Shown: positions 1 through 64,000 of the stretch, piece by piece
Numbering within the stretch: the stretch's first letter is position 1
How the letters are laid out: each line of letters opens with the position of its first letter
Source: Marinomonas rhizomae
Lineage (GTDB): Bacteria > Pseudomonadota > Gammaproteobacteria > Pseudomonadales > Marinomonadaceae
DNA: 64,000 nt
Assembly (NCBI RefSeq): GCF_003315485.1
Contig: NZ_QNSE01000005.1
Location: forward strand, 124,001 to 188,000
Direction: 5' to 3'
Program-made: the position numbers and the translations under genes
Notes under the pieces: model-generated
Told to the model about the DNA's origin: nothing
Databases searched by the model: none
The model's input: only the letters and a program-made list of their open reading frames with translations

Positions 1-101
1 TGCTCAAAACTATGCAAACAAGATAGAAACAAACAATTAAAACATTACGTATAAAAACCAGTACAAGTACAATTTCAAGCACTTACTTGCAGGAGTAAAA
101 T

Positions 102-356
102 ATGTATACGCTAAGTTACTCAACTTTTAGAGCAAACCTTGCTAGCACATTTGATAAAGTAAATGACGATCATAAGCCTGCTCTCATTACTCGTCAGGGC
201 GGTAAACCGGCTGTACTTATTAGTTTGGAAGATTTTCAAGCGTATGAAGAAACGGCCTATTTGATGGCTAGTCCAAGAAACGCTTCTCGTTTAAACGAAG
301 CCATTGTAGAAGTAGAAGCAGGCAAAACACAGATAAGAGAACGGATTGAGGAATGA
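102..356 (+). CDS. yefM: YefM/Phd-family antitoxin
   Basis: Type II antitoxin that would bind and neutralise the YoeB mRNA interferase and repress its own promoter. The 84-residue protein has the usual YefM length and layout: an N-terminal Phd/YefM DNA-binding fold (YSTFRANLASTFDKV), the ITRQGGKPAVLISLEDF strand-turn segment, and an acidic C-terminal toxin-binding tail. An AGGAG ribosome site at 91-95 sits 6 nt before the ATG. The stop overlaps the toxin ATG (ATGA), as in intact yefM-yoeB operons. The toxin is destroyed, so this is an orphan antitoxin. It may still repress, or protect against related toxins. Confidence 0.93.
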   Translation: MYTLSYSTFRANLASTFDKVNDDHKPALITRQGGKPAVLISLEDFQAYEETAYLMASPRNASRLNEAIVEVEAGKTQIRERIEE

Positions 357-454
357 TTTTATCTTGGGCTGAAAATGTATGGAAAGATTATCTTTATTGG
401 CAGTAAAAAAATAAGAAGACGCCGTATATTGTTCATTGCCGTTACCATTACTAA
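353..454 (+). pseudogene. yoeB: yoeB toxin remnant with internal deletion
   Basis: Directly after yefM, with the normal ATGA overlap, an ATG at 353 encodes MILSWAENVWKDYLYWQ, which matches the N-terminus of YoeB, and then meets a TAA at 404. In the same frame, 422-451 encodes PYIVHCRYHY followed by TAA at 452, which matches the conserved YoeB C-terminus (CRYHY). The roughly 55 central residues, which hold most of the RelE-fold core and catalytic residues, are missing. This is seen directly; the identity rests on recall of YoeB ends. It cannot make an active RNase. Confidence 0.85.
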
Positions 455-468
455 AAGACGAATTCGAT

Positions 469-502
469 AAAGCCAATACAAACGTCGATCTGTATTGGCT
501 TT
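469..502. terminator. bidirectional hairpin between yoeB relic and phosphatase
   Basis: Perfect 12-bp inverted repeat, AAAGCCAATACA at 469-480 and TGTATTGGCTTT at 491-502, with a 10-nt loop. It lies between convergent genes and carries A/T ends on both sides, so it can serve as an intrinsic terminator in either direction. Confidence 0.75.
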
Positions 503-520
503 TCAAAATTTAAAACCGCA

Positions 521-1279
521 TTATTTTGCGGCTTTTTCATTCCATGCTTGTAGCTCTGACTTCGACCAAGAACCATATGAAGCATTAGGCATAACAATCC
601 AATTGTTACCAAAATGCTTGGCTTCTTTGGCAACTAGACCACGCTGATACTCTGTCGATTCTTTGTTTTTAAATTCAGCAGCAAAATCATGCAGGCTGTC
701 ACCAATTAACATAATAATATCATGGTTTTTACGGGCAATCTCACGGCGAGACTCTTTCGACTCGGTATAAAGCAACACATTGTCACTGCTTACTTGAGCA
801 ACATTCAGCTTTTTCAGTGTCTTAAGTGTGTCGGCTTTGTTCTCTTGAAAACGATCCGAGATATAGTAGATTTTCACGCCTTGCTGCGTGACAAAATCGA
901 TAAAATCTTTTGCGCCTGGAATTAAGGTCGGTTCGCCTTTTTTCTCCCAATCGCTCCAAGTATCCCAAGAAGTATAATCGTGGCAATTATTTACATCACG
1001 AACTAATAATGGTGTATTGTCTATGACTGTTTCATCCAAATCTAACACAACAGCGGGTTTTTTATCTGAGTTATGATTCGCCAAAATCTGTATAAAGCGC
1101 TGCGTGGCAAATTGGTATGCCTGCAACTGCAGTGCCATAACTTCGGCAGACTGCTGCTGATAACGCAGTGCCATATTATATTCTTTCGCTTTACAAACAG
1201 TGTCTTGGTCTGCTGAAAAGGCAGCATTACTGCCCAATAAAGGTAACGCAAAAAGTAAAGAGGCGGTGAGTTTTTTCAT
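521..1279 (-). CDS. HAD acid phosphatase, 5'-nucleotidase e(P4) family
   Basis: Periplasmic class C-type acid phosphatase that would dephosphorylate nucleotides or other phosphomonoesters. The HAD nucleophile motif VVLDLDETVIDN is at about residues 78-90, followed by a mid-protein ISDR motif and a C-terminal IGDSLHDF aspartate motif. A signal peptide (MKKLTASLLFALPLLGSNAAFSA) lacks a lipobox cysteine, so unlike Haemophilus e(P4) this form is probably soluble in the periplasm. At 252 residues it is of normal family length. It is a single gene, divergent from the EamA gene at 1560. Substrate is unknown; NMN/5'-nucleotides are likely. Confidence 0.88.
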   Translation of the reverse strand: MKKLTASLLFALPLLGSNAAFSADQDTVCKAKEYNMALRYQQQSAEVMALQLQAYQFATQRFIQILANHNSDKKPAVVLDLDETVIDNTPLLVRDVNNCHDYTSWDTWSDWEKKGEPTLIPGAKDFIDFVTQQGVKIYYISDRFQENKADTLKTLKKLNVAQVSSDNVLLYTESKESRREIARKNHDIIMLIGDSLHDFAAEFKNKESTEYQRGLVAKEAKHFGNNWIVMPNASYGSWSKSELQAWNEKAAK

Positions 1280-1494
1280 AAGACAAATGTTTCCTTAAAA
1301 TTTAAGGGGACATAAAATGACATGTTTTTTTATTAAATGCCAATTTAATTACAGCTCAAATATATTTTGACCACTATTCACCACTTCCACATTCCACTAC
1401 AACTTTAAAAACAATTAAATCTGAAGTATTCAAACCGAGCCTTACTTTCTCCGCCCATAACATTCAATTAATATGAATGATTTGTTCTTTATTA

Positions 1495-1509
1495 TTCATT
1501 ATTAATGAA
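1495..1509. promoter_or_regulatory. palindrome TTCATTA-T-TAATGAA upstream of EamA gene
   Basis: Perfect 7-1-7 palindrome 51 nt before the EamA start, in the 280-bp divergent spacer between the phosphatase and exporter genes. A near copy (TTCATTATTAATAAA, one mismatch) lies at 10391-10405 upstream of the LysR gene. It may be a binding site for that LysR protein or another regulator. The rest of the spacer is AT-rich without other recognisable sites. Confidence 0.35.
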
Positions 1510-1559
1510 AGTAAAAACAGCCTAAACTGATTAAAAGACAAACAGAAAAAGGCACCCAC

Positions 1560-2474
1560 ATGAACAATACACACTCGAGCACCCTATCTATTGCTGGCAT
1601 TGGCTATGCGCTCGCCGCGGTCGCGATTTGGACAGGCTTTATCTTGGTTTCGAAGGCGGGTTCGCTGGCGGCATTGGCCTTACCGGATATGATGATGGTT
1701 CGATTCGGCACTGCTTTTATCTTATTTTTCCCTTTTATTTGGCAGCACCGTCATACCATTTTTCAATGGCGTATGCTGGTGTTAGGCAGCATTGGTGGGC
1801 TCGCATATGCTTTATCCGTGTTCAATGGTTTTGACCATGCGCCCGCGACCCATGCCGCATTATTACTGCCTGGCCTAATGCCAATCATGATTGCCGTATT
1901 CGCTTACTTTCTGGCGAATGAACGTCATAGTAACCTTGCTTGGTTCGGAATTTTGCTCAGTAGCCTGGGTATTATCGTACTCCTATCTGAAACTCTACTG
2001 TCAGGAACATCTTATTGGCTAGGCGATGCCAGCTTCATCCTTGCATGCGTATTCTGGGGCATTTTTACCGTACTATTACGTCGATGGAAGTTTGCACCGT
2101 GGCAGGCAACACTGGGGATTATTGCGGTGACAACCGGCTTATTTACACCAATTTATGCCTTATTTCTCCCTCACCAAATAAGTCAGGCCTCGTGGGAAAT
2201 GATTGGTCTACAAGCGTTCTATCAAGGCGTGATGGCAACTACCGTTCAAATGGTCTGTTATGGACGTGCTGTTCATTTAATTGGTGCGACTAGAATGGGT
2301 AGCCTGATGGCATTAGTGCCAGTCTTTGCAAGCGTATTGGCCGTGCCTATGTTTGGGGAAAGATGGACCTTAGGGTTAAGCATTGCCTTACTCTGTATTT
2401 TGCTGGGAACACTCGTCGGAAACATTCCGATTCATTTTTTACGCCGTAAACTTGTTCGTAAATGCATTGCCTAA
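1560..2474 (+). CDS. EamA/DMT-family transporter
   Basis: Inner-membrane drug/metabolite transporter, probably a small-molecule or amino-acid exporter. The 304 residues form about ten hydrophobic helices in two EamA repeats, beginning GIGYALAAVAIWTGFILVSKAG and repeating at about residue 150 (WLGDASFILACVFWGIFTVLLRRW). The C-terminus is basic (RRKLVRK), as expected for a cytoplasmic end. It is a stand-alone gene after a divergent promoter region. The substrate cannot be told from sequence. A second EamA paralogue is at 26981. Confidence 0.9.
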   Translation: MNNTHSSTLSIAGIGYALAAVAIWTGFILVSKAGSLAALALPDMMMVRFGTAFILFFPFIWQHRHTIFQWRMLVLGSIGGLAYALSVFNGFDHAPATHAALLLPGLMPIMIAVFAYFLANERHSNLAWFGILLSSLGIIVLLSETLLSGTSYWLGDASFILACVFWGIFTVLLRRWKFAPWQATLGIIAVTTGLFTPIYALFLPHQISQASWEMIGLQAFYQGVMATTVQMVCYGRAVHLIGATRMGSLMALVPVFASVLAVPMFGERWTLGLSIALLCILLGTLVGNIPIHFLRRKLVRKCIA

Positions 2475-2527
2475 CACCTCGCATGCTCAATCTTTTAAGT
2501 GAGGCAAATGGGTGCTAGACAAAAAGA

Positions 2528-2585
2528 GGGTTGTATAGTGAACAACCCAAAACCTCACTACGCGCCTTTATTTAGCAAAGGCGCG
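2528..2585. terminator. two hairpins between convergent genes
   Basis: Two hairpins lie between the convergent EamA and esterase genes. GGGTTGT (2528-2534) pairs with ACAACCC (2542-2548). CGCGCCTTT (2561-2569) pairs with AAAGGCGCG (2577-2585) and spans the esterase stop codon. Neither has a long T tract, so termination strength is uncertain. Confidence 0.45.
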
Positions 2586-3452
2586 CTTTAGAAAATTGAT
2601 TACAGGTGCCACTTCGGCATTAAACTTATCACCACCATGACCACCACCTTCCACAAAACGAAGCTCAACCGATTTCACTCCTGAACGACCTTTCATAACA
2701 GAATACAGTCTTTCAGATTGCAAAGGGGAGACGACAAAGTCACTCGTACCATGCACCAGTAAAGTGGCTGGAATACGAATATTCTCTGGTAGGGTTTGTA
2801 GGAACGTCAGGGGGCTGGCCGCATCTGCTAATGCTTTATGCTCAGACACTTTCGCGCCCACCAATATGGATTCCGGTGTCGGCTCTTCATCCATAGCCTT
2901 GCGATCCGTTACGTCGTCCTGCTTTCTGTCTATTGCCAAATGATACAAATCAGAAGGAGCATACCATGACACCACAGCGTCAAGTTGAGTGGCTGCTGAT
3001 TGCGCTTGATCAAACCCTGACCATAACGCCAAATGAGCGCCTGAGGATTGCCCCCATACAGCCACCTTACTACCATCATAACCGTATTGTTTCGCGTTAT
3101 TTCGGACGAAGTCGAATGCGGCTCTCAAGTCCTCTAATTGCGTTGGCCAAGTGGCTTGCGTGCTGTAAGTGTAATTAATCGACACCAAGGCCATACCAGC
3201 TTCCATCAATTGATTCACCCGATCATAAAGCGCAATTTGGGACTTGTCATTGCGAAACCATCGCCCACCATGAATGAAAACCACAACAGGCGGATTCGAT
3301 ACATTGTCAGGCAAATAGATGTCTAACTGATTTCGCTCCCGATCTCCGTAGCGTATGTCTTTCATTACTTCAACCGCCTGAACCGATGTTGATACCATTG
3401 CCAAAACCACTATTCCTAATGTTAATTTTTTAAACATGACGGCCAATGTCAT
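2568..3452 (-). CDS. secreted alpha/beta hydrolase (esterase-like)
   Basis: Serine hydrolase of the BD-FAE/HSL-like carboxylesterase group, probably exported. The oxyanion-hole motif is FIHGGRW at about residue 65. The nucleophile elbow is GQSSG. The catalytic His is likely in VEGGGHGG near the C-terminus, with an Asp in HGTSDFVV. An N-terminal hydrophobic segment (LTLGIVVLAMVSTSVQA) reads as a signal peptide. The ATG at 3452 was chosen because AAGGGG lies just upstream; an ATG 15 nt earlier overlaps that ribosome site. The ester substrate is unknown. It lies beside the siderophore locus, so ester-siderophore hydrolysis is possible but unproven. Confidence 0.85.
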   Translation of the reverse strand: MTLAVMFKKLTLGIVVLAMVSTSVQAVEVMKDIRYGDRERNQLDIYLPDNVSNPPVVVFIHGGRWFRNDKSQIALYDRVNQLMEAGMALVSINYTYSTQATWPTQLEDLRAAFDFVRNNAKQYGYDGSKVAVWGQSSGAHLALWSGFDQAQSAATQLDAVVSWYAPSDLYHLAIDRKQDDVTDRKAMDEEPTPESILVGAKVSEHKALADAASPLTFLQTLPENIRIPATLLVHGTSDFVVSPLQSERLYSVMKGRSGVKSVELRFVEGGGHGGDKFNAEVAPVINFLKRAFAK

Positions 3453-3635
3453 TTGATTCCCCTTCACTTTGATGAATGCGTGACGTATTGATTTTCATTG
3501 AGTATTTAAGCCTAGGTCATCATACGTCGTAATTATTCAATAAATACGCATGTAACGGCTCTAAATACACAACACTGCGTTGTCATTCTTCGAACCCTAT
3601 TCAATGTAGCGAATTTTAGAAAATAACCTCGCAAT

Positions 3636-3650
3636 TGATAATGATTATTA
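3636..3650. promoter_or_regulatory. Fur box upstream of AraC regulator
   Basis: TGATAAT-G-ATTATTA matches the 7-1-7 Fur consensus (TGATAATNATTATCA) at 13 of 14 specified bases. It sits about 60 nt before the GTG start of the AraC-type regulator of the siderophore locus, as expected for an iron-repressed promoter. Confidence 0.8.
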
Positions 3651-3710
3651 ATAATATAAGTGTTATCTGTTTCTGCTGTTACCAGCACTACTTCGTTAGG
3701 AGAAAACATC

Positions 3711-4595
3711 GTGTCTTTTCATTCTGTTGAGCAAATCGCAACGTTTGAACAATTTAACTTAGATTTCGACCCATCCAGTTGGGTTCGTACTGTTAACCAT
3801 CATTTTGATGAAGACACTTCTATTGTGAATGTTCACCAGCCCGGCCTGTATATTTCTATGATAGGTAAGTGTCAGTGCCAAACATTGAATAAAGGAATGG
3901 ATAAAAAAAGGGATTACAGTCACAACTACATGGTAGCGTTAGTTGATGAATCATGCCCTTCTTACATGAGCTTTCAAAGTGACAGTACCTGGCAAACTTT
4001 CTCCATTCACTTATCTTTGGAGCACCTAGGAAAAAGGAGCATATTGCCTGAATTAACCACCAATGTGCCGCACAATGTTCCCCAGGTGCGACTAGCAGAA
4101 GCGGGGCCAATTCCAGTGGACATACTGCAATGCTGTGAAGCCGTTTGGGATTGTGAGTTACAAGGGTTTGAACGAGAGCTTTTTATTAAAGCCAAAGCAC
4201 AAGAAGTATTGGCTCTATTTCTTCACCAGCATCGCTTAAAAAGCCAAGCCACTCAGAACATTCGAATTGATCAATTAAATTATGCCTTAAATCATGTACA
4301 AATGAACTTACAACTAGATTGGCCTCTGTCGGCGGTTGCTCGCCTAGCCGGCAGCAATCGCACCTATGTCAAACAGGATATCAAGCAATTACTGGGCATG
4401 AGTTTTCGTGACTGGCTTCGAAAAATTCGCATCGAGACGGCTCAAAAACGACTCGCCAGCAGTCAGCCTATTACCGATATTGCTCACGATATTGGCTTCA
4501 AAAGCCAAGCGCATTTTGCCACCTTGTTTAAGAGCGAAGTGGGTGTCACCCCAAGCGAGTATCGCCAAGCCTTATTCATACGACATTCCGCTTAG
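3711..4595 (+). CDS. AraC-family regulator of siderophore uptake (PchR-like)
   Basis: Transcriptional activator with a C-terminal AraC double helix-turn-helix (about residues 200-290; ITDIAHDIGFKSQAHFATLFKSEVGVTPSEYR). The N-terminal half resembles the PchR/YbtA-type sensor domain, which binds ferric siderophore in known members. GTG at 3711 is preferred: AGGAG at 3698-3702 is 8 nt upstream, and the earlier in-frame codons lie against the promoter and Fur box. It heads the permease-receptor-reductase genes, so it probably activates them when the ferric siderophore enters the cell. The effector is inferred from context. Confidence 0.85.
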   Translation: MSFHSVEQIATFEQFNLDFDPSSWVRTVNHHFDEDTSIVNVHQPGLYISMIGKCQCQTLNKGMDKKRDYSHNYMVALVDESCPSYMSFQSDSTWQTFSIHLSLEHLGKRSILPELTTNVPHNVPQVRLAEAGPIPVDILQCCEAVWDCELQGFERELFIKAKAQEVLALFLHQHRLKSQATQNIRIDQLNYALNHVQMNLQLDWPLSAVARLAGSNRTYVKQDIKQLLGMSFRDWLRKIRIETAQKRLASSQPITDIAHDIGFKSQAHFATLFKSEVGVTPSEYRQALFIRHSA

Positions 4596-4799
4596 CCATT
4601 TTTTCCGTTTTCAAAAGTAACATGTCTGCTTTCGAAAGAGCGCCTTCTATTTCCTCGATAGACTCGTTAAAACGTCTTAGTTGGCTTGCTTCTTTTTCCT
4701 CAAACGCTTACTTCGACTTTTAACCCCTTATGCAAAATACCGCTTGGTCGCTCTGTTGCGCCTCCAGTATCTGCATAAGATCACCCTTAGGATTCAACC

Positions 4800-6062
4800 A
4801 TGAAAAACAGCCAATACCCTTGGTTCATGTTAGCCAGCACCTACGTAACTCAATATATAGGCGTCGCTTTCATTCTCTCCGCCGCCGTTGCTATTCTTCG
4901 TCAACAGGGCGCAGCGTTGGATCAATTAGCCCTATTGAACCTCGCTGTACTGCCTCTGGCTGGTAAGGTTTTCTATGCCCCGATAATTGACAAATTTCAC
5001 GTAAACTTACGATATATATGTTTAGTAAATCTACAAGGTAGATACAGAAGCTGGCTTGTGCTCGCCCAAGGCGCAATGACATTACTGCTTATCCTAGCAG
5101 GGGCTTTAGACTTCGAAACACAATTTAGCGGCATACTGCTGGTGTTAGCTTGTTATGTTTTCTTCATGAGCATACAAGATGTATCGATTGACGGGCTCTC
5201 CTGCAAATTGTTTGATTCAAACACCCGCAAGTTTGCTAACAGCGTTCAATTCTCAGGAAATTTACTCGGTAATATCATTGGCGGTGGCTTAATCTTAATG
5301 TTTTACCCTTGGTTAGAATGGCAAGGATCCTTATGGTTGCTGGCCGCTTTGACCGCCATTTCACTTGTGCAAATGCTTTTCTTCAAAGAGCCTGACCATG
5401 CCGCTGAACCAACCCAACAAAACGAAAGTACTCATCACCTTCTAAAAGACATTAAGCAATTCATTCTTAAACATAAACGCTGGTTTCTAATATTAGGACT
5501 TTATCCTATTGGCTCGACCTGTGGATTCGCTTTATTAAACCCACTTCTGGTTGATCAAGGTTGGCCGCTTGACGATATTGGCTTCGTGATGAAGATATAC
5601 GGTTCTATTGTGGGGTTGTTTTCCGCTCTACTCGCCACGCCGCTGATCAATCAAATTGGCCGCACCAATGCCCTTGTCACAGTCACCTTTATACAATTCA
5701 CCTCCCTTATCTTTGTGCTGTTTCTAACATTAGGTGCGACCAGTAAGGTCATGGTTTACGCTGCCATTACCTTACATTTCATCAGTTTCCCTGCAATGTT
5801 GGTGGTTTCTTCCACCATCATGATGGACAAAGCGGCCCTAACGCTAAGGAAAGCGACATTTTTCACGCTTCAATTCAGCGTGGCTTCATTGCTTGGTTTC
5901 GCCTATTCCGCTGCCAGTCTCGCTCTAGCAAAACATTTGCAATACAGCGGTGTTGTCGCTGGTGGGGCCGTCATCACGCTGCTGATCGCCTGCGTTATTC
6001 GCCCCTTACTAAAAGAAAGTCCAATGCAGGCTTCTTCGCCATGCAGTCATGCCACTCGTTAG
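4800..6062 (+). CDS. MFS siderophore permease, RhtX/FptX family
   Basis: Inner-membrane major-facilitator protein, 420 residues and about 12 helices, that would carry a ferric or free siderophore into the cytoplasm in place of an ABC system. The AraC-MFS-TonB-receptor order is the one seen for fptX and rhtX. Helix 1 contains YVTQYIGVAFILSAAVAIL, and the conserved QDVSIDGLS segment follows helix 4. The stretch at about 4996-5044 (residues HVNLRYICLVNLQGRYRSW) looks longer and more AT-rich than I expect between the DKF and RYRSW segments of the family. A small insertion is possible. Expression is probably controlled by the upstream AraC gene. Confidence 0.85.
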   Translation: MKNSQYPWFMLASTYVTQYIGVAFILSAAVAILRQQGAALDQLALLNLAVLPLAGKVFYAPIIDKFHVNLRYICLVNLQGRYRSWLVLAQGAMTLLLILAGALDFETQFSGILLVLACYVFFMSIQDVSIDGLSCKLFDSNTRKFANSVQFSGNLLGNIIGGGLILMFYPWLEWQGSLWLLAALTAISLVQMLFFKEPDHAAEPTQQNESTHHLLKDIKQFILKHKRWFLILGLYPIGSTCGFALLNPLLVDQGWPLDDIGFVMKIYGSIVGLFSALLATPLINQIGRTNALVTVTFIQFTSLIFVLFLTLGATSKVMVYAAITLHFISFPAMLVVSSTIMMDKAALTLRKATFFTLQFSVASLLGFAYSAASLALAKHLQYSGVVAGGAVITLLIACVIRPLLKESPMQASSPCSHATR

Positions 6063-6089
6063 CCCTATTTCACAAAAGGAAAACATTCA

Positions 6090-8132
6090 ATGTCGAAAAC
6101 AATAAACATACGACCTTATAACCCTTACAAGCTCTCCTTAGTCGCCATATCGGTTATTAGCGCCATGATGGTTCAGCCTACAATCGCGGCTGAAGTGGAT
6201 CTCGATACCATCGTCATCACAGGCGAAAAGATGGATAAGAGCTTGAAAGATACCATCACAGCGGTCACGGTTATAACCTCTGATGAACTTGAAACAGGCG
6301 AAACAAAACAAGCCAAAGACATCGCGACACAAGCACCGAATGTCATTCCAGGCTCCTTTGGTAACATTAACGTTCGAGGCATTTCTGGCGGTGGCGCTGC
6401 GACCGGTGGTCTGGCATTGATAACGGGGTCTCGTGCCCGAGTGGCCACCGTAGTTGACGGTACGTCTCAAGACTGGTCAGGATACAACTTTTCACCTGTC
6501 GGTTTATGGGACGCTCAACAAGTAGAAGTCTTACGTGGACCACAATCCACAGCACAAGGTGCGAGTGCGATCGCCGGCGCCCTTGTCATCAATACCAATG
6601 ATCCAACGTTTGAAAGTGAAGCGGCGGTTCAAGCGGGTTTAGAAAGCTACAAAAATGGCAACCTAAAATACAATGTGGCGGCCATGTCTTCTGGTGCCAT
6701 TATTGAAGATGAATTGGCGTATCGTATCGCCATCGATGAAACCAAAGGAGAAGGCTGGCTGAACTATGATACCAATGGGTATGATGACACGCCGAACTTA
6801 AGCGAATCAGAGAGCCTTAATATTCGAGGCAAACTACTGTGGCAGCCTGCTAGTATTCCAGAGCTCTCTGCTAAATTGACCGTCAACCATCATAAAAACG
6901 ACGGTGAACACATCCGCTTCGCCAGTAATACAGAAGAAGGTATTGATAGCCAAACGCTTACCTTGAACAGTAGCACCATCTCACGCCAACAAGATTCAAC
7001 AGACAAGTCCATTGCACTGGACGTGGATTATCAAATCCGTAGCGGCCTAACCAACTCACTTCACATCAGTCATAGTAATTCTGATCTATACGCAGATGGC
7101 TATTCTGTTGCAACCGCCACCAATACATATGACATTCAGCAAGACACTACCTCGTTAGAAAACCGCGTTATTTTTAATAGCCAACAATCTGACTGGTCGG
7201 GTGTATTAGGGCTCTATGCTTCTAGCAAAGATTCTGTGATTGATGCCACACAAGGCGCCTTAAACATAGACACTAGCTACACAACCAATACCACCGCTGC
7301 CTATGGCGAAACAAGTTATGCCCTATCTAATTTGACGCAAGCCAGTGTAGGATTACGCATCGAACACGAAGACATTGATAAAACTGGCTCTTTCTTTGGA
7401 CGCAGCGATGTCGACCAAGACCTAGATCAGACATATTACCTTCCTAAAGTCGGCCTCACTCATGCGGTATCAAAAGCTACCACGCTTGGCGTCAGCATTC
7501 GCAAAGGCTATAGCCCTTCTGGCACCGGCATCAATGTTTCTACCAATGACGCTTATGAATTCGACAGTGAAGCCGTCACAGCTTACGAAGTTAGCAGCAA
7601 AAGTGTCTTTGCCAACGGCACACGATTAAGTGCGAATATTTTCTATAATGACTACACGGATTATCAAGCCGCAAGTGGCTTTTCCGTTGTAAATATCGAC
7701 GCGGCCCATACTTATGGCTTCGAGTTGGAAGCCAGCACTTGGTTGACGAACAACTTTGAGTTACGCGGTTCCGTTGGTTTATTGCGCTCCGAGATCGATA
7801 ACAATGATACCAATGAAGGCAACCAGTTATCGGGGGCACCAGAAACAAACATTGGCTTAGGTTTCACTCAATACCTAGGTGACAATTGGTCATTCGGCGC
7901 CGATGCAAATTATGTTGGGCAATATTATTCCACCCTTGATAACAGCGACGCAAATGAGGCTGGCAATCACACCGTGCTTGATGCTCGTGCTCAATATCTA
8001 TTAGGAAATCTGACGTTAACAGGCTATGTTAAAAACCTCACAGACGAAGACGTGGTGTATTATCGTGAAGGTACTGTCGCGACTGTAGGACAAACTCGTA
8101 CGATTGGCATCAGTGCCCTGTACCGTTTGTAG
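6090..8132 (+). CDS. TonB-dependent ferric-siderophore receptor
   Basis: Outer-membrane beta-barrel receptor that imports ferric siderophore using TonB energy. A signal peptide (about residues 1-33) is followed by a TonB box-like DLDTIVITGEK. The plug domain (about 50-165) includes INVRGISGG and VEVLRGPQSTAQGA. The barrel follows and ends ...TIGISALYRL with a C-terminal hydrophobic residue. There is no N-terminal STN signalling extension, so no sigma/anti-sigma control is expected. It lies 27 nt after the permease, with AAAAGGAAAA as ribosome site, so the two are co-transcribed. At 680 residues it is of normal length. Ligand is unknown; gene partners suggest a phenolate or carboxylate siderophore. 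Confidence 0.92.
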   Translation: MSKTINIRPYNPYKLSLVAISVISAMMVQPTIAAEVDLDTIVITGEKMDKSLKDTITAVTVITSDELETGETKQAKDIATQAPNVIPGSFGNINVRGISGGGAATGGLALITGSRARVATVVDGTSQDWSGYNFSPVGLWDAQQVEVLRGPQSTAQGASAIAGALVINTNDPTFESEAAVQAGLESYKNGNLKYNVAAMSSGAIIEDELAYRIAIDETKGEGWLNYDTNGYDDTPNLSESESLNIRGKLLWQPASIPELSAKLTVNHHKNDGEHIRFASNTEEGIDSQTLTLNSSTISRQQDSTDKSIALDVDYQIRSGLTNSLHISHSNSDLYADGYSVATATNTYDIQQDTTSLENRVIFNSQQSDWSGVLGLYASSKDSVIDATQGALNIDTSYTTNTTAAYGETSYALSNLTQASVGLRIEHEDIDKTGSFFGRSDVDQDLDQTYYLPKVGLTHAVSKATTLGVSIRKGYSPSGTGINVSTNDAYEFDSEAVTAYEVSSKSVFANGTRLSANIFYNDYTDYQAASGFSVVNIDAAHTYGFELEASTWLTNNFELRGSVGLLRSEIDNNDTNEGNQLSGAPETNIGLGFTQYLGDNWSFGADANYVGQYYSTLDNSDANEAGNHTVLDARAQYLLGNLTLTGYVKNLTDEDVVYYREGTVATVGQTRTIGISALYRL

Positions 8133-8172
8133 CTCTTTCTAACACCAAAACTAACACTAATACAGTCACTCA

Positions 8173-8199
8173 GCATAGGGGCTTAATTTGCCCCTATGC
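8173..8199 (+). promoter_or_regulatory. intercistronic hairpin between receptor and reductase
   Basis: Perfect 10-bp stem, GCATAGGGGC (8173-8182) with GCCCCTATGC (8190-8199), and a 7-nt loop. It lies in the gap between the TonB receptor and siderophore-interacting genes and has only a weak T tract. It may be a partial terminator or an mRNA-stabilising hairpin giving high receptor and low reductase. It covers an upstream ATG (8196) of the next gene, which argues for the start at 8238. Confidence 0.6.
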
Positions 8200-8237
8200 T
8201 TATTGAAAGCCTTAGCCATCAGCTCACCAGAGGTAAC

Positions 8238-9395
8238 ATGGAATCACGTTCCCCCATTCAAGACCCAGACCACAAACTCGATATACTTGAGCACGTTAAT
8301 CAAGACCACAGCGAAGAAGTATTGGCCATCGCAGAAAGCCATTTAGTCGGCTCATTCAAAATAGTGTCAGCGAAGATAGTGGACCTCTTTGAAGAGGGGG
8401 TGTTGATTCAAGCTCACACATTAGAAGCCAAACCATCAGAGAACAGCACATCAGAGAATCAGCAAGACATTTTTGCGCCTTTTGTCATTAACGGTAGCCT
8501 AGAAGATAAGATTTTATACCTTGCTTATGCGGCAATCGTGAAACAAGGTCGTGACTTTAGCGGCACTGGAAAACGTTATTTTGAAGTCATAAACACGCAG
8601 AATATCACCCAAAATATCACCCGACTAACGCTGCAATCTTCAACGCCGTTACCGGATTATTACCCAGGCCATGCTTTTGCTTTTGTGTTAAAAAGTTTAC
8701 AAAAACGGCCTGAATTAGCGACCTCGCCACAAGCCAAAAAATCATGGCAGAAAAACCTATTTGATCGTGCCTTTATCTGGCTCATGAAACACTTGTCCAA
8801 TAAGCATCGTCAAAAACTCTTGATGAGTGCCAACAAGGACGTACGTCTCTATACACTCCGTAAAGCGTGGCAATCTGAAGGATCTGACTTTATCGATCAA
8901 GCTCATGTTGATATTTTCACCCATGGCAACACGCCAGGTAGCCAATGGACGAAAAGCCTCCGTAAAGGCGATATCGTTTCCAGTCGCTCAGAAGCCACAG
9001 ACAAACACCCGCACTTGCATCAAGGGCAAACGTTACTCATCGCAGATGAAACCGCTTACCCAGCACTGGCCGGCATTTTAGACCAATGGCAAAACCCAAT
9101 CGCCCCTTACATCATTTTGCTCAGTGAGAATGAAACGGAACAAGCTTATTTCAGCCACACAGACTTTCCACATGACGCTCAAGTAGAGCGCATCGTTTGC
9201 CCCGCTCAACAACAAGGCGAAAGCGTCTTATCGGCTCTGGATAAGATCACTAATATTGATGCGGTGTGGGCCGCTTTTGAGTCTGACTCAGCCAAACAAG
9301 TTCGCCATTTCTTACGCAATGAGCGTCAAGTAATGGGAAGGAACAACCACACCAAAGCCTATTGGCGCCTACAATCTAAACGCGGCAAAACCTAA
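8238..9395 (+). CDS. siderophore-interacting protein with DUF2470 domain
   Basis: Cytoplasmic flavoprotein of the SIP/ViuB family that would reduce ferric siderophore to release iron. The N-terminal about 95 residues match the DUF2470 heme-utilisation-type domain (LDILEHVNQDHSEEVLAIAESHL). The FAD-binding SIP domain follows (RYFEVINTQNITQNITRLTL; later HGNTPGSQWTKSLRKGDIV), then a C-terminal NAD(P)H domain (LLIADETAYPALAGIL). The end is the family's arginine/lysine-rich AYWR segment. ATG 8238 is chosen for AGAGGT 3 nt upstream; an ATG at 8196 lies inside a hairpin. It completes the uptake operon. A copy of its last 100 nt lies at 14177. Confidence 0.87.
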   Translation: MESRSPIQDPDHKLDILEHVNQDHSEEVLAIAESHLVGSFKIVSAKIVDLFEEGVLIQAHTLEAKPSENSTSENQQDIFAPFVINGSLEDKILYLAYAAIVKQGRDFSGTGKRYFEVINTQNITQNITRLTLQSSTPLPDYYPGHAFAFVLKSLQKRPELATSPQAKKSWQKNLFDRAFIWLMKHLSNKHRQKLLMSANKDVRLYTLRKAWQSEGSDFIDQAHVDIFTHGNTPGSQWTKSLRKGDIVSSRSEATDKHPHLHQGQTLLIADETAYPALAGILDQWQNPIAPYIILLSENETEQAYFSHTDFPHDAQVERIVCPAQQQGESVLSALDKITNIDAVWAAFESDSAKQVRHFLRNERQVMGRNNHTKAYWRLQSKRGKT

Positions 9396-9442
9396 CATTA
9401 AGCGAATCAGAAAAAGAATTTTAGCCGTTGCCCATTTAAGTA

Positions 9443-9475
9443 AAGTCACTTTCAAATGATATTTGAAAGTGACTT
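9443..9475. terminator. convergent terminator hairpin
   Basis: Perfect 15-bp stem, AAGTCACTTTCAAAT (9443-9457) with ATTTGAAAGTGACTT (9461-9475), and a 3-nt loop between the convergent reductase and LysR genes. It lacks a clear T tract but is well placed to separate the two transcripts. Confidence 0.65.
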
Positions 9476-9480
9476 AGTAC

Positions 9481-10332
9481 CTAAGGCAAATTCAAAGTAC
9501 ATTCCACAAATGCGGTTATCGCACTCGAAGGGTTATCTTTGCGTGACACTAAGTAGGTTCGCGCGTGGGCAATATCTTGATCAATGGTGCGGTAAGCCAG
9601 CCCTTCAGTTTTATGCAGTGACAAGAGTGAACGCGGTACCATACCGATCCCCATACCTGCGATAACGCAGCTAATCATGGTGTAATAGCTTGGGATCTCA
9701 ATAATACGCTCGCAAGTCCGTTCTTGTCTTTTAAGCCATTTTTCCAGACGATCTCGGTAAGAGCAGCCTTTGTTGTAACCCACCATGGTGAGCGAGTCAG
9801 GCAGCTTCTCTTGATCTTGCCATGAGGCCGGCATGATAAGAACCAACTCTTCGTCAAAGCAATGCACACAGGATAACCTTGGGTCGTCTGGTGGATCCGC
9901 ACTCATTGCAACATCTAACTCACCTTCCAGAACACGTTCTATTAACGGCATTGAAGCCGAGGTCATAAGCTCAATTTGCACAGCAGGATAAGTGTCGTGA
10001 TAACGCGAGAGTATGCTTGGTAAGCGTGAAGCGGCGCTACTTTCCATAGAACCTAATCTTAATAACCCAGACGGTTCCGCCTGTGTTAACTCAGCAATAG
10101 CGCTTTTTTGCAATTGCAGGATTTTATCCGTGTAATCCAATAGCCTCAGCCCAGCAGAGGTCACGGACAATCGATTATTTGTTCGTAAAAAAAGATCTAC
10201 ATTAAGTTCGCCTTCCAATTTTTTAAGCCGTGCGGTGACATTGGAAGGGACTCGACGCAAGGCTTCAGCCGCTCGAGTCACTCCTTTGTGTTCGACAACA
10301 GCTTTAAAAACAATCAGATCTGAAATATCCAT
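9481..10332 (-). CDS. LysR-family transcriptional regulator
   Basis: LTTR with an N-terminal winged helix-turn-helix (MDISDLIVFKAVVEHKGVTRAAEALRRVPSNVTARLKKLE, split over residues 1-40) and a periplasmic-binding-like effector domain (about 90-284). ATG 10332 is used; a GTG two codons earlier is the alternative. The VPSNVT recognition helix is like that of LysR proteins that control neighbouring exporters. Both adjacent transcripts (siderophore operon, polyol dehydrogenase) are possible but unproven targets. The upstream AT-rich palindromic stretch at 10373-10405 may be its own operator. Confidence 0.9.
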   Translation of the reverse strand: MDISDLIVFKAVVEHKGVTRAAEALRRVPSNVTARLKKLEGELNVDLFLRTNNRLSVTSAGLRLLDYTDKILQLQKSAIAELTQAEPSGLLRLGSMESSAASRLPSILSRYHDTYPAVQIELMTSASMPLIERVLEGELDVAMSADPPDDPRLSCVHCFDEELVLIMPASWQDQEKLPDSLTMVGYNKGCSYRDRLEKWLKRQERTCERIIEIPSYYTMISCVIAGMGIGMVPRSLLSLHKTEGLAYRTIDQDIAHARTYLVSRKDNPSSAITAFVECTLNLP

Positions 10333-10390
10333 ACCCACTTACCCTTTCACATCTTATTTTCATATTTAATGAATAAGTTAACACTTATCA

Positions 10391-10405
10391 TTCATTATTA
10401 ATAAA
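10391..10405. promoter_or_regulatory. imperfect palindrome upstream of LysR gene
   Basis: TTCATTATTAATAAA, one base different from the perfect palindrome at 1495-1509. It lies about 60 nt upstream of the LysR start, next to a wider inverted arrangement (AATGAATAAGT at 10367-10377 against ACTTATCATTCATT at 10383-10396). It is a candidate LysR operator. Confidence 0.35.
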
Positions 10406-10443
10406 AAAATACTGCACTACAAAAGGGTTCCAAACTGCAGCGC

Positions 10444-10474
10444 AAAAAAAACCGACATCAAGAATGATATCGGT
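10444..10474 (-). terminator. terminator of polyol dehydrogenase operon
   Basis: On the minus strand ACCGATATC (10474-10466) pairs with GATGTCGGT (10459-10451), with one G-T pair and a 6-nt loop, followed by seven Ts (10450-10444). It lies 30 nt past the dehydrogenase stop and is a typical intrinsic terminator. Confidence 0.85.
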
Positions 10475-10506
10475 TTGTTAAAATATAACGGGCTACAACA
10501 ACAGCA

Positions 10507-12012
10507 TTAAGCCGTTAACAATAGGCTTTCACCCAGCAAGACATCCATTTGAGCGGCAATATCTCTGTTCGTATACAAGGTTCGAACCATAGCGACATAC
10601 TCGTCTGTGAACGTTTTGGATTGCACAAGATCACCGAAAACACTGTCCAATTTTAAAAAGGCGAGACTATCTTGCTCTGTTTTTGAGGCATAGCTGTGTA
10701 ATTCAGCTTTCATATCATCAACGATGTCTAATGCTACGCCGTTTTTACTCACACCTTTATCCGAGTAATAACACCAAGCAGCAATTACTAAAGCAGCGAA
10801 TTTAATGCTGCCACCTTTTTCGAGGTTTTCCATTATGGTTGGAACAATAAATTTAGGCAGCTTTGAAGAGCTTTCCAAACAAATTCGCGCCAAGTTATCT
10901 TTAATATTTGGGTTTCCGAAGCGCTCAATTAGAGTGCTCTTATATTCGTCTAGATTAATTTCATCAACAGGTGCCAAAATAGGAGTTACTTCAACATCCA
11001 TGAATCTCCGTACATAAGAAGCAAACAGAGGATCGGCAATACATCCATCAATAGTGGCATGACCATGAACAGAGCCCAATAGTCCCAAAACAGAATGACC
11101 TGCGTTTAAAAGGCGAATTTTCATCAGCTCATAAGGCGTCACATCACCTACAAACTGCGCGCCAACAGATTCCCAATCAGGTCGGCCATCAGAGAAATGG
11201 TCTTCAATAATCCATTGCGTAAATGGTTCGCACGTTACAGGCCAAAGATCTTGAACTCCAGCTTCTTCAAGCAGCGTAATATCTTGTAAAGTAGTCATCG
11301 GAGTAATCCGATCTACCATGGCGTTTGGAAAGCTCACAGAGCTTGAAATCCATTGTGCCAATGTTGGATCTTGTTTCTCAGCAAAAGCCAGCAGCATTTT
11401 ACGTGTCATATCGCCATTGTGCTGGATATTGTCACAAGACTGGATAGTGAAAGCAGGCAAACCTTTCGCACGACGCTTTCTAAGCGCTTCTGTCAAAAAG
11501 CCAAAAATCATTTTGGGAGCGTGTGGATTAACCAAGTCATGCTGAACATCAGGATGATCAAAATCAAATGCATTGGTCGCAGGATTAAAATGGTAGCCGC
11601 CTTCAGTGATTGTAAGCGAAACAATTTTCGTCTGTGCGTCAGCTAATCTGTCCGTCGCCGCCGCTGGATCATCGCTAGCCAAAACAAAATCGACAATAGA
11701 ACCTATTACGCGATTTTCTTGTCGACCGTCGGGGTGCTTAACAATCAAGGTATAAAGATAATCTTGTTGCTTTAAAATATCACCGATTTTACGATCTGCC
11801 TCACGTAAGCCCATTCCACAGATACCCCATTCTGTTGATTGGGATAGCGTCAAAAAGTCATCGTTGTAGCACGCCTCATGAGATCGGTGAAAACCACCAA
11901 CGCCAATATGAACAATACCTGCCTTTAACTGACTTCGATCGTACTTAGGTACGACAAAAGAGTCAGGTAAGTTATGCAGGTTTTTTTGATTAAGCTGAAT
12001 GGTCGTGTTCAT
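10507..12012 (-). CDS. mannitol dehydrogenase-family polyol oxidoreductase
   Basis: Long-chain, zinc-independent NAD(P)-linked polyol dehydrogenase of the mannitol 2-dehydrogenase/fructuronate reductase family, which interconverts a sugar alcohol and a ketose. The Rossmann start is VHIGVGGFHRSHEA at residues 34-47. The family catalytic Lys/Asn/His pattern appears in MKIRLLNAGHSVLG. At 501 residues it is of usual length. It is downstream of, and co-oriented with, a permease gene (26-nt gap), so uptake and oxidation are probably coupled. Mannitol, arabinitol or a uronate derivative are all possible substrates. Confidence 0.88.
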   Translation of the reverse strand: MNTTIQLNQKNLHNLPDSFVVPKYDRSQLKAGIVHIGVGGFHRSHEACYNDDFLTLSQSTEWGICGMGLREADRKIGDILKQQDYLYTLIVKHPDGRQENRVIGSIVDFVLASDDPAAATDRLADAQTKIVSLTITEGGYHFNPATNAFDFDHPDVQHDLVNPHAPKMIFGFLTEALRKRRAKGLPAFTIQSCDNIQHNGDMTRKMLLAFAEKQDPTLAQWISSSVSFPNAMVDRITPMTTLQDITLLEEAGVQDLWPVTCEPFTQWIIEDHFSDGRPDWESVGAQFVGDVTPYELMKIRLLNAGHSVLGLLGSVHGHATIDGCIADPLFASYVRRFMDVEVTPILAPVDEINLDEYKSTLIERFGNPNIKDNLARICLESSSKLPKFIVPTIMENLEKGGSIKFAALVIAAWCYYSDKGVSKNGVALDIVDDMKAELHSYASKTEQDSLAFLKLDSVFGDLVQSKTFTDEYVAMVRTLYTNRDIAAQMDVLLGESLLLTA

Positions 12013-12038
12013 AAGTAAATCTCGTAAAAAATAGATCG

Positions 12039-13742
12039 TTAAGCTTGAAGCGCTTTTTTACGCTTCAGAGCCCAATAAGCAGTGACAAAATAAACAATCG
12101 TGCAGACAAAACCATAAGTATAAAAAAGCTCACGATTATTGATGTATGCAGTCATATTTACACTTTCAAACATGGTGTTGTAAGCCAGCACTAAGGTGAT
12201 CAACAAGCTCAACCATGACAGGGCTGTTAGCAGTTTAGAAAAGGCTGAACGGTCCTCTACATAAGGAGCTTGCTCAATGGCCTGTTGTTTATGATATTCA
12301 CGGATAACTTGTGCCTGCTGTTCCATTTCCGCTTCTTCTTTAGGGTATTTATCACTGGCACCGTAGCGTTTGGCGAGCAAGGTATACACAAGCATAGTGA
12401 AAAACCATGTTGGCAAGAAAAGGTAATAGAAAGACATCACATCAAGTGCATTTAAACCAAAACCAAAGACAAGCCCAGCGCCCCACGAGGCGACTGCCGG
12501 TGTACTATGAGTAAGCTTTTTGTAGCTTGCCCAATAGCGAGTCAAGCCAATCTTCGGAAACAAGAAATGCTCAGCAAATACGATGGCACCAACAGGCACT
12601 ACCAATAAACCGGCATAGGTTAAAATAGGCAGCATTTTACTGAAGACAAAGGGGAAGCAAGCAATCACCACAGTAAAAAGACCCACTGTGAGTGTGGTTG
12701 CTTTACGAGAGTAATGAGGGAAAATTGCTTGAGCAGCAAGGCCTGCGCGATACAAGTTTGCATTCGCCGTAGTCCACCCAGCAATAATAACAATAACAAA
12801 ACCAGACAAACCCAGCGCTTGGAAAGCCACATCGCCTGGATCTAATTCAATAATAGATTTCTTCACCAGAATAGCCGCACCCGCTCCCATAATGCCAGCA
12901 GATACCCAAGCAATAAAATGACCAAACAGCATACCTGCGCTTGTCGATAAAGCGTAAATTGGCTTTTTAGCATAGCGTAACAACGCCATATCTATTAAAC
13001 CGAAATGCGTGATGGTATTAGCAGCCCATGCAAAACCAATTACCTCGACCAAACCGATACCCGGTTCTCCATGAGCATTCACTCCAGTCCAGATCGATTG
13101 ATCTCCAATCGTTACAAAATCTTTAAAACTATGAATAACCGTTGAACCCAACACTGACTCAGATAATGCTGGCAACATAACCAGAGCACCAGAAGCAAAC
13201 ATAACAAAAAGCCACGGGCCACAGATTCCAGAAAATTCAGACACCGCTTTAAAACCGTACATGGCGACAAATACCACCACCACACCAACAGCAAGAACAA
13301 CTAAAACAAACCAAAAGTTACTCGGGTACCAGTTCAATTGCGCAGGGATATTAAAAAGATAGCGAACAGCCGTACTCGAGACAGTTATCATCGCGGCCGA
13401 TATAACGGTAAAAATAATGACGTTTGCCCAGTTATAGAGCTTAGTCATAGACTGACCCGTTATTTTCTCAAGATAGGTATACAGGCTTAAACGTGTTTGT
13501 GTTGCGATTGGCGCTGTAATCAGAGTCCAACTCAGAATGGCAAGAATATTACCAATCAAAAGACCAAGAAGAATGTCCATCGTTTTCGCGCCAAGAGCAA
13601 CGAAAGTAGCACCAATAACAAACTCAGTTGCTGCCACATGTTCGCCGGCATACAAACCAAAAAAGTGTTTCCAGCCGTGCAACTTATGCTTTGCAATGGG
13701 CAACTGCTCTTCATTGACTCTATCTAGCTTTTCAAAATTCAT
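12039..13742 (-). CDS. NCS1-type (cytosine/purine/allantoin permease-like) transporter
   Basis: Integral membrane permease of 567 residues with about 12-14 helices. The N-terminal part (ATEFVIGATFVALGAKTMDILLGLLIGNILAILSW) and the mid-protein helix pair (FQALGLSGFVIVIIAGWTTANANLYRAG) resemble the nucleobase:cation symporter-1 fold. It is the first gene of a two-gene operon with a polyol dehydrogenase. NCS1 members normally carry nucleobases, hydantoins or related compounds, so the pairing is unusual and the substrate may be a polyol. The long charged loop near residue 470 (KEEAEMEQQAQVIREYHKQQ) is family-atypical. Confidence 0.72.
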   Translation of the reverse strand: MNFEKLDRVNEEQLPIAKHKLHGWKHFFGLYAGEHVAATEFVIGATFVALGAKTMDILLGLLIGNILAILSWTLITAPIATQTRLSLYTYLEKITGQSMTKLYNWANVIIFTVISAAMITVSSTAVRYLFNIPAQLNWYPSNFWFVLVVLAVGVVVVFVAMYGFKAVSEFSGICGPWLFVMFASGALVMLPALSESVLGSTVIHSFKDFVTIGDQSIWTGVNAHGEPGIGLVEVIGFAWAANTITHFGLIDMALLRYAKKPIYALSTSAGMLFGHFIAWVSAGIMGAGAAILVKKSIIELDPGDVAFQALGLSGFVIVIIAGWTTANANLYRAGLAAQAIFPHYSRKATTLTVGLFTVVIACFPFVFSKMLPILTYAGLLVVPVGAIVFAEHFLFPKIGLTRYWASYKKLTHSTPAVASWGAGLVFGFGLNALDVMSFYYLFLPTWFFTMLVYTLLAKRYGASDKYPKEEAEMEQQAQVIREYHKQQAIEQAPYVEDRSAFSKLLTALSWLSLLITLVLAYNTMFESVNMTAYINNRELFYTYGFVCTIVYFVTAYWALKRKKALQA

Positions 13743-14146
13743 TACTTATCTCTTTATTCTTTTAATAGGAATTATATGAAAGGCAAACAAAGCACCTCTC
13801 TGAGCGATCTTTTTCTGATTTACTTTAAGAGTGCTTTTTGAAGGAAATACAATACCTAAGCAAAACCGCCAAAAACACAATCAAGATGCAGAAAACATAT
13901 TGCTCTTTTTGTCATCATAAATATGGGGGAAGGAGTGTAAGAAGTCGGAAGGGAGTAAACAAATACAATAAAAGCAAAATATTAATACTATTTTGACACA
14001 AAAATACAAGTTAATGATAAATAGGTACTTTTTTAACTATTTTTTTATAAGTTGTTTTATAAAAGTACTTTTTTGATCATTTTTTACTAGATTTGAAGTT
14101 TGAACATCAATTTATGATTAATTAATTATCCTTACCTGTATATACC
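13743..14146. other. 404-nt AT-rich spacer, promoter region of permease operon
   Basis: No coding signal is seen on either strand. The stretch at 13970-14130 is very AT-rich, with repeated TACTTTTTT-like runs (about 14026 and 14066). It must hold the promoter of the minus-strand permease operon, and together with the scrap that follows it may be a site of past rearrangement. Confidence 0.5.
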
Positions 14147-14182
14147 AAAAAGCCGCCCGATGTAAATCTGAAGACGGCTTTT
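14147..14182. terminator. hairpin AAAAGCCG/CGGCTTTT
   Basis: AAAAGCCG (14148-14155) pairs with CGGCTTTT (14175-14182) over a 19-nt loop, with A and T runs on the outer sides. The right arm merges into the start of the siderophore-reductase scrap (14177), so the hairpin may be a product of the junction. Confidence 0.45.
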
Positions 14183-14289
14183 GAGTCTGACTCAGCAAAC
14201 AAGTTCGTCATTTTTTACGCAATGAACGTCAAGTAATGGGAAAGAACAACCACACCAAAGCCTATTGGCGACTAAGCAAGAAACGTTGA
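14177..14289 (+). pseudogene. 3' fragment of a siderophore-interacting protein gene
   Basis: Positions 14177-14274 match 9273-9371, inside the siderophore-interacting gene, at 93 of 99 aligned positions: five substitutions and one missing base (GCCAAA became GCAAA). After the gap the reading frame gives KQVRHFLRNERQVMGKNN, then HTKAYWRLSKKR and a stop, the family's C-terminal tail. The last codons differ (LSKKR against LQSKRGKT), so the source may be a diverged paralogue and not the gene itself. There is no upstream coding part, so it is not functional. Confidence 0.88.
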
Positions 14290-14292
14290 TCT

Positions 14293-14334
14293 AAAAGCCG
14301 ACAGGACGGACTTGAACGCTTCATTGGTCCTGTC
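14293..14334 (-). terminator. terminator of membrane-protein gene
   Basis: On the minus strand GACAGGAC (14334-14327) pairs with GTCCTGTC (14307-14300), and GGCTTTTAG follows. It lies directly after the stop of the membrane-protein gene at 14340. Confidence 0.6.
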
Positions 14335-14339
14335 ATAAG

Positions 14340-14942
14340 TCACGACAAGCTTTCACTGTCAGGTCGATACGGCTCTTCATGCGGTAAATGACTGACTAAC
14401 AACTTGCAGTAAAACAGTGGTAAAAACCATTCCATTCCCTCTGGCTGAGCCAGGCCATACAGCGATATCAAAAACGCCATACTGTATAAAATCATCGCAA
14501 CGGGTCGCTGCAAATACACACTGGTCATTAAAATAATCAAGGCCGACACCACTAGATAACCGCCCGCGACCATTAGCCAAACCCAATCAAACGACAGAAA
14601 AAAATACGCCACTAAAAACAGCTGCAGAAAGTGCAACAAGATAAAGTTCATATGCTGGCGGATCGATTGACCAGATCGGTGATACCAGCGTTTTGCCGTG
14701 GAGGTGGCGTTGGTAATAATCCCACCCGATATGTCTAACGCCAGTAGACCGCACATAAATAATTGCAGATAAGACCACTCCGGCATCTGCAACATGCCAT
14801 ACACAACCGCAACAAGCGCCGCTACCAAAGGCAATAGCGTTTGCAAAAGCACTTCCGCTGGCGTCGCACCCGGCCCAATAAATCGATCAATCGCACCCGC
14901 CAAACCACGCCTGACTGGCGGATAATTCCAATTAATACGCAT
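14340..14942 (-). CDS. integral membrane protein of unknown function
   Basis: A 200-residue protein with about six hydrophobic helices (e.g. LLPLVAALVAVVYGMLQM, LFMCGLLALDISGGII, FLQLFLVAYFFLSFDWVW, YSMAFLISLYGLAQ). I do not recognise the family. A conserved-looking ISGGIITNATSTAKRWYHR segment follows helix 2. It is divergent from a TetR gene across a 109-nt spacer holding an inverted repeat, so it is probably the target of that repressor, as with small-molecule-inducible membrane proteins. No catalytic motif is visible. Confidence 0.75.
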   Translation of the reverse strand: MRINWNYPPVRRGLAGAIDRFIGPGATPAEVLLQTLLPLVAALVAVVYGMLQMPEWSYLQLFMCGLLALDISGGIITNATSTAKRWYHRSGQSIRQHMNFILLHFLQLFLVAYFFLSFDWVWLMVAGGYLVVSALIILMTSVYLQRPVAMILYSMAFLISLYGLAQPEGMEWFLPLFYCKLLVSHLPHEEPYRPDSESLS

Positions 14943-14975
14943 AATATTTCATCCTTTTTCTTTTTCAGACCACTT

Positions 14976-15026
14976 GGACTATAAAAATAGCAGCTTGCGT
15001 ATTGCTTTGTCATTATTTTATAGTCC
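14976..15026. promoter_or_regulatory. inverted-repeat operator between membrane protein and TetR genes
   Basis: GGACTATAAAA (14976-14986) is repeated inverted as TTTTATAGTCC (15016-15026). Equivalent half-site positions are about 40 bp apart, close to four helical turns. It lies in the divergent promoter region, the expected place for TetR-type operators controlling both genes. Confidence 0.6.
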
Positions 15027-15051
15027 GGATGGACGAATAAAGAGATTTTTT

Positions 15052-15588
15052 ATGCCAAAGATCATTGATCACCAAGCACACAAACAGCTCATTGTTTCAA
15101 AAGCCTGTCATGTTTTCTTAGCGCATGGTTATTCACAACTTGGTATGCGACAGCTCGCCGATGAACTGAAGGTTTCTAAAAGTGCGCTGTACCATTATTT
15201 TGCCAGTAAAGAGGCTCTGTTCACCGCGTGCATTGAATACATCACGTCAGAAGACATGGCGTTTTCTCCCTGCCCACCAAACACCAGCCCAGAAACACGA
15301 CTGGATGCCTTGCTAGAAGTGATACAGCATATTGATGAACGTTTTAAAGGGGAGCTTAATTTGGTGATTGATTTCACCCGAGGCATGACAGCCGAACAAA
15401 TTCACCACAACCAACATATGCAACTAGTGGAAAAGAAATATCTGGATCTGGTGACTGAATACGTCGGAAAAACAAACGCCATACCGATTTACACTATTTT
15501 GCTGGGCAGCCTACTCGGAAGAGTATTGAACGGGAATACGACATCATGGCAAGAAGTCAAAGACTGGCTATTGCCTTTGGTTGAGTAA
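15052..15588 (+). CDS. TetR-family repressor
   Basis: One-component regulator with a classic N-terminal TetR helix-turn-helix (about residues 8-55; LGMRQLADELKVSKSALYHYFASKEAL) and an all-helical ligand-binding domain to residue 178. ATG 15052 is preferred over the longer frame because AAAGAG lies 7 nt upstream and the longer version would translate the operator region. Its likely target is the divergent membrane protein gene through the inverted repeat at 14976-15026. Ligand is unknown. Confidence 0.9.
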   Translation: MPKIIDHQAHKQLIVSKACHVFLAHGYSQLGMRQLADELKVSKSALYHYFASKEALFTACIEYITSEDMAFSPCPPNTSPETRLDALLEVIQHIDERFKGELNLVIDFTRGMTAEQIHHNQHMQLVEKKYLDLVTEYVGKTNAIPIYTILLGSLLGRVLNGNTTSWQEVKDWLLPLVE

Positions 15589-15656
15589 GGCTTGAATGCA
15601 GCGAATAAACTAGCGCTCAGCTTTTCCAACCAATAAATAGCACGCCACATGCGATT

Positions 15657-15839
15657 CTATAGGCACCAAGCTGGATTGGACCCAAAAGACTCAAAAATCT
15701 TGTTGATAATAGCTTGTGCGGGATTCCCTTTGACTGACTCTACATACGTTAACATACTTCGGCTCACGCCAACTTGATCCGCAAACTCACCTTAAGACAC
15801 ATGCAAAATATCATCTATATTGGATAAATAGCGGCCCAT
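15657..15839 (-). pseudogene. XRE-type helix-turn-helix gene with in-frame stop
   Basis: Reading the minus strand from an ATG at 15839 gives MGRYLSNIDDILHVS, then TAA (15794-15792), then in the same frame GEFADQVGVSRSMLTYVESV and KGNPAQAIINKIFESFGS to a TAG at 15657. The second part is a recognisable Cro/CI-like HTH (AxQVGVSRSMLTYVE). Replacing the TAA by CAA would restore an ordinary 60-residue XRE protein (S-Q-GEFA). It is probably a relic of a small phage or toxin-antitoxin regulator. The whole 349-nt gap between tetR and yjdM holds only this and the next terminator. Confidence 0.75.
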
Positions 15840-15858
15840 TTGTATTTATTCGAAATAA

Positions 15859-15884
15859 AAAATGAGCATTATTATGCTCATTTT
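15859..15884 (-). terminator. yjdM terminator
   Basis: AAAATGAGCAT (15859-15869) pairs with ATGCTCATTTT (15874-15884), an 11-bp stem with a 4-nt loop. On the minus strand it is followed by a T-rich run (TTTTTTATTT), about 55 nt after the yjdM stop. Confidence 0.8.
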
Positions 15885-15937
15885 AAAAGTGAGAATGAGA
15901 AACTTCCTCTTCTCTTTTGATGATAAAACGACCAGCT

Positions 15938-16273
15938 TCAGGCTTTTTTCACAAATTGAGACTTCAGCATCATTTCGCCACCGCCATCTAATTTGCAATC
16001 AATATCGTGATCACCATCAACAAGACGTTTAATTGTCGCTTTGGTGCCAATTTTTAATACTTGGGATGAGCCTTTAACCTTAAGGTCTTTCGCCAAAGTC
16101 ACTTTGTCACCTTCTTGCAATAAATTACCGCCCATATCTTTGATAATAAGCGCGTCTTCATCAACCTCAACTTCATTAGGGTTCCATTCGTGGGCACATT
16201 CAGGGCAAATCAGCATAGCCTGATCTTCATAAACATACTCAGAATTGCATTTTGGGCAATTTGGAAGACTCAT
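15938..16273 (-). CDS. yjdM: YjdM/PhnA zinc-ribbon protein
   Basis: Small cytoplasmic protein of the PhnA/YjdM family, named for linkage to phosphonate genes in E. coli but of unclear function. An N-terminal zinc ribbon has two CxxC pairs (CPKC at residues 6-9, CPEC further on), followed by a beta-rich KOW-like domain ([19 protein letters not shown]). ATG 16273 (MSLPNCPKC) is preferred to one 9 nt earlier, by comparison with the family. At 111 residues it has normal length. It stands alone with its own terminator. Confidence 0.92.
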
Positions 16274-16497
16274 AATTATCACTACCTTCTAACGTAAACG
16301 GGAAAATTTTGCTCATTATACCCCTATTTTTGTTATGGTTTTTGCTTGATGGTAAAAAATAATTCATTTAAAAAACCCAACTTTTGAAACAAAGTTATTT
16401 GAGGCGATCGATACAAAGCGGATATGCATATTTTTTAAACCAATATTCTCTTAGATACGTACTAAAGTTAAGAGTCACGAATAAACAGGAATATGTA

Positions 16498-17817
16498 ATG
16501 AAACTAGGTGTAGTTTGGTTCGGAGAAGATCTGCGCTGCGCTGATCAGAGCGTACTATGGAAAGCGGCGCAGGAGGTTGATTATCTTGTCTGTCTTTATT
16601 GCGATGAGCCTCACCACCGCTCTTCTAGTCGTTATGCAACCCAAGGCATGTCGAAGAATCGCCGTCGTTTTTTAAAGCAAGGCCTGCAGAGTTTGGCATT
16701 GCAATTACAATCCTTGGGGCAAACATTATTCATAAGCACATTAGATGCCGCCACCAGTTTAAACATACTGCTCAACGAAGTGCCGATTGCACATCTATAT
16801 CGAAACCACCACGGCGGCTGGGACGAACGACAAGCACTTAAGAGCATAGCGAATCGATACCCTGATGTGCGTATTCATTTGGGTCATGGTTTGAGCCTAT
16901 TTACACCATCTCAGTTGCCTTTTGATATAGCAGAACTACCTGATTCTTTTTCTAAATTCCGTCGTTTAGTCGAAGACATAGATACTTTTGCCCCCTTACC
17001 TGCCTTACAAAAGTTACCACCCGTTCCGGTGTTCGACATTCAACGCATTCGCCCTTGGAAGCTTGATAAAGTAGAAGATAGGAGTGCATTTACTGGCGGA
17101 GAACACGCTGCGATAGACCAGCTAAGCGATTACTTCTCAACGGATCTACCAAGCTATTATAAAGAAACCCGTAACAAACTAGATGGCTGGGAAAGCTCCA
17201 CCAAATTCTCGCCATGGTTGGCGCAAGGCAGTTTATCAGCTCGACAAATCAAAACCAGTATCGACGCTTACGAGCGAGATCATGGCGCAAACGAATCAAC
17301 ATACTGGATCTATTTCGAACTACTATGGCGTGAGTATTTTCATTGGTATGCGACACGCTATGGCAAACAGCTTTTCTTACCTGGAGGGTTAACAAGAAGA
17401 CAAAATCAAGGCAGTTATTACGCTGAACGCTTTCGCAAATGGAGCCAAGGCAACACGCCTTATCCCTTGGTAAATGCCTGCATGAAGCAACTTAATGAAA
17501 CCGGCTATATGAGCAACCGAGGGCGACAAATTGCTGCCAGCTGCTTGATCTATGAACTGGGCATCGACTGGCGTTATGGTGCGGCGTATTTTGAAGAGCA
17601 GCTACTCGATTACAGTGTCGGTTCCAATTGGGGGAATTGGCAATACATCGCAGGAGTTGGCGCCGACCCCAAAGGTGGCCGTCATTTCAATTTGCAAAAA
17701 CAAACTGAACAATACGACCCAAATCAACAGTTTATTCAAAAGTGGCAAGGCCAAATATTTGATACCCAATTGGATTCAGTGGATGCGGCCGACTGGCCAA
17801 TTTATCCTGCACAATGA
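16498..17817 (+). CDS. cryptochrome DASH
   Basis: Blue-light flavoprotein of the DASH cryptochrome group, known to repair cyclobutane dimers in single-stranded DNA and perhaps to signal. The N-terminal photolyase fold begins MKLGVVWFGEDLRCADQ; the FAD domain contains ELLWREYFHWYA and MSNRGRQIAAS. The DASH hallmark near the C-terminus is WGNWQYIAGVGADPKGGRHF. ATG 16498 is chosen (AGGA 7 nt upstream; family N-terminus) over a frame that opens 114 nt earlier. At 439 residues it is of normal DASH length. It is followed at once by the relic of a second photolyase, so this was once a photolyase pair. Confidence 0.95.
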   Translation: MKLGVVWFGEDLRCADQSVLWKAAQEVDYLVCLYCDEPHHRSSSRYATQGMSKNRRRFLKQGLQSLALQLQSLGQTLFISTLDAATSLNILLNEVPIAHLYRNHHGGWDERQALKSIANRYPDVRIHLGHGLSLFTPSQLPFDIAELPDSFSKFRRLVEDIDTFAPLPALQKLPPVPVFDIQRIRPWKLDKVEDRSAFTGGEHAAIDQLSDYFSTDLPSYYKETRNKLDGWESSTKFSPWLAQGSLSARQIKTSIDAYERDHGANESTYWIYFELLWREYFHWYATRYGKQLFLPGGLTRRQNQGSYYAERFRKWSQGNTPYPLVNACMKQLNETGYMSNRGRQIAASCLIYELGIDWRYGAAYFEEQLLDYSVGSNWGNWQYIAGVGADPKGGRHFNLQKQTEQYDPNQQFIQKWQGQIFDTQLDSVDAADWPIYPAQ

Positions 17818-17828
17818 GCGACCACAAC

Positions 17829-17975
17829 ATGATTATTGAGCGTTCGCTTAACCCCGTTGTGGTGTGGCTAAAACGAGACTTACGACTAAGCGATCATTCG
17901 GCATTGGCGCTTTGTCTGGCAGTCGTTAGAAGACATAAATCGGCGTCAGCCCAACCCTTGCGCGGAATGCCTTAA
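17829..17975 (+). pseudogene. photolyase/cryptochrome N-terminal relic
   Basis: Eleven nt after the DASH gene an ATG encodes MIIERSLNPVVVWLKRDLRL then SDHSALAL, the unmistakable N-terminus of an FAD-binding photolyase (VVWxKRDLRLSDHxAL). The frame then degenerates to a stop at 17973. In the next frame 17908-17946 reads RFVWQSLEDINRR, plausible for the helix after the second strand of the same fold. A deletion of roughly 30-40 codons with loss of frame is therefore likely, followed by loss of the remaining about 400 residues. The rest of the 337-nt gap to 18154 has no intact gene. Confidence 0.75.
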
Positions 17976-18154
17976 AGAGCTTTCATGGAGGACGAGGCAA
18001 AAACTAGTATCAGTCCATTTCCAGCCCGCTGAACAGTCGATCGGCTTGTACTCGGTTATCACCCTGTAGCGTGGGGAAATATTACAAACAGCTTGCCCGT
18101 TCTTTCAGTACGATTATTATCAAAGCAGAGGGCTTATCTCACTGTTCATACACG

Positions 18155-18481
18155 CTACACCTTAATCCATAATTGCTGATTATGAACTTGATGCTGAACA
18201 GGCAGTAAAGAATCCCCAACGCACGGGCCTTGGTGACACAATCCGGTTTTGATATCAAACTGTGCGCTGTGTCGGCTGCATAAGATATTCATTCTGGACG
18301 AGTCTAAAAATTGATCGGGCATCCACTCTAATCGCACGCCAAAATGTGGACAGCGGTTTTCATACACTCTCAATTCCTGATCAAAGTGAACACTAAAGTA
18401 TTCTTTTCCTTCATGGCGAAACCCCATGCCCGTTTCGGAAATGCGGGACACTGGAATTTCGGTATTAACGTACTCTGGCAT
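18155..18481 (-). CDS. Rieske [2Fe-2S] domain protein
   Basis: Single-domain Rieske ferredoxin-like protein of 108 residues. Cluster ligands are visible as Cys-Pro-His (residues about 44-46, NRCPHFGVRLEW) and Cys-Ser-Arg-His (about 69-72, ILCSRHSAQFD), followed by the typical TGLCHQGPC loop. It would act as a small electron carrier. The first ligand pair is CPH and not CTH, and the spacing between the pairs is a little long. There is no obvious oxygenase partner beside it; it sits between the photolyase relic and the isomerase relic, so its redox partner is unknown. Confidence 0.85.
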   Translation of the reverse strand: MPEYVNTEIPVSRISETGMGFRHEGKEYFSVHFDQELRVYENRCPHFGVRLEWMPDQFLDSSRMNILCSRHSAQFDIKTGLCHQGPCVGDSLLPVQHQVHNQQLWIKV

Positions 18482-18541
18482 AGACTTCTCTTTAAAAATG
18501 CCCCACAGATAGGTGAGGCATTTGGTGGTTGAGCCGTCGTG

Positions 18542-18806
18542 TTAACGGCTGATGGTTTGCTTTAAGGCTTCGACAGAGCTATCTATGCCAGCTTCAACAG
18601 ACATGGTCAAGTCTTCCATTTCCAAACTGACCCAGTCGTTGTAACCCACTATTCGACATACCGAAAAGAATTCTTTCCACCATTGCAAATCATGACCAGC
18701 CGTCCCCTGTCATTTCCACCCCCTCTAACCCCAGTGCGACCACTTTATCTAACATCTCTGTATAAGAAAGATTTCCTGGGCTATCCGTACACATTGAGAG
18801 TTTCAT
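18542..18806 (-). pseudogene. sugar phosphate isomerase/epimerase with central deletion
   Basis: The minus strand from ATG 18806 gives MKLSMCTDSPGNLSYTEMLD and KVVALGLEGVEMTGDGWS, then a stop. In another frame HDLQWWKEFFSVCRIVGYND and WVSLEMEDLTMSVEAGIDSS continue to EALKQTISR and TAA at 18542. These are the N- and C-terminal ends of a xylose-isomerase-like TIM-barrel epimerase; about 200 central residues are missing. Both frames pass through the sequence GGCTGGTCA (18701-18693), a likely short-repeat deletion joint. It ends the operon of the Gfo/Idh gene at 18831. Confidence 0.82.
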
Positions 18807-18830
18807 TATTGCGTCCATTAATCTGTAATG

Positions 18831-20006
18831 TTATTCAAAATTGACCCAAGCCGACCCGTTATCAGCGGAGCGAACGCAGTTTTCCAACCAACGTACACCG
18901 TCAGTACCCGCTTCGATTCCAGGATAGTGATGGCTATTAAGAAAACCCTCATCACCACGCTGCTTAGCATCAATTGCTTGAGCGATCCATAAGTAAATAT
19001 TGGCCCAGCTGTCGCCCAGCCCTTCGGTGTGTAATGCCCCCATACGATCAACGGCTAGGGCTTCATCCTCAAGGTAGGGCATACCATGATGAAGAATCTG
19101 ATTAGGTTGTCCTTGCACTTCATAGATAAGCTGATCAGGGTGTGTATCCGACCACTCGATCGACGCTTTAGATCCGACAAAGCGATAACGCTGGCTCCCC
19201 ATATTGCCCGCGTTTACAGACGACACCCAAAGCCGCCCACGGGCACCATTGTTGTAATGCATTAAGACTGTGGCATGATCTTCTAAAGGTGCGCGGCTGG
19301 GTATGAAAGCTTTTCGATCACACAGCAGCTTGTCAATTGTCAGCTCTGGTAAAACAACTTCAGACAAGTAGTACAAATGCGTGCCGATATCACCTAAGAC
19401 AAAGGTTGGCCCTGCTGTGGCCGGGTTGGTACGCCATTTCATGGCCTCACCCGCATGGCGGTCATCGTCTGAATTAAACCCATGAGTGTATTGCATATCC
19501 ACGATGCGAATGTCGCCCAATAGCCCTCTTTTCACCATTGCTGCCATTTGATGAACCAATGGATGCCCTGTAAAACCGTATGTCACACCGACAATTAACC
19601 CCTTATCACTTGCTAGTTTGGCAATGACATCACACTCTGCCACGGTGAAAAATAACGGCTTTTCACAAATCACATGAATACCGGCCTCAAGGCAAGCTTT
19701 GGTGATGTCAAAGTGCGTGAAATTAGGGGTCGCAATCGACACCACCTCTACTCCATCAGCACGCTGTGATTCTTCGGCAATCAACGTAAGATAGTCAGCG
19801 TAAAGACGATCTTCATCCACACTTAGGTTCTTACCAAATGCTTTGCCACGCTCAGCATCTAAATCAAATGCTCCGCACACCAACTGATAAGCGGTGTTAT
19901 CTCGCAACGCTGCCGTGCGGTGCTTGTAGCCGACTTGACCAGTTCGGCCGCCCCCAATCATTCCCCACCGTAATGGTCGTTCTATGCATTTTTCACCATT
20001 TAACAT
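18831..20006 (-). CDS. Gfo/Idh/MocA-family oxidoreductase
   Basis: NAD(P)-dependent sugar or inositol dehydrogenase-like enzyme. The Rossmann motif is GMIGGGRTGQVG near residue 20, and the catalytic CEKPL lysine motif is at about residue 125 (HVICEKPLFF). The C-terminal alpha/beta domain includes GDIGTHLYYLSEV. ATG 20006 is used because GGAGGT lies 7 nt upstream. It is first in an operon with a now broken sugar epimerase and is divergent from a LacI gene, which together indicate a cyclitol or sugar oxidation pathway. With the epimerase lost, the pathway is probably incomplete here. Confidence 0.88.
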   Translation of the reverse strand: MLNGEKCIERPLRWGMIGGGRTGQVGYKHRTAALRDNTAYQLVCGAFDLDAERGKAFGKNLSVDEDRLYADYLTLIAEESQRADGVEVVSIATPNFTHFDITKACLEAGIHVICEKPLFFTVAECDVIAKLASDKGLIVGVTYGFTGHPLVHQMAAMVKRGLLGDIRIVDMQYTHGFNSDDDRHAGEAMKWRTNPATAGPTFVLGDIGTHLYYLSEVVLPELTIDKLLCDRKAFIPSRAPLEDHATVLMHYNNGARGRLWVSSVNAGNMGSQRYRFVGSKASIEWSDTHPDQLIYEVQGQPNQILHHGMPYLEDEALAVDRMGALHTEGLGDSWANIYLWIAQAIDAKQRGDEGFLNSHHYPGIEAGTDGVRWLENCVRSADNGSAWVNFE

Positions 20007-20104
20007 TGTCACTACCTCCATTTTATTTTTCTTTTGTGCAGATCGAACATGCCTTCGAAAGGACTCATAGAACTTAGCGTTTGATGAATACAGAGAAAAG
20101 CGAA

Positions 20105-20252
20105 AAATGAACGGTAATGAGCTAAGGTTTCAAAATAGACCATCCATAAATGAACCATTTAATTCATTTAAAACTTTGACCATAAACTAATAAATCCAGA
20201 AATTGATGTTTATTAGAAAGCTTAACGATGAAATTTTGTCTCACAAATGAAC
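20105..20252. promoter_or_regulatory. divergent LacI control region with AAATGAAC repeats
   Basis: The 318-nt spacer between the Gfo/Idh and LacI genes holds three direct copies of AAATGAAC (20105-20112, 20148-20155, 20245-20252). The second is part of a loose palindrome (AAATGAACCATTTAATTCATTT, 20148-20169, read in two arms). They may be operator half-sites for the divergent LacI protein. No strong promoter consensus could be fixed by eye. Confidence 0.35.
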
Positions 20253-20324
20253 TCTTTTGATCCTATTCATGAGCCCTCTCACTTGCTATGTTAAGAAGCA
20301 CAGACTGATACTGGGGAAATACCG

Positions 20325-21359
20325 ATGAAGCGACCAACCATTACCGATCTTGCCGCACATGCAGGGGTCAGCGCGTCCACCGTAAAACGACTGATTCACG
20401 GACGAGAACACGTACGGCCCGAAACGGTCGAGCGCATTTTAGTTGCCGCTGAAGACATTGGTTATTACGGCATCAATACTCTGAAAGCCCGCAAACGCGA
20501 TAATCTACCCCACCGAAAACTGGGCTTTCTACTGCAACAGTCGCATCGTTTGATATACCAGCAATGGGCCGACGCCCTGAAGGTCGCTGCCGATCGCTAC
20601 CCTCATGCCGTCATTCAAGCCACCGTCGAGTTTGAAGACAACCTTGCGCCAGAAGCCATCGCGCAACAGCTCTTAGAGCTGGGCAAAAAAGTGGATGCCA
20701 TTGCGATTGTCACGCCCGATCACCCTTTGATCAGCAACGCTATTGATGAATTAAAGCATCAGGGTGTACCCGTTGTTGCGTACATCTCGGATTTGTCTGC
20801 GCCAAGCCGCGCAGGTTTTGTTGGTACCGACAATTGGAAAGCTGGACGAACAGCCGCTTGGTTCTTAACCCAACTTGCCGAAAAAGGCGCGTGCGTGGTG
20901 CCTTTAATCGGCAGTCATCGTTATCAATGCCAAGACATCTCAGATTCCAGTTTTCGCTCGTATATACGAGAAATGGCCCCTGACGTCACCGTTTTAGAGA
21001 CACTGCTGACCAAAGAAGAACCCGATGAAGCCTACAAAGTTGTGAAACACGCGCTGCAAGAACATACGGATTTGAAAGGCATATTTGTCAATGGCGGCGG
21101 CATTTCTGGGGTTTTAAACGCCATTCGTGAATTGCCGACTGAACAGCAAAAAGACATCAAGATCGTATGCCGAGACATGGGAGAGGAAGCTCGCGTAGGC
21201 TTGCAGCAAGGGCTTATCGCAGCCGGTTTACATCATCCGGCCGAATTCATGTCAAACGAACTCATCCAACTGATGCTTGATGTCATTGAGCGCAAAGAGG
21301 ACAGCTCCATGCAACAGCGAATTGTCGCTTTTTCCATAGCCACCCCTGAATCCATTTAA
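20325..21359 (+). CDS. LacI-family transcriptional regulator
   Basis: Repressor with an N-terminal LacI helix-turn-helix and hinge (TITDLAAHAGVSASTVKRLIHGREHVRPETVERIL). A periplasmic-binding-protein-like ligand domain (residues 65-344) resembles those sensing sugars (AFVGTDNWKAGRTAAWFLTQL, GIFVNGGGISGVLNAI). VSASTVKR replaces the more usual VSxxTVSR in the recognition helix. At 344 residues it is of standard length. It is divergent from the Gfo/Idh operon, which it most likely represses. Confidence 0.92.
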   Translation: MKRPTITDLAAHAGVSASTVKRLIHGREHVRPETVERILVAAEDIGYYGINTLKARKRDNLPHRKLGFLLQQSHRLIYQQWADALKVAADRYPHAVIQATVEFEDNLAPEAIAQQLLELGKKVDAIAIVTPDHPLISNAIDELKHQGVPVVAYISDLSAPSRAGFVGTDNWKAGRTAAWFLTQLAEKGACVVPLIGSHRYQCQDISDSSFRSYIREMAPDVTVLETLLTKEEPDEAYKVVKHALQEHTDLKGIFVNGGGISGVLNAIRELPTEQQKDIKIVCRDMGEEARVGLQQGLIAAGLHHPAEFMSNELIQLMLDVIERKEDSSMQQRIVAFSIATPESI

Positions 21360-21435
21360 GCGGCTGTTTTTAGCAGCAACTAAACAGAAGCAGCCAAACG
21401 GGTGGCCCCCAAAAAAGGCTAGTAACACTCTAATC

Positions 21436-23475
21436 TCAATTGGTTACGGGGCTAAGTACTACCCATTGGGGAATATCCACCACTGGAATGGCTTTAGAGT
21501 AATAAAAACCCTGCGCGTATTCACAACCAATGTTCGCTAGGAAAGCTTGCTGTTCCGGCGTCTCAATACCTTCTGCGGTGACCGTTAAATGGAATGACTT
21601 TGCGATTGATACGATGGCTTCCAACATCAAACGGCCACTTTCTTGCTCCGACTCGATGACGAAACTGCGGTCAATTTTAAGGTTATCCAGAGGCAATTTT
21701 CCTAAGTAACTCAAGGCAGAATAACCGGTACCAAAGTCGTCTAAGCAGATTTTGACTCCCGCCTCTCTCAATGCAGAAGCGTTTGATTTCACCTGATCAC
21801 CAATGGTGAGCAAGGCATCTTCCGTGACTTCGACTTCAATCGATTTGGGGTCAATGTCATGTGCGTTTATTTTTTCAATCAGCTCATCAATAATACACTT
21901 CATACCAAAACTCTTCGCTGAGAGGTTAATCGCCACTGGCGTATCGGCATTAAATATCGATGAATTGGCTTTGATGATCGACAAGGTTTTATTCATCACG
22001 CACTTGTCTAACTCAATAGGCAGATTCAACTCTTGCGCGGCTTCGATCACTTCCCAAGGTGGAACAAAGCCATAGTCATCGCTAAACCAACGCATTAGTG
22101 CTTCATAGGCCACAACACAATTGTGTCTAAGGTCAATTTTGGGCTGAAAATACACATCAATCTCGACATTTTTAATGGCTTTGATGAGCGCTTTTTGAAT
22201 GCCTTTTTTACGATCTGCGGCTCGGTGAATCGATTCGTTATAACAGGATAAAAACAACATATTTTGACGAGAGTATTCGATTGCCATCAGCGCACGCTCA
22301 ACCACGTCACTAAAAGTGTCTTTGTTTTTGGCGAAATACGCACTACCAACACGAATATCTGAACTAATGTCTCCAACGGTACGCTGTAATTCTGTGTGTA
22401 AAGTGGTGGCTTTATCCTCTACTTGCCGCTCCAAATTTTGCGTAGTATCAACAACAAAAATGAGCAAAAATCGGCTGGCTTGTAAACGGCTGCAATGCAG
22501 GTAACTGACTTGATCTTCTAAGGAGCGCGCCAATTCTTCCAACATTCTATCGGCCAACACTTCGCCGTTTAGTTTTCGAATACGATCGAAATCCGTCAGT
22601 TCAAACACCATAAAACAAAACAAGGCGTTTTCAACTTGATTGCCATCAAACAGCTGTTGAACATAATCGAGCTGTGGCAACTTGGTGACCGAATCAAAGT
22701 TTCTCAAAAAGAAGGCTTCGTTAGCGGCGACCACTTTTTCTGACACATCAATGCCCACTCCTTGAATGTGATAGCCGATGTTGTCTTTTACTAATTTAAA
22801 CCGCCATTCTACTTCCGTATGAGACGAGGAAGCTTTCATCATCAAGGACATTTTTAATTCATTTTTAAAGCCATTTTCAGATAACGAAAACAGCACCTGC
22901 GCGTCTCTTTTTGAAGATGATGCCACGCAACCTAAAAAGTCATCACCGGCAATTTCATTGGTATGAAATTGTTGCGAAAAGGACCTATTAGACAAAATAA
23001 TGGTGCCTTCCAAGGAAATCCGAACAATAAAAAGCCCTTCAGAATCAAATACATTGCGGTAACGAACGTCCACTCGTTCTAATTGTTCGACCACATTTTG
23101 ATACATAGACAAATCATGGCAAATACCCACAAAAAATGGCTGACCTTCTGGTGTTTCGGCTCGTCCGACAGATAAATGCATTTGAAAAAGTTGGCCGCTC
23201 TTTTTCATCGCGGTCACTTCCCGACCTTTGCCAATGATCGCGGCTTTGCCGGAATCAAGATAGTTTTTCAGGTAGCCATCGTGTCGGTCTGCGTCACTTT
23301 TTGGCATCAATATGGAGACATTCTGACCAAATACGTCGGCTTCGCTATAACCAAACAGCAATTCAGCCGAAGGCGAAAAAGATTGAATAATGCCACGAGC
23401 ATTAATAATAATGATGCCATCCGCTGCCGCTTCAAACAGTGCTTTGTAGAGGGAGCCTTCCTTGTCTATCGCCAT
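21436..23475 (-). CDS. PAS-PAS-GGDEF(degenerate)-EAL c-di-GMP phosphodiesterase
   Basis: Cytoplasmic signalling protein with no membrane segment. Residues 10-130 form a PAS domain (LFEAAADGIIIINARGIIQSF) and about 135-255 a second. Residues 270-420 are a GGDEF-like domain whose signature is replaced (RLQASRFLLIF), so it should not make c-di-GMP. Residues 430-670 are an EAL domain with YEALMRW, NLSAKSF, DDFGTGYS, LKIDRSF and TAEGIET, the set expected for an active phosphodiesterase. It lies 6 nt downstream of an Aer-like chemoreceptor, so the two are one operon linking a PAS-sensed cue to motility and biofilm choice. Confidence 0.92.
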   Translation of the reverse strand: MAIDKEGSLYKALFEAAADGIIIINARGIIQSFSPSAELLFGYSEADVFGQNVSILMPKSDADRHDGYLKNYLDSGKAAIIGKGREVTAMKKSGQLFQMHLSVGRAETPEGQPFFVGICHDLSMYQNVVEQLERVDVRYRNVFDSEGLFIVRISLEGTIILSNRSFSQQFHTNEIAGDDFLGCVASSSKRDAQVLFSLSENGFKNELKMSLMMKASSSHTEVEWRFKLVKDNIGYHIQGVGIDVSEKVVAANEAFFLRNFDSVTKLPQLDYVQQLFDGNQVENALFCFMVFELTDFDRIRKLNGEVLADRMLEELARSLEDQVSYLHCSRLQASRFLLIFVVDTTQNLERQVEDKATTLHTELQRTVGDISSDIRVGSAYFAKNKDTFSDVVERALMAIEYSRQNMLFLSCYNESIHRAADRKKGIQKALIKAIKNVEIDVYFQPKIDLRHNCVVAYEALMRWFSDDYGFVPPWEVIEAAQELNLPIELDKCVMNKTLSIIKANSSIFNADTPVAINLSAKSFGMKCIIDELIEKINAHDIDPKSIEVEVTEDALLTIGDQVKSNASALREAGVKICLDDFGTGYSALSYLGKLPLDNLKIDRSFVIESEQESGRLMLEAIVSIAKSFHLTVTAEGIETPEQQAFLANIGCEYAQGFYYSKAIPVVDIPQWVVLSPVTN

Positions 23476-23481
23476 AATCTG

Positions 23482-25038
23482 TTACTTGAACCTTTTAACC
23501 AATTCGTACAATGCTTTAGTGGATTCTGTTGAGCGCAAAAGAGATGCTTCGGTGGATTCCATTTTTTGTGTGTTTTCATGACCTAACTTCGCGATCTTAT
23601 GTACTTGATGACTGGTTTCTTCAATCACGATAGATTGCTGCTGAGTAGCGGCCGCCATTTGCAATGAACGGGCGGCGATCTCGCCGACAACAAGATTAAC
23701 TTCTTTCACCAGCTCATCTTCTACGGCCACTTTACTTAAGCTTTCTTTGGACATAATCACACCTTCTTCAGCCACTTTCGAGGTCGCTTTCACCCCCTTT
23801 AATAGGTCCTCTATAGCTTTGTCGATTTCCTGAGTTAATGATTGTGTTTTGGATGCCAGATGACGCACCTCATCAGCGACCACGGCAAAACCTCGACCAT
23901 ACTCTCCCGCACGCGCCGCTTCGATGGCAGCGTTCAGTGCCAATAAATTGGTCTGTTCGGCAATTTGATCAATCAAATTGCTCGACGTAGATATTTTATC
24001 AGCCAGCGCCGCTACGTGATTCACCGACTCGCCAATGCTCATTACCGTGGCGTTCAATGTCTCAATCGATAGCCTTGCGTCATTTCCCGCAATCGCGGCG
24101 TGTTGAGTAATATCAGAGGCTTTACTCGCGTACTCCGCCGTTTCTGCGATATTTTGCGACACTTCTGAAATGGTAGACGACATTTCCGTCATTGACGTTG
24201 CGATTAAATCAGTTTCTTCTTGCTGATGCTGTATTTTGACTTTGGCGCTGGAAATAGAGGAATAGGACATCTTCATTTCTTTTTCGACTTCAGAGGCACC
24301 GTTTTCAATTCGGGTAAGTATGGTGCCAAGTCTTGAATGTAAGCTTTTAATGCCAACCGAGATGTCACCAACAGTGGACGACTGACGGGTATAAGTCGCT
24401 GTTGCGACAGGGTGTTTAAATGCAGCTTTGCCTAATTTATGTTGTAAATAACCTAAAAACTTACCTTGTTGGCGCTTTAAAACCACCACATAAACAGACA
24501 ATAAAAACGAGAATAGAAACAACGCGCTTTCGAAAGAGCCTAGCCATACGGTTAAACCGATGATCACGGCGGATAATACGAGCAAAATATGTTCGAGGTT
24601 AAATAGACCACTAGGATTGAAACTGGATTTATTCTCATTTATTTTTCGATAAACGGTTTCTGCACGCTTTACATCTTCCCGTTTAGGACAAATGCGAACC
24701 GATTCGTATCCTACCGTGTGGCCGTTTTCAGTGATAGGCATTACATAGGCATCAACCCAATAAAAATCACCGTTTTTACAACGGTTTTTTACCAGGCCCA
24801 TCCAAGGAAAACCTGCCTTCAACTGTGTCCACATCACGTCAAATGCCGCGGAGGGCATATCTGGGTGCCGAACCAGATTATGAGGCTGACCAATCAGCTC
24901 TTTTTTATTGTAACCACTGACATCAACAAATGCCGTATTACAATCCAATATTTTTCCTTTTAGATCAGTCACAGAAATAAGTTTAACGCCTTCCGGAAAA
25001 GTGCGCTCTGTGCTCGAAACGGGTAGGTTTCTTTTCAT
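23482..25038 (-). CDS. Aer-like PAS chemoreceptor
   Basis: Methyl-accepting-type transducer with an N-terminal cytoplasmic PAS domain (residues 15-120; Aer-like [13 protein letters not shown] and [20 protein letters not shown]). Two close hydrophobic segments (about 155-190) form a membrane hairpin. The signalling helical hairpin has its conserved tip at [20 protein letters not shown] and [17 protein letters not shown]. This is the layout of the redox/oxygen sensor Aer, which binds FAD. It has no large periplasmic domain. It is first gene of the operon with the EAL protein. FAD binding is inferred from family resemblance only. Confidence 0.92.
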
Positions 25039-25411
25039 GTTATCTCAACAGTTATCATTTTTATTAGATTATGAAGTCAATGAAGCTGAACCATTAATTT
25101 GGCTTATATCAGGGAACAGCACTATATAGTGATTAACAAAAACACATAGCAATTTAGAACGAAAAACACCATTCATTGATCTGTGTCATTTTATTTGACC
25201 TATAGAGCAAATTAGATTTGTTATTTTTCGCTCAACATTATGATTTCTATGTCATTTTTTTCAAAATAATTACAAATAGATACATTTGAGTTTGCTCAAA
25301 AGTGCTTTTCTCAGCCCCTTGTGACTACGCTGTGACGAAGACAGAGAACCAAACAGCGATGATTTGCGTAATAACATCAATCAAAGCGATTAAGTACAAA
25401 GGCCGGACAAA
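25039..25411. other. 373-nt divergent intergenic region
   Basis: Lies between the divergent chemoreceptor and photolyase genes. It is AT-rich and carries no ORF or RNA gene that I can support. A tandem TGTGAC-n5-TGTGAC at about 25320-25336 near the photolyase side is the only obvious repeat and may be a regulator site. Confidence 0.4.
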
Positions 25412-26968
25412 TTGAACAACTCTTATCACACATTGCGTGTCATCCTTGGCGATCAACTAAACGCCACGCACTCTTGGTTCAAACAGCAGGATCAAGGTGT
25501 GCTCTATTTAATTGCCGAATTACACCCAGAAGCCACCTATGTCACCCATCATATTCAGAAGCTCTGTGCGTTTTTTCTTGCAATGCAACGCTTTACTAGC
25601 GCCTTAAAAGAAAACGGCCATGACGTGTGCTACCTAACTTTAGATGACACTCAAAACCAGAGCCTAGAAGAAGTAGTTTTAAACCTCGCCAAGCAACATA
25701 ATATCGACCATGTAGAACTACAACGTCCCGATGAATATCGCGTTTTACAACAATATCACCAGCTGATCGCTAGAAACTTAAAGCCTAAATTTTGCATGGT
25801 AGACAGCGAGCATTTTTTACTGCCTTTTGAGGACATTTCACGTCATTTCAAACCTAAGCACAGTGTTCGCATGGAAAACTTCTATCGAAAAATGCGACAG
25901 CGTTTTAACGTCTTGATGGATGAGAATGGCCAACCTGAAGGCGGAAAGTGGAATTACGACAGCGCTAACCGGAACAAACTCAAGACAAAGGACCTAAACG
26001 AGATTCCAACACCTTTATCTTTTCAGCACGATATGCGCCATTTGCTAGAACGCCTCCAGCGTCACAATATCCCCTCCCTTGGCAATGCCGAATCCAATTT
26101 ACTTTGGCCTGTGACCAGCCAAGACGCCTTGAACCTATTAGCCTTTTTCTGCGAGAACTTACTACCGAACTTTGGTCGTTTTCAAGATGCCATGACAAAC
26201 AAAACGCCACACAGTTGGAGTCTGTACCATTGCCGTTTGTCTTTTGCACTCAATGTTAAATTGATCAGCCCAAAACACGTAATCAAAGCGGCGGTCTCGG
26301 CTTATCACGAAAACGACGCCATCGACATTGCACAAATAGAAGGGTTTGTCAGGCAAATTCTCGGCTGGCGTGAATACGTACGAGGTATGTATTGGATCAA
26401 CATGCCAGATTATCAACAACAGAACGAATTAAACGCCGAGCGAGATTTGCCTAGCTATTTCTGGACAGGGCAAACTAAGATGAAATGCCTTGCCAGCGCC
26501 ATTGGGCAATCTCTCGATTATGCTTACGCTCACCATATTCAACGTCTAATGGTGACAGGTAACTTTTGTTTATTAACCGAAATTCAGCCGCAACAAGTCG
26601 ACGAATGGTATTTAGGCATTTACATCGACGCACTCGAATGGGTGGAATTGCCCAATACACGCGGCATGAGTCAATTTGCCGATGGTGGTTGGATTGCCTC
26701 CAAACCTTATGCCGCAAGCGGAAGTTATATACACAAAATGAGCGATTACTGCGGTGATTGCCATTACAAAGTAAAAGAGAAAACCAGCGACGAGTCTTGC
26801 CCTCTCAACAGTTTATATTGGCACTTTATGGTGAAACACCGAGAGCGGCTTGGAAAAAATCCACGCATCGGCATGATTTACGGAAATTGGGATAAGCAAA
26901 ACGACGCACAAAAGTACGCTGTTTTGCAAAGAGCCGAGTGGTGCTTGGAAAACATCGAATCACTCTGA
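25412..26968 (+). CDS. iron-sulfur bacterial cryptochrome/photolyase (FeS-BCP)
   Basis: Photolyase-family protein of the prokaryotic (6-4) photolyase/CryB group (DPRP N-terminal domain). It binds FAD and a [4Fe-4S] cluster and repairs (6-4) photoproducts in studied members. The N-terminus RVILGDQLN is characteristic. The FAD domain includes GWREYVRGMYW and RLMVTGNFCLLTE. Four cluster cysteines are likely: the one in NFCLL and the three in YCGDCHYKVK-KTSDESCPLN. Translation starts at TTG 25412, with AAAGG 9 nt upstream; no in-frame ATG fits. At 518 residues it is of family length. With the DASH gene it gives the cell two distinct photolyase-fold proteins. Confidence 0.92.
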   Translation: MNNSYHTLRVILGDQLNATHSWFKQQDQGVLYLIAELHPEATYVTHHIQKLCAFFLAMQRFTSALKENGHDVCYLTLDDTQNQSLEEVVLNLAKQHNIDHVELQRPDEYRVLQQYHQLIARNLKPKFCMVDSEHFLLPFEDISRHFKPKHSVRMENFYRKMRQRFNVLMDENGQPEGGKWNYDSANRNKLKTKDLNEIPTPLSFQHDMRHLLERLQRHNIPSLGNAESNLLWPVTSQDALNLLAFFCENLLPNFGRFQDAMTNKTPHSWSLYHCRLSFALNVKLISPKHVIKAAVSAYHENDAIDIAQIEGFVRQILGWREYVRGMYWINMPDYQQQNELNAERDLPSYFWTGQTKMKCLASAIGQSLDYAYAHHIQRLMVTGNFCLLTEIQPQQVDEWYLGIYIDALEWVELPNTRGMSQFADGGWIASKPYAASGSYIHKMSDYCGDCHYKVKEKTSDESCPLNSLYWHFMVKHRERLGKNPRIGMIYGNWDKQNDAQKYAVLQRAEWCLENIESL

Positions 26969-26980
26969 CTTAATAACCGC

Positions 26981-27922
26981 TTAGCTAACCGACCTAGCTT
27001 CCCCACGGTTAAAGCCTTGTTGCCGCCATTTAACGATCCTTGGTAGCAATAAACCAGCTATCACGATTGCCACACCTAGCAACTGCAAACTTGTCACAGT
27101 TTGACCGTAAGCAAAGGCCGTCAATGCGGCAAAGACAGGAACAAAATTAAAGAACAACGAGGCGTTGGCAGCACCCAACTGCTTGACGCCTGATATCCAC
27201 AACAAGTAACCACCCACGGTACCAAACACACCGATGAACAATAAGTCGCCTAAAACGCCTCGGCTTATTAGCAAGCTTTCTTGTAAAGGGTGTATCTCTG
27301 TGCTCAACGCAGCCACCAAAGAAATCACCCCTAACCCTGATAACATACCAACTAAGGTATAAGGAATCATCGGCATCCAGCGGCTCACGCCTTGCGTTAA
27401 ATAGGTATAAAGGCTCCAGCACAACATCCCCAGAAAAATCATTTGATCACCGTGGTTGAACTCAAAACCCAATAACCGCTTTAACTCGCCATTGGTAAGC
27501 ACAAGCAGAACGCCAGACAAACACACAACTAGACTAAACACAGCACTACGGGCAGGCAGTTTACGTTGCAATAAAGAGCCAATCAGCGACGTTGCTAACG
27601 GGCTGAGTGCCATGATTAAAGCGCCATTACTGGCATCGGTTTGCGCCAACCCAGTAAACAAGCCGAGGTTCAAACCGCCAACCCCAAGGATCGACACAGC
27701 AATTGCCCACGCCCATTGTTTCACCGTTAGGCTAGGCATGGGCATGTTTTTCCATTTGGCATAAACAAAAAGACAAAGAGCTGCAATAGCAAAACGCCAA
27801 ATCACTAAAGTTAGCGCATTTACTTCTCCCAATGCATGTTTGCCAACAGGAAAGCAGGCTCCCCAAAAAAACGCACATAACATTAATAACAACACGGCAT
27901 TCATATTCGCCGAACGGTTCAT
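26981..27922 (-). CDS. EamA/DMT-family transporter
   Basis: Inner-membrane exporter-like protein with ten predicted helices in two EamA halves (N-terminal LLMLCAFFWGACFPVGKHAL; second half beginning near MIFLGMLCWSLYTYLTQG). ATG 27922 is preferred: GGAG lies 6 nt upstream, while an ATG 12 nt earlier contains that ribosome site. It is divergent from a LysR gene at 28020 with 97 nt between starts, a standard regulator-exporter pair. The substrate is unknown. Confidence 0.9.
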   Translation of the reverse strand: MNRSANMNAVLLLMLCAFFWGACFPVGKHALGEVNALTLVIWRFAIAALCLFVYAKWKNMPMPSLTVKQWAWAIAVSILGVGGLNLGLFTGLAQTDASNGALIMALSPLATSLIGSLLQRKLPARSAVFSLVVCLSGVLLVLTNGELKRLLGFEFNHGDQMIFLGMLCWSLYTYLTQGVSRWMPMIPYTLVGMLSGLGVISLVAALSTEIHPLQESLLISRGVLGDLLFIGVFGTVGGYLLWISGVKQLGAANASLFFNFVPVFAALTAFAYGQTVTSLQLLGVAIVIAGLLLPRIVKWRQQGFNRGEARSVS

Positions 27923-28019
27923 ATCTGGCTCCATAATAGGACTTGAGAAAACATGAGAGACAGTGTATAGATTTTAAATACGGTATAAATAGACAAAAAC
28001 GAGACCACAGATTCCAAAT

Positions 28020-28919
28020 ATGAAATTTAATTATTCCCTTGATGATATGCGTTGTTTTTGCGCTGTTGCACAGCATGGCAGTTTTAAACAGGCTTCCACT
28101 ACGCTGGAAATACCTCTTTCCACATTAAGTCGACGCATCGCAAAGCTGGAAGATGATTTGGGCATTCGATTACTCAACCGCGATGCGCATCGAGTACAAC
28201 TAACTCATTCAGGACAGCGCTATTACGAAAGAAGTCGGCCCCTTTTTGACGAATTGGAGGATGTAGCAGAATGCCTTTTACAAGATAAAATACAAGCAAA
28301 AGGTTCTATTAAGATCTCGGCACCCGTGAATTTTGGTGTACATGTTCTAGCGCCGCATTTTAATGCCTTTTTAAACCAATACCCTGACATTCATTTAGAC
28401 TTACGCCTTTCGAATCAAACAATAGATATTGAAGAAGAAGCCATCGACATCGCCTTTCGCGTCGGTGACCATAATGCAGACCATTGGATTGGCAGGCACT
28501 TAACGGATATTCGCTTTGTTATCTGTGGTTCTGCCCATTTAGACCTATCTAGTTTAAAAACGCCCAGCAACTTGGAAGGGTTTCCCACGGTATTATGCTC
28601 GCCTATGTCCACTTGGAAGCTACAACACAATACGTCAGGAAAGCTGGAAACGCATAGACCAACCAGCAATATTCGTCTCAAAGTAGACGACATAAGTTTA
28701 CTCACTCGCGCCATACAAGACGGTATTGGCATTGGTTTCATGCCGAATTACCATGCAAAACCCTTGATTGACTCAGGTGAGCTTCGACAAGTGCTGCCTG
28801 AATGGAGCAACCAACCTAGAGGCTGCCAAATGCTCTATCGAGATCGTAACAACATGCCACTGCGCTTGCGCTTGTTAATCGACTTTATGATCAATCGATT
28901 TAATGAAACACCGCGCTGA
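28020..28919 (+). CDS. LysR-family regulator divergent from EamA exporter
   Basis: LTTR with the N-terminal DNA-binding domain (YSLDDMRCFCAVAQHGSFKQ, then ASTTLEIPLSTLSRRIAKLE) and a CrgA-type effector domain (GSIKISAPVNFGVHVLAPHF, IDIAFRVGD). At 299 residues it is of normal length. The divergent arrangement with the EamA gene indicates that it controls that exporter and itself. The effector is unknown. Confidence 0.92.
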   Translation: MKFNYSLDDMRCFCAVAQHGSFKQASTTLEIPLSTLSRRIAKLEDDLGIRLLNRDAHRVQLTHSGQRYYERSRPLFDELEDVAECLLQDKIQAKGSIKISAPVNFGVHVLAPHFNAFLNQYPDIHLDLRLSNQTIDIEEEAIDIAFRVGDHNADHWIGRHLTDIRFVICGSAHLDLSSLKTPSNLEGFPTVLCSPMSTWKLQHNTSGKLETHRPTSNIRLKVDDISLLTRAIQDGIGIGFMPNYHAKPLIDSGELRQVLPEWSNQPRGCQMLYRDRNNMPLRLRLLIDFMINRFNETPR

Positions 28920-28951
28920 AGTAACAACAAAAGAGCATATACATGAAGCCG

Positions 28952-29470
28952 CTAAGCAAATTGATTAACAGATAGCTCCACCATTAAATCGCTGCTGATC
29001 TTTTCTAAAGCGGCTTCCAGTTCAGACAAAGGTAGATCTTTTGGGACTGCCAGCACCATCTCGGTTTTAAACAACATATCGGAACTCATCGGCGCAGGTT
29101 CGCAAGTGGTGGTTAGTTCTTTGACGTTAACCATTAATGAATGCAGCACTTGAGAAACTTCCTTCACTATCCCCGGCCGATCATTGCCGACAACAGACAA
29201 AGACAATGTTGAGCCTTCTGAAGCGCTCTGATTCGCCACTTCAATCGTGACCTGCAAACCCAACGATTCAAAATTTTGTAATGCATTAACTAAGTCTTCT
29301 TGATGTTCAAGAGGGACGGAAAAAATCAGAATGCCAGCAAACTTGTCAGCCAAATGCGCCATACGGCTTTCTAACCAATTACCATGATGACGAGCGATGG
29401 TGTCAGATAAACGCTCAACAAGACCGGGACGATCTTCTCCAATAAAACTCAATACGAGATGCTGTGACAT
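28952..29470 (-). CDS. gcvR: GcvR-like ACT-domain regulator
   Basis: Cytoplasmic regulator of the glycine cleavage system repressor family, made of two ACT domains. The first starts SQHLVLSFIGEDRPGLVERL, the second TLSLSVVGNDRPGIVKEVSQ; the DRPG turn is the ACT ligand-binding signature. In E. coli GcvR binds GcvA to repress gcvTHP when glycine is low. ATG 29470 is used because GGAG lies 6 nt upstream. It is 172 residues. There is no gcv gene nearby in the window, so the role is inferred from the family. Confidence 0.85.
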   Translation of the reverse strand: MSQHLVLSFIGEDRPGLVERLSDTIARHHGNWLESRMAHLADKFAGILIFSVPLEHQEDLVNALQNFESLGLQVTIEVANQSASEGSTLSLSVVGNDRPGIVKEVSQVLHSLMVNVKELTTTCEPAPMSSDMLFKTEMVLAVPKDLPLSELEAALEKISSDLMVELSVNQFA

Positions 29471-29597
29471 AGATTTCTCCGTCAATATTTTTAGAATTAT
29501 TCAAAAGAGTGAACCGCTTCATGCGACGCTATGTATAAAAAGTACACTAAATAATCACTATAGACGACTGCTATTTATTTAAGCACTTCACGCTGAA

Positions 29598-30836
29598 CTA
29601 AAGCATTGTATTTTTCAATTCAGCTTTCGTTTGTCTGCGCAAAAACCAAAAACCCAACAAGGCAGCGGCAATGCCAGAGAAGCTGCCCATACCAATCGCC
29701 CAACGGGCACCCAGCACATCCGCCACCCAGCCGACTAAGGGCGCGCCTAATGCCGTACTCCCCAGCGCTGTTGCCAACACCACAGCCATCACTCGACCAC
29801 GATAACGCTTTTCGGTAGCCACCTGCATGTAAGATGCGGTGGAGGTAGTAAACAGCTGTAAACTCAGGCCAAGTAGAATAAGTAAGGCGGCAAATGCCAA
29901 AAATGATGTACTGATAGAGACTAGAAAACAGCTTACTGCAAACATCGCAGCCACATAAATCATAAAGCGAAATGACGGTGACGAACGACGGCTTGCTGTC
30001 ACCATAGCCCCAGAGATAGAACCAATTGCCATCATGGAAATCAAGAAACCGTATTGATCTGCATGACCTTGAAAAACATGGACCGTCATCGCCGATAAAT
30101 ACACGGAAAAATTCATCCCTAAACTACAAATCAAGAAAGACATCATCAATATGATAGCCATCTCACGATGCTGCCAAATATAACGAAAACCATCTAAAAA
30201 CTTCGCCATATCAGGTGCTACTTTGCTGTTATCAGCAACAACCGCTGGCAAGCGTTTTTTAAATACCTGTAGAGAAATTAATAACGGAATAAAAGACAGC
30301 ACATTGATCATGAACACCCAACCAGTTCCGATCAAAGCAATTAACACCCCTGCAATGGCTGGCCCAACCAAACGAGCAGAATTAAACGCCACTGAATTTA
30401 GCCCTACCGCATTTGATAACTCTTTCTCACTGACAATGTCAGACACAAAGGCATGACGTGCAGGGGCATCAAACGCAGCCACACAACCTAAAGCGAAGGC
30501 ACAAGCACACACTTGCCAAAGCACAACGTGGCCACTTAACACCAACAGACCCAATATCAAAGCAAGCGTTGCCATTAAACTCTGAGTAATAAAAAGTAGC
30601 TTACGGCGATCCATACGATCTGCGGTCCAGCCAGTGATAGGCAATAACAAAATTTGTGGCGCAAATTGCAAAAAAACCACCAGCCCCACAGCTGACGCAT
30701 TTTTATCCGACAACTCCGCAATAACGATCCAATCCTGAGCGGTTCGTTGCAACCAAGCGCCAATATTCGAAATCGCTGCACTTCCAAACCAAAGACGATA
30801 ATTTGGATTAGAGAGAGACCGGAATGTACTGCTCAA
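29598..30836 (-). CDS. MFS transporter, EntS/MFS_3-type
   Basis: Twelve-helix major-facilitator protein of 412 residues, of the group that includes the enterobactin exporter EntS and other MFS_3 proteins. The N-terminal signature is FRSLSNPNYRLWFGSAAISN, followed by GAWLQRTAQDWIV; the MFS loop 2-3 motif is GWTADRMDRRKLL. No siderophore synthesis genes are visible nearby, so it may export other compounds. It appears monocistronic. Confidence 0.87.
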   Translation of the reverse strand: MSSTFRSLSNPNYRLWFGSAAISNIGAWLQRTAQDWIVIAELSDKNASAVGLVVFLQFAPQILLLPITGWTADRMDRRKLLFITQSLMATLALILGLLVLSGHVVLWQVCACAFALGCVAAFDAPARHAFVSDIVSEKELSNAVGLNSVAFNSARLVGPAIAGVLIALIGTGWVFMINVLSFIPLLISLQVFKKRLPAVVADNSKVAPDMAKFLDGFRYIWQHREMAIILMMSFLICSLGMNFSVYLSAMTVHVFQGHADQYGFLISMMAIGSISGAMVTASRRSSPSFRFMIYVAAMFAVSCFLVSISTSFLAFAALLILLGLSLQLFTTSTASYMQVATEKRYRGRVMAVVLATALGSTALGAPLVGWVADVLGARWAIGMGSFSGIAAALLGFWFLRRQTKAELKNTML

Positions 30837-31020
30837 TGAAAACTCCTTAGCTTATTCAATAAAATAGTTTTGCATCATTTAAACGGCGTTATAGATGGGA
30901 TTTTTCATCAGATAAGCGACTAATAGGGTACAAAAAACAACCTGCATAAATATAACTTTCTTATATAATCCACCATGCTTCTCCTATCTTGCAAAACAAG
31001 TCAAGATCAGAGCATGATAG

Positions 31021-31149
31021 TGGTTGGTTAATAAAACGAAGCTAACAACAGAAATTTCTGAAATTGCCAATGAACTCACAGCATCAAGTACTAACTTGCA
31101 GAAACTGTCCGTTCGGCTTGATCAACAGGCTACTCAATTCAAGCTTTAA
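31021..31149 (+). pseudogene. C-terminal scrap of a chemoreceptor gene
   Basis: An open stretch without a start codon translates to WLVNKTKLTTEISEIANELT and ASSTNLQKLSVRLDQQATQF-KL, then TAA at 31147. The heptad-like pattern and final xxLQKLSVRL-xQATQFKL are typical of the last helix of methyl-accepting chemotaxis proteins (compare the ends of the receptors at 23482 and 46067). Nothing upstream encodes the rest, so it is a leftover after a deletion. The other part of this 409-nt gap (30837-31020) has no identifiable feature. Confidence 0.6.
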
Positions 31150-31179
31150 AGCAACCAGTTGACGAGTAAACCATGCTAA

Positions 31180-31213
31180 AAAGAAAGGGAAGCAAAATGC
31201 TTCCCTTTCTTTT
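31180..31213. terminator. bidirectional terminator after sstT
   Basis: Perfect 15-bp stem, AAAGAAAGGGAAGCA (31180-31194) with TGCTTCCCTTTCTTT (31198-31212), and a 3-nt loop. A T run follows in each direction. It serves the minus-strand sstT and, formerly, the plus-strand chemoreceptor relic. Confidence 0.9.
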
Positions 31214-31245
31214 ATTACACTCTATTTACCAAGCAAGTCTCAATC

Positions 31246-32469
31246 TCAACTCGCTTTTTCGTTAGAAAGACAAGCCGCTGCCGTAAACAACACATCTGTT
31301 GAACTGTTTAAGGCTGTTTCAGCTGAATCCTGCAACACACCAATGATAAAACCAACCGCCACCACTTGCATGGCAATCTCATTAGGAATATTAAATAAGC
31401 TACATGCCAACGGAATCAACAGCAAAGAGCCGCCAGCCACACCAGACGCTCCACATGCAGACACGGCAGCAACCATACTAAGCAATAGCGCCGTACCAAA
31501 ATCTAAGGAAATACCTAAGGTATTCACCGCTGCTAGAGTTAAAACAGTAATGGTAATGGCCGCGCCTGCCATGTTGATCGTGGCGCCCAGCGGAATCGAT
31601 ACAGAATAAGTATCTTCATCCAAATCCAAACGCTTACAAAGATCCAAGTTAACGGGAATATTAGCCGCAGAACTACGAGTGAAAAATGCTGTCACTCCAC
31701 TTTCTTTTAGGCATTTAAAGACCAAAGGGTACGGGTTACGACGAATTTTCCAGAATACCAACAGTGGATTGGTCACAAACGCGATAAAGAGCATGGCGCC
31801 AATTAATACGGCTAACAGATGTGAATAACCAAATAGAGCATCAAAGCCAGTTGCCGCTATTGTGCTGGCAACCAAGCCAAAAATACCAAATGGCGCCAAG
31901 CGGATAATGAAGGAGACAATCCCCGTCACACTGGTCGATATATGCTGCAACGCAGATTTGGTCGCTTCTGACGCATGACGCAAGCCCAAGCCAAAACCAA
32001 TTGCCCAAGTTAAAATGCCGACATAGTTGCCTTGAACCAACGCATTGACTGGGTTATCTACCATTTTAAACACCAGGGTATGCAATACTTCGCCAATCCC
32101 TTGAGGCGCACTCTGGCTTAAATCAGGAGAGACCAAGCTTAATTGCGTCGGAAATACAAAACTGAACATCACAGCCGTTAATGCCGCGACAAAAGTACCC
32201 GCAATATAAAGCACAATTACAGGGCGTATATGGCTTTGTTGAGCTTGTTTATGATTGGCAATCGATGCCATCACCAACAAAAACACCAAAATGGGTGCAA
32301 TGGCTTTTAGTGCTTTGACGAAAAACTCACCAAGCAGATTCGTAGACAAAGCAAGGCTTGGCGAAACATAGGCCAGCACTACGCCACAAAGAATACCGAT
32401 AGCAATTTGTAATACCAAACTACCGCGAAGATAACGCTGAAACAGTGATGGTTTTTGAGCAAATGTCAT
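31246..32469 (-). CDS. sstT: serine/threonine:sodium symporter SstT
   Basis: Inner-membrane Na+-coupled serine/threonine uptake protein of the dicarboxylate/amino acid:cation symporter family. The N-terminal [20 protein letters not shown] aligns with E. coli SstT. Further family segments are [20 protein letters not shown] and [20 protein letters not shown], followed by the [20 protein letters not shown] discontinuous helix and the [14 protein letters not shown] segment near the end. ATG 32469 matches the family N-terminus; TTG 32496 and ATG 32484 are alternatives. Length is 407 residues. Confidence 0.93.
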
Positions 32470-32692
32470 TAGAAGGGGGTCCATTGAAATTTTCAAGCCC
32501 GCACCTTACTGCATCCCGCCTCAAAAATGAACCATTTCAGGGCATTATTGTAGATATTATTGCAATATATCTACCAAATCCAACATTTAACCGATCATTC
32601 AACTTCCTCATTCTCTGCAGAAAATCCGACTTGTACTCAAGCAAAATCAGCCCCATATTGCTTGCATACACAAACCTTACCAAGGAATTGAA

Positions 32693-33331
32693 ATGTCGAA
32701 TTTATTAGAGAAATTGAACTGGCGTTATGCCACAAAAAAAATGGACTCAAGCAAAGCTGTTGAGCAAGAAAAAGTAGATCGTATTCTAGAGGCCATTCGC
32801 CTTACTGCCACATCAAGCGGCCTTCAGCCGTACGAAGTTATCGTCGTAAAAAATAAAGCGCTGCGTGAAGCTATCGTCCCTCATGCTTGGAACCAAGCTC
32901 AAATAACCGATGGTTCTCATCTCTTAGTTTTTGCTGCATGGGACAACTACACGGAAGAGCGCATCAACAATATGTTCGACCTAGTAAACGACGAACGTGG
33001 CTTTAAAAACGAAGGCTGGGAAAACTACCGCCAGATGATTCTAGGCGCTTACCCTCCTCGCGATGCTGAAGTCAATTACCAACACGCTGCACGTCAAGCT
33101 TACATTGGTCTTGGCACCGCATTGATTGCCGCCGCTGAAGAAGGCGTAGACAGCACGCCAATAGAAGGTTTTGACCCTGCAAAAGTTGACGAGATTCTAG
33201 GTTTAACAGAACGCGGACTTCGCTCGGTTATTCTGCTTCCTTTGGGTTACCGCGCTGACGAAGGTGATTGGTTGAAAGATCTGAAAAAAGTGCGTCGCGC
33301 GAAAGAAGACTTTATTACTGAAATGAACTAA
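32693..33331 (+). CDS. NfsB-like nitroreductase
   Basis: FMN-dependent NAD(P)H oxidoreductase of the nitroreductase family, 212 residues. The N-terminal WRYATKKMDSSKAVEQEKVD is the FMN-phosphate binding stretch, and the LTATSSGLQPYEVIVV segment is a family signature. The C-terminal ERGLRSVILLPLGYRADEGD completes the fold. It would reduce quinones, nitroaromatics or flavins as a dimer. AAGGA precedes the ATG by 6-7 nt. It is a single gene with its own terminator at 33363. Confidence 0.92.
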   Translation: MSNLLEKLNWRYATKKMDSSKAVEQEKVDRILEAIRLTATSSGLQPYEVIVVKNKALREAIVPHAWNQAQITDGSHLLVFAAWDNYTEERINNMFDLVNDERGFKNEGWENYRQMILGAYPPRDAEVNYQHAARQAYIGLGTALIAAAEEGVDSTPIEGFDPAKVDEILGLTERGLRSVILLPLGYRADEGDWLKDLKKVRRAKEDFITEMN

Positions 33332-33362
33332 TTTGCTGTTTCATTGAAACAAAAACTCTAAA

Positions 33363-33387
33363 ACGCCAGTCTTCTGGCGTTTTTTTA
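33363..33387 (+). terminator. nitroreductase terminator
   Basis: ACGCCAG (33363-33369) pairs with CTGGCGT (33374-33380), followed by a run of Ts to 33386. A canonical intrinsic terminator 30 nt past the stop. Confidence 0.93.
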
Positions 33388-33502
33388 TATCCAATTTTTG
33401 TATTCGACAAGAAATAGGGAATCATCACTCTATGTGAAAAATATTGCTCCCTATTCTCTGCAATGCTCGTATGCTAATGACATCAAAAATAAAGGACAAA
33501 GT

Positions 33503-34039
33503 ATGGCCAAGTATCTAGGACTACTATTCATCACCCTATTTTTAAGCGCGTGCTCTTCGAACGATAGTTGGCGTACCGCCAGCCGTGAGCCCGCTGGCAT
33601 AGCGCCATCACCAGAAACAGAAAAAAGCGCAGTCATCGAGTTTTATGCCGCTGACGCCTATAACTGGCGCGGTTGGCTTGCAGTCCATACTTGGGTGGCA
33701 ACCAAAGAAAAGAACGCCCCTGAATACACAGTTCATGAAGTGGTCGGCTGGCGAGTAAACCGCGGACTGCCAGCATTATCAGAATATACAACAACCACAC
33801 CTGACCGTTATTGGTTTGGCGCGAAGCCAGAAAAAGTGCTTTCTATTATTGGCCCAAAAGCGGAAACATTGATTCCGAAAATAAATGAAGCAGTAAAGCG
33901 CTACCCTTGGGCAAACGAATACACAGTATTCCCAGGTCCAAACAGCAACACCTTTCCAGCGTGGATTGGCTTACAGGTCCCCGAATTAGAGCTTGATATG
34001 CCTTTCAGTGCCATCGGCAGCGGTTACGCTGACAACTAA
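33503..34039 (+). CDS. DUF3750 lipoprotein
   Basis: Predicted lipoprotein of 178 residues. The signal peptide MAKYLGLLFITLFLSAC ends in the lipobox LSAC. The mature part carries the DUF3750 pattern (AADAYNWRGWLAVHTWVATK, YTVHEVVGWRV, YPWANEYTVFPGPNSNTFPA), a family of unknown function. ATG 33503 is chosen because AAAGGAC lies just upstream and a signal peptide follows directly; the frame opens 105 nt earlier without a ribosome site. It is monocistronic, between two hairpins. Confidence 0.85.
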   Translation: MAKYLGLLFITLFLSACSSNDSWRTASREPAGIAPSPETEKSAVIEFYAADAYNWRGWLAVHTWVATKEKNAPEYTVHEVVGWRVNRGLPALSEYTTTTPDRYWFGAKPEKVLSIIGPKAETLIPKINEAVKRYPWANEYTVFPGPNSNTFPAWIGLQVPELELDMPFSAIGSGYADN

Positions 34040-34050
34040 TCTGACGATTC

Positions 34051-34079
34051 ATTTCCGAGAAGCATGTCTTCTCGGAAAT
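34051..34079 (+). terminator. hairpin after DUF3750 gene
   Basis: Perfect 12-bp stem, ATTTCCGAGAAG (34051-34062) with CTTCTCGGAAAT (34068-34079), loop CATGT. No T tract follows, so it may be a terminator needing Rho or only a 3'-end stabiliser. Confidence 0.55.
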
Positions 34080-34227
34080 TAAGTCAGTATTTAGAAAGCC
34101 CCCATATTGACCCGCCATACCCCTTAAGCTACGTTTTCTACATGGAAAACGAAGTACGCTGGCCTTGTTTTTAAAGCCTGCTTTCCAACCAAATTTTTAG
34201 CCTAACGCTCTAGACTAGGTAACCATA

Positions 34228-36198
34228 ATGATAACTCGTCGTTTTTCACGAGTACGTCCTACAAGGCAAAATATGGTCATGAATTTCGCTTTTGAAGCAC
34301 AAAGAACACAACAACGCTTGTTAGCCGAATTAGATTTTAGCCAACTAACTTCTCAGCAAAAAACGATCTTTGTTAAGCGCTTAGAAAAAGGTTTTGCATC
34401 ACTCTTCAAACAGCTTCTCCCGCTTTATGGACACTGCTTTGATCTGCATTACCACCTTAAGGTGTTACTGCAATCCTTTATCGATTTTCATAAGAAGAAA
34501 CGCCCAGCCCAAATCAAAGATAAAGCTGAGTATTGGTTCGAATCTAATCAAAATGTCGGCATTGCTGTGTACGTTGATTTACTGGCTGACGATCTAAGCT
34601 CGCTGATCGGAAAAGTTCCGTATTTTGAGTCATTAGGCGTTAACTATGTTCATCTAATGCCTCTTTATCTAGCGCCGGAAGGCAATAGCGATGGCGGTTA
34701 CGCGATTTCAGATTACCGCACCGTGTCACCTAGTTTGGGCACCAACAAAGACTTAAAAGACCTTGCTTCTGCGCTACACAAAAAAGGCATCCGCATGGTG
34801 TTGGATTTTGTCTTTAATCACACATCAGACGAGCATCGTTGGGCAGAAGCTGCCAAATCAGGTGACCAAGAGTTCCAAGACTACTACCACTTCATGGGCG
34901 AGCAAGACGCCATGGAATACAACCAAACGGTGCGTGAAATATTTCCGCAAATCCGTCGCGGTAGCTTCACTTATTCACCCGAATTAGACTGCCATGTATG
35001 GACCACCTTTAATTCATTCCAGTGGGATCTGAATTATTCTAATCCAGCGGTTTTTGTCGCTGTCGTGGAAGAAATGTTACACCTTATTTTAAATGGTTGT
35101 GATGTTTTACGTTTGGACGCTCTCGCGTTTGTTTGGAAAGAAAAAGGCACTGTGTGTGAGAACTTACCTAAGGCTCACAATTTAATCAAAGCATTCAAAG
35201 CCTGCTTAGACATAGCTGCACCGCAAGTGGTTTTTAAATCCGAAGCCATTGTTCACCCTGATGAAGTGAATAAATACATTGGCGCTGATGAATGTACACT
35301 CTCTTATAACCCTCTCATGATGGCCTTGCTGTGGGAAAGTTTAGCCACACGCCAAACTAATTTATTATACCAATCACTAGAACGTAGCTTTAAGATTCCA
35401 GAGCACACTACTTGGGTCAACTACATACGTTGTCACGACGACATTGGCTGGCTATGGGACGATGCTGTTTCTGATCGTCTCAGCATGAATGGATATGACC
35501 ACCGTCATTTCTTGAATCAGTTTTATACCGGACAATTCGATGGCTCTTTTGCCGCAGGCGTTCCGTTCCAAGAAAACCCAGTCAATGGCGATTGCCGAGT
35601 ATGCGGCACATTAGCGTCTCTTGCGGGTGTCGAGAATGCAATACAAGCTAATGATCCAATTTTGCTCGATCATGCCATCAAACGGATTCGCCTATTAAAC
35701 GGCATCAACTTCGCCATGCCCGGCATCCCCTTATTGTATCAAGGCGATGACCTTGGCGTACTCAACAACAATGATTACCTAAGCGATCCGACGAAAGCAA
35801 AAGATAGCCGCTGGGTGCATCGTAAGAAGTTCACCAAGGATGATTTCGCTCTTGCTGCCGACATTGAAACGCCGCAGGGAAGAATCGCTCAGCTGATCCG
35901 AGAGATGATTCAAATCCGCAAAGCCAATCCGGTTTTTGCTGCGCAAGAATTTGAATTAATTTCCTTAGGTAGCCAACACCTATTTGCTTTCAAACGACAA
36001 ATGGACGACAAAACTCTATTAGTCATCGCTAACATGAGCGAACACCTAGTGCCGCTGGGACATCTTCCACTAGGTAAATCACTAAGCGAACTCATAGGGC
36101 AAGGCACAGCAGTAAACTTACTCAACAAAGAATTAGTAGATCTACCCGCATTAAGCCTTATCGAACCGTTAGATATTTTTTGGTTAACAAAAGCGTAA
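34228..36198 (+). CDS. amylosucrase-type GH13 glucosyltransferase
   Basis: Alpha-amylase-superfamily enzyme of the GH13_4 group, which splits sucrose and builds alpha-1,4-glucan, releasing fructose. The N-terminal helical domain (about 1-90) is characteristic of amylosucrase. The barrel has MVLDFVFNHTSDEHRW, the nucleophile Asp in DVLRLDALAF, the acid/base Glu in FKSEAIVHPDE and the stabilising Asp in YIRCHDDIGW. A short beta domain ends the 656 residues. ATG 34228 has AGGT 7 nt upstream. There is no sucrose transporter or hydrolase beside it, and no signal peptide, so it acts inside the cell. Confidence 0.9.
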   Translation: MITRRFSRVRPTRQNMVMNFAFEAQRTQQRLLAELDFSQLTSQQKTIFVKRLEKGFASLFKQLLPLYGHCFDLHYHLKVLLQSFIDFHKKKRPAQIKDKAEYWFESNQNVGIAVYVDLLADDLSSLIGKVPYFESLGVNYVHLMPLYLAPEGNSDGGYAISDYRTVSPSLGTNKDLKDLASALHKKGIRMVLDFVFNHTSDEHRWAEAAKSGDQEFQDYYHFMGEQDAMEYNQTVREIFPQIRRGSFTYSPELDCHVWTTFNSFQWDLNYSNPAVFVAVVEEMLHLILNGCDVLRLDALAFVWKEKGTVCENLPKAHNLIKAFKACLDIAAPQVVFKSEAIVHPDEVNKYIGADECTLSYNPLMMALLWESLATRQTNLLYQSLERSFKIPEHTTWVNYIRCHDDIGWLWDDAVSDRLSMNGYDHRHFLNQFYTGQFDGSFAAGVPFQENPVNGDCRVCGTLASLAGVENAIQANDPILLDHAIKRIRLLNGINFAMPGIPLLYQGDDLGVLNNNDYLSDPTKAKDSRWVHRKKFTKDDFALAADIETPQGRIAQLIREMIQIRKANPVFAAQEFELISLGSQHLFAFKRQMDDKTLLVIANMSEHLVPLGHLPLGKSLSELIGQGTAVNLLNKELVDLPALSLIEPLDIFWLTKA

Positions 36199-36232
36199 AA
36201 TTTCGTTCATTATTTAATGAAATTGGAGGAAT

Positions 36233-36270
36233 AAAAAAACGGATCGATTGTAAAGTCGATCCGTTTTTTT
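36233..36270. terminator. bidirectional terminator between amylosucrase and DUF3037 gene
   Basis: AAAAAACGGATCGA (36234-36247) pairs with TCGATCCGTTTTTT (36256-36269), with an 8-nt loop. T runs follow on both strands. It serves the convergent genes on each side. Confidence 0.92.
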
Positions 36271-36288
36271 ATATTCAATTACGTCTGG

Positions 36289-37104
36289 TCAATGCTTGGC
36301 AAATTTCTCAATAGCAGATTTATTATGAATATCAACTAATTCACCAAAATGATTCAACTCACTTTTAACAATAGACCAAGCCTCCTCGGCTTCTTTAGTC
36401 CTATTTTCATTCAAAGAAAACGGAAGAAGAACCCTCTTGGGAAGCAAATCTAAGCTAGCCATACGATTTAAACGAACTTCATTGTTACCTACTACTTCGA
36501 AAATTTCTTTTGCAGTAAGTTTGTCTTTTATTTCAATAGGCTGTATCAACTTCAACGGTTCACCTTGCTCACTTAACTGAGTAAAGTCATAGGTTACTTC
36601 GAAGACGCTTTTTGAAAACTTATGTCGTCTAAAAGGGTATTCAAGACACAGAGAATCAAGTTGAGACCTTAAGATACCACCTAATTTTAGCCTGTTTTTG
36701 ACCTGAGAGGCTGAGCTATGACTGACCATACGAGCAAATACACTATTAAGTGTTCCGTCAATTGAATCCGTTATAAGGGTTCGAACCTCGCTGAAACGCA
36801 ACAAAGTTGCACGAGGTTTAACCAAAAAGTCAAAGGCCTCTTCTGCACTCATGTGATGATGAGCGACTTGTTCTTGAACAAAAGCCAATTCTTTCTGATA
36901 AGAGGTCATTGCAAATTTGAACACTTGCCTATCATCAATATGAAAAAATTTTGATACCCTAGCACCAATATCTGCAGTATCTAACTTGAATACGAAGGAG
37001 TTATGGCTTTTTGAATAAAGAAGTACACCCACATTAGCAAACTCACCAGTTTCACTATAGGGAGCAAAGCGTAGAACAACGTATTTACAAGCATATTTTT
37101 TCAT
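36289..37104 (-). CDS. DUF3037 protein paired with HipA-like kinase
   Basis: Cytoplasmic protein of about 271 residues with an N-terminal DUF3037 domain (KYACKYVVLRFAPYSETGEF, then ANVGVLLYS). Its function is not known. It is commonly encoded next to a HipA-like kinase gene, as here, where its ATG (37104) overlaps the kinase stop by 4 nt (ATGA). A possible start 12 nt earlier is less likely. It is last in the minus-strand run that starts at prlC and is followed by a strong terminator. It is intact although its kinase partner carries a nonsense codon. Confidence 0.82.
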   Translation of the reverse strand: MKKYACKYVVLRFAPYSETGEFANVGVLLYSKSHNSFVFKLDTADIGARVSKFFHIDDRQVFKFAMTSYQKELAFVQEQVAHHHMSAEEAFDFLVKPRATLLRFSEVRTLITDSIDGTLNSVFARMVSHSSASQVKNRLKLGGILRSQLDSLCLEYPFRRHKFSKSVFEVTYDFTQLSEQGEPLKLIQPIEIKDKLTAKEIFEVVGNNEVRLNRMASLDLLPKRVLLPFSLNENRTKEAEEAWSIVKSELNHFGELVDIHNKSAIEKFAKH

Positions 37105-37811
37105 ACAAAAAACCAAAAATCATCGTCAGTATAACGGCTTAAAGTGCTCTCAATTGCAACAAGATCAACATCTGCTTTAAGTGTATTTACAGGTGAATCA
37201 CTATACTGCCATTCTTCTGGCATAGAACCAATGATGTTATTTAAATTAAGTAAAATATCTTCCATATGTCTATTCAACTCGGCTCTAAACGCCAAATCGT
37301 TGAGCAGCTTTTTGTTAATCTGATCATAAAATAGATGACTAAAAACATCATCTCTAGTGTATTTTTTATCAAAAGCACAATTATGATCGATAACCCGAAT
37401 ACGCCTATCACTAACTAAAAGGTTCGTGTTATCACTGTTTCTATCAGCATTTTTCACCCAATAATCAAAAAGGAAAATTTTTAGTTTTTCATCTTCAGTG
37501 ACGATGTTTTTCATCGTTTTAGGCTCAAACCACTGCGCTAATTAAATCTTCTTCGAACCAAAAATAGGACCGCACCCTAAGTCAAACCGAGTATCAAAAT
37601 CTAACTCAAGGTATAGCTCTTCAGGTATTTCGAGCAGCTCATAATCAGCAATTGGCAGGCCAAATGCCTTTGCTAAATTAGCACATATCCACTCATTCAC
37701 TTGACTCGAGCGAGGCAAGCCTTTAACGATAAAAGAATTTCCACTCTCATCAAGGCACTCATATGGATTGCTATAACCTTGATCTACTCTCCCAATAACT
37801 TCCACTATCAT
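37101..37811 (-). pseudogene. HipA-like kinase gene with in-frame stop
   Basis: The upstream part encodes MIVEVIGRVDQGYSNPYECL and further N-lobe sequence (FIVKGLPRSSQVNEWICANL) to FGSKKI, then TAA (37544-37542). The same frame continues LAQWFEPKTMKNIVTEDEKL and carries the catalytic block LFDYWVKNADRNSDNTNLLV with the metal-binding VIDHNCAFD. The two parts lie in exactly the same frame, so one nonsense codon splits an otherwise complete HipA-like Ser/Thr kinase of about 236 residues. Re-initiation at ATG 37514 could make a C-terminal piece only. Partner gene is the DUF3037 gene downstream. Confidence 0.85.
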
Positions 37812-37845
37812 TTTCACAAAGAGGTCCCTCAAATTTGTAATTATT

Positions 37846-38106
37846 CTAGTGTTTGGTCGAACCCGGATTCGGTATAAAATTAATCACCATTTCTTCTGCT
37901 TGAGGTGAGCTGCTGTGAGGCGTATTCACTCGTGTTGGAATCTCAGTAGGCTGCGCCTGCACAATGGTCGATTGCTCATCCGTGTAACCACAAGCAATGC
38001 ACTCACGATATTGCTTTTCTGCGTCATCGTCGCGCCATGCACGAATTTTATCCATCTCACTACAACGAGGGCACACCGCCCCTGCGATAAAGCGTTTTAC
38101 TGTCAT
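37846..38106 (-). CDS. yheV: YheV-family putative metal-binding protein
   Basis: Small protein of 86 residues matching the gammaproteobacterial YheV/DUF2387 family. A zinc-ribbon-like N-terminus has CPRC (residues about 12-15) and CIACGYTDEQ (about 37-46). In many gammaproteobacteria yheV directly follows prlC. Here a HipA-like kinase and a HIRAN gene lie between the two. Its function is unknown. The gap to the HIRAN gene upstream is 13 nt. Confidence 0.88.
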   Translation of the reverse strand: MTVKRFIAGAVCPRCSEMDKIRAWRDDDAEKQYRECIACGYTDEQSTIVQAQPTEIPTRVNTPHSSSPQAEEMVINFIPNPGSTKH

Positions 38107-38119
38107 AATTTCAATTACC

Positions 38120-38860
38120 TTAGTCGGTTAATGGCTGATATTCTTGACCAGCCATAAAGCTATGCTGTAATTCTGTAGGTAAGCTTCCTTGTACTCTACA
38201 AAGCAATTTATAACTCTCAGGCGCTTCATTAGAAATTAGCTCCACACTAAAGCACATAGTATTCTGATTTTCAGTCAAAATAGAGAATAATTCTAACGAC
38301 AAATACCTAGGAATATACCCTAAGAGTTCTGGCGGATTTTGCGTACGAAGAAGAACCGCATTATTATCAAACTCATTCTGAATATCTAAGCATGCATATA
38401 GAACGTCTCCTGACTTAAGAGAATCAATTCGTTTTTGTGCGCTCTCTGGCAAATATCGGACACCATGAACAAAAAACACATGTTCAAATTCACCACCCTC
38501 CCCAAGCTCAATTTTAGGAAAAAGCTGTAAATTATCCGTGCCTCGAACGCCACCAGATCTGGTGAGCACGTCCATACTATTTGCTGTTTCATGATTTAAG
38601 CCCAACCACGAAATAAACTTAGGAAACTCCGGACGTTTGGAAGATAACAAACGATTTTGGAAAACAGGAAACAATCCTGAAGATCTATACTCCTTGGTTA
38701 AATTCTCCATTCCACTAAAAGGAACAAAGTTATTTGTCGCTCTGCTTCCTTGTGTATATCTAAAGGAATACTGCTCTTTTTCATACTCTAAAACGCCAAT
38801 CACATGCCAATCTCTTGAGTCTGGGTCTTGCCAAGTTAAGAATGCAGTTTGTTTATTCAT
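38120..38860 (-). CDS. HIRAN-domain protein linked to HipA-like kinase
   Basis: A 246-residue protein. The C-terminal half fits a HIRAN domain (HVFFVHGVRYLPESAQKRID, GDVLYACLDIQNEFDNNAVL then LRTQNPPELLGYIPRYLS), a small beta-barrel that binds 3' DNA ends in SNF2 proteins such as HLTF. The N-terminal half resembles the N-lobe cap of HipA proteins (GVLEYEKEQYSFRYTQGS, FPVFQNRLLSSKRPEF). Its ATG overlaps the stop of the upstream kinase by 8 nt, so the two are translated as a unit. It could be a split-off regulatory lobe or antitoxin of that kinase, as in tripartite HipBST-like systems. Function is inferred. Confidence 0.75.
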   Translation of the reverse strand: MNKQTAFLTWQDPDSRDWHVIGVLEYEKEQYSFRYTQGSRATNNFVPFSGMENLTKEYRSSGLFPVFQNRLLSSKRPEFPKFISWLGLNHETANSMDVLTRSGGVRGTDNLQLFPKIELGEGGEFEHVFFVHGVRYLPESAQKRIDSLKSGDVLYACLDIQNEFDNNAVLLRTQNPPELLGYIPRYLSLELFSILTENQNTMCFSVELISNEAPESYKLLCRVQGSLPTELQHSFMAGQEYQPLTD

Positions 38861-39799
38861 AATATTTTAATAACCTTTTTCGATTTTCAATAACCACCTT
38901 GTAGGCAAAATCTCTACCAATATCTGATATCAGATCAGGTGGTATTCGATCGAACACTCTCTTAATGTGTACTTCTGTGAGCAAGTCTAACGTTGATAGC
39001 CAGTGCTTCTTTGCTGCTGGATATTTCTGCACTGCGTGAATAAAAGCATCAACCGTTTTCATTGGTTTTTTGTCTGTTTTAAGTTTATATAACTGCGATT
39101 GCGCTTTTTGCACAAACTGCTCTATAGATCGATTTTTATCTTTGGTTGTCAATCTTTCATTACGCTCTTTATCTAATAACTCTCTACCCATACTTGCAGC
39201 ATGATCATAAGTTGGGCAGAGTCTAAAAGTAGCTTTTCCTTCTTGAGATTCAACTATCACAGCCCAATTTTCATGATGCCGATCTTGATTACTTATTAAT
39301 GCATCTAACATCAAATAACCACAAAAACTTCCGCCGCACCTAAACCATGCAAATCGAAATCTGACTTTGGCGGTAAAACCGCAGATAACTCAAGAAAAGC
39401 GAGCACTCTAGTAACTGTATGGCTGGTCACTTTTTGTTTATTGTCATAAAAATCAACAGGACGAGGGTATTCATCAGGATCATCTCTATGAAGCAGCTCA
39501 TTTCCCATCACTAAGTGTTCATTTTTATCAACAATATTAGGAGAAGTAACTCCGTACCTACCATTATGAATCGCAATATCGTAGTTGACATGAGGCAACC
39601 CCAATAATAAACATAACTGCTCGGCACACTTTTCAGACCAATGCTCTCCAGTATTCGGTCGAGAATATTTAAATAATGTACGTTGGTTATTTTTCGAAAG
39701 TAAATCTCGGAACCAAAACTTCTCTTTGGTTCCGAGTTGCTCTAAAAAATCGGCATTTTCAGTTAACGTTTGGACAATATATAAGTCTTCAACTTCCAT
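38853..39799 (-). pseudogene. HipA-like kinase gene with frameshift in a poly-T tract
   Basis: The N-terminal part (KEKFWFRDLLSKNNQRTLFK; EHWSEKCAEQLCLLLGLPHV; TRVLAFLELSAVLPPKSDFD) ends GLGAAEVFVVI and a stop at 39311. The C-terminal part in another frame starts CGYLMLDALISNQDRHHENW, the HipA-type catalytic loop (NQDRHHENW) and metal site (PTYDHAAS). Adding one T to the run of five (39323-39327 on the plus strand) restores VFCGYLMLDALI across the joint. So a single-base loss breaks an intact-looking kinase of about 314 residues. ATG 39799 has GAGG 8 nt upstream. Confidence 0.88.
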
Positions 39800-39836
39800 G
39801 TATCCAGCCTCATCCAATTATTAGTTACATTATGTT

Positions 39837-41867
39837 TTATGCCGCGATGCCGCTGTGTCTCAATAAGGCATCGGTGCTTGGTTCACGACCACGGAATTCA
39901 GCGAATAATTCCGCTGCTGGGCGAGAACCACCGTTGGCCAATATGGTATCACGGAAGCGTACGCCGGTATCTTTATTGAAGATGCCGTCCTCTTCGAATT
40001 TAGAGAACGCATCGGCTGACAAGACTTCCGCCCATTTATAGCTGTAGTAACCGGCTGCGTAACCACCCGCAAAAATATGCGAGAAGCTATTTTGGAAGCG
40101 GTTAAAGTTAGGAGGCGTGGTAACAGCCACTTTGCTACGAACATCATCAAGCACCGATTGAACAGAAATGCCTTTTTGGTATTCCATGTGCAAACGGAAG
40201 TCGAACAAGGAAAATTCCAACTGACGCATCATCTGCATGCCAGATTGGAAGTTTTTAGCTGCTAACATTTTGTCTAACAAGTCTTGTGGCAATGCTTCGC
40301 CCGTTTCGTAATGACCGGCAATATGAGCCAACGCTTCTGGTTCGTAACACCAGTTTTCCATAAATTGGCTTGGCAATTCGACAGCATCCCATGCCACACC
40401 GTTAATACCGGATACGGATGAAACGTCCACTTGGGTCAACATGTGATGCAGACCATGACCAAATTCATGGAACAAGGTGGTGACTTCGTCATGCGTCAAC
40501 AAGGCAGGTTTGTCGCCAATTGGTGGTGTAAAGTTACACACAAGATACGCAATCGGTAGCTGTAAACGGTCGTCATTCAAACGACGACGAGTACGACAAG
40601 AATCCATCCATGCGCCACCGCGTTTTGCTTCGCGAGCATAAGGATCTAGATAGAAGCGAGAAACGTCTTCGCCGTCTTTGCTGATGGTGAAAAGTTGCAA
40701 GTCTTTGTTATAGCTATCAAATTCTTTTTCTTCGCGAATATCTACGCCAAATAAGGTTTGTGCCACGTGAAACAATCCTGATAAAACCTTGTTCATTGGG
40801 AAGTAAGGACGCAGTTCTTCTTGGGAGATATTGTACTTATGCTGACGCAATTTTTCTGCGTAGTAGGTCATATCCCACGCATTCAATTTTTCCACGCCGT
40901 TTTCGTCTTTCGCAAACGCTGTTAGTTGTGCAAGATCTTGTTCTGCCGAGCTTTTTGATTTTTTGGCGAGATCTTCCAAAAAGTCGATAACTTGCTGGCC
41001 ATTGTCCGCCATCTTAGTCGCAACAGACAATTCAGCGTAATTATCAAAACCAAGAATGTGGGCCATCTCATGACGCAATGCCAAAATCTCGTCGATCAAA
41101 GGCGCATTATTGAATGTGATGTCGCCACCTTGATCTGACGCGCGAGTCGCAAAAGCGCGATACATTTCTTCGCGCAGCTCTGCATTATCGGCGTAACTCA
41201 TCACTGGAATGTAAGATGGGAAATCTAAAGTAAACAACCAGCCGTCTTTTTCTTTGACTTCGGCCATTTGTTTGGCTTGTGCCAACGCAGACTCAGGCAA
41301 GCCAGACAGTTCACTTTTGTCAGTAATTAACTTGCTCCAGGCTTGTGTCGCGTCTAATACGTTTTCACCAAACTGGCTACCCAACTCAGACAAACGCTGA
41401 CTGATTTCGCCATAACGCTTTTTAGCTTCCCCTTCTAAGCCAACGCCGGACAATTCGAAGTCTCGGATGGTTTGCTTCAAGGCTTCGCTTTGTGGTTGCG
41501 TTAGTGTTTTTGCAGCATCGCTTTCAGCAAGATTTTTGTAGGCTTGGTACAAGGCTTTGTTTTGCCCAAGATCCGTATAAAACTGGGTCAATTTCGGCAA
41601 GCAAGCATTATAAGCCGCCCGCAGTTCTGGTGTGTTTTTAACTGAATTCAAATGGCCTATTGGTGACCAAAAATTGTTGAGGTCATCGTGCAGTTGATCC
41701 AAAGGCAATACGAGGCTTTGCCATGTTGGATTAGTGTTTTCACTCACACAGGCGTCAATGGCTTCTTGGTTGTGCTTTAACAGCTTTTCTAGATCTGTTT
41801 CGATGCTTGCAACATCGACGTCGGTGAAGTTCGGTAAGCTGGTCGCGTCCCATACAGACTGTGACAT
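39837..41867 (-). CDS. prlC: oligopeptidase A
   Basis: Cytoplasmic zinc metallopeptidase of the M3 thimet-oligopeptidase family that degrades short peptides, including signal-peptide fragments. The zinc site is LFHEFGHGLHHML, with a further glutamate downstream; RGGAWMDSCRTRRR precedes it and AGGYAAGYYSYKWAEV follows. The start at 41867 (MSQSVWDATSLPNFTD) is chosen by family length, 676 residues, with AAAGGA upstream. It begins the minus-strand run that continues into the HipA-like and yheV genes. Confidence 0.95.
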   Translation of the reverse strand: MSQSVWDATSLPNFTDVDVASIETDLEKLLKHNQEAIDACVSENTNPTWQSLVLPLDQLHDDLNNFWSPIGHLNSVKNTPELRAAYNACLPKLTQFYTDLGQNKALYQAYKNLAESDAAKTLTQPQSEALKQTIRDFELSGVGLEGEAKKRYGEISQRLSELGSQFGENVLDATQAWSKLITDKSELSGLPESALAQAKQMAEVKEKDGWLFTLDFPSYIPVMSYADNAELREEMYRAFATRASDQGGDITFNNAPLIDEILALRHEMAHILGFDNYAELSVATKMADNGQQVIDFLEDLAKKSKSSAEQDLAQLTAFAKDENGVEKLNAWDMTYYAEKLRQHKYNISQEELRPYFPMNKVLSGLFHVAQTLFGVDIREEKEFDSYNKDLQLFTISKDGEDVSRFYLDPYAREAKRGGAWMDSCRTRRRLNDDRLQLPIAYLVCNFTPPIGDKPALLTHDEVTTLFHEFGHGLHHMLTQVDVSSVSGINGVAWDAVELPSQFMENWCYEPEALAHIAGHYETGEALPQDLLDKMLAAKNFQSGMQMMRQLEFSLFDFRLHMEYQKGISVQSVLDDVRSKVAVTTPPNFNRFQNSFSHIFAGGYAAGYYSYKWAEVLSADAFSKFEEDGIFNKDTGVRFRDTILANGGSRPAAELFAEFRGREPSTDALLRHSGIAA

Positions 41868-42034
41868 ATCATGATATCCTTTTATATTAATTGAACGCTG
41901 TAATGCATTGGTCAATACTATGCTTACTAAGATAGGTTGTCTTAACACTTTTTCAATGCATAAAAGCCTATTGTGTTAATAGTTCCTTCATTTAATAACA
42001 CATTCTATTCACAAGCCCTTATAAGAGAGGATTT

Positions 42035-42592
42035 ATGACGATGAAATCTTTCCGTGGTAAAACACCACAACTTGGCAATCGTGTTTGGGTCGATGATAGT
42101 GCTGTCATTATTGGTGATGTCACCATTGGTGAAGACAGCTCCGTTTGGCCTTTAGTCGCGATTCGTGGCGACATGCATCGTATTACGATTGGCGCTAGAA
42201 CCAGTGTCCAAGACAACTCCTGCTTACATATCACTCACGCCAGCACCTACAAACCTGAAGGTTATCCGTTATCAATCGGTGATGATGTCACGGTTGGGCA
42301 CATGGCGATGTTACACGGCTGTACGGTTGGCAACCGAGTATTAGTTGGCATGGGGACGACTATTCTTGATGGCGCAGTGATTGAAGATGAGGTCATCATT
42401 GGTGCCGGTTCGTTGGTACCACCTGGTAAGCGTCTAGAAACAGGCTTTATGTATATGGGCTCTCCGGTGAAACAAATCCGTCCTCTCAATGATAAAGAGA
42501 TCGAATACTTTCAGTATGCCGGACTGAACTACGTCAAACTGAAAGATGAGTACTTAGCAGAAGCACAGGCCCAAAAAGCAACGTCGCTATAG
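42035..42592 (+). CDS. gamma-class carbonic anhydrase-like protein
   Basis: Left-handed beta-helix protein of the YrdA/PaaY gamma-carbonic-anhydrase family, 185 residues. Hexapeptide repeats run through VIIGDVTIGEDSSVWPLVAI and TVGHMAMLHGCTVGNRVLVG. The metal-binding histidines are visible in NSCLHITH and in VGHMAMLHG. It is a trimeric metal enzyme or acyl-transferase relative. GAGGA lies close to the ATG; an ATG 6 nt further on is the alternative. It is divergent from prlC, as in many relatives. Confidence 0.92.
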   Translation: MTMKSFRGKTPQLGNRVWVDDSAVIIGDVTIGEDSSVWPLVAIRGDMHRITIGARTSVQDNSCLHITHASTYKPEGYPLSIGDDVTVGHMAMLHGCTVGNRVLVGMGTTILDGAVIEDEVIIGAGSLVPPGKRLETGFMYMGSPVKQIRPLNDKEIEYFQYAGLNYVKLKDEYLAEAQAQKATSL

Positions 42593-42655
42593 GCAAAAGT
42601 CAAAAAAGCAGCAAAAACAGATAAGAAAGGATTTGCGAAAATAACATGCCCGTAC

Positions 42656-42682
42656 TGTAATAAATATTAACCCCACATCGTC
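42656..42682 (+). promoter_or_regulatory. ECF-type promoter of the bufferin sigma gene
   Basis: TGTAATAAATATTA (42656-42669) serves as -35-like box and CGTC (42679-42682) as -10-like box, about 29 nt before the sigma-factor ATG. The same two elements recur with identical spacing (CGTC begins 23 nt after the first T) at 43547-43573 before the precursor gene, indicating autoregulation. Confidence 0.75.
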
Positions 42683-42710
42683 TAACTATTACGCACACCT
42701 AGAGGCTTAA

Positions 42711-43340
42711 ATGATACATGCGAATGTTTCTGTTGAAGTAGATCAGTCTGCAGCAAAGAATATCTTTCAAGATGCTGTTTTTATTGAAGAATTACGTACA
42801 CAAATGTTCAAATTCGCTAAGCTTCAAGTGCGAGACAATCAATTAGCAGAAGACGCAGTACAAGAAGCTATGTTCTCTGCGTATCAAAATATTGAGCGTT
42901 TTGCACGACAGGCGGCATTTAAAACTTGGGTATTTTCCATTTTAAAGAACAAGATCATCGACTTATTACGCAAGGAAAAACGACATACCTCAGCAAGCCA
43001 ACTCGAAGATGGACCAAACCTAAGCGGTGAGGCATTACTAGAGCACTTATTCGAAGAAAATGGTCACTGGCAAAAGGATGAGCGCCCAAAGAAATGGGAC
43101 CAACCAGATCATGGCGTTGAAAATGAGCACTTTTGGCGTATTTTCGATGCATGTTTAGATGCTTTGCCAGCAAAATACGGTCGATTATTTATGATGCGTG
43201 AGTTTCTTGAGATGGATACTCCTGAAATATGTCATAACGAAGAGGTGTCGGTAAGCAGTCTAAATGTCACTTTATATCGTGCGCGTCTACGCTTACGAGA
43301 ATGTTTAGAAGATCACTGGTTTCAAAAGGAGAAGTCGTAA
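42711..43340 (+). CDS. ECF-type sigma factor of bufferin operon
   Basis: RNA polymerase sigma-70-family factor of 209 residues. Region 2 includes FAKLQVRDNQLAEDAVQEAM, then FKTWVFSILKNKIIDLLRKE. Region 4 follows at about 140-205 (LDALPAKYGRLFMMREFLEM, VSSLNVTLYRARLRLRECLE). AGAGG lies 5 nt before the ATG. It belongs to the sigma group that accompanies DUF2282/DUF692 gene clusters, such as Caulobacter SigF. The following gene is its probable anti-sigma factor, and the twin promoter boxes at 42656 and 43547 are its likely targets. Confidence 0.9.
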   Translation: MIHANVSVEVDQSAAKNIFQDAVFIEELRTQMFKFAKLQVRDNQLAEDAVQEAMFSAYQNIERFARQAAFKTWVFSILKNKIIDLLRKEKRHTSASQLEDGPNLSGEALLEHLFEENGHWQKDERPKKWDQPDHGVENEHFWRIFDACLDALPAKYGRLFMMREFLEMDTPEICHNEEVSVSSLNVTLYRARLRLRECLEDHWFQKEKS

Positions 43341-43341
43341 A

Positions 43342-43533
43342 ATGATAAAATGCAAACACGCGACCCAGATGCTTTCGGAGAAGCTCGATCGGCCTTTATC
43401 CACCAAAGAAAAAATGGCGCTTGCCATGCATACTGCGATTTGTGGACCTTGCCGTCAGTTTGGTAAACAAATGGAGACGATTCGAGAATTATCCAAGTCA
43501 TATGCCCAAGCAAAAGAACCGGAAGAAAAATAA
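43342..43533 (+). CDS. zinc-finger anti-sigma factor (zf-HC2)
   Basis: A 63-residue soluble protein with the HxxxCxxC zinc motif of ZAS anti-sigma factors (MHTAICGPC, residues about 29-37) and an N-terminal CKHATQML helix. It starts 1 nt after the sigma stop, with AGGAG overlapping the end of the sigma gene, so the pair is coupled. It has no membrane segment, unlike the DUF1109-type anti-sigma (NrsF) of Caulobacter SigF. It probably senses metal or thiol stress in the cytoplasm through its zinc site. Confidence 0.85.
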   Translation: MIKCKHATQMLSEKLDRPLSTKEKMALAMHTAICGPCRQFGKQMETIRELSKSYAQAKEPEEK

Positions 43534-43546
43534 ATTTTTATTTTTG

Positions 43547-43573
43547 TGTAATAAATTTTATCGCTATAACGTC
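43547..43573 (+). promoter_or_regulatory. ECF-type promoter of the bufferin precursor gene
   Basis: TGTAATAAATTTTA (43547-43560) and CGTC (43570-43573), with the same spacing as the copy at 42656-42682. It lies 64 nt before the precursor ATG, so the biosynthetic genes can be transcribed separately from the sigma genes under the same sigma factor. Confidence 0.78.
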
Positions 43574-43636
43574 AAAGAACAGTAACCAATTAAGATATTT
43601 CTGTCTTTCCCTTTTATGTTGAATGAGGATTTACCC

Positions 43637-43912
43637 ATGAAAAATACTAAAACATCTTTATCTCTTGCTCTTGGTACTGCTATTGCTCTTACTGCTGTTG
43701 CAGCTCCAGCTGAAGCGGCCAGTAAAGAAAAATGCTACGGGGTTGCATTGGCGGGTCAAAATGATTGTGCAGCAGGCCCAGGTACTTCTTGTGCGGGCAC
43801 ATCTAAAACAGATTATCAGTCAAACGCTTGGAAATTAGTGCCTGCTGGAACTTGTACCGACCTAGAGTCTAAAACATCGTCTACTGGCCACGGCCAATTA
43901 AAAGCCTTCTAA
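43637..43912 (+). CDS. bufA1: bufferin-type RiPP precursor (DUF2282)
   Basis: A 91-residue exported peptide of the DUF2282 family. A Sec-type signal peptide ([20 protein letters not shown], cleaved near AEA) is followed by a short mature part with four cysteines: KCYG, NDC, GTSC and GTCTDL. In studied bufferins the equivalent cysteines are modified by a DUF692/MNIO enzyme to give copper-binding heterocycles, protecting the periplasm from copper. GAGGA at 43625-43629 lies 7 nt before the ATG. Genes for the enzyme and its partner follow directly. Modification here is inferred from the family. Confidence 0.9.
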
Positions 43913-43924
43913 GACGAATAACCT

Positions 43925-44812
43925 ATGTCATCTCAGTCAATTCAAAGCCAAGGCGCTTCTGCGCCTTCGAGCTTTATCATAAAAACAGGCATTAGCCTTA
44001 AGCCTTCCTATTACCACGAAGTTCTCGATACTCGCCCTAACCTCGGCTTCTTTGAAGTTCACGCCGAAAATTACCTGAGCCAAGGCGGTCCTGCACGTCA
44101 TTACTTGCAAAAAATTCGTGAATTATATGCCTGCACAATCCACGGGGTCGGGCTATCTATTGGTGGAGAAATGCCACTAAATAAACAACACTTACATCGT
44201 GTTACTCAGCTTGTGAATGACATACAACCAGAGTTTTTTTCCGAACACCTTGCATGGTCAACACATGGCAACACCTTCTTAAATGATTTATTGCCAGTCG
44301 CTTACAACAAAGTATCGTTGAATCGAGTTTGTGACCATATTGATCAACTTCAAACGGCACTCAAACGTCGTATATTGATCGAAAATCCATCGACCTATTT
44401 CGAATACAAGCACTGTGACCGCAGTGAAACCGACTTCATTCGTGAAATGGTCCATCGCACAGGCTGTGGTCTACTACTGGATGTAAATAATGTCGAAGTA
44501 TCTTGCTTCAACCACCAAACAGACCCATACGTCTACATCAATGAATTTCCAAGCAATGCTGTCGGGCAAATTCATCTTGCTGGACACACGATAGATAACA
44601 ACCCGATCGTTCCGCTAAAAATAGACAGTCACGACGAACCAGTCTCTCCAGGCGTATGGGATTTATATCGACATACCTTGGCTACTATTGGCGATCGTCC
44701 AACATTAATTGAGCGAGATGGCAATCTACCTGCGTTAACAGAGTTATTGGCTGAAGCTCTACACGCTGACACGATAAGAGCTGCGGTTAAACAGGGAAAT
44801 GAAGATGAATAA
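43925..44812 (+). CDS. bufB: DUF692 multinuclear iron oxidative enzyme (MNIO)
   Basis: TIM-barrel enzyme of the MNIO family, 295 residues, that uses two or three iron ions and oxygen to modify cysteines of a precursor peptide. Probable metal ligands lie in FFEVHAENYL, IHGVGLSIGG, FFSEHLAWS, LIENPSTYF, LLLDVNNVEVS and IHLAGHTID, all conserved family blocks. It starts 12 nt after the precursor gene and overlaps the next gene by several codons, so the three form one translational unit. The substrate is almost certainly the DUF2282 peptide. Confidence 0.93.
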   Translation: MSSQSIQSQGASAPSSFIIKTGISLKPSYYHEVLDTRPNLGFFEVHAENYLSQGGPARHYLQKIRELYACTIHGVGLSIGGEMPLNKQHLHRVTQLVNDIQPEFFSEHLAWSTHGNTFLNDLLPVAYNKVSLNRVCDHIDQLQTALKRRILIENPSTYFEYKHCDRSETDFIREMVHRTGCGLLLDVNNVEVSCFNHQTDPYVYINEFPSNAVGQIHLAGHTIDNNPIVPLKIDSHDEPVSPGVWDLYRHTLATIGDRPTLIERDGNLPALTELLAEALHADTIRAAVKQGNEDE

Positions 44813-45560
44813 ATCTTTTAAATCTGCCTTATTTAATCAAAATAATGACTTTTACGAAGCAATGAAAGGCGACTCAGACAGCGAAAAAGAAGCGCGTTTT
44901 AACGTATATCGCAACAATGTTTTTGTATCATTAATAGATTCTCTAGCCGATATTTTCCCTGTAACACAAACTATTGTTGGTGAAGATTTTTTCCGTGCTA
45001 TGGCGCGTGAGTTTATCCAACTTAATCCCCCTATATCACCGATAATCAGTGATTATGGTGACAACTTCACCGACTTTATTCGTCATTTTGAACCAGCGAA
45101 AAGCGTGTCATTTTTAGGTGATCTTGCTGCTCTTGAGTTTAGTCTTTTGACGCTTACTAATGCTCAAGAGAACAAAACGCTTGAACGCGAAGACGTTGTA
45201 GCGGCATTTAATAACATATCCGATCCAGCCAACTTATACCTTACCTTATCGCCAACAACACAAATTCTTGTTGCGCCATTTGCAATTGGGTCAATTTACC
45301 TAGCTCATAAAAATAGCAAAAGTTGTTCGTTAACTGATATAAGGATAGAGGAAAGCGAGCTCTTACTTCTGTCAAAGTCTCATTTGTTCGCTGAAGTGCA
45401 TATTGTTAGTCGCGCAGATGCCGTTTTCATCAAGCATCTTATGCAAGGTAAAGCATTTGGTGAAGCAATACCTGACGATAATGATTTTGATCCCGGCTCC
45501 AGTTTGGCAAAACTCATTGATTGGAGGCTTCTCACGAAAATCTCTGAAGCTGGCGCCTAA
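44805..45560 (+). CDS. bufC: DUF2063 partner protein of the MNIO
   Basis: A 251-residue protein with an N-terminal DUF2063 domain (EARFNVYRNNVFVSLIDSLA, then FPVTQTIVGEDFFRAMAREF and ISDYGDNFTDFI). The C-terminal half is a RiPP-recognition-like beta domain. In bufferin and related systems this partner binds the precursor leader and presents it to the MNIO. ATG 44805 is preferred over 44799 because AGGGA (44793-44797) is 7 nt upstream. It overlaps the end of bufB by 8 nt. Confidence 0.9.
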   Translation: MNKSFKSALFNQNNDFYEAMKGDSDSEKEARFNVYRNNVFVSLIDSLADIFPVTQTIVGEDFFRAMAREFIQLNPPISPIISDYGDNFTDFIRHFEPAKSVSFLGDLAALEFSLLTLTNAQENKTLEREDVVAAFNNISDPANLYLTLSPTTQILVAPFAIGSIYLAHKNSKSCSLTDIRIEESELLLLSKSHLFAEVHIVSRADAVFIKHLMQGKAFGEAIPDDNDFDPGSSLAKLIDWRLLTKISEAGA

Positions 45561-45587
45561 AAGAAAACCAATAATAAGGGGCAACCT

Positions 45588-46061
45588 ATGATGTCTGCTA
45601 TGCTACAAACGACTGAGAATATATTTAAAAAAATACCCGAATCCTTAATTTTATTCGTGGCACGTTTTTCTATTGCTGCGGTGTTTTGGAAAGCTGGGCA
45701 AACAAAAATAGAAGGCTTTTCGTTGGATATTATCGCAATGAAAATGCAGCTAGGCTGGCCACATTTAAAAGAGTCTACCCTGTTTCTGTTTGAGTATGAA
45801 TATAATCTGCCATTGTTATCACCAGTCATTGCGGCAACTTTAGCCACTTTGGCAGAACATATTTTGCCTATTTTAATTTTGAGTGGATTTTTGACACGCT
45901 TTGCCGCGCTTGGTTTAGCGGGAATGACTTTAGTGATTCAGCTTTTTGTCTACCCAGATGCTTACCCAACCCACGCCACATGGCTAACGATAGCCTTGTT
46001 AATAATGTGGCGTGGTGCAGGTGCTTTTTCTTTAGATCGTTTGATATTTAAACGTGAATAA
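45588..46061 (+). CDS. DoxX-family membrane protein
   Basis: Four-helix inner-membrane protein of 157 residues (LILFVARFSIAAVFWKAGQT, LLSPVIAATLATLAEHILPI, LTIALLIMWRGAGAFS). DoxX proteins are frequent last genes in DUF2282/DUF692/DUF2063 clusters, and their exact role is open (quinone-linked or redox partner). AAGGGG lies 6 nt before the ATG and 27 nt after bufC, so it belongs to the operon. It converges with the chemoreceptor gene across only 5 nt. Confidence 0.9.
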   Translation: MMSAMLQTTENIFKKIPESLILFVARFSIAAVFWKAGQTKIEGFSLDIIAMKMQLGWPHLKESTLFLFEYEYNLPLLSPVIAATLATLAEHILPILILSGFLTRFAALGLAGMTLVIQLFVYPDAYPTHATWLTIALLIMWRGAGAFSLDRLIFKRE

Positions 46062-46066
46062 ACTTC

Positions 46067-47698
46067 TTACTTAGCCGGCAAGATAAACGTCGACGTCGCT
46101 TCGTCTGTTTGCTCTGCAGCACCAGATAAAGCGTCAGTGAGTTTACTCAAACGTTTTGATGTTTGCTCATTGCTGACTGTGACTTCCACAATACGCGTGA
46201 CATGCTCAGCAATATCATTCGCTTCCCTTGCCTGTTGTTGAGCTAATTGCGACAAATCATCGAGACTTTCTAATGACTTGGCAGCATCTGCTTCTAACTG
46301 GCTAAGAGGCGCGACAACATCTTCGATTTGCGCGACACCATGACGCATTTTTTCTTGACCTTGCACCATTTCATTAGAAATTTGCATCGACAAACTACTA
46401 ATAGTGGTAATCACTTTATCAATGGAAGCCGTCACTTCCGCTGTGTTCGTTGCCAAATTCCGAACTTCATCGGCAACTACGGCGAAACCTCGACCACTCT
46501 CTCCGGCACGAGCGGCTTCGATAGATGCATTCAGTGCTAAAAGATTCGTCTGTTCTGCAACATTACGAATGCTGTTCACAAATTCAGTTACCGTCATGGC
46601 ACTTTGATTTAACTCAGCAACCGCTTGGGACGTTTCTTCTATATAAGCCGCCACAGCGGTAATGTCCGTTGCTGCTGAAGTAATCACTTTTTTACCGTGT
46701 TTGGCCAAACCATGCGCATCTTCGGCTTGATTACGCGATACGCTGACGTGATCTGCCATAACATTCGCAGCATTAGACAATTCACTAACAGAACCTTGAA
46801 TGTCACTCGCCATAACCGCTTGAGCATTAGAGCCGTGGTTAACATCCGCCACATTAGTACGAATCTCCTCCACCGCGCTCACCACTGTTTTAGCGCTTCT
46901 ATCAATTTTCATGACAACATCAGCTAAACTGATTTGCATACGCTTAACACTCTCGAGTAACTGGCCAATCTCGCCCTTCTGCTCAGAGGTAATGTTTTGA
47001 GAAAGGTCACCATGAGCAAATTTGTCTAACAGGGCAATCACATAATTCAGTGGATTAACAATGCTGCGAGAGATCAAAACCGACATTACCAAACCAATTA
47101 GAACCGCGAGAAGACCAACACCTACCGTTAACCAAATGGCTAATTCAGATTCAGACAAGACTTTCTGCTGACGCTGTTGCATCAGATCACGTTGGTATTC
47201 AGACAACGCAGACGTCTGTTTTAAAAACGTTTGTAATTCATTACGAGTAGTACCAGCCATCAATTTTTTAGCTTCTTCAAGTTCACCGAACTCTAACGCC
47301 TCGACGGTTGCCTGAAGAGCTTCCTGATAGACCTTACGTTGTTTTTTTAACCCTTCAATACTGCCCTTATCTTTTGGGGTGTGTACCAACAGAGCCATTT
47401 TCTCAAGACTGCTGTCTAGATTTCTATTGCGTTCATCAATTTCTTTATAAATTGCTACCCGAGCATCTCGCTCTTCCAGAACGAACAGTAATAACAAACG
47501 ACTTGCCAAGCTTTCCGCATTCACATTCAGTTCACCAGTCAGCTCCACCAAAGCAGCATTCTCATCAACGATACTGCGGATGTTACCGGACAAAAGCTGA
47601 AAACGACTGACGGATAACACAACCACCAAGACCAATAATGCCAATAACACTAAATAGCTCGCTCTTAGACGAGCACGAATACTAGTAACCCCCCGCAT
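46067..47698 (-). CDS. methyl-accepting chemotaxis protein
   Basis: Transmembrane chemoreceptor of 543 residues. Helix TM1 is at about 13-31 ([17 protein letters not shown]). A periplasmic four-helix-bundle sensor follows to about 185, then TM2 ([20 protein letters not shown]). A HAMP domain continues ([20 protein letters not shown]). The signalling tip is [20 protein letters not shown]. The C-terminus lacks the NWETF-type CheR-binding pentapeptide. Ligand is unknown. Confidence 0.93.
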
Positions 47699-48028
47699 AG
47701 AAAACCCTCTTTTATAAATAATATGGATCTGACAATAGCACTATCCTAGACGTTGGATAACATCAATTTATTACAGATCATAAGATTTATCACGAAAACA
47801 GACATTTAGTTGAGTAAAAGGCTCTTTCATACCTCAAGGAACTCGAATGTTTTCAAAGAAATTCAAATAAAAGCAATGTAGACCATTCTGTAGCTAAGCC
47901 AATATGGTAGGGATAAGAAGAGGAGAGGCCTAAGGTAAAGTAAGTCTTATTAAACATAGAAAGGACAGATAATGTTATCTGCCCTTAGTGGTAGTAGCCG
48001 CCATAATACTTATGTTTCAGCACTGGCT
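47699..48028. other. 330-nt intergenic region
   Basis: Lies between two minus-strand genes, so it holds the chemoreceptor promoter and the heme oxygenase 3' end. GGGCAGATAA/TTATCTGTCC (read on the minus strand, 47985-47964) forms a hairpin followed by TTTCT, a plausible weak terminator for the heme oxygenase gene. Nothing else is recognised. Confidence 0.45.
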
Positions 48029-48619
48029 TTAAGAGTTCAAGTTCGATAATGTCTTCTTATAAAATGCAAAAGCATCCATTGCCCCTTTAACCGCCTGTGC
48101 TTCTTGCTCTTCCGTTAGCGACAACGCATCTAATTGAGCTACAAACTTACGCCAGTGTGGCGCTCGCCCTTCTGGGTGAGCAGCTAAATGCCTAGCACCA
48201 TGCTCTGCATCAAACTTCAGCTTCTGTGTTTCTTTATATAAAAACGCCGCTCCGATATTGGAGCCTTCACTACAGTAGAGCCAACCAATGGCTTGATACA
48301 AATTGGTCGGCGTTGCTAATAGAGACGCATCAACATCTGCCTTTAAGCCCAAATCATTCAGATCCGATTCAACCGCTGACAATCGAGGCAGATCAGCCAA
48401 ACCAGGAAACAAGGCCTGTAGATCAGCATTTTGGTATAAGGGAGCAACAGACAAGTGAAAAATATGCTGTAAACGCAAAAACTTTATATAGTTTTCTTCG
48501 TTTGCAAATGGCTCTGAGTTCATTACCAATGAGTCGACACTATCGTGGTTGGTGCGCGTTGAATACTTCAGTCTTTTGGCAAAGGTAAGCGTTTCCGTTT
48601 TTTCTTGTGTGGTTTCCAT
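48029..48619 (-). CDS. biliverdin-producing heme oxygenase
   Basis: Soluble HmuO/HemO-type heme oxygenase of 196 residues that opens heme to biliverdin, releasing iron and CO. The proximal His is expected in STRTNHDSVDSLVM near residue 24. The distal-helix region contains LYCSEGSNIGAAFLYKETQK. GAGGT lies 5 nt before ATG 48619, which decides the start against an ATG 12 nt earlier. It could supply iron or the biliverdin chromophore for a phytochrome, but no phytochrome gene is in the window. Confidence 0.9.
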   Translation of the reverse strand: METTQEKTETLTFAKRLKYSTRTNHDSVDSLVMNSEPFANEENYIKFLRLQHIFHLSVAPLYQNADLQALFPGLADLPRLSAVESDLNDLGLKADVDASLLATPTNLYQAIGWLYCSEGSNIGAAFLYKETQKLKFDAEHGARHLAAHPEGRAPHWRKFVAQLDALSLTEEQEAQAVKGAMDAFAFYKKTLSNLNS

Positions 48620-48702
48620 GTGATACCTCATTCATGTTTAAACGTCTCCAAATAATAAAAACGCCACACTGAAAAAGCCATGCTCTTTATATTAAGAAAA
48701 AC

Positions 48703-49092
48703 TCACAATTCTTCATCAATGTTAATTCGACTTGGCCGAGACCAAACTAAAATAAAACTAATACAGATACCAAACAAAGCAAAAACAACCAAAAGTTCAT
48801 TAAGCTCGCTGTACAATAAAAAAACAACGCATAACAACATACTGATCGATGAAATGATTTTATTATTAAATGAAATCACTTTACCGTGCTTCCAGTTGTA
48901 TAAAACAGGCCCCGTTAAACGGTTGGTGTGTAAGAAAGTATGAATTTTAGGCGATCCTTTTGCAGAAGACCAAGCACATAACAAAACAAACTCGGTTGCC
49001 GGAAAACCTGGGGTAATGACACCAAATATCGCCAGCCCTAAACTAATTACGGCGATTACTTGATACATAAATTGTTTACTTTTTGTCAGCAC
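48703..49092 (-). CDS. YbaN-family (DUF454) membrane protein
   Basis: Small inner-membrane protein of 129 residues with three or four helices. The DUF454 signature is VISLGLAIFGVITPGFPATE, then FVLLCAWSSAKGSPKIHTFL with a further HGKVI block. Function is unknown. Members are often near heme oxygenase or iron genes, which fits the downstream heme oxygenase here (83-nt gap). It lies 15 nt after the last tad gene, so it may receive transcription from the pilus operon. Confidence 0.9.
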   Translation of the reverse strand: MLTKSKQFMYQVIAVISLGLAIFGVITPGFPATEFVLLCAWSSAKGSPKIHTFLHTNRLTGPVLYNWKHGKVISFNNKIISSISMLLCVVFLLYSELNELLVVFALFGICISFILVWSRPSRINIDEEL

Positions 49093-49107
49093 CTTGTTTC
49101 TTCGCCC

Positions 49108-49671
49108 TTATTCTTCATATTCCACACCGACTTCCCCAGAAAGTCTCTTATCCAACACAACAGAATGATAAAGCAGGCGATTTATGGACGTCGATTCCAT
49201 TTTTTTACTGCCCAACAAACCACTGTTTATTATCAAATCATCATTGTAACGGCATAACTGAATAACTAAAAAGGAGGCCGTATTGCTATCGGGGTCTTCT
49301 TCTGGCATTTGATCTGAATAGTACTTCCCAGAGCTCTTTTCAGCACAGACATCGCTTATCTCTCCCCGCCTAATGGGCGACCAATCCATTGATCTATCTA
49401 TATTGACCTTGGATACAATCAATTCATACTCTTCACCCACTGAGTTATCAATGATGTGTTCAATTAAATAGTCAAAACTGTCGGCATTCCACTCCTGCTG
49501 ATTGGCCAAAATAGAAGCAAGATTATGAGATGCCTGCTCCATATCGCCCCTCATACGATTGATGTTGTATAAGTCGGTGCTTACTAACAATATTCCAAAC
49601 ATTATGGGGAGCGACAAAGCAAATTCAATAACGGTTGCCCCGCTTTCGTTGGCTAAAAAGCGTCGGCGCAT
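49108..49671 (-). CDS. tadF: Tad pilus minor pilin-like protein TadF
   Basis: Pseudopilin-like membrane protein of 187 residues, last in the tad operon. The N-terminal TadE/F-like segment is NESGATVIEFALSLPIMFGI, where G-A-T-V-I-E-F resembles a prepilin cleavage and Glu+5 site. A helical stretch and a periplasmic domain with two cysteines follow. It overlaps the upstream tadE stop by 1 nt. It is needed with TadE for pilus assembly in studied systems. There is no tadG after it. Confidence 0.82.
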   Translation of the reverse strand: MRRRFLANESGATVIEFALSLPIMFGILLVSTDLYNINRMRGDMEQASHNLASILANQQEWNADSFDYLIEHIIDNSVGEEYELIVSKVNIDRSMDWSPIRRGEISDVCAEKSSGKYYSDQMPEEDPDSNTASFLVIQLCRYNDDLIINSGLLGSKKMESTSINRLLYHSVVLDKRLSGEVGVEYEE

Positions 49672-50156
49672 TAGGCTTCGTCTCCTAACAGATCGCCTAA
49701 AACGTGTCGGTATTCATGCTGGAATGAATCACCGAGGCCAAAAAACTGAGGCAATGGCGTTATAAAATTCTCATTTAGATACACACTAAAGTTAAGAATT
49801 GGCAAAGAGTAGTACGTATTTTCAGACTCTTTGACATCTGCAAATTCATTTAGGTTTGAGAATCGCTGTAATTCAATTTGAATACTGTCTTCATGAATCA
49901 TATTAAATGAGTGCGCAATGATATTTTCACTTGTCGTGGTTTTTATCTCTTCTTCAGTTAAGGTATTAAACAGAGCATCTTCTCTAAAACTCTGCACACT
50001 TTGCTCAATAGAAACGTCAACTAAGGTAATAACAAGTGCGATTCTTGCCAGCTCAAAAAACATCATCAATATAAATAAAATCACGGGGAATATAAGAGCC
50101 ACTTCGATTGAAACAACGGCATCTTTATTCCTTAAAAAATGCGCAATAGAGCCCAT
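49671..50156 (-). CDS. tadE: Tad pilus minor pilin-like protein TadE
   Basis: TadE-like pseudopilin of 161 residues. The N-terminal processing/hydrophobic segment is NKDAVVSIEVALIFPVILFI, with a Glu after the V-x-I stretch, followed by LMMFFELARIALVITLVD. It joins the Tad machine at the inner membrane. The start codon overlaps the tadD stop region by 1 nt, showing tight coupling. It was told from TadF by position and the shorter periplasmic part. Confidence 0.82.
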   Translation of the reverse strand: MGSIAHFLRNKDAVVSIEVALIFPVILFILMMFFELARIALVITLVDVSIEQSVQSFREDALFNTLTEEEIKTTTSENIIAHSFNMIHEDSIQIELQRFSNLNEFADVKESENTYYSLPILNFSVYLNENFITPLPQFFGLGDSFQHEYRHVLGDLLGDEA

Positions 50157-51043
50157 TAGTCCAGATCCTTTAATTGAATAGGCGTGTTGCTTAGCGCAAA
50201 AAGTTCAGTCTCGATGGCAACGCCATTTTCCACACGATGAAGAGAAGAGGAATATTGATCGAGTATTTGTTCCGTGTTTTGTTGAGGCAGTGCTTCTAGT
50301 AACACCTTCCTTGCCATGTCTTCTCTATGGTTAAAAACATACACCAAGGCCAAATTAAGACGAGTCGAAATGGCCATGTTATTGTGTTTTGTCCTTAATA
50401 AACTAATGGCTTTTTGATGTTTTCCCAGAGCGAGCCACGTTAGAGATAAGTTATTTACCACCAATTTACTTGATGGGGATAAGTCGATGGCTTTTTGTAG
50501 ATGTTTTAAGGCTTCAGGAAAGTTTCCCTGCTTATTTAAAACAACGCCCATACCATTCAATGCGACAACACTGTTTGGGTTGGCCTGAAGAGCGCATTGA
50601 AAATTAGAGGAAGCCTGTTCGAACTGTGATAGCGCCAGATGAGCACGGCCCATGCCGACGCAAATTGCCTGCGTTTGTTCCGAAGTTATGTTGCCATCTA
50701 ACGCCAATTCGGCGCGCTTAAACAAGGCAATGGCCTCCAGTGGAGGCAAAAAAGACGCAGATATGCTGGCATATTCCAATACAAAAGCGCCTTCTAATTG
50801 GCCTTTTTCATCCATATTTTCGTAGACTTCATAAGCGGCTTTATAGCGGCCATTGTCTCTTAATAAATGCGCCAATTTTAACGCTTCCTCTGCACTTTCT
50901 GCTTCGTAGGGCGCGTTCTCAATCACTGGTTCGCCGTCTTTTATCACTTGGCTGGAGCACCCAGCTAGCATTACTAACAAGAGTGCGGTTGCGGTTAGAG
51001 CGCCAAAACGGAATGAATTGTGAGTGTTTTTTATCAGTGACAT
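50156..51043 (-). CDS. tadD: Tad pilus lipoprotein TadD (TPR)
   Basis: Lipoprotein of 295 residues with signal peptide and lipobox (ATALLLVMLAGC) and tandem tetratricopeptide repeats over about 55-270 (e.g. AFVLEYASISASFLPPLEAI; NSVVALNGMGVVLNKQGNFP; SSKLVVNNLSLTWLALGKHQ). In the Tad system TadD acts as a pilotin-like assembly factor for the secretin. It lies 2 nt after tadC in the operon. Confidence 0.9.
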   Translation of the reverse strand: MSLIKNTHNSFRFGALTATALLLVMLAGCSSQVIKDGEPVIENAPYEAESAEEALKLAHLLRDNGRYKAAYEVYENMDEKGQLEGAFVLEYASISASFLPPLEAIALFKRAELALDGNITSEQTQAICVGMGRAHLALSQFEQASSNFQCALQANPNSVVALNGMGVVLNKQGNFPEALKHLQKAIDLSPSSKLVVNNLSLTWLALGKHQKAISLLRTKHNNMAISTRLNLALVYVFNHREDMARKVLLEALPQQNTEQILDQYSSSLHRVENGVAIETELFALSNTPIQLKDLD

Positions 51044-51045
51044 TG

Positions 51046-51996
51046 TTAACTTCCTAGCATACGGATAATGCGAATCATGGCGGGCGTTCCCATCATGGCG
51101 ATTACGGGAGGTAAAATGAAAACCATCAGCGGGACACTTAATTGAGCCGGTAACTTTCCCGCTTTCTCTTCCAACTCTAAAACCATGTTTTTTCTACTTT
51201 CTACCGAAATGGTACGTAGAGCCTGAGACAGGGGAGTGCCGTAACGTTCTGCTTGTATCAAGGTCGATACCATGGCTGCGACGTTATCGACACCACAGCG
51301 GTCGGCCAAATTCATTAACGCTTTTGATCGATCACTGAGGATTTGTAATTCAGCATGCGTATAACCGATCTCTTTGGCCAATTCCGGTGAGGAAAAAGCC
51401 AGTTCTTTAGAAACGGTTTTAAAAATACGCCCTAGGGGCAAACCTGCTTCCGCGCAAATGACCATCAAATCCAATGCATCCGGTAAACTGGATGACAATT
51501 TTCCTCCACGGCTGGCTGCGCGCATCTTTAACCAGATTTCTGCACTGAATGACGATAAAAAGAGAATGATCAAACTGCCTGCTAAAGCGCTTAAGCTGAG
51601 TCGGTCGCCTTTTTCTAATACAAAAAAGACAAACATTACCGATAAGAAAAGACCCACTGCCAGCTTGCCGAAGGTATAAAGTCCTAAGGATTGAGAATGT
51701 CTTAACCCCGCCATCAACAATAACTTTCTCGTTGCAAAACGATCGCTTTCGGTTCCGACCAATTCTTGGCCGATACGATCGATAGGAGCCAAGCATTTAC
51801 GCCACCATGAGGTGGCCATATCGGCTTCAATCAAAAGAGAAGTTTCAAGTGCTGTAACCAAGACAGGATCTTGCTGTGACGCCAACCGCTCGGCCAACGT
51901 CTTAGGTTTGGTTCGCACATACAGAGCCAGTAAAACCATGCCCGCAGCGCACAGAAAAAAACCTATGAGTGCTGGGAGTATCATCTGTTCGTTCAT
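51046..51996 (-). CDS. tadC: Tad inner-membrane platform protein TadC
   Basis: Type II secretion F-domain protein of 316 residues with one N-terminal helix (ALIGFFLCAAGMVLLALYVR), a central pair, the T2SF domain (SLPDALDLMVICAEAGLPLG) and a C-terminal helix (VPLMVFILPPVIAMMGTPAM). With TadB it forms the platform on which the ATPase TadA acts. The start overlaps the tadB stop by 4 nt (ATGA). Confidence 0.93.
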   Translation of the reverse strand: MNEQMILPALIGFFLCAAGMVLLALYVRTKPKTLAERLASQQDPVLVTALETSLLIEADMATSWWRKCLAPIDRIGQELVGTESDRFATRKLLLMAGLRHSQSLGLYTFGKLAVGLFLSVMFVFFVLEKGDRLSLSALAGSLIILFLSSFSAEIWLKMRAASRGGKLSSSLPDALDLMVICAEAGLPLGRIFKTVSKELAFSSPELAKEIGYTHAELQILSDRSKALMNLADRCGVDNVAAMVSTLIQAERYGTPLSQALRTISVESRKNMVLELEEKAGKLPAQLSVPLMVFILPPVIAMMGTPAMIRIIRMLGS

Positions 51997-52976
51997 CGAA
52001 TCACCCGTTTGATCATAAAGTGCGTAATTGCCAATCCAGTCAGAACGCTGCCAAACGCATAGATCAAGACACTGTTTCCCGTGGGGTCGCTTAGCAAAAA
52101 CTGAAAATCTTTGGGAGAATTGAAATACATATAGGCTAAGGATAAAGGCGCTAACATCGCCACAATCACCGCGGAGGCTCTCACTTCTGACGTTTTGGCG
52201 CGGATCTTCAGAGCCAATTCCTGACGTTCGCGTAATGTTTCAGAAAGACGCTCTAACGTATCACTCAGTCGTCCCCCGGCTTCTTGGTTAATCACCAAAA
52301 TGACCGCAAAAAATCGATATTCATTAAGAGGCACGCGGATGGCGGAATCTTGCATTGCTTGACGCAATGACAACCCTAGCGACAACCATTTATCAATGAG
52401 GGCAAGTTCTTTTGCCAAGGGACCCGGTAAGTTGTTTGCAATGAGTCCAAATGCGTTGGTTGCAGGTACGCCCGCTTTTACGACACGTACAATGGAATCA
52501 ATGGCCTGCGGTAAGTTTTGCTTAAATTCTTTTAAATGCTTCCCCATCGCATTGCGGTACAACAAAACAATAAGGGCGAAAAAGAACCCTAAGGACAACA
52601 ACACACTGGCTCCAATGGGGAATTGACTGCTTTTGCCCAAGGTAAAACCCAGCAGCAAACAAGGCGTGGCTAATAGTGTGGCTCTAGAGCGCCATTTTTC
52701 TTGCCAACCGAGCAAGGAAAAATCAAGCCAAATACGGTTGATCCAGCCACCGATAATAGGCAAATCAAACCAAAACGATTCTGCATTGTTTCGCTTAATG
52801 TTCATCGACTCTTCAACGGCAGCACGTTGGTTCATGGTTAATTGCTGCTTCAATGAAGTCAGAAAGGCTTCGCTTTGTTTCGCTTTCTTGCGACTTTGAA
52901 CGCCTAAATAGACCAGTAAAAATGCACCGAGAATTAAGCTGAAAATTACAACGGGAAGCAGGTTAAATGCGCTCAT
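51993..52976 (-). CDS. tadB: Tad inner-membrane platform protein TadB
   Basis: Second T2SF-domain platform protein, 327 residues. Helices lie at the N-terminus (LLPVVIFSLILGAFLLVYLG), middle and C-terminus. The T2SF block is KQNLPQAIDSIVRVVKAGVP, with EYRFFAVILVINQEAGGRLS further on. It directly abuts tadA and overlaps tadC. It is paralogous to TadC and the two are thought to work as a pair. Confidence 0.93.
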   Translation of the reverse strand: MSAFNLLPVVIFSLILGAFLLVYLGVQSRKKAKQSEAFLTSLKQQLTMNQRAAVEESMNIKRNNAESFWFDLPIIGGWINRIWLDFSLLGWQEKWRSRATLLATPCLLLGFTLGKSSQFPIGASVLLSLGFFFALIVLLYRNAMGKHLKEFKQNLPQAIDSIVRVVKAGVPATNAFGLIANNLPGPLAKELALIDKWLSLGLSLRQAMQDSAIRVPLNEYRFFAVILVINQEAGGRLSDTLERLSETLRERQELALKIRAKTSEVRASAVIVAMLAPLSLAYMYFNSPKDFQFLLSDPTGNSVLIYAFGSVLTGLAITHFMIKRVIR

Positions 52977-54344
52977 TTACTCAACGTCCTGAAAATAATG
53001 AGAATGAGTGGCATAGAACGCGGGCCGTTGACCTGAGGATACAAATTCCCCGACAATTTTACCCAACGAATCAACGCTGTCAGTTCGAAAGCCGAATATT
53101 TCTTGAGTTTGAATGACATCGTCTTCCATACCACACACTTCTGTCACAGAAACAATTCGACGAGAGCCATCTCGCATTCTTTCAACTTGTACGACCAAAT
53201 CGACCGCACTCGCGATTTGTCGTCGTATGGCCTCTTGCGGCAACTGCATTCCCGCCATCATCACCATATTTTCAAGCCGCATAATGGCGTCTCGTGGGGT
53301 GTTTGCATGTACCGTACAAAGCGAGCCGTCATGTCCAGTGTTCATGGCTTGTAGCATGTCAAAACTTTCGCCACCTCGAACCTCACCCAAAATAATACGA
53401 TCTGGTCGCATCCGTAACGCATTTCGCACTAAATCGCGTTGATCAACTTTCCCGGTTCCTTCCGCGCTGACAGGGCGAGTTTCTAAGCGCACCACGTGAA
53501 TTTGTTGCAATTGAAGTTCGGCAGCATCTTCAATCGTGATGATTCGATCATCACCGCTGATCTCTTGAGATAAGGCGTTAAGAAGCGTTGTTTTACCTGC
53601 GCCCGTTCCGCCAGAAACAATGATGTTTAATTTACCCTGCATCGCTCTGCGCAGCACTGTCACCATACCAGTAGATAGGGCGTTTCCGCTTTCTAACACT
53701 TCTAATGACATGTTGCGGCGCATGAATTTCCGTATCGAAATTGATGTGCCATCAATCGCAAGAGGGTGCGTGATTATATTGACTCGACTGCCGTCCGCCA
53801 GACGCGCATCCACCATGGGTTGAGTTTCATCGATACGGCGGCCAACGGCTGCGGCAATCCGTTGCGCAATGTTCAATACATGCTCTTCGTCAATAAATCG
53901 GATGGTCGATAACTCAAGCTTTCCGTAGCGTTCAATAAACACTTGCCCAGCACCGTTTACCAAAATATCGTTCACGGAATCATCGGACAATAAAGGTTCA
54001 ATTGGACCTATTCCAATCATTTCATGAAACATTTCACGGCAAATGGTTTGCTCATCATCGAGTGATAACTGCAATCTGTTGTGGTCACAGATGCCTCGAA
54101 TGATCGATTCAATTTGTTGATTCAGTTGCTCGTGGCTTAGAGTGGCCGCTTTAATGGGGTCAATTTGCTCGTAGAGTTTCTGGCGAATCAAACGTTTATT
54201 CTTATAGTTTAAGTCGCTGGACTCATCTGCCATTTTAGACCGTGAAATTGGCTGATCATGCGGCTTGTCTGTGCTCCCCGATGGAGAGTGTTCGGGCGCT
54301 TTCTTTACCGTTTGCTTTTCTTTTAAAGCCGACTTAATGATCAC
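52977..54344 (-). CDS. tadA: Tad secretion ATPase TadA (CpaF)
   Basis: Hexameric traffic ATPase of the CpaF family powering Flp pilus assembly and retraction. The C-terminal domain has the Walker A GGTGAGKTTLLNAL, the Asp box DRIITIEDAAELQL, Walker B RPDRIILGEVRGGES and the His box MNTGHDGSLCTVHANT. An N-terminal charged tail of about 45 residues is probably disordered. It overlaps tadZ by 4 nt. At 455 residues it has normal length, and every catalytic motif is intact. Confidence 0.96.
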   Translation of the reverse strand: MIIKSALKEKQTVKKAPEHSPSGSTDKPHDQPISRSKMADESSDLNYKNKRLIRQKLYEQIDPIKAATLSHEQLNQQIESIIRGICDHNRLQLSLDDEQTICREMFHEMIGIGPIEPLLSDDSVNDILVNGAGQVFIERYGKLELSTIRFIDEEHVLNIAQRIAAAVGRRIDETQPMVDARLADGSRVNIITHPLAIDGTSISIRKFMRRNMSLEVLESGNALSTGMVTVLRRAMQGKLNIIVSGGTGAGKTTLLNALSQEISGDDRIITIEDAAELQLQQIHVVRLETRPVSAEGTGKVDQRDLVRNALRMRPDRIILGEVRGGESFDMLQAMNTGHDGSLCTVHANTPRDAIMRLENMVMMAGMQLPQEAIRRQIASAVDLVVQVERMRDGSRRIVSVTEVCGMEDDVIQTQEIFGFRTDSVDSLGKIVGEFVSSGQRPAFYATHSHYFQDVE

Positions 54345-55585
54345 AATCGTGCTCCTTTCAGGCGCAGCTTCTTGCTTGTGTTATTTGGTCGAAGTTTACT
54401 CAAAAAAGACGCCATAAAAGGAAGCGAAGAGGAGAGTTCTTGAGGTTCTTTCCCACATGCCAGATCCGTAAGGTGCAGCAAATGTCGTGTTAATTCAGGG
54501 AACGCGTCAAATGACAATTTACCTTGCAGTAGACTTTTACTTAAGCCGCCCCCCACAAAGGGCAGTTGCATGTCGATTTTTCGTCCCACAAATTCTTCAA
54601 AAGCGGTTTGAGTAATCACATCGACATTCTGTTGGCGACAGGTATTGCGCACTAATAAAATGCGCTGACCGTTTGACTCATCTCCGATTTCGTTGAGTAA
54701 TCTCAGGGTATTTCTCGCATCGGCCACGGTCAGATCAACCAAGATAATGCGGGCTTGGCTGTGCTTTAAGACTTCTAATGATCCATAGGGTTGAGAAGAA
54801 GGTAAATCCCAAATCACTTGATTAAATATACGGCACAGCCCCGCCCCTAACAGCAACAGCTGATCGGTATCGTCGATGTCTTTTGCTTGATAGTTTGGTT
54901 GTTGTGCCAGTAGGCTCAAGCGACCGTCAATTTCTGTCATAGAGCGTTCTAGCAAACGCGAATCGATCCTGTCGGTCTGTAATACGCTGTCTAAGCCAGA
55001 CTCGCCTTGCGCCCCTAGCATCAGATCAAGACAGCCATTTTTACGGTCAAAATCGACTAAAGCTGATTTAAAGTAGTGTTGATTTGAAAGCAATCTTCCC
55101 AATGCGTAGGCAACGAGTGATGTGCCGATTCCACCTGAAGACCCTGTGACAGAAATAGTGCGACCTGTGCCGAACGATTCACTTTCGTCGCCTCTGCGTG
55201 CCTTCTGGATCATTTTGGCCATCATGTCTAAAGGAGCGGGTTTCACCAAGTAATCAAACACCCCAATGGAGAGCAATGCGCGATATTGATCAATGCTCTG
55301 ATCTGACCCCACGACAATCAGTTTGCTGGTGGGACTTGTTCGCTCGATCAGTTCGGCCACGGCGAGCAAAGGCGTGTTCACTTTATCGATATCCGCAAAA
55401 ATAAGATGAGGAATGGCGTTGTGCTTACACCACTCATTAGCCGCTGAAATACCGCCAGAATGCACCACATCACTGGCGTACCCCAGCCTCACCAAACGAT
55501 CACAGACGGCCGCTTTTTCTTCTTTTTGCGCAGTAAAATAGACGATTGAAGCCGCTTTCTCAGTTTGCATGTTTATATCACTCAT
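54341..55585 (-). CDS. tadZ: Tad localisation protein TadZ/CpaE
   Basis: MinD/ParA-superfamily protein of 414 residues that positions the Tad machine at the pole. The N-terminal 130 residues form a receiver-like domain (LIVVGSDQSIDQYRALLSIG, then VFDYLVKPAPLDMM). An ATPase-like domain follows, whose P-loop reads GSSGGIGTSLVAYALGRLL. The usual Walker A' lysines (KGGxGKT) are replaced by Ser and Thr, so ATP hydrolysis is doubtful, as reported for some TadZ/CpaE proteins. It sits between cpaD and tadA. Confidence 0.9.
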   Translation of the reverse strand: MSDINMQTEKAASIVYFTAQKEEKAAVCDRLVRLGYASDVVHSGGISAANEWCKHNAIPHLIFADIDKVNTPLLAVAELIERTSPTSKLIVVGSDQSIDQYRALLSIGVFDYLVKPAPLDMMAKMIQKARRGDESESFGTGRTISVTGSSGGIGTSLVAYALGRLLSNQHYFKSALVDFDRKNGCLDLMLGAQGESGLDSVLQTDRIDSRLLERSMTEIDGRLSLLAQQPNYQAKDIDDTDQLLLLGAGLCRIFNQVIWDLPSSQPYGSLEVLKHSQARIILVDLTVADARNTLRLLNEIGDESNGQRILLVRNTCRQQNVDVITQTAFEEFVGRKIDMQLPFVGGGLSKSLLQGKLSFDAFPELTRHLLHLTDLACGKEPQELSSSLPFMASFLSKLRPNNTSKKLRLKGARL

Positions 55586-55600
55586 CTTGCATCTCCAAGC

Positions 55601-56275
55601 TTAGTCTTCGTTGAAATCGATATCTAAAAGCGGTGTCACGTCAGATTCGTGATAACGTGTCATCGCTTCAACAGCATGAACACCATCAGCATCATCCAGT
55701 ATCCTGCCACGAATGAGATCACGAGGGTCGGAAACCATCTGCGCAATATTGGCACGATTGGCACACCCCAGTGTTCCAATTGACTCATATGAATGTACTG
55801 ACCAAGCTTGTGAATCCTCAATGCTGCAATCCTTTGTCACTACCACCATGGCTTCAGAGGTGAGCGACAGATCCCACTTGTCTTGTTTATCGTTTTCTAA
55901 ATCAGGCTCGGTGGTCGTGGCTTGGTATTGAATGGGCAAAATCTTGAGCTTGCTTTCCTGAACACCCAGCGACAACAACGAATCTTTTAAATGCGAAGCG
56001 AATACATTGCCTTTGTCCGTATAAGGCTGGAGCCTAATGACTTGGCTGGATAAACGCCCTTGGTTTCGTAACAAAGCATTCACACCATCAAGAGCAGACT
56101 TTTTTAAACTCCCGTTTTCTTGTAACTGCAATGAAATAGACGAAACCGTTGGCTTTACGACAAACGCTGGAGTGCCTTTTTCCGCTTCAGAAGAACCATT
56201 TCGTAGACGATGAACGGTGTGATCACAGCCACTTAAAAAAAGTAAAAACACAATACTTATGGAAAAAATACGCAT
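55601..56275 (-). CDS. cpaD: Tad lipoprotein CpaD-like (RcpB position)
   Basis: Lipoprotein of 224 residues, with signal peptide and lipobox (ISIVFLLFLSGCDHTV). The C-terminal half carries the CpaD signature (LGCANRANIAQMVSDPRDLI then RGRI), preceded by a CSIEDSQAWSVHSYESIG stretch with a second Cys. In Caulobacter CpaD is an outer-membrane/periplasmic component of the pilus secretin. It lies 16 nt after the secretin gene, as expected for the operon order. Confidence 0.87.
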   Translation of the reverse strand: MRIFSISIVFLLFLSGCDHTVHRLRNGSSEAEKGTPAFVVKPTVSSISLQLQENGSLKKSALDGVNALLRNQGRLSSQVIRLQPYTDKGNVFASHLKDSLLSLGVQESKLKILPIQYQATTTEPDLENDKQDKWDLSLTSEAMVVVTKDCSIEDSQAWSVHSYESIGTLGCANRANIAQMVSDPRDLIRGRILDDADGVHAVEAMTRYHESDVTPLLDIDFNED

Positions 56276-56291
56276 ACTAGAACCCTCTTGA

Positions 56292-57680
56292 TCAATATAA
56301 ATAACCGGCCGATGCTAAAGGCGGTAAATGCGCGTCAATCGTGCTGATGCCTTGTGCCGGGGATTGAAGATTGTTGGCTGACGTAGGTTCGACAATATAC
56401 GCCGTTGCAATAATGACCAGCTCCGTTTCTTCCTTTTGATTTATTTCCGTTTCAAACATGCGTCCTAGTACGGGAATACTGCGTAAGCCAGGGACGCCGC
56501 TTACCGTTTGACTGACACTGCTTCGAAGCATCCCGGCCAGCGCAAAACTTTGACCACTGGCAAGCTCAACGGTGGTATTCGCCCGTCGAACTTTAAAGGC
56601 TGGAATTGTTGTGTCATTAAGCACAACGGATCCATCATCCGATAGGTCACTGACTTCAGGGGCAATGTGCAAACTGATTCGATTGGGCGATAGGAGTGTT
56701 GGCGTCATGCGCATAATGACCCCATATTGTTTATATTCAATGGTTACGCTGTTGTTTGTCTGAATCACGATAGGCACTTCTCCGCCCACCGCAAATCCCG
56801 CTGTTTCACCCGACATGGCGGTCAAGTTAGGCTCTGCTAAAATACTCGCCATACCATCACTAGACAGCGCTGAAAGTACGCCACCCACGTCGCCTATGGT
56901 GCCGCCCAATACCCCATTGGTGATACCACTTCCATCGAAGACACCCGTTGAGGCATCGAATAAGCTACTGCCGTTACGGATAAAACCTGTGTTGTTGTCA
57001 AACAATGTATCCCAACTAAACCCTAAGCTGTGACTTAGGCTACGAGACACTTCAACGATTCGAACGCTGATGTTCACTTGCGAGGACAAGGCAACTTTAA
57101 GCTGATTAACAATTCGTAGACTTTGGTTACTCTGACCGCCCCGACCGTTTGCTGATGAGCTGGCTCCTAGATACGACTCCACACTGCTAATGACTTGTTT
57201 GGCTTGCTGCGGAGTTTGAACGGTTCCTCGAACAATTAATCCTTTATCTGTTGCTGGACCGACCTGAACTTCTGTTCCGGGAACCTCTTTTGCTACCTGA
57301 CGGGTTAATCCCTCTAGGTCATAACCTGATGTTAACGTCACCGCAATAATCACATCGTTGCTTTCATCTAATGCATATAAGGTTGTGTCCCCCGGTGCTT
57401 TGGCAAACACGAAAACATTATCCGGTGAAGGCATTTGGAAGCTGGCCACTTGTGGATTGGCGATCAATACCTTTGACGCGGCTTTTGGCAAATTAAGCAA
57501 TGTGCCTTGGTTTACGTGCAGCTTAACTTGACCACTGACAGCAACTTCTTCGAATCGAGACTCGGCGATACGACTATTGTTATCAGCGGGTTGATCCACA
57601 TCATAGGTGGCAAAAGCGAGCGTTGACTGAACGCTGCAAACGGCAAACAATGTTAAAAAATAGTATTTGGAAAACATCAA
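56292..57680 (-). CDS. rcpA: Tad secretin RcpA/CpaC
   Basis: Outer-membrane secretin of 462 residues through which the Flp pilus emerges. A signal peptide is at the N-terminus. An N-terminal pilus/BON-like domain follows (GQVKLHVNQGTLLNLPKAAS), and a ring-building domain runs to about 190. The C-terminal secretin core includes MASILAEPNLTAMSGETAGF then VGGEVPI, GVIMRMTPTLL and SVSQTVSGVPGLRSIPVLGR. It follows the cpaB-like gene by 44 nt. Confidence 0.94.
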   Translation of the reverse strand: MMFSKYYFLTLFAVCSVQSTLAFATYDVDQPADNNSRIAESRFEEVAVSGQVKLHVNQGTLLNLPKAASKVLIANPQVASFQMPSPDNVFVFAKAPGDTTLYALDESNDVIIAVTLTSGYDLEGLTRQVAKEVPGTEVQVGPATDKGLIVRGTVQTPQQAKQVISSVESYLGASSSANGRGGQSNQSLRIVNQLKVALSSQVNISVRIVEVSRSLSHSLGFSWDTLFDNNTGFIRNGSSLFDASTGVFDGSGITNGVLGGTIGDVGGVLSALSSDGMASILAEPNLTAMSGETAGFAVGGEVPIVIQTNNSVTIEYKQYGVIMRMTPTLLSPNRISLHIAPEVSDLSDDGSVVLNDTTIPAFKVRRANTTVELASGQSFALAGMLRSSVSQTVSGVPGLRSIPVLGRMFETEINQKEETELVIIATAYIVEPTSANNLQSPAQGISTIDAHLPPLASAGYLY

Positions 57681-57724
57681 AAAAATTCCATTGTAAAATT
57701 AACTAAGCGGTTCATGAGCCGCAC

Positions 57725-58672
57725 TTAATTCATGAACTCTGCGGTATCTTGCTCTTCTCCTCGGAACATCAACACAGAGGTCATATCGTCGTCTTCCATT
57801 GGTTTGAAGCTGTCATAAATGTCAGTCACTTGCCCTAACGTGGTGACTTCACTTTGAGATTCTTTTGAATCTTTTTCAGGGGAGGTAGACAAGGCAAGGC
57901 CTTGACCTTGAACGCTTCTTAGCGCTAATTGCAATATCCCGACTTCGCGCGCAACGGTGAGCCGCTCAACGTCTTTGGGAAGCACTTCTAACGTGACGGT
58001 TTCGTAGGATTTACGCTTGTTTGAATCGGTTTTCTTCTCTTTCTTTGATTCGACTTTCTGTACTTTTTCTCGAAAGGCGTCCAGTGTGCCGTTCAGCGAT
58101 AAGACACGGACATTTCGCAACAAGGTTTGCGAGGCCAATTTAGGAAGCTTAATAGTCGCGAGTGGATTGTTATCAGCCCCTTGCTCATAATCTCTTTTTA
58201 AACTCAAAATCACATCGACACGATCGCCACCTGAGATTAACCCTGCATTACTCGTTACTACATCAGCTGGTATCGCCACCGCTCTCATTCCCGGCTTTAA
58301 TACTGATGCAATGAATCCAGGCTCACCCGGAGATACCAGCAAGTCGCTTTCTAATTCTGTTCCGGCTGGAATCGGTTGCGTTACGGTCGCGCCGTACAAT
58401 TGGCTTTTTTCATCCAATCCTTTTAGGAAAAAAGCATCTTCTGGATACTGCTTGTCTGCAGCTCGCCACTCGATGGACGTTGCGTTCATAAAGTCCCCCG
58501 GCCTTAACGTATTTGACGCCACCAAAACCGCTCGATAATTGGGCTTTTTCGGCACAACTTTAGCCACCTTTTTTGGTGACGGCTCTGAAGTTAGAAGAGC
58601 GCTACTAAGAAGCGCTCCGCCCAATGCGAAAATCAGTGCACCAGACACAAAAAAAACAGATGAAGCTTTCAT
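57725..58672 (-). CDS. rcpC: Tad periplasmic protein RcpC/CpaB
   Basis: Flp pilus assembly protein of 315 residues. An N-terminal membrane anchor (SSVFFVSGALIFALGGALLS) is followed by a SAF domain (YRAVLVASNTLRPGDFMNAT) and the RcpC region (PGMRAVAIPADVVTSNAGLI then SGGDRVDVIL). It has a role in secretin function and pilus stability. A lysine-rich insert near residue 210 (KVESKKEKKTDSNKRKSYET) is likely a flexible loop. Confidence 0.93.
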   Translation of the reverse strand: MKASSVFFVSGALIFALGGALLSSALLTSEPSPKKVAKVVPKKPNYRAVLVASNTLRPGDFMNATSIEWRAADKQYPEDAFFLKGLDEKSQLYGATVTQPIPAGTELESDLLVSPGEPGFIASVLKPGMRAVAIPADVVTSNAGLISGGDRVDVILSLKRDYEQGADNNPLATIKLPKLASQTLLRNVRVLSLNGTLDAFREKVQKVESKKEKKTDSNKRKSYETVTLEVLPKDVERLTVAREVGILQLALRSVQGQGLALSTSPEKDSKESQSEVTTLGQVTDIYDSFKPMEDDDMTSVLMFRGEEQDTAEFMN

Positions 58673-58690
58673 TTAACATTCACTCTTGTG

Positions 58691-59239
58691 TTAACGAAAT
58701 AAAGGGCTTATGAGCACATAAAAATAGCCAACCGATATGGCCAGTCCATAGGGCAGTCCTTTCACCCCTTCACGGGAGAACGCAATAGGAGCCGGAATTC
58801 TTAAACCTGGATATCGTTCTGAAAGCTGCAATATGGCTTTCGCGCCAGCAAGCTCGATGAGCGAAATAAACGGCAAAAACAAGGCCAGCACGCCGCCCGC
58901 TAACGCCGTCACTACTAAAAACATCAGCTGCTGCTCAACGCCTACCCATAAGCATAAAATTGACATCAACTTAACGTCTCCTGCACCCATTTGACCGACC
59001 AAGAATAAGCAGAACCCCACCAGTAAAACGCCGACAGCCCCCAAACTCGTATAACCAAAATCCACTAATAGCGCAGATCTATTTTCGTCTGATATGATCA
59101 AAGATAGGGCGGCAGAAACCAGCCAAAGCACCAACAGCATCAACACCAAACGATTGTGTATACGTCGGTAAAATAGATCCGTCACAATGACCCACAAAGA
59201 GGCAAACGTCAGGATGACTGGCATGGCGAAATCAAACAT
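58691..59239 (-). CDS. tadV: Tad prepilin peptidase TadV/CpaA
   Basis: Integral-membrane aspartic prepilin peptidase of the A24A family, with about six helices, that cleaves the Flp leader. Catalytic aspartates are expected in VTDLFYRRIHNRLV (D of TD) and MGAGDVKLMSILC (GAGD motif). ATG 59239 is used; the alternative TTG 59251 has no better ribosome site. It lies 16 nt after flp. At about 182 residues it is the short form lacking the methylase domain, as usual for TadV. Confidence 0.9.
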   Translation of the reverse strand: MFDFAMPVILTFASLWVIVTDLFYRRIHNRLVLMLLVLWLVSAALSLIISDENRSALLVDFGYTSLGAVGVLLVGFCLFLVGQMGAGDVKLMSILCLWVGVEQQLMFLVVTALAGGVLALFLPFISLIELAGAKAILQLSERYPGLRIPAPIAFSREGVKGLPYGLAISVGYFYVLISPLFR

Positions 59240-59255
59240 GAAGGGTGTCAATTGC

Positions 59256-59453
59256 CTATTCTGTGCCAGGGTTGTTGGTGTTTGTAATCTGATCGGCGAT
59301 CGAAGAAAAACGATCTTTTAGTGCCGTTACAAATACGCCGTCTGAACCAAATATGACACCGATGGCAGCCGCCATCGCCGCAGCAAGAATGCCGTACTCA
59401 ATCGCTGTTACGCCGCGCTCGTCAGACAAAAAACGTTTTATGCTTGATTTCAT
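59256..59453 (-). CDS. flp: Flp-family major pilin
   Basis: Prepilin of 65 residues. A short basic leader (MKSSIKRFLSDERG) is cleaved after the Gly before VTAIEYGILAAAMAAAIGVI; the Glu at mature position 5 and the adjacent Tyr are the Flp signature. A polar tail ending NTNNPGTE is exposed. GAGG lies 5 nt before the ATG. It heads the whole tad operon, which reads leftward without a break to tadF. Confidence 0.95.
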   Translation of the reverse strand: MKSSIKRFLSDERGVTAIEYGILAAAMAAAIGVIFGSDGVFVTALKDRFSSIADQITNTNNPGTE

Positions 59454-59816
59454 CTCTTCCTCTCAATATCACAATAGTGGTTGTTCCTGAATCGAGACAT
59501 ATTAAGATTGATTCTCATTGGCGATACAATAGGCAAAGCATTAAGAATGCTTAATGAATAGAAGCTGGTTCTCTTTAGGTTGCCATTGGTAGGATGTGAG
59601 CATCAATTAATATGACTGAAGCCGAAATGAAATTAAGCACTTAAATTAATCAATATCTATCGATTACAAAGAGTTGAAATAAGTATTTGCAGTATTAGAC
59701 AAAACGGCTTGTAAAGTTACGTTAAAATATTTATTGATAATAGTTATCATTATACTTTAAAATCTTCTGAATTGTTTTCTAATTCTATAAACTCAAACCC
59801 TACTGAGATAAATACT
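59454..59816. other. divergent flp / two-component promoter region
   Basis: 363-nt AT-rich spacer between the tad operon (minus) and the response regulator gene (plus). It contains a Fur box near the plus-strand gene (59735-59749). No ORF or RNA gene is seen in the rest. The tad promoter must lie here, but I could not fix its elements by eye. Confidence 0.5.
59735..59749. promoter_or_regulatory. Fur box upstream of response regulator
   Basis: TGATAAT-A-GTTATCA matches the 7-1-7 Fur consensus at 13 of 14 specified bases and is extended by TTAT. It sits 67 nt before the response-regulator ATG, which suggests iron-repressed expression of the two-component system. Confidence 0.78.
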
Positions 59817-60482
59817 ATGCGTATTCTGATTGTTGAAGATGATGTCTCTGTCAGTCATTGGATTAGCAGCAAACTGCATGCTTCAGGGCACACATGTAAA
59901 TTAGTCGATAATGGAGAAGATGCCCTTAAGCTCATTAAAGAAGAAGTGTTTGATGTCATCTTGCTTGATCGTATCATCCCAAAAATCGATGGCATTCAAC
60001 TGCTGGGCTTGTTGGCAAAGGAGTCTCATCCACCGGTTTTAATCTTATCCGCGAATGATCAGACCTCAGATCGTATTGAAGGTCTGAGAGCCGGAGCGGA
60101 TGACTACCTAGGTAAGCCATTTGATTTTGCTGAATTACTTCTTCGTTTGGAAAGACTTTACTGCCGTACAAAACAAGTTGCATCTAGTAACTTTATAAAA
60201 ATCAAAGACATGATCATTAATCTAGAGCTTCATGAAGTGACTCGCGACGGCCATCGAGTAGACCTCACCAACAAGGAATTCAAACTGCTTTATGTATTGG
60301 CTGAGCATCCAGGTCAGACAGTGACACGCAGTATGTTGCTTGAAAAAGCATGGGGCTACCACTTTGATCCACAGACCAATGTGCTGGATGTTCACTTGTC
60401 AAAACTTAGAAACAAATTAGATGGCGGCTCAAAAAATCCCATCATCCGAACCATTCGATCCGTCGGGTATGTATTAGGGTAA
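59817..60482 (+). CDS. OmpR-family response regulator
   Basis: Two-component regulator with a receiver domain (residues 1-115; acidic pocket EDD near the N-terminus, phospho-Asp in DVILLDRIIPKIDG, Lys in DYLGKPFDFAEL) and a winged-helix DNA-binding domain (HEVTRDGHRVDLTNKEFKLL, then YVLAEHPGQTVTRSMLLEK). ATG 59817 is the family start (MRILIVEDD), although the frame opens 45 nt earlier. It is 221 residues. It is coupled to the kinase by a 3-nt gap, and the Fur box upstream links it to iron. PmrA/BasR-like regulators are one comparison. Confidence 0.93.
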   Translation: MRILIVEDDVSVSHWISSKLHASGHTCKLVDNGEDALKLIKEEVFDVILLDRIIPKIDGIQLLGLLAKESHPPVLILSANDQTSDRIEGLRAGADDYLGKPFDFAELLLRLERLYCRTKQVASSNFIKIKDMIINLELHEVTRDGHRVDLTNKEFKLLYVLAEHPGQTVTRSMLLEKAWGYHFDPQTNVLDVHLSKLRNKLDGGSKNPIIRTIRSVGYVLG

Positions 60483-60485
60483 ACT

Positions 60486-61862
60486 GTGTTTATAAAGCCA
60501 TTACTTCATAGCAGCAGTTTTCGGCAAGCTGCGACCATTGCGTTTATTTGTTTACTTATTTCCTCTGCCGCCATACCCATTTGCGATCATGTTCTCAGCA
60601 ATATTATGAAAAGCCATGTTCGCGGGATGATTTTTGAAAACCTTGAAAATAAAAAACTTAAAGGACTTTTTAACAACAGTAGATGGCTCGCTAATCAGCT
60701 CTCCACCGATTACCAACTAGACACTCGTAAAGACCATTTTTCATTCATTCTGGATAGCCAAGATCAGCTGATATATGGCCAACAGGCGATACTTACGCAA
60801 GCTCAAATTCTGATTTTGAGCGACAACCGGTCGAATGCCCCCAAAATTTTATCGTTAAAAAGCCAGCACAGTGAATTATTCGGGTTGTTGACTCCTCTGG
60901 CTGACGGCGGCCTTTACTTTAATGCCTATAACATTCAACCCATGCTGCAACAAACGCGCATTATTCCTTTGATGACAGGTGCAGGCTTGCTGGCCATCCA
61001 ATTGTCGATCTTACTGATTAGTCTGCCTTTCAGTCTGCACAATCTCTTTCGCGTAAACCACATCATCGAAGTCTTAGAGCAGTATGCACAAGGCAAGCAC
61101 GACGTTAGAGTCAACTATAAGAACAACGGTGATGAGTTTGGCCAATTGGGTAAAGAAATTAATTTGGTTCTCAGTCGCACCGAAACATTAATGGGCGAGG
61201 TACGTACCATTACTAGCCATGTTGCCCATGAACTGAGAACGCCATTAACCCGCTTACAACATAAACTCATCAACTTGTCTGAAAAAACCGATGAGCACGA
61301 GCTTCAGGAGCTGGAAGAGGCGATTAAAGAAACAGAACAAATCCAGAGGTTATTTCGTTCAATTATGCGTTTGTCTGAGGTTGAAACAGGACAAGTCAGT
61401 CATCAAAAAAATAAAATAAATGCATACGACATACTCCATGAAGCGTATGAGTACTATCTACCTCTGGCAGAAAACCTCGATATTCAATTAAACATAGTGG
61501 CCAATAAAAAATACCATTTTTATGCGGATAAGATCTTAATTTTTCAGGCCATTGCCAACCTATTAGATAATGCTCTCAAGTATGCGCCTAACAGTAAAAT
61601 CATCACTCTTAGCATAGAATCTTCATTAGGTAACACCCTTATCAAGGTGTCTGATCAAGGAAAAGGGATCGCCGAAGAAGATCAATCTGTTGTCACCAAG
61701 CGCTTCAAACGGCTCACCAGTAAACAAGATGTTTTTGGTCATGGTTTGGGACTCACTCTAGTTCAAGCTATCACCACTTTGCATAATGGCGAGTTAACGC
61801 TAATCAATAATCATCCGGGATTAACCGTCTGCATCGCACTTCACTCTAATGAAATAAACTAG
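60486..61862 (+). CDS. sensor histidine kinase
   Basis: Membrane sensor kinase of 458 residues. TM1 is near residues 14-35 (AATIAFICLLISSAAIPICD), a periplasmic sensor of about 120 residues follows, then TM2 (TGAGLLAIQLSILLISLPFS). A HAMP domain (EQYAQGKHDVRVNYKNNGDE) precedes the phospho-His in TSHVAHELRTPLTRLQHKL. The ATPase domain has N box LLDNALKYAPNS, then SDQGKGIAEEDQ and GHGLGLTLV. It starts at GTG 60486. Its stop lies in a CTAG shared with the convergent gene's stop. Signal unknown, perhaps iron or envelope stress. Confidence 0.92.
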   Translation: MFIKPLLHSSSFRQAATIAFICLLISSAAIPICDHVLSNIMKSHVRGMIFENLENKKLKGLFNNSRWLANQLSTDYQLDTRKDHFSFILDSQDQLIYGQQAILTQAQILILSDNRSNAPKILSLKSQHSELFGLLTPLADGGLYFNAYNIQPMLQQTRIIPLMTGAGLLAIQLSILLISLPFSLHNLFRVNHIIEVLEQYAQGKHDVRVNYKNNGDEFGQLGKEINLVLSRTETLMGEVRTITSHVAHELRTPLTRLQHKLINLSEKTDEHELQELEEAIKETEQIQRLFRSIMRLSEVETGQVSHQKNKINAYDILHEAYEYYLPLAENLDIQLNIVANKKYHFYADKILIFQAIANLLDNALKYAPNSKIITLSIESSLGNTLIKVSDQGKGIAEEDQSVVTKRFKRLTSKQDVFGHGLGLTLVQAITTLHNGELTLINNHPGLTVCIALHSNEIN

Positions 61863-63979
61863 AACGAAGATTCCCTAACAAGGACTGAGACCACTCTTTT
61901 CACAAGCTGACTCAATAGACTTTCTGCCTTGGCATTAATATAGACTTCACCCCGTATTACCCAATTTGGCGAAACCGCATTAGGTTCTGTTGGTGTTAGA
62001 AAAGCCCGATAGACCGCTTCCTCAGCGATAGGAATTGGGTCATTTTTAGCGTTGCTAGCCGCCACTCTTCCGCCATAAACCGAAGCTAATTCCGGTGCAG
62101 AAGTTAATTTAGTCGAAGCAATATTTTCAACACCTTCTAAGAATAGAGACATCTTCGGATAAGAAAGGCTTTCGGGGATAAAATACGCGGCAGAATCGAC
62201 CTTAATTCGATTGAGATCGCTTTCCTTTATATAAGCTTCGACGGTATTTGATCGGGTATTAACAAGCATGCCTAACCCTTCCCCTGCGGCCAGCCAATCG
62301 CCTTCCTGATGCAGATTGGATTGCCTCATCACGACGCCCTCAAAGGGCGCGGTTAGGGTTAACTGTGCCAATTGTTGGTTGATTAGCGTTAAACGCTGGT
62401 TGGCTGTCACAAGCTCCTCGTTAAGCACCTTCACACTGGCGGAAGCGTTCGGACTGAATGGATTAACATCGGCTTGTTTTTGCAATCGAGTAATACGCAA
62501 CGTCAACCTATCCGCTGCTTGATTCAGCTCCGGCGAAACAAATTCAAATAGCTTTTGCCCTTTCTTTACGGTCTGATGAGACTTAACAAATGAACGATGC
62601 AGCTGCGCGTTTGCAGGAACGTATAGGTTAAACTGTTGAGAAGATCGCATCACAGCAGGCGCACCGACTTGGCTTTGCCATGGGTAACACAATACAAATA
62701 ACAGTAAGGCCAACAGTGTCAGACTGCATACGGTGTTTTTATTCCAACTCATAATACTTCTCTTCTGCTGCCAAACTTTCAATTCTTTGAATACAGGCAA
62801 TACAATAAACACCCACAATTCCACGATAAATAAAGCAATACCCAATAACTTAAACGCAAAGTGGTAGACCATAAGGGCGATGCCGACGTATAAAAACAAT
62901 CGATACAACCAGGTGACAAGCGTATAACTCAACAATACTCTCTGCATTTGTACAGAGAAAATCTCGGGTGGCGATTGATTAAACGCAAAAATCCATTCTC
63001 TAATCTTCCACCGAGTGAAAGCAAAAGCTCTGGGTTGTAAGTTTGCTATTCCAAGAAAATCGGATAACAAAAAATACCCATCAAAACGCATAAAGGGGCT
63101 TAAATTAATCAGTAAGGATAAGATCCAAGTCGTCGTAGCCAACATAAAGGCAAGGCTCTTGCCCGTTCCTTCTGGCATAAAACTCCAGAACAACAGTGCC
63201 CAAGCACCCACTAACAATTCAACGATGACGCCAGCCGCACCAATCAGCATCCTTTGCCCTTTACTTTTTAATCGCCAAGCACTCGATGTGTCTGTGTATA
63301 AAACAGGCCACAGTACGAGCAAAGCAACCCCCATTGTTGCAACCTTTCCACCGTAATGTTTGCAAGTATAGGCATGCCCTAACTCATGCAACGACTTAGT
63401 GAAAAAAAGCGCCAACACAAGGGCTAACATGCCTTCAAAAGAAAAAAAGTGCATATAAGTGTGCGTAAACGCTTGCCATTGGCGGCTCACTAAAAAGAGC
63501 CCTAGAACAGCCGCAAGTACAGAGAGAAATATAAATAACCGACTGAAAAAGAACCGCGCTAAAGGCAAAGTAAGCGCTAAAAAAGCATCAGGGCGACATA
63601 GGGGAACGCGCATGAATAAATAATGGCGTAATAGCCATCGAATAGGGTTTATTGAATCCCATTTCGCTTCGTTCTCAGGCTTGGCGAGACGCGTATTTAT
63701 CAATAAATGGCGACCCTGCAAAAAATTATAAAAGGCCTTCACATCCTCTACTGAGACAAGCAAAGTCAAGTGCTGGCAAATATCCTCAGCAATCGCTTGA
63801 GCACTGTTCAGCGACCAGCGTGCTAGCATCTCCATTTCATGCCAACCGAGACGATAAAATTGCCCACTGATTGGATCTTCTAGTGTCCAAGTCGGCGCAC
63901 CGAATGCATCTTCTGGCGCTTCGAAGAGTTTCAGATCTTCTCTTAACGGAGCCCATTCTGTCGCCGTTGCATCAAGCAT
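61859..63979 (-). CDS. PqqD-like / M50 peptidase / HlyD fusion protein
   Basis: Large inner-membrane protein of 706 residues in three parts. Residues 1-105 resemble a PqqD-like peptide-chaperone fold (SGQFYRLGWHEMEMLARWSL then NSAQAIAEDI). Residues about 140-420 are a site-2-protease-like membrane domain with the zinc motif SLHELGHAYTCKHYGG and a later MRFDGYFLLSDFLG metal/aspartate motif. Residues about 425-700 are a HlyD-type periplasmic adaptor with lipoyl/hairpin segments (SFVKSHQTVKKGQKLFEFVS; LTAPFEGVVMRQSNL). Such proteins act in secretion or maturation of peptides or enzymes. It reads toward the kinase and overlaps its stop by 4 nt. Confidence 0.82.
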   Translation of the reverse strand: MLDATATEWAPLREDLKLFEAPEDAFGAPTWTLEDPISGQFYRLGWHEMEMLARWSLNSAQAIAEDICQHLTLLVSVEDVKAFYNFLQGRHLLINTRLAKPENEAKWDSINPIRWLLRHYLFMRVPLCRPDAFLALTLPLARFFFSRLFIFLSVLAAVLGLFLVSRQWQAFTHTYMHFFSFEGMLALVLALFFTKSLHELGHAYTCKHYGGKVATMGVALLVLWPVLYTDTSSAWRLKSKGQRMLIGAAGVIVELLVGAWALLFWSFMPEGTGKSLAFMLATTTWILSLLINLSPFMRFDGYFLLSDFLGIANLQPRAFAFTRWKIREWIFAFNQSPPEIFSVQMQRVLLSYTLVTWLYRLFLYVGIALMVYHFAFKLLGIALFIVELWVFIVLPVFKELKVWQQKRSIMSWNKNTVCSLTLLALLLFVLCYPWQSQVGAPAVMRSSQQFNLYVPANAQLHRSFVKSHQTVKKGQKLFEFVSPELNQAADRLTLRITRLQKQADVNPFSPNASASVKVLNEELVTANQRLTLINQQLAQLTLTAPFEGVVMRQSNLHQEGDWLAAGEGLGMLVNTRSNTVEAYIKESDLNRIKVDSAAYFIPESLSYPKMSLFLEGVENIASTKLTSAPELASVYGGRVAASNAKNDPIPIAEEAVYRAFLTPTEPNAVSPNWVIRGEVYINAKAESLLSQLVKRVVSVLVRESSF

Positions 63980-64000
63980 GATTGACTACCAACTTAACCA

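Follow-up and report, generated by a model that had tools for sequence, protein, structure and literature searches.

A promoter-like element shared by an ECF sigma/ZAS pair, a bufferin operon and a chemoreceptor gene suggests a common stress regulon in Marinomonas

In a 64,000-nucleotide stretch of the Marinomonas rhizomae genome (contig NZ_QNSE01000005.1, positions 124,001 to 188,000; "the window" in what follows), the motif GTAATAAAT-N13-CGTC occurs exactly three times, ahead of an ECF sigma factor gene, ahead of the bufferin precursor gene bufA and ahead of a convergent chemoreceptor gene, and three copies were reached in none of 100 shuffles of the window. Judging from these sequences, we consider it likely that one sigma factor and its small ZAS protein serve a stress regulon made up of their own genes, the bufferin operon and the chemoreceptor gene, through this shared promoter type. 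A soluble ZAS protein beside a sigma gene was known already; what is new here is a bufferin operon and a chemoreceptor gene behind a shared promoter-like element. Bufferins have so far been studied as copper chelators, and here they appear grouped with a chemoreceptor in a methionine-repair type of sigma/ZAS regulon.

Six genes lie on the forward strand at the positions that a sequence-only reading of this DNA had given, and coordinates and family models agree on the set. The ECF sigma factor (209 aa, 42711..43340) carries Sigma70_r2 and r4_2 domains and scores 334.3 bits against NF009196 (cut-off 287). One nucleotide separates its gene from that of the predicted anti-sigma, a 63-aa ZAS (zf-HC2) protein (43342..43533) scoring 31.9 bits against Pfam zf-HC2 (cut-off 22.2) and 76 against the NCBIfam antisigmaE model (cut-off 50). 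Then come bufA (43637..43912), encoding the DUF2282 bufferin precursor; bufB (43925..44812), encoding the MNIO (DUF692) maturase, with a score of 354.5 against the NCBIfam bufferin maturase model (cut-off 310); bufC (44799..45560), encoding the DUF2063 partner protein and overlapping bufB by 14 nt; and a gene for a DoxX-family membrane protein (45588..46061). The last two were assigned by family models and score below the cut-offs of the HvfC and HvfX models, respectively. Family models for the precursor, MNIO, DUF2063 and DoxX bear out the claim that the bufferin operon is complete. The six genes had also been described as a single run, which holds for their strand; nevertheless, the stretch from sigma to DoxX is probably more than one transcription unit, since a second promoter-like element lies in the 103-nt gap that separates the zf-HC2 stop codon from bufA. 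Only 5 nt from doxX, and convergent with it on the reverse strand, lies the gene for a 543-aa chemoreceptor (46067..47698) in which domain models recognize a 4HB_MCP_1 sensor, a HAMP and an MCP signalling domain. The sequence-only reading did not name this gene, and the new part of the locus falls partly beyond its interval, which begins one base ahead of the first promoter-like element.

For bufA, the longest open reading frame starts at 43616; we dropped this start for the likelier ATG at 43637, chosen by eye, which has GAGGA upstream and gives a precursor of 91 aa. In the longest reading frame trimmed to this ATG, the four cysteines (33, 44, 52 and 73) are invariant in all 35 aligned sequences, the window's own included. 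A DUF2282 precursor with four conserved cysteines and a Sec-type signal peptide (judged by eye), together with a bufferin-type MNIO and a DUF2063 partner, places the operon with Buf1. By sequence, solved relatives of the MNIO include 3bww, 8hci and MbnB; a solved relative of the DUF2063 protein was sought in the same way and none was found.

The protein encoded next to the sigma factor has no membrane segment by eye, its residues C4/H30/C34/C37 are invariant in 10 of 10 aligned sequences, and they occupy the same positions as reported for Neisseria MseR. Its 63-aa length, the pattern C/H-x(23-26)-H-x3-C-x2-C and the place of its gene beside sigma all assign it to the MseR/HrsE kind. A search for NrsF among the operon proteins by family models gave no match, and the locus does not fit a sigmaF system controlled by NrsF, the sigma gene being followed by a 63-aa zf-HC2 gene and by no multi-segment membrane anti-sigma. 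The suggestion of a soluble ZAS protein in place of NrsF is therefore upheld, its novelty is not: MseR (PMC2893595) and HrsE (PMC7907618) are already described as small ZAS anti-sigmas. Nor is the ZAS gene a peculiarity of this locus, since a ZAS match with H-x3-C-x2-C lies directly downstream of sigma in all 80 named sigma relatives kept, the best 80 of at least 342 confirmed relatives; an MNIO match is present in 28 of the 80 stretches around these best-ranked relatives. Against solved structures, the ZAS protein gave a marginal RsiW match (E 0.7) amid thioredoxin-like hits.

The predicted ECF promoters share their upstream half and differ in the downstream one. The element ahead of sigma, GTAATAAAT-N13-CGTCTAAC (42657..42686, forward strand), has a strict counterpart in 23 of 26 genus loci, window included, and is missing from three; that ahead of bufA, GTAATAAAT-N13-CGTCAAAG (43548..43577, forward strand), has one in 21 of 26 and is missing from five; and that ahead of the chemoreceptor gene, GTAATAAAT-N13-CGTCTAGG (47745..47774, reverse strand), recurs in 22 of 29 receptor upstreams, genome G004 included. 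No strict site was found upstream of prlC (0/25), of gCA, ZAS, MNIO, bufC or doxX (0/26 each) or of heme oxygenase (0/8), and shuffled upstreams contained it in 56 of 13,200 cases. Mismatch-tolerant counts show no enrichment in the window or in the genome: one mismatch gave nine matches in the organism's own genome against eight for the reversed control, and two mismatches gave four in the window, equalled in 9 of 100 shuffles. Loose counts thus match their controls, and therefore the exact matches and their conservation alone carry weight.

Across 48 Marinomonas genomes the pattern has 131 matches, against nine for its reverse, and it occurs in 40 of the 43 genomes with the sigma factor versus one of the five without. 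The genes behind these sites, annotated for 74 of the 131 matches, include those for MsrA, MsrB, an MsrP-like protein, a solute-binding protein and a VTT/DedA protein; no copper pump was seen among those 74. In the organism's own genome msrA lies at position 62037 of contig C13 with a site at 61850, and the same promoter type ahead of sigma and of msrA/msrB again points, on sequence, to the MseR/HrsE kind. Several single-locus clusters behind sites look like chance, as does a site antisense within a uvrB-like stretch (L098/L155). The published Neisseria sigmaE motif reads GTMAGBWTT / CGTCTAAH with a spacer of 12-13. Of 79 named loci whose upstream DNA was long enough, only 10 have the motif ahead of sigma, all from Marinomonas or its near relative Maribrevibacterium; outside the genus, sites were also seen ahead of bufA in two Vibrio loci and ahead of msrA in Rodentibacter. 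The earlier view that the bufferin operon has its own sigma factor holds only in part: the bufferin enzyme is absent from 8 of the 43 Marinomonas genomes with sigma. Since the sigma factor occurs without this enzyme and sites precede methionine-sulfoxide repair genes, the operon appears to belong to a broader sigma regulon.

It could be argued that the sigma/ZAS pair governs, apart from its own genes, only the bufferin operon and repair genes, and that the receptor is a passenger whose promoter is shared by descent or chance; we regard this as quite improbable. The receptor occurs in 29 of the 48 Marinomonas genomes, all 29 of which also have the bufferin enzyme, and in none of the 13 without it (Fisher p 1.4e-7, uncorrected for descent). 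A passenger would fit the absence of the receptor from 6 of 35 bufferin-bearing genomes, the lack of a strict site at 7 of 29 receptors and a descent-corrected test that is not significant (five independent pairs, p 0.0625 at best), as well as the joint absence, as one block, of operon and receptor where these adjoin: in three sister genomes, heme oxygenase directly follows ZAS, and operon and receptor are both missing. In the adjoining arrangement, a single deletion removes the two together. It fits less well with the exact site ahead of the receptor gene in the window, with strict sites kept ahead of receptors at least 30 kb from the operon or on other contigs (G009, G059, G016 and G019), and with two genomes of another genus in which the receptor adjoins bufferin and the 16 kb read gives no match to sigma or ZAS. 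Among 369 genomes of the class, the receptor has two weak relatives besides the own genome, whose surroundings (14 and 18 kb) contain no bufferin genes. Read after the fact and not counted, the receptor upstreams of G010 and G021 have GTAA with one change, and those of G002, G007, G020, G058 and G060 show, by eye, a normally spaced site that differs at a single position of the -10 core.

What the receptor reads is a separate matter. An ordinary organic ligand, with shared habitat behind the tie to bufferin, is a serious possibility, if short of probable: the sensor model, built from a single sequence and confident in one of five models, is similar to the sensors of MCP2201 (malate/citrate) and Vc1313 (D-amino acid), and residues 31-189 of the window's receptor hold no Cys and a single, unconserved His. 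This residue content, together with the 4HB sensor and HAMP, sets it apart from a McpR-type copper receptor, which has copper-binding Cys/His in a cytoplasmic sensor. Speaking against such a ligand are the stress-sigma promoter-like site ahead of the gene and the strict co-occurrence with bufferin. Only tentatively do we propose a dedicated bufferin-associated receptor that would be made alongside the copper-trapping peptide under metal or oxidant stress and would read periplasmic copper, an oxidant or copper-loaded bufferin, with buffering and escape swimming in one regulon. M101 and M147 are present in all 29 genus receptors; in the other genus, however, Leu replaces M101, and we do not claim the pair as a hint of copper or oxidant sensing. 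The signal to the sigma factor could likewise be copper itself, displacing the ZAS zinc in a dedicated copper response with the repair genes as side members, as copper can in principle attack a zinc site. This we think unlikely: bufferin products do bind copper (PMC12452194, PMC13097082), yet the sites precede oxidant repair genes and, among the annotated matches, no copper pump, eight genomes keep sigma without the bufferin enzyme, and the related Haemophilus sigma answers HOCl and H2O2 (PMC7907618).

We infer instead that sigma and ZAS govern a regulon for methionine repair in the periplasm, with copper buffering and the chemoreceptor inside it. The predicted cytoplasmic ZAS protein would hold the ECF sigma inactive and free it upon cysteine oxidation or zinc loss, under thiol oxidation or metal stress; an oxidant signal is not assured, because meningococcal sigmaE is reported to be unresponsive to peroxide, diamide and singlet oxygen. 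Freed sigma would transcribe its own gene, the bufferin operon and the chemoreceptor gene, and, at other loci, would also switch on periplasmic methionine-sulfoxide repair genes. The exported bufferin may gain thiooxazoles on its middle cysteines and buffer periplasmic copper, while the receptor, made under stress, may steer the cell relative to the stress source. Since the same promoter-like sequence precedes the regulator, peptide and receptor genes, the sigma factor likely drives both trapping and swimming. Should the receptor respond to copper, oxidant or loaded bufferin, a single switch would govern defence and escape, and the receptor ligand and a signal role of bufferin would become testable in a marine genus.

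Known systems share parts of this arrangement. Caulobacter sigmaF has DUF2282-DUF692-DUF2063-DoxX genes under its control, together with a YedY-type gene; its anti-sigma NrsF, unlike the 63-aa ZAS protein of Marinomonas, spans the membrane with six segments and has cysteines that face the periplasm, and no chemoreceptor appears in the regulon rows available to us, whereas the Marinomonas site precedes one (PMC3511200). Surveyed bufferin clusters have the same core of precursor, MNIO, DUF2063 and DoxX, with sigma genes in Buf1 clusters; the sections of the survey available to us name NrsF as the anti-sigma and contain no ZAS protein or chemoreceptor (PMC12452194). Caulobacter McpR, too, is a chemoreceptor with a link to copper and oxidant stress, but it is cytoplasmic and uses C75/H99, in contrast to the 4HB sensor, Cys-free in 31-189, described here (PMC10579534). 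In Haemophilus influenzae, the sigma factor RpoE2, with its 67-aa cytoplasmic ZAS anti-sigma HrsE, drives itself and msrAB, and HOCl and H2O2 raise the expression of rpoE2 (PMC7907618); common to both are an ECF sigma with a small ZAS protein and a promoter type at sigma and msr genes, while in Haemophilus the adjacent genes are given as msrAB and a dmt transporter in place of the bufferin operon. The autoregulated Neisseria sigmaE operon NMB2140-2145, with its small ZAS anti-sigma MseR, controls msrA/msrB and holds the DoxX-like gene NMB2140 (PMC2893595) and the DUF2063 gene NGO1945 (PMC3511200), so that an ECF sigma with a small ZAS protein, its Cys/His positions, DoxX and DUF2063 genes, msrA/msrB and the -10 CGTCTAA are all shared. 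Unlike in Neisseria, the sigma-ZAS pair and the bufferin genes of Marinomonas each have a predicted promoter, and the chemoreceptor, the solute-binding protein and other genes carry the same kind of site.

The sequence-only reading had described a complete bufferin operon, and the order and strand that it gave were borne out: sigma (42711-43340), the predicted zf-HC2 anti-sigma ZAS (43342-43533), the DUF2282 precursor bufA (43637-43912), the MNIO maturase bufB (43925-44812), the DUF2063 gene bufC (44799-45560) and doxX (45588-46061) all lie on the forward strand, and all six products scored above their Pfam cut-offs. The sigma, zf-HC2 and MNIO proteins also exceeded NCBIfam cut-offs; DUF2063 and DoxX gave only sub-threshold NCBIfam matches, to Hvf-type models, and no NCBIfam model matched the bufA precursor. 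The genome (GCF_003315485.1) has one MNIO over cut-off. Among the matches listed, sigma relatives (66-93% identity) were mostly named Marinomonas records; "genus" in all our counts is a database grouping. In an uncultured Vibrio (L172, 9856-11346), four tandem bufA-like genes lie 5' of the MNIO gene, adjoining sigma and ZAS. Elsewhere in the window, two adjoining reverse-strand ORFs (38853-39817) are perhaps the two parts of a split HipA-like gene, one of them matching the HipA C-terminal region below cut-off, and a HIRAN-domain protein comes next after them; at 49108-50156 (reverse) TadE/TadF matches are weak and below threshold in one ORF and lacking in its neighbour.

Convergent to doxX lies a chemoreceptor gene (46067-47698, reverse), whose product combines a 4HB sensor with a HAMP and a signalling domain. 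Pattern searching found exact GTAATAAAT-N13-CGTC sites before sigma (42657-42682, forward), before bufA (43548-43573, forward) and before the receptor gene (47774-47749, reverse), three in the window against a shuffled mean of 0.02, a number reached in 0 of 100 shuffles. The whole genome holds four, the fourth near a contig end with no gene readable behind it. There was no enrichment at one mismatch (9 matches in the genome, 8 for the reversed pattern) or at two (4 in the window, matched by 9 of 100 shuffles). The pattern was derived from the window and afterwards tested on other loci. A strict site (GTAA invariant, no more than three mismatches to GTAATAAAT, a spacer of 12-14, then CGTC) stood upstream of sigma in 23 and of bufA in 21 of 26 genus loci, the window included, and upstream of 9 of 14 receptors among the 26-locus set; it was absent upstream of all seven other gene sets. 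The upstream-shuffle control for strict sites moved blocks of two bases.

Across 48 genus genomes, the pattern GTAAKAAA-N13/14-CGTCWAA (typed N{13,14}) gave 131 matches against 9 for its reverse, with at least one in 40 of the 43 genomes with sigma and in 1 of the 5 without. Genes were read behind 74 of these matches, in 71 loci, some genomes being represented twice: solute-binding protein 19, MsrA 13, VTT/DedA 8, chemoreceptor 8, MsrB 4, sigma 4, bufA 3 (two more were filed under MNIO, the short bufA having been skipped), small membrane protein 2 and seven singles, with no gene behind 4. One single is an MsrP-like protein of the Marinomonas rhizomae genome itself, in which msrA also lies directly behind a site; the stretch behind the site in L127, where no gene had been called, looks by eye like a second MsrP-like gene. 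Pfam matches bear out the assignments to the solute-binding, MsrA, VTT, SelR and molybdopterin families, and the labels MsrP and DedA are given here from Pfam domains. The solute-binding protein is the commonest gene behind an ECF-type site (L090-L158), with a permease-like ORF next in two loci read. In L121 (1129-4212) the VTT/DedA gene leads a run that includes two genes with no Pfam match, and in L144 (1091-3241) a VTT domain behind the match is fused to a pyridine nucleotide-disulphide oxidoreductase. Rodentibacter mrazii (L227, 6112) has a GTAA-N-CGTC site 5' of msrA, in agreement with the Haemophilus RpoE2 regulon.

Relatives of the receptor sensor (E <= 1e-40) occur in 29 of the 48 genomes and the bufferin enzyme MNIO (E <= 1e-90) in 35, and all 29 fall within the 35. 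Since sigma is kept in 8 of the 13 genomes lacking the enzyme, the receptor tracks bufferin rather than sigma. A strict site precedes 22 of the 29 receptors (21 by scan, G004 added after a frame check; reversed control 1), several of which sit far from the bufferin operon. In three genomes (G061, G026, G066) heme oxygenase directly follows ZAS, and operon and receptor are both absent. Descent was considered on a 40-row tree of PrlC; as PrlC lies near the locus, this tree is not wholly independent of it. State changes numbered at least 5 for bufferin and 10 for the receptor. In 5 independent pairs the receptor went in the same direction as bufferin in 4.5 on average and never in the opposite one (p 0.0625 at best).

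A search of 293 genomes of the order for receptor relatives beyond the genus (E <= 1e-35) turned up two genomes, from a single other genus. Each carries the receptor next to a bufferin operon, either in divergent orientation or with one gene between. Neither had a sigma or ZAS match in the 16 kb read, nor such a promoter site before receptor or bufA; a receptor beside bufferin with no sigma nearby speaks for a receptor-bufferin link that would not need sigma. At class level (369 genomes), two further weak receptor matches had no bufferin genes nearby. By title or abstract start, none of the papers listed, in a search that covered few subscription papers, joined bufferin/DUF692 to chemotaxis or a chemoreceptor, or ECF sigma to chemoreceptor and copper. 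Plural forms were covered from 2024 on; the top paper listed there mentions bufferins once and cites McpR, the Caulobacter copper chemoreceptor.

Families, sites and co-occurrence are what the sequences here provide. By analogy with MseR (the Neisseria sigmaE anti-sigma), HrsE (that of Haemophilus RpoE2) and RsrA-type proteins, ZAS would hold sigma and release it when the ZAS cysteines or zinc are damaged. Because MsrA, MsrB and the MsrP-like gene share the sites, oxidant damage seems the likelier trigger, with copper perhaps acting through oxidation; meningococcal sigmaE did not respond to the oxidants tried. The peptide would buffer copper, as the bufferin papers suggest: they describe a modified central Cys with first and last Cys in a disulphide (PMC12452194), and thiooxazoles and copper (PMC13097082).

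The ZAS residues C4, H30, C34 and C37 are invariant in an alignment of 10 relatives. MseR is reported to carry Cys4 and His30-x3-Cys34-x2-Cys37, with cysteines important or essential for activity (PMC2893595), and the 67-residue HrsE acts on a sigma whose expression HOCl and H2O2 raise (PMC7907618). Among the best 80 of at least 342 relatives in the genome scan, all 80 named loci have a ZAS match just 3' of sigma, and 28 an MNIO match within the stretch read. As MseR and HrsE had already been described, a soluble ZAS next to its sigma is an already known kind, not peculiar to this locus.
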